8,334 nt of DNA from Actinomycetota bacterium. GTDB lineage: Bacteria; Actinomycetota; Nitriliruptoria; Nitriliruptorales; JAHWKO01. Made by a program: the position numbers and the translations under genes. Under the pieces are notes generated by a model that saw nothing but the letters and a program-made list of their open reading frames with translations, did not search any database and had not been told where the DNA came from. The DNA lies in contig JAHWKO010000094.1 of the NCBI GenBank assembly GCA_019347855.1, forward strand, positions 1 through 8,334, written 5' to 3'. Shown in pieces: positions 1 through 8,334 of this stretch; position 1 is the first letter of the stretch, and the number at the start of each line of letters is the position of its first letter.

Positions 1-865
1 CGACGAACCGCTGGGGGCGGAACCGCGCCACGACGTGCCCGACCGCCAGCGTCACGACGAGCAGCGCCAGCGTCTTGAGGATCATCCAGACCGGACCGGG
101 CAGCCACGGTCCCAGCCAGCCCCCGAGGAACGCCGCCGCCCCCATCGCGCAGAACGCGACGAGCATCGCGGCACGCGACACCTCCCAGACCAGCCGGTGG
201 CTGCCGGACGCCTCGGCCGACGTTCCACCTGCCAGCTCCGAGGCGTCGGGCAGGCGCAGCGGACCCCAGAACGCGACGCCGAGCGTCACCACGATCCACA
301 GCGGGAGCGCCGGCGGGTGGCGGACCGCGTTCCACAGCCCGTCCTGGGCCTCGACGATCGCGGTCATCTGCATCGACCCTGCCGGCAACGCGACCGCGAT
401 CAGCACGAACATCGACAGCAGTTCGTAGGCGATCGCCTGGGCGACGAACCGGTAGCCGCCGATCAGCGGGAACGCCGAGTTCGGCGACCAGCCGTGCAGG
501 TACACGGCCACCATGGCCAGCGCCTCCGCCGCGCCCCACAGCACGATGCCGGCCTGGATGTCGGCCACGACCCAGGTCGGGGACAGGGGCACGACGGTCA
601 CGGCGAGCGCGGCGAGCCCCCCGTACAGGGCGGGTGCCAGCGCCCAGGCCGGGGCGTCGGGTCGTTCGGTGCTGATGCGCTCCTGGATCAGCAGGAGGCT
701 GACCCGCCGGAACGGACGCGCGGCGGCCTCCCCCCAGCGAGGAGCGGCGCTGGCGACGACCCGACCGACCACGAGGTCGAGGACCGCGACCGCGTAGGCG
801 CCGAGCGCGAGTCCGAGGCCGACGGCGACCGGGGCGAGCCAGGCGGGGGCGTGCGCGACCTCCAT
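1..865 (-). CDS. nuoH: NuoH-like subunit of a divergent complex I (partial, 3' end outside the window)
   Basis: The reading frame starts at the ATG at 865, which overlaps the TGA of the upstream fusion gene (TGATG), and stays open for 288 codons to the window edge. It codes for a hydrophobic protein with about seven membrane segments in the visible part (roughly residues 10-33, 74-95, 103-124, 147-165, 187-205, 232-252 and 260-280). NuoH is the membrane subunit of complex I that helps form the quinone chamber and couples it to the proton-pumping arm. Family signatures seen are a GWSPNS...YE stretch (residues 125-148, with the conserved Glu at 148), LPDASELAGG...EASG (205-221), and FLGGW.GP followed by W..LKT (246-265). 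The usual FD.PEAE...EYSG loop is altered: the first acidic positions differ and the Tyr is Ala. Translational coupling to the B/D fusion implies one operon. The family call is firm; membership of an accessory rather than a standard complex I is inferred. Confidence 0.85.
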   Translation of the reverse strand, partial: MEVAHAPAWLAPVAVGLGLALGAYAVAVLDLVVGRVVASAAPRWGEAAARPFRRVSLLLIQERISTERPDAPAWALAPALYGGLAALAVTVVPLSPTWVVADIQAGIVLWGAAEALAMVAVYLHGWSPNSAFPLIGGYRFVAQAIAYELLSMFVLIAVALPAGSMQMTAIVEAQDGLWNAVRHPPALPLWIVVTLGVAFWGPLRLPDASELAGGTSAEASGSHRLVWEVSRAAMLVAFCAMGAAAFLGGWLGPWLPGPVWMILKTLALLVVTLAVGHVVARFRPQRFV

Positions 866-2175
866 CACCGCACTCCCGCCGGTATCCGCGCGTGCTCCAG
901 GTCGAGGTCGAAGCTGATGACCGTGGTCACGGCGTCGCCCCACTCCAGTCCCGGGAGCAGCTCCGAGAGGACGTCGGTCAACGCGTCCGGGCCGAGACCG
1001 ATCCCGAGCGTCCCTCGCGGCGTCTCCGCGACCCCGGTCCGGGCGGTCTCGTCCCCGGCCCGTGCGGCGAGATCGAGGCTGGCCTCGACCTCATCGAGAC
1101 GCAGGAGGAACCTCGCCCACGCATCGCCGCGGTCGCGGGTGACCGGTTCGAAGCCGAGGGACCGGTAGGCGGGATCGTCGCGGCGGGCGTCGACCGCCAG
1201 GCCAGCCGCCCGTGCGACCGGACCCGTTACGCGGCCCTCTAGCTGATCGGGGTTGGTGACACCGACACCCTGCATGGCCCACCGGAGCGTCGGGTTCCGC
1301 TCCCAGCGGCGTCGCAGCTCCTGGAGCACGGGAGCGTCGCCGGGTGTCAGGGACGGCGCGAGCTGCCGGGCCCTGCCCGCATCGAGCCCGTGGTGCTCGA
1401 CGGCGGACGCGGCCCACCGCAGGTGGCTACGAGCGCGTGCGACCTCGAGCTCGGCGACAAGCAGTGGCCGATCCAGCACGAGGCGGAACGGATCCCCGGG
1501 ATCGAGCGGCCCTCCGACGGGATCGACGAACGGTTCGCGGACGTCGAACGGATCGCCGGCGAGCGTCGCCTCCTGCAGCACGTCGCCCTGCAGCACCACG
1601 TCGAGGTGCAGGCCAGCCGGCAGGAACGCCACGAACGGCCCGACCCGTAGCGGCAGCCGGTCCAGCTCCAACCCGTCGCGGTCGGGACCGGTCATGGGCA
1701 TCGGTCGGCCGTAGGGGCGTCCTCCCATCATCCCCATGCCGCCCTGCCCGTGCGGGCCGACCCCCCGCCACCTCGCGGGTGGCTGGTCGGGCAGGATCGT
1801 CGGTTCGCTCGGACGCTGCCCGGTGACCAGCTCCCGGTGGACCCTGCGGAGCACGGTGCTCACGTCCCGGTCGGGGCCGACCACCTCGGCGTCCGGGAAC
1901 GCGGCCCGGACCTCACCGAGGTCCCCGCCGGTCCACCAGACCGTCGCTCGGGGCTGGGGCAGCTGGTCGTGGATCTGGGCGAGCGCACGGATCAACGATC
2001 GTGGCATCCGACCGGCGACGAGCAGGATCGTGGCGTGTCTGGGGGAGTCCACGAGCGTGACCGTCCGGTCCCGACCCAGGTCGGCGACCGCGTCCCTCGC
2101 GCCTCCGCCTAGCGCGACGAAGACCGGCACGGGCGCCCCCGCCGCGAGCCGCGAGAGCAGATCTCTCACTGCCAC
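865..2175 (-). CDS. NuoB-NuoD-like fusion protein without cysteines (divergent complex I module)
   Basis: This protein of 436 residues joins two complex I peripheral-arm domains. Residues about 15-115 resemble NuoB: SPRHATILLVAGR (44-56) and IHDQLPQP (68-75) match the NuoB pattern SPRQADLLIVAG...YDQMPEP. Residues about 165-430 resemble NuoD: VAELEVARARSHLRW (240-254) and a GPVARAAGLAVDAR...DAWARFLLRLDEVEAS stretch (318-366) match NuoD motifs for helix packing. The two are joined by a Gly/Met-rich linker (141-161). The whole protein has no cysteine, so the four ligands of cluster N2 are absent. I cannot find the NuoD GPQHP..HG loop or the quinone-site Tyr region. It should sit on the membrane module beside NuoA and NuoH but cannot carry electrons in the usual way. 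The start used is the GTG at 2175. A second in-frame GTG at 2169 gives a 4-bp GTGA overlap with the nuoA stop and is also plausible. Similar partial second nuo clusters are known in actinobacteria such as Streptomyces. Confidence 0.8.
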   Translation of the reverse strand: MAVRDLLSRLAAGAPVPVFVALGGGARDAVADLGRDRTVTLVDSPRHATILLVAGRMPRSLIRALAQIHDQLPQPRATVWWTGGDLGEVRAAFPDAEVVGPDRDVSTVLRRVHRELVTGQRPSEPTILPDQPPARWRGVGPHGQGGMGMMGGRPYGRPMPMTGPDRDGLELDRLPLRVGPFVAFLPAGLHLDVVLQGDVLQEATLAGDPFDVREPFVDPVGGPLDPGDPFRLVLDRPLLVAELEVARARSHLRWAASAVEHHGLDAGRARQLAPSLTPGDAPVLQELRRRWERNPTLRWAMQGVGVTNPDQLEGRVTGPVARAAGLAVDARRDDPAYRSLGFEPVTRDRGDAWARFLLRLDEVEASLDLAARAGDETARTGVAETPRGTLGIGLGPDALTDVLSELLPGLEWGDAVTTVISFDLDLEHARIPAGVR

Positions 2176-2522
2176 TCGAACGCCCCTTCACGCCAGGCGT
2201 ACACGACACCCAGCGTCAGGATCGCCAGGAACATCCCCATCTCGGCCAGCGCCTTGACCCCCTCCTGGACGTACACGACCGCCCAGGGGTACATGAACAT
2301 CATCTCCATCTCGAAGGCGATGAAGAGCAGGGTGAGCGCGTAGTAGCGGACGTGGAACCGGCTCCACGCGTGGGTCCGGGGGGGATGTCCGCCCAGGAAG
2401 GGGACGGTCTCGGGGTGGGGGAGGCGCCGCGGATCGCCGACGGTCCCGGCCCACCGGACGAACAGCAGGAAGGCCACGGCGACCACGAACACGGTCAGTG
2501 CGGCGCCCAGCGCTTCGAACAT
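2166..2522 (-). CDS. nuoA: NuoA-like subunit of a divergent complex I
   Basis: NuoA is a small three-helix membrane subunit of complex I next to NuoH and the quinone chamber. This one is 118 residues, normal for the family, with membrane segments at about 4-24, 61-82 and 93-111. Strong family signatures are RFHVRYYALTLLFIAFEME (55-73), then FMYPWAV (76-82) and EG...LAEMGMF. The two acidic residues of the FD.E motif are present as Glu71 and Glu73, and the Glu of the third helix is Glu94. The usual acidic/Cys residues of the loop YE(C/S)G before helix 2 are replaced (PFLGG, 41-45). The ATG at 2522 is preceded by GGAGGGG a few bases upstream, a good ribosome binding site. The gene overlaps the next gene of the cluster and is the first gene of the minus-strand operon, divergent from csoR. 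Confidence 0.88.
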   Translation of the reverse strand: MFEALGAALTVFVVAVAFLLFVRWAGTVGDPRRLPHPETVPFLGGHPPRTHAWSRFHVRYYALTLLFIAFEMEMMFMYPWAVVYVQEGVKALAEMGMFLAILTLGVVYAWREGAFEWQ

Positions 2523-2590
2523 CCGCCCCTCCGAGGTCCGTCGTCCGGCTCATCCTGCCGTGCGGCGCCCGAGCCCCGCACCCATCCATC

Positions 2591-2619
2591 TTGCGTACCA
2601 TACCCCCCTACCGTATGAT
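2591..2619 (+). promoter_or_regulatory. Promoter of the csoR-copZ-copA operon
   Basis: TTGCGT (2591-2596) and TATGAT (2614-2619) are separated by exactly 17 bases and match the sigma-70/HrdB-type -35 and -10 consensus well. This puts transcription start near 2626, about 40 bases before the csoR GTG at 2668. The AT-containing hexamers stand out from the GC-rich surroundings. The spacer is largely filled by the CsoR-type operator, the expected layout for repression by blocking RNA polymerase. Confidence 0.7.
2596..2617. promoter_or_regulatory. Probable CsoR operator
   Basis: A C-tract is flanked by an inverted repeat: CATAC (2599-2603) and GTATG (2613-2617) with nine bases between. The 20-mer at 2596-2615 (TACCATA, six C, TACCGTA) closely resembles, from memory, the CsoR site upstream of Bacillus subtilis copZA read on the other strand, with about 17 of 20 positions equal. 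It overlaps the promoter spacer and -10 box, so bound apo-CsoR would block transcription and Cu(I) would release it. A further CTACCCC half-site-like string lies at 2624-2630. Function is inferred from position and similarity. Confidence 0.68.
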
Positions 2620-2655
2620 GTCGCTACCCCTCAGCCGCTCGACGTACCGGCGCTC

Positions 2656-2660
2656 GGAGG
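2656..2660 (+). promoter_or_regulatory. Ribosome binding site that fixes the csoR start
   Basis: GGAGG lies seven bases before the GTG at 2668. The longer in-frame start (ATG at 2560) would lie upstream of the promoter and operator, so this site decides for the 94-residue CsoR. Confidence 0.75.
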
Positions 2661-2667
2661 ACCGAAC

Positions 2668-2952
2668 GTGCCCCACGGATACACGGACAACAAGGACGAC
2701 TACCGCAAGCGGCTCGCTCGCATCGAGGGCCAGGTCCGCGGCCTGCAACGCATGATCGACGAGGACAAGTACTGCATCGACGTCCTGGTGCAGGTCTCGG
2801 CGGTCACACGCGCCCTGCAGGGTGTCGCCCTGGGACTGTTGGACGAGCACGTCCACCACTGCGTCCGTGAAGCCGTCGAGGGTGAGCCGGACCACGGGCA
2901 TGCCAAGATCGAGGAAGCCATGGCCGCCATCGAGCGGCTCGTCAAGAGCTGA
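2668..2952 (+). CDS. csoR: Copper-sensing transcriptional repressor CsoR
   Basis: CsoR is a small all-helical DNA-binding protein (DUF156 family) that represses copper-export genes and leaves DNA when it binds Cu(I). With the GTG start at 2668 the protein has 94 residues, typical for CsoR. The family core YRKRLARIEGQVRGLQRMI (12-30) is clear. The Cu(I) ligands Cys36 (in KYCIDVL), His61 (in DEHVHHC) and Cys65 are all present, at the same numbers as in Mycobacterium tuberculosis CsoR. This C-H-C pattern separates it from RcnR (nickel/cobalt), FrmR (formaldehyde) and CstR (persulfide) members of the family. The acidic KIEEA motif near 80-84 holds the usual second-shell Glu. It is first in an operon with copZ (20-base gap) and copA, and an operator-like palindrome covers its promoter, so it is likely autoregulated. 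Confidence 0.94.
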   Translation: MPHGYTDNKDDYRKRLARIEGQVRGLQRMIDEDKYCIDVLVQVSAVTRALQGVALGLLDEHVHHCVREAVEGEPDHGHAKIEEAMAAIERLVKS

Positions 2953-2972
2953 CCGCGAACGAGAGGAACCCC

Positions 2973-3182
2973 ATGCCAACCACCCGCACCTACGACGTCC
3001 CGACCATCTCCTGCGGGCACTGCAAGGCGACGATCGAGTCGACGCTCGGCGAGCGCGACGACGTCGAGACCGTCGACGTCGACATCGACTCCCGGACCGT
3101 CCGCGTCACCGGTGATGTCACCGAGGACGACGTCCGGTCGAGCCTCGACGAGGCCGGCTACGAGGTCGCCGGCACCGCCTGA
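2973..3182 (+). CDS. copZ: Copper chaperone CopZ (heavy-metal-associated domain protein)
   Basis: This 69-residue protein is one heavy-metal-associated (HMA) domain with the ferredoxin-like beta-alpha-beta-beta-alpha-beta fold. The metal site is Cys14-Gly-His-Cys17 in the first loop ([12 protein letters not shown]), a CxxC that binds Cu(I). The His between the cysteines is as seen in several bacterial CopZ proteins; the usual Met two residues before the first Cys is Ile here. It should carry Cu(I) in the cytosol and hand it to the HMA domain or membrane entry site of CopA, and may also deliver Cu(I) to CsoR. The protein is rich in Asp and Glu, in keeping with charge-guided docking. GAGAGGA (2961-2967) is the ribosome binding site, five bases before the ATG. 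It lies between csoR and copA. Confidence 0.92.
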
Positions 3183-3208
3183 TCCCTCCGACCCAGCGAG
3201 GTCAGCCA

Positions 3209-5407
3209 GTGAGCACCACCGACACCCCTCCCGAGCAGCTGAACACCCTCGACTTCGAGGTCGACGGCATGACCTGCGGCAGCTGTGCCGCGAGGGTCCA
3301 ACGCACCCTCGGCAAGCAGGACGGCGTCACCGACGCCGAGGTCAACTTCGCCACCGGCAAGGCCCGCGTGGTCGTGCGACCGGGCGCGGCCTCGCCCGAC
3401 GAGCTGGAGCGGGCCGTCGAGAAGGCCGGCTACCAGCTGCACCCGGCGACGGAGCTGCAGCGCGACGTCCGCGATGCGCAGGATCCCGAGGAGGCCGCGA
3501 AGCGCGGCTGGTTCCGCCGTGTGGCGATCGGCTGGCCGCTGGCGCTCGTGGTCATGTGGCTGGCCATGTTCTCCGGCGACCTGACGATGGAGCCGTGGGC
3601 ACGCTGGACGATGTTCGGGCTGACGACGGTCGTGCAGTTCGGCGTCGGCTGGCCGTTCCTGCGGGAGGCCGCGGTCCGTGCCCGGCACCTCACCGCGAAC
3701 ATGGACACGCTCATCGGGATGGGCACGCTGGCGGCGTACCTGTACTCGACGGTCGCCCTGGTCACGGGGAGCGGGGACCTGTACTTCGAGTCCGCCGCGC
3801 TGATCATCGTGTTCCTCGTGCTGGGGCGGTACTTCGAGGCGCGCGCCAAGAGCCGGGCCGGTCGAGCGATCCGCGCTTTGCTCGGGCTCGGCGCCAAGGA
3901 AGCGACGGTGATCCGCGACGGTGCCGAGGTCACCGTCCCGATCGAGCAGGTCGCCGTGGGTGATCTGCTGCGGGTGCGACCTGGCGAGAAGATCCCCACC
4001 GACGGGGTCGTCGTCGACGGCGCATCCGCCGTGGACGAGTCCATGCTCACCGGGGAATCCGTCCCGGTAGAGAAGACCGAGGGTTCAGCCGTCGCGGGCG
4101 CGACCGTCAACACCAGCGGCGTGCTGACCGTCCAGGCCACCGCGGTGGGTGCGGACACCGCGCTGTCGCAGATCGTCCGGCAGGTCGAGGAAGCCCAGGC
4201 CGGCAAGGCCGAGGTCGAGCGCCTGGCGGACCGGGTCGCGGCCATCTTCGTCCCGAGCGTCATCGGCGTCGCGGGTCTGACGTTCCTCGGCTGGTGGCTG
4301 GTGGGCGGCGACCCGGTCAAGGGACTGATCGCCTCCGTCGCCGTGCTGATCATCGCCTGCCCCTGCGCGCTCGGCCTGGCCACGCCGACCGCGATCATGG
4401 TCGGAACCGGCCGGGGCGCGGACCTGGGCATCCTGATCCGCGGGGTCGAGTCGCTCGAGCGGGTACGCACCATCACCACGGTCGTCTTCGACAAGACCGG
4501 GACCTTGACCCGCGGCGAGATGTCCCTGACCGACGTCGTCGCCGAAGGCGCGACCGAGGGCGAGGTGCTGCGGCTCGCGGCTGCGGTCGAGGACGCCAGC
4601 GAGCACCCGATCGGTCGCGCCGTGGTCGACGCGGGGCGCGAGCGGGGCCTGGATCTGCCTCCCGTCGACGCGTTCGAGGCGGTCGCTGGGCACGGGGTGC
4701 GTGGGGACGCGGAGGGCACGACGGTCTGGGTCGGTAGCCGCAAGCTCGCGGCCGAGGCCGGACTGGTCGTCCCCGAAGCGCTCGAGGACGCCGCGATCCG
4801 CCTCGAGAACGAGGCGAAGACCGCGGTGCTCGCCGGCTGGGACGGCGAGGTGCGCGGTGTCCTGGCCGTCGCCGACACCCTGAAGTCCGACGCGCGGCAG
4901 GTCGTTGAACGGCTGCATGACCTGGGGCTGCGTGTCGCGATGATCACCGGTGACAACGCGCGGACCGCCCAGGCGATCGCGGATCAGGTCGGCATCGACC
5001 GCGTGCTGGCGGAGGTGCTGCCCGCCGAGAAGCGCAGTGAGATCGAGAGGCTGCAGGCCGAGGGCGAGATCGTCGCGATGGTCGGCGACGGGGTGAACGA
5101 CGCCCCAGCCCTGGTCCAGGCGGACCTCGGCATGGCGATCGGCACCGGCACCGACGTCGCGATCGAGTCGAGTGACCTCACGCTGATGCGTGACGAGCTC
5201 GACAGTGTCGTCACGGCGATCGACCTGTCCCGGCGCACCTACCGGACGATCCTGCAGAACCTCGGCTGGGCGTTCGCCTACAACACGCTCGCGATCCCGC
5301 TGGCTGCGGCCGGCCTGCTGAGCCCGGTGATCGCCGGCGCGGCGATGGCCTTCTCCAGCGTCAGCGTCGTCCTCAACTCCCTCCGCCTCCGCCGCTTCGG
5401 CAGCTGA
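3209..5407 (+). CDS. copA: Cu(I)-exporting P-type ATPase CopA (P1B-1)
   Basis: CopA pumps Cu(I) out across the cytoplasmic membrane using ATP. The 732-residue protein starts at the GTG at 3209 with GAGG about seven bases upstream. One N-terminal HMA domain (about 13-80) carries GMTCGSC with Cys23 and Cys26. Eight membrane helices follow the P1B plan: about 105-121, 133-150, 164-187, 191-208, 344-365, 372-392, 683-705 and 706-725. Actuator motif TGES is at 281-284, the phosphorylated Asp428 is in DKTGT (428-432), the nucleotide-domain SEHP is at 464-467, and the hinge GDGVND at 626-631. The transport-site residues are Cys384-Pro-Cys386 in helix 6, Tyr691-Asn692 in helix 7, and Met713 with Ser716-Ser717 (MxxSS) in helix 8. 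This set is the Cu(I)-specific P1B-1 signature and argues against Zn/Cd/Co export. All catalytic residues are present, so the pump should be active. It is the last gene of the csoR operon; the strong hairpin downstream probably ends the transcript. Confidence 0.96.
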
Positions 5408-5424
5408 CCCCCCGATCCCAGGGG

Positions 5425-5540
5425 CCTGTGAACCGGGAGCGCCGTATGTGGCGCTCCCGGTTCACAAGCGGGGGTCGGTGCCGCCCGATCGTGGTCCTGT
5501 GAACCGTGGCGGCCGTATGTGGCGCTCCTGGTTCACGAGC
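5425..5540. repeat. Two tandem copies of a 45-bp palindromic element
   Basis: Copy 1 (5425-5469) and copy 2 (5496-5540) start 71 bases apart and agree at 39 of 45 positions by eye. Both begin CCTGTGAACCG, share the central GTATGTGGCGCTCC (positions 20-33 of the unit), and end GGTTCAC.AGC. Copy 1 is a perfect inverted repeat. Copy 2 is a damaged one: its left arm differs in the middle (GTGGCG against GGGAGC), leaving mismatches in the stem, while both ends and the loop are kept. This looks like an intergenic palindromic repeat of the REP/ERIC kind or a double terminator; no coding sequence is seen here. Confidence 0.7.
5427..5466 (+). terminator. Perfect 17-bp hairpin after copA, probable terminator
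   Basis: TGTGAACCGGGAGCGCC (5427-5443) pairs with all 17 bases at 5450-5466 around the loop GTATGT. An outer stem, GACCCCC (5406-5412, inside the copA stop) with GGGGGTC (5470-5476), can enclose it. There is no T-run, which is common for terminators in high-GC actinobacteria. It separates two operons on the same strand. It is also the first copy of the local repeat, so its primary role could be a repeat element instead. Confidence 0.6.
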
Positions 5541-5628
5541 TGGGTGGGGGAGCGCAAGGCCGGGCAGTAACAACGTTTGTATCTACCGATGTTCGTCCCT
5601 CCGGGAGCCGTGCCCCACGGTCTCCAGC
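5541..5628 (+). promoter_or_regulatory. Leader region of the siroheme operon, with a hairpin next to the start codon
   Basis: The region has an AT-richer island (about 5567-5593) with the short inverted repeat ACAA-cgt-TTGT (5570-5580), a place where a promoter or operator would be expected, although I see no convincing -35/-10 pair. Next comes a hairpin: GGAGCCGTG (5604-5612), loop CCC, CACGG, a bulged T (5621), and CTCC (5622-5625), ending three bases before the ATG at 5629. The only purine-rich string, GGGAG (5603-5607), is part of this stem. An alternative stem, TCCC (5596-5599) with GGGA (5603-5606), would exclude the lower part of it. Confidence 0.35.
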
Positions 5629-6237
5629 ATGCGATTCGCCTACCCGGTGTCCCTGGACGTCGCCGACCGCCGCTGCGTGGTGGTCGGGGGCGGCTCGATC
5701 GCGGCCGAGAAGGCCGCCGGGCTCCGCGATGCGGGGGCGGACGTCTTCGAGGTCCCGGCCGACGCGTACGACGCGCACGTGCTGGACGGGGCGTTCCTCG
5801 CGATCCACACCGGCGAGGACGACACCGATCCCGCCGGCTTCTTCGCTGACGCGACGGACCGCGGGGTGCTCGCCAACGTCATGGACGACATCGACCACTG
5901 CGAGTTCGCCTTCCCGTCGATCATCGAGCGGGGCGACCTGAAGCTGGCGATCTCCACCGCGGGGCGGGCTCCCGCCCTGTCCCGGCGTCTGCGCCTCCAC
6001 CTCGAGGAGCAGCTCCCCGAGGCGCTGGGGGACCTGATCGGTGCGGTCGCTGAGGCACGCGAGATCACGACGCCCCGCACGATCGACTGGTCGGAGTGGG
6101 TCACGCGCTGGCGCGATGCCGTCGACGACCTCGACCGGCTCCTGGAGCTCGCCGAGGCCGGACGCACCGACGAGATCCGCGGTCACGTGGTCGCGACCGT
6201 CGTCGGTGAGCAGGTCGACGCACGGAGAGCATCGTAG
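5629..6237 (+). CDS. sirC: Precorrin-2 dehydrogenase / sirohydrochlorin ferrochelatase-type protein (CysG N-terminal/Met8 family)
   Basis: This enzyme oxidises precorrin-2 to sirohydrochlorin with NAD+ and in some members also inserts Fe2+ to make siroheme. The 202-residue protein, near the normal size for stand-alone members, starts at the ATG at 5629, which gives the family N-terminus MRFAYPVSLDV. The NAD-binding Rossmann loop is VVVGGGSIAAEK (17-28). NVMDD (83-87) aligns with CysG NVVDA, placing Asp86 at the catalytic Asp (Asp104 of Salmonella CysG, Asp141 of yeast Met8p). FPSIIERGDLKLAISTAGRAP (95-115) is the next family block, with Thr110 where CysG has Ser128. The acidic, helical C-terminus fits the dimerisation and tail region. 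It overlaps the methyltransferase gene by one base, so the two are translated together. Whether it also has ferrochelatase activity cannot be read from sequence; a separate SirB-type chelatase may exist elsewhere. No good ribosome binding site is visible. Confidence 0.88.
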   Translation: MRFAYPVSLDVADRRCVVVGGGSIAAEKAAGLRDAGADVFEVPADAYDAHVLDGAFLAIHTGEDDTDPAGFFADATDRGVLANVMDDIDHCEFAFPSIIERGDLKLAISTAGRAPALSRRLRLHLEEQLPEALGDLIGAVAEAREITTPRTIDWSEWVTRWRDAVDDLDRLLELAEAGRTDEIRGHVVATVVGEQVDARRAS

Positions 6238-7049
6238 TGACGAACCGTCACTCAGGAGCATCTGGGGCCCTCGGCGGCGCCCCAGCCACCCGCGGCACCG
6301 TCCACCTCGTGGGTGCCGGACCGGGTGATCCGAACCTGTTGACCCTGCGGGGCGCCCGGCTGCTCGAGACGTGCTCGCTCGTCGCGACCGACCGGCTCGC
6401 GTCGGACGAACTGCTCGACCTGGTGCCCAGCCGCGCCGCCCGCCTCGACGTGGGCAAGAAGCCCGGCGGTCGGGGCTGGACCCAGGACGAGATCAACCGG
6501 CTGCTGGTGCAGTCCGCGCTCGGCGGGCAGGCGGTCGTACGCCTCAAAGGGGGCGACCCGTACGTGTTCGGGCGCGGCGGCGAGGAGATCGAGGCGTGCG
6601 TCGAAGCCGGCGTCCCCGTCGAGGTCGTGCCCGGCATCACCTCCGCGATCGGCGCCCCGTCCGCGGCCGGGATCCCCGTGACCCACCGGGGACTGGCCGC
6701 CGGGTTCGCGGTCGTCACCGGGCACGAGGACCCCACCAAGTCCGACAGCCAGGTCGACTGGGCCAACCTCGCGGGGTTCCCCGGCACCGTCGTGATCCTG
6801 ATGGGCGTCGGCGAGCTCGAGCGCATCGCCGAGCGGTTGATCGGCAACGGTCGCGATCCGCGCACCCCAGCCGCGGCCGTGAGATGGGGGACCACCCCCG
6901 ATCAGCAGGTCGTCGAGGCCACCCTCGGCACCCTCCACGAGGCCGTCCGCGCCCGCGGACTGCGTCCCCCCGCGACGATCGTCGTCGGCGACGTCGTCGC
7001 GATGCGCTCCGTCCTGACCTCAACCCCGGCCCTCCTCGGCGCCGCCTGA
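6237..7049 (+). CDS. cobA: Uroporphyrinogen-III C-methyltransferase (SUMT)
   Basis: SUMT adds two methyl groups from S-adenosylmethionine to uroporphyrinogen III, giving precorrin-2, the branch point for siroheme and cobalamin. The 270-residue protein has the complete motif set: VGAGPGDPNLLTLRGA (25-40), VRLKGGDPYVFGRGGEE (101-117), VVPGITSAIGAPSAAGIP (130-147), THRG (149-152), ILMG (187-190) and WGTT (217-220). The catalytic domain spans about 20-260; the first 20 residues are Gly/Ala/Ser-rich and poorly conserved. The GTG start at 6237 shares one base with the TAG of the preceding gene, and GGAGAG (6224-6229) lies seven bases upstream. In enteric bacteria this domain is fused to the dehydrogenase/chelatase as CysG; here the two are separate neighbouring genes. 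Its neighbours indicate that the product is used mainly for siroheme. Confidence 0.94.
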   Translation: MTNRHSGASGALGGAPATRGTVHLVGAGPGDPNLLTLRGARLLETCSLVATDRLASDELLDLVPSRAARLDVGKKPGGRGWTQDEINRLLVQSALGGQAVVRLKGGDPYVFGRGGEEIEACVEAGVPVEVVPGITSAIGAPSAAGIPVTHRGLAAGFAVVTGHEDPTKSDSQVDWANLAGFPGTVVILMGVGELERIAERLIGNGRDPRTPAAAVRWGTTPDQQVVEATLGTLHEAVRARGLRPPATIVVGDVVAMRSVLTSTPALLGAA

Positions 7050-7060
7050 AAGGCACCATC

Positions 7061-8334
7061 GTGAGCACCACCGACGCTGCACGCGCACGCCGCGCCCGCC
7101 GCCGGCGCAAACGCGAGGAACCCACCTGGGACCTCGTGTACAAGCGCAACTCGATCGAGCGGCTGAAGCGCGAGAAGTTCCCGCTCGACATCGTCGAGGA
7201 CCTGCCCGAGATGATCGCCATGGGCTACGAGGCGGTCCCCGAGGAGGACATCGTCCGACTCAACTGGTGGGGCCTGACCCACGACAAGCCCAAGATCGGG
7301 ACCTTCATGGTCCGGATCAAGGTGCCGGGTGGGATGCTGACGCCGGCGCAGTTGCGGGGCGTCGGCGAGATCTCCAAGGAGTGGGGCAACGACTACGGGG
7401 AGCTCACGACGCGCCAGGGGCTGCAGCTGCACTACGTCGAGCTCGGCGAACTGCCGGCGGTCCTGGACGCTGTGCGCGACACCGGCCTCACCACGGTCGG
7501 GGGAGAGGGCGACACCGTCCGCAACGTCACCGGCTGCCCGGTCGCGGGCATCGCGCAGGACGAGCTCTTCGACGTCCGCCCGGTGATCGACCAGGTCGCC
7601 GACTACTTCTACGGCAACCGCGAGTACTCGAACCTGCCCCGCAAGCACAAGTTCACGATCAGCGCGTGCCCCGGACAGTGCAACGGCCCGGAGTTCCACG
7701 ATGTGGCTCTGGTCGGTGTCGTGCAGGACGGCCGCGAGGGCTTCGCGGTCCGCGTCGGCGGGGGGTTCTCCAACACCCCGCGGATCTCCCAGAACCTCGG
7801 GGTGTTCGTGCCCTACGAAGAGGCGATCCCGGTGCTACGCGCGGTCACCGACGCGTGGCAGTCCGATCCGAAGTACCGGATCAGCCGCGCCAAGGCGCGC
7901 ATCAAGTTCATGATGGACGACCACGGTCCGGACGGGGTCCGCAGGCTCACCGAGGAGAAGCTCGGCTACGAGCTCGAGGACCTGCAAGGCGCCCCGTCGC
8001 CCCAGCACTACGACCACTTCGGTGTGAACGCGCAACGGCAGGACGGCTACGTCTTCGCCGGCTACTCGGTCCCGATGGGGTGGATGACCGGTGACCAGAT
8101 GATGGCGGTCGCCGACGCCGTCGAGGCGGTGAGCGACCCGGACGGACCGCCCGCCGACATCCGACTGACCCGTCAGCAGGACTTCATCGTTGGCAACATC
8201 CCTGCGGGACGGATCGGGCAGCTGACCGAACCCCTGCGCAAGATCGGGTTCCCGCTCAACCGCAACAAGGTCTACGGCAACTCGATCGCGTGCACGAGCC
8301 ACAAGTTCTGCAACTACTCGGTCGCCGAGACCAA
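7061..8334 (+). CDS. Ferredoxin-type siroheme sulfite/nitrite reductase (partial, 3' end outside the window)
   Basis: This enzyme uses siroheme and a [4Fe-4S] cluster for a six-electron reduction of sulfite to sulfide or nitrite to ammonia, normally with ferredoxin as donor. The GTG at 7061 follows AAAGG (7049-7053) by seven bases, and 424 full codons lie in the window; the family is usually about 540-580 residues. Visible blocks are LNWWGL (67-72), FMVRIKVPGG (82-91), LTTRQGLQLHYVEL (115-128), NVTGCPVAGI (155-164), NLPRKHKFTISACPGQC (191-207), the second half-repeat RLTRQQDFIVGNIP (368-381), and CTSHKFCNYSVAET (411-424). Cys411-x5-Cys417 is the first half of the C-x5-C...C-x3-C cluster/siroheme ligand set; the second pair is beyond the edge. 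The start of the protein is a basic stretch ([13 protein letters not shown], 8-20). Sulfite and nitrite reductases of this family cannot be told apart from the visible part; next-door siroheme genes fit either, and the downstream genes (for example cysH/cysD/cysN) would decide. Confidence 0.9.
   Translation, partial: MSTTDAARARRARRRRKREEPTWDLVYKRNSIERLKREKFPLDIVEDLPEMIAMGYEAVPEEDIVRLNWWGLTHDKPKIGTFMVRIKVPGGMLTPAQLRGVGEISKEWGNDYGELTTRQGLQLHYVELGELPAVLDAVRDTGLTTVGGEGDTVRNVTGCPVAGIAQDELFDVRPVIDQVADYFYGNREYSNLPRKHKFTISACPGQCNGPEFHDVALVGVVQDGREGFAVRVGGGFSNTPRISQNLGVFVPYEEAIPVLRAVTDAWQSDPKYRISRAKARIKFMMDDHGPDGVRRLTEEKLGYELEDLQGAPSPQHYDHFGVNAQRQDGYVFAGYSVPMGWMTGDQMMAVADAVEAVSDPDGPPADIRLTRQQDFIVGNIPAGRIGQLTEPLRKIGFPLNRNKVYGNSIACTSHKFCNYSVAET

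Follow-up and report, generated by a model that had tools for sequence, protein, structure and literature searches.

A redox-inactive relative of respiratory complex I with a NuoB-NuoD fusion, possibly acting as a proton-driven Cu(I) exporter

Introduction

How electron transfer is coupled to proton pumping in respiratory complex I (NDH-1, Nuo), with the two events up to ~200 Å apart, is a long-standing question. Energy-converting hydrogenase-related (Ehr) complexes are complex I relatives with a large subunit without metal ligands and a small subunit in which the Fe-S ligands are kept. In the RND system CusCBA, CusA has a methionine relay. In Mrp Na+/H+ antiporters, MrpA-C and MrpC, the homologues of NuoJ and NuoK, are near the bound cations, and an essential Mrp Glu corresponds to Tyr59 in complex I (PMC7419157). 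In Marinobacter atlanticus, a NuoADHJKL cassette interrupts a copper operon, expression of all seven cassette genes rises at one electrode potential along with that of copper genes, and it was suggested in 2021 that energy is drawn from copper redox reactions (PMC8233155). The passages on this cassette name a NuoD and report nuoMN as absent, and they leave the fusion, the lost ligands and the Met sites undescribed. Among the titles and abstract openings listed in a literature search, it was the sole publication on point; the word "copper" does not occur in the main text of a complex I census (PMC12361115).

Here, we report a cysteine-free NuoB-NuoD fusion (BD) from an actinobacterial contig and the family of complexes to which it belongs. 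The family resembles complex I in having subunits A, H, J and K with three antiporter subunits (by Pfam) and in the NuoB and NuoD folds; unlike complex I, B and D are fused and shortened, the N2 ligands and the quinone motif are gone, A, J and K are Met-rich, a ferredoxin-type NuoI is absent, and there is no space for C, E, F and G in an annotated plasmid operon. With Ehr it shares the loss of the large-subunit metal ligands, and unlike Ehr it has also lost the Fe-S ligands of the small subunit, with the two subunits fused. CusCBA and the P1B ATPase CopA are similar in presumed task and genomic company, and CusA also in its methionine relay; the family differs from both in being derived from complex I, i.e., in an unrelated architecture. 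The likeness to Mrp lies in a membrane arm without electron input, with homologues of NuoJ and NuoK near the Mrp cation sites (PMC7419157), but L and J are separate here whereas MrpA is a NuoL-NuoJ fusion, NuoA, NuoH and the NuoB-NuoD cap are present, and the sites are Met-rich where those of Mrp are carboxylate/His. The M. atlanticus cassette is similar in copper-operon location and co-expression (PMC8233155), and it is probably a member of the same family because three other Marinobacter loci (L037, L075 and L079) are members.

Results

Layout of the window

The window, i.e., the whole stretch of 8,334 nucleotides analysed here, carries on its minus strand nuoA (2166..2522; Pfam PF00507, E=2e-25), which has a family-specific His/Met form, the BD fusion (865..2175; an intact open reading frame of 436 aa with no Cys), and nuoH (2..865; PF00146, E=8e-43), which is cut by the window end, so that BD sits between nuoA and nuoH. 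Apart from BD, the cut operon holds NuoA and part of NuoH, and its remaining genes are read from relatives. nuoA is divergent from a csoR-copZ-copA set on the plus strand: a csoR-type metal repressor gene (2668..2952; PF02583, E=9e-30) whose reading frame opens at 2560 and whose likely start is the GTG at 2668, a copZ-like HMA protein of 69 aa (2973..3182; PF00403, E=5e-16), and a copper-type P1B ATPase (CopA-like) of 732 aa (3209..5407) identified by Pfam, with an HMA domain and a CPC motif. Between the divergent nuoA and csoR lies ATACCCCCCTACCGTAT (2600..2616, no strand assigned), tentatively a CsoR-operator-like site by what we take to be a resemblance to known CsoR sites. Downstream of copA, positions 5506-8334 hold a sirohaem synthase-type dehydrogenase, a tetrapyrrole methylase and a cut sulfite/nitrite reductase-like open reading frame, the last named from its translation only; these are ordinary assimilatory genes. 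A tRNA scan of the window found none.

Folds kept and redox sites lost in the fusion

A preliminary description of this DNA had proposed an intact, cysteine-free NuoB-NuoD fusion beside nuoA and nuoH, in which the N2 cysteines and the quinone-site His motif of NuoD are missing, and on these points it is borne out. Profile and fold comparison place the NuoB fold in residues 1-130 of BD (NuoB-like domain, residues 1-122, at 1810..2175, minus strand) and the NuoD fold and profile in residues 162-431 (NuoD-like domain, residues 160-431, at 883..1698, minus strand). When aligned with canonical NuoB, BD retains the SPRHA, LLVAG and HDQLP core and lacks every one of the four N2 cysteines. The NuoD part is shortened to ~270 residues versus 390 in canonical NuoD, i.e., ~120 are absent, and the HPxxHG motif aligns to GPFVAFLPAG in the window and to GPFFPxFPPG in the family consensus; the quinone-site Tyr is probably missing as well. 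The zero Cys content of the window BD, taken by itself, is unremarkable, since the BD family has 0.26% Cys; across 63 alignment rows no Cys column is conserved. The loss extends to NuoH, where among 78 family sequences the canonical GPN, which we take to be a quinone-entry signature, has a gap for P in 76 and for N in 77 (with G in 55), and with K62 replaced by Q in 66 and D55 by R in 46. It is well supported that BD has lost the known electron-transfer residues and retained both folds, and with the N2 ligands and the quinone-site motif gone, the usual electron transfer by NuoB/NuoD is impossible, as the preliminary description had held.

Between the two folds lies a Gly/Met linker loop (residues 136-172, WRGVGPHGQGGMGMMGGRPYGRPMPM...DRDGLELD; 1660..1770, minus strand), which is the densest run of invariant residues in a 24-row homologue alignment and has pLDDT <50 at residues 143-150 of the predicted model. 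This conservation was observed before loop patterns were used to scan for loci; loop conservation among the loci themselves is circular because they were found by those patterns. The fusion annotated on two plasmids from Alphaproteobacteria is just 289-302 aa long, yet the GMMGGxPYGRPMAM loop is kept. Two relatives, L106 and L107, are divergent fusions in open reading frames of 610 and 684 aa whose B-D linker is a His-rich run, which in L107 combines a heavy-metal-binding HMBD domain (E=5e-12) with a His/Met-rich stretch that includes MDHGDMEFMSM; the Met pattern is retained in NuoA and NuoJ of both.

Extent of the family and its operon

A homologue search with BD, in which the 7995 candidates with most shared words were scored, returned 956 proteins at E<=1e-3. 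Homologues are mostly ~40-58% identical and come from several phyla; the 120 listed are 422-462 aa long and have an identical precomputed Pfam domain, and the few that are named belong to Egibacteraceae, Nitriliruptorales, soil metagenome, Gemmatimonadales and Chloroflexi. A genome-contig scan with two linker-loop patterns gave 156 relatives, 80 of which were retained as loci, labelled as Chloroflexi, Actinomycetota, Gemmatimonadetes, halophilic Gammaproteobacteria and a few others. The fusion was found in 26 of 121 sampled Halomonadaceae genomes (E<=1e-30), in five of 72,556 plasmid records (E<=1e-10) and in 21 of 296 sampled Actinomycetota genomes, nine with matches below 1e-60 (including G008) and twelve at 1e-30 to 1e-41. 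L106 and L107, the two of these weaker twelve that were opened, fall in the wider family, so the weaker matches need not be ordinary NuoD. In a NuoD-profile search of 30 genomes, 23 carry another full-length NuoD match, and the fusion is the sole match in four halomonads (G016, G022, G028 and G029).

The gene order in relatives is nuoA-BD-H-J-K-L-M-N, which supplies the nuo genes that follow beyond the window end. Subunits A, H, J, K, L, M and N are all present, by Pfam on the genes of L045 and by the annotation of L081, and J and L are separate genes. The preliminary description had also considered electron entry by a NuoI-like protein, and here the relatives speak against it: none of the 70 operons in which both nuoA and nuoN were found has an open reading frame with the ferredoxin-type C..C..C...C pattern between the two, compared with 17 of 20 canonical nuo loci. 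The span from nuoA to nuoN has a median of 8.4 kb in these 70 loci, and in L081 it is filled by eight contiguous genes. Neither the motif scan of the 70 operons nor the L081 annotation showed C, E, F, G or I, the genes of the NADH module and of the Fe-S chain. A separate Cys-bearing NuoB was not found either, as none of the best 25 of 51 NuoB-profile matches in the relatives' loci (E<=10) shows the canonical Cys pattern and all are at the fusion.

Three features of the records themselves should be noted. L010 and L011 are 13,682-base contigs with identical match coordinates and gene list in two MAGs (Acidimicrobiia and Gemmatimonadetes), likely a binning conflict. The label of L057 (Endozoicomonas sp. 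G2_2) may be wrong, as its gene lengths and order are nearly those of the Salinisphaera loci L055, L064 and L080. Record names suggest two operon copies per genome for L049/L067, L038/L047, L022/L042 and L074/L076.

Copper genes near the operon

With lax cut-offs, a copper marker is present in 37 of 80 relatives' loci (10/27 of the GMTGG type, 25/47 of the GMMGG type and 2/6 unclassed by the first pattern), a count that takes in weak generic RND, multicopper and HMA-motif matches, versus none of 20 canonical nuo loci. With strict cut-offs and the duplicate L011 removed, the marker is found in 26 of 79 loci (GMMGG 21/50, GMTGG 5/29); none of the 20 canonical loci passes, one of them having a 21% generic RND match. 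The marker genes were selected partly after the neighbours were known, and over half of the family loci have no copper marker within ~10 kb. A test of linkage within genomes gives a P1B-ATPase <=25 kb from the fusion in 10 of 30 genomes versus 1.29 expected (P=2e-7), and <=25 kb from canonical NuoD in 1 of 23 versus 0.84 expected; at <=10 kb from the fusion the count of 2/30 versus 0.53 expected is not significant (P=0.1). CopB lies <=25 kb from the fusion in 4 of 14 GMMGG-type genomes versus 0.18 expected (P=2e-5), three of them at <=10 kb (P=4e-5), and near canonical NuoD in 0 of 10. Please note that for G006, which has no PF00346 row, this test used the fusion position given in the locus record together with an assumed contig number; G006 scored 0. 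The copper association of the family is strongly supported.

The neighbour families, with one member each assigned by Pfam, include multicopper oxidase, CopB, histidine kinase and response regulator, together with RND pump, CusB, OEP, P1B ATPase, MerR regulator, DUF411, DUF326, DsbD-like and YHS-domain. The three plasmid copies that were opened (Halomonas sp. KO116, Roseivivax marinus and Acuticoccus sp.) have the operon beside annotated copper genes. CueR-like boxes before nuoA were searched for with a regular expression and none was found. A first expression for CsoR-like boxes matched L007 (-206) and L046 (-58); a second, shaped once the window site was known, matched the window and L046, i.e., 2 of 80 upstream regions versus 0.16 expected, a weak result.

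Halomonad neighbours include EgtB/EgtD-type proteins, and in L039, L044, L045, L054, L081 and others the operon is followed by the genes for EgtB and EgtD, which serve in ergothioneine synthesis; a link of a copper-binding thiol to the complex is possible. Transketolase and S-adenosylmethionine synthetase are housekeeping neighbours. A small YHS-domain gene is present in 19 of 29 GMTGG-type loci (among L001-L033), in most cases directly ahead of nuoA or of the fusion, and genes of one cluster occupy the same place in L031, L034, L038, L049, L067 and L071. The L071 member is a DUF326 protein, a family we take to be Cys-rich and copper-storage-like.

Methionine and histidine sites in the membrane subunits

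Near-invariant Met columns, defined as Met in >=90% of the family, number six in NuoA (five with Met in 0/20 canonical sequences), 13 in NuoJ (nine with 0/15) and four in NuoK (three with 0/14). NuoL has three, all Met in canonical NuoL too, and NuoH and NuoN have none. NuoM (e.g., L045:6614-8101) has five that are largely absent from the compared set, so the Met sites are not confined to the single A/J/K path proposed below; for NuoM and NuoN the comparison is unreliable, since canonical sets taken by best profile hit may mix L, M and N. The Met content of A, J and K is 7.9, 8.0 and 9.1% versus 2.4, 3.2 and 5.0% in canonical subunits, and that of H, L, M and N is below canonical, which serves as a control within the same complex against an overall shift in composition.

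In NuoA, H54 and H60 (L045 numbering) are found in 80 of 80 sequences (79 loci plus the window; L033 is without NuoA). The corresponding stretch of the window NuoA, residues 51-97 (2232..2372, minus strand), is conserved as in the family and has H51, H57, M72, M74, M75, M77, M95 and M97; its one departure is L63 at the M66 position (L045 numbering), which is Met in most of the family. The NuoJ sites are mostly in or just after the third helix, and a new Glu in this region is found in 53 of 54 sequences (one X) versus Ala in 15 of 15 canonical; the NuoJ column counts omit 24 of 78 sequences by a length filter whose median was raised by over-extended reading frames. The NuoJ pattern, counted on all 78, matches 73 versus 0 of 15 canonical; what remains are five near-variants or reading frames that are cut or unmatched. 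Among 74 uncut NuoJ copies, 45 carry a tail with 5-20 His in the final 60 aa, and 44 of these belong to the GMMGG type; canonical NuoJ has 0-3 (n=15). The GMTGG type mostly lacks the His tail and has a weaker copper context, with the same NuoA/NuoJ Met core; in actinobacterial and chloroflexi copies, too, these NuoA/NuoJ residues are unchanged. In NuoL, E142, K220, K296, K333 and K387 are kept, in common with canonical NuoL. NuoN-type subunits seem to be without some canonical charges.

Discussion

The lost electron parts, the Met-rich small subunits and the copper-defence neighbours together suggest that the family complex is probably a copper transporter derived from a respiratory machine. 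The preliminary description thus stands in part: the fusion and the lost sites hold, the NuoI-like route is not supported, and the copper genes, the Met sites and the size of the family had been missed. With the redox side lost and the NuoL proton residues kept, the simplest working model is proton-driven export of Cu(I), and we give a probability of roughly 0.55 to the reading that this redox-dead complex I relative is an Mrp-like, proton-driven Cu(I) exporter, where we infer both transport and its direction from sequence patterns. The structural part of the model, i.e., that the electron/quinone end was rebuilt as a Cu(I) entry and that the three antiporter subunits form a proton-driven Cu(I)/H+ exchanger, we hold a little less firmly, at somewhat under even odds.

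In such a complex of NuoA, BD, H, J, K, L, M and N, BD would be the cytoplasmic cap, serving as cytosolic gate and coupler. Cytosolic Cu(I) would be captured at the Gly/Met linker of BD, at the paired His of NuoA, and at the loop and tail of NuoJ; the first loop of NuoA and the NuoJ tail are presumably cytosolic, as we take it from complex I topology and the positive-inside rule applied by eye. The ion might then enter at the former quinone chamber and leave via a Met-lined A/J/K path, where Mrp antiporters have their cation sites and where the NuoJ/NuoK region of the family has Met and the new Glu. Protons flowing inward through the antiporter subunits NuoL, NuoM and NuoN would provide the driving force, and the role may be tolerance of copper, possibly also of silver, alongside CopA/Cus/Cop systems. 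Soft Met/His sites suit Cu(I) or Ag(I); their position in the complex and the topology are as judged from the protein sequences. The direction of transport is not fixed by sequence, and the Met-rich helices could serve in gating or oxidant buffering instead.

Among other readings, the one that deserves most attention, although we consider it unlikely, is a copper-gated antiporter moving Na+/K+ and H+ in an Mrp-like way for pH or salt homeostasis, with the Met/His sites only a switch that responds when copper damages respiration. The halophilic genus names among many hosts, the conserved NuoL proton residues and the many loci without a copper gene nearby are in line with it, but the long Met run through NuoJ and NuoA seems more than a sensor requires, and the actinobacterial and chloroflexi copies have the same NuoA/NuoJ residues. 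Clearly less probable is a redox pump of the kind suggested for Marinobacter atlanticus (PMC8233155), in which electrons pass from Cu(I) to quinone and ions are pumped. The copper context of the family and Met sites that could carry redox-active copper fit this proposal, against which stand the absent N2 ligands, the lost NuoD HPxxHG and NuoH quinone-entry signatures, and the lack of a ferredoxin-type reading frame in all 70 operons.

A copper importer that takes up Cu(I) for cuproenzymes would account for the cytochrome c, DsbD-like and multicopper oxidase genes near some copies; we regard it as slightly more doubtful still than the redox pump, as many identified neighbours (CsoR-CopZ-CopA, CusCBA, CopB, CueR) are for efflux or detoxification. 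The lost cofactor sites could also be those of a decayed complex I, a degenerate duplicate without selected function, or of an assembly artefact. This is very improbable and is in practice refuted by conservation, given the open frames, the strong conservation across phyla, the recurrent operon order, the near-invariant family-specific residues and the presence of the fusion in more than a fifth of the sampled Halomonadaceae genomes.

If proton-driven Cu(I) export is the right reading, the family would be nature's own experiment on the coupling half of complex I, working here with a metal ion where electron transfer used to be, and a new class of metal pump. A complex with NuoB, NuoD, H, A, J, K and antiporter subunits and no known redox site would set the coupling machinery apart from its source of electrons, and experiments on it could use a metal ion as the driver or the cargo; the natural poly-His tail of NuoJ may permit direct purification. 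For copper homeostasis, the family would add a widespread and unnamed type of machine, with copies on plasmids and in 26 of 121 sampled Halomonadaceae genomes.
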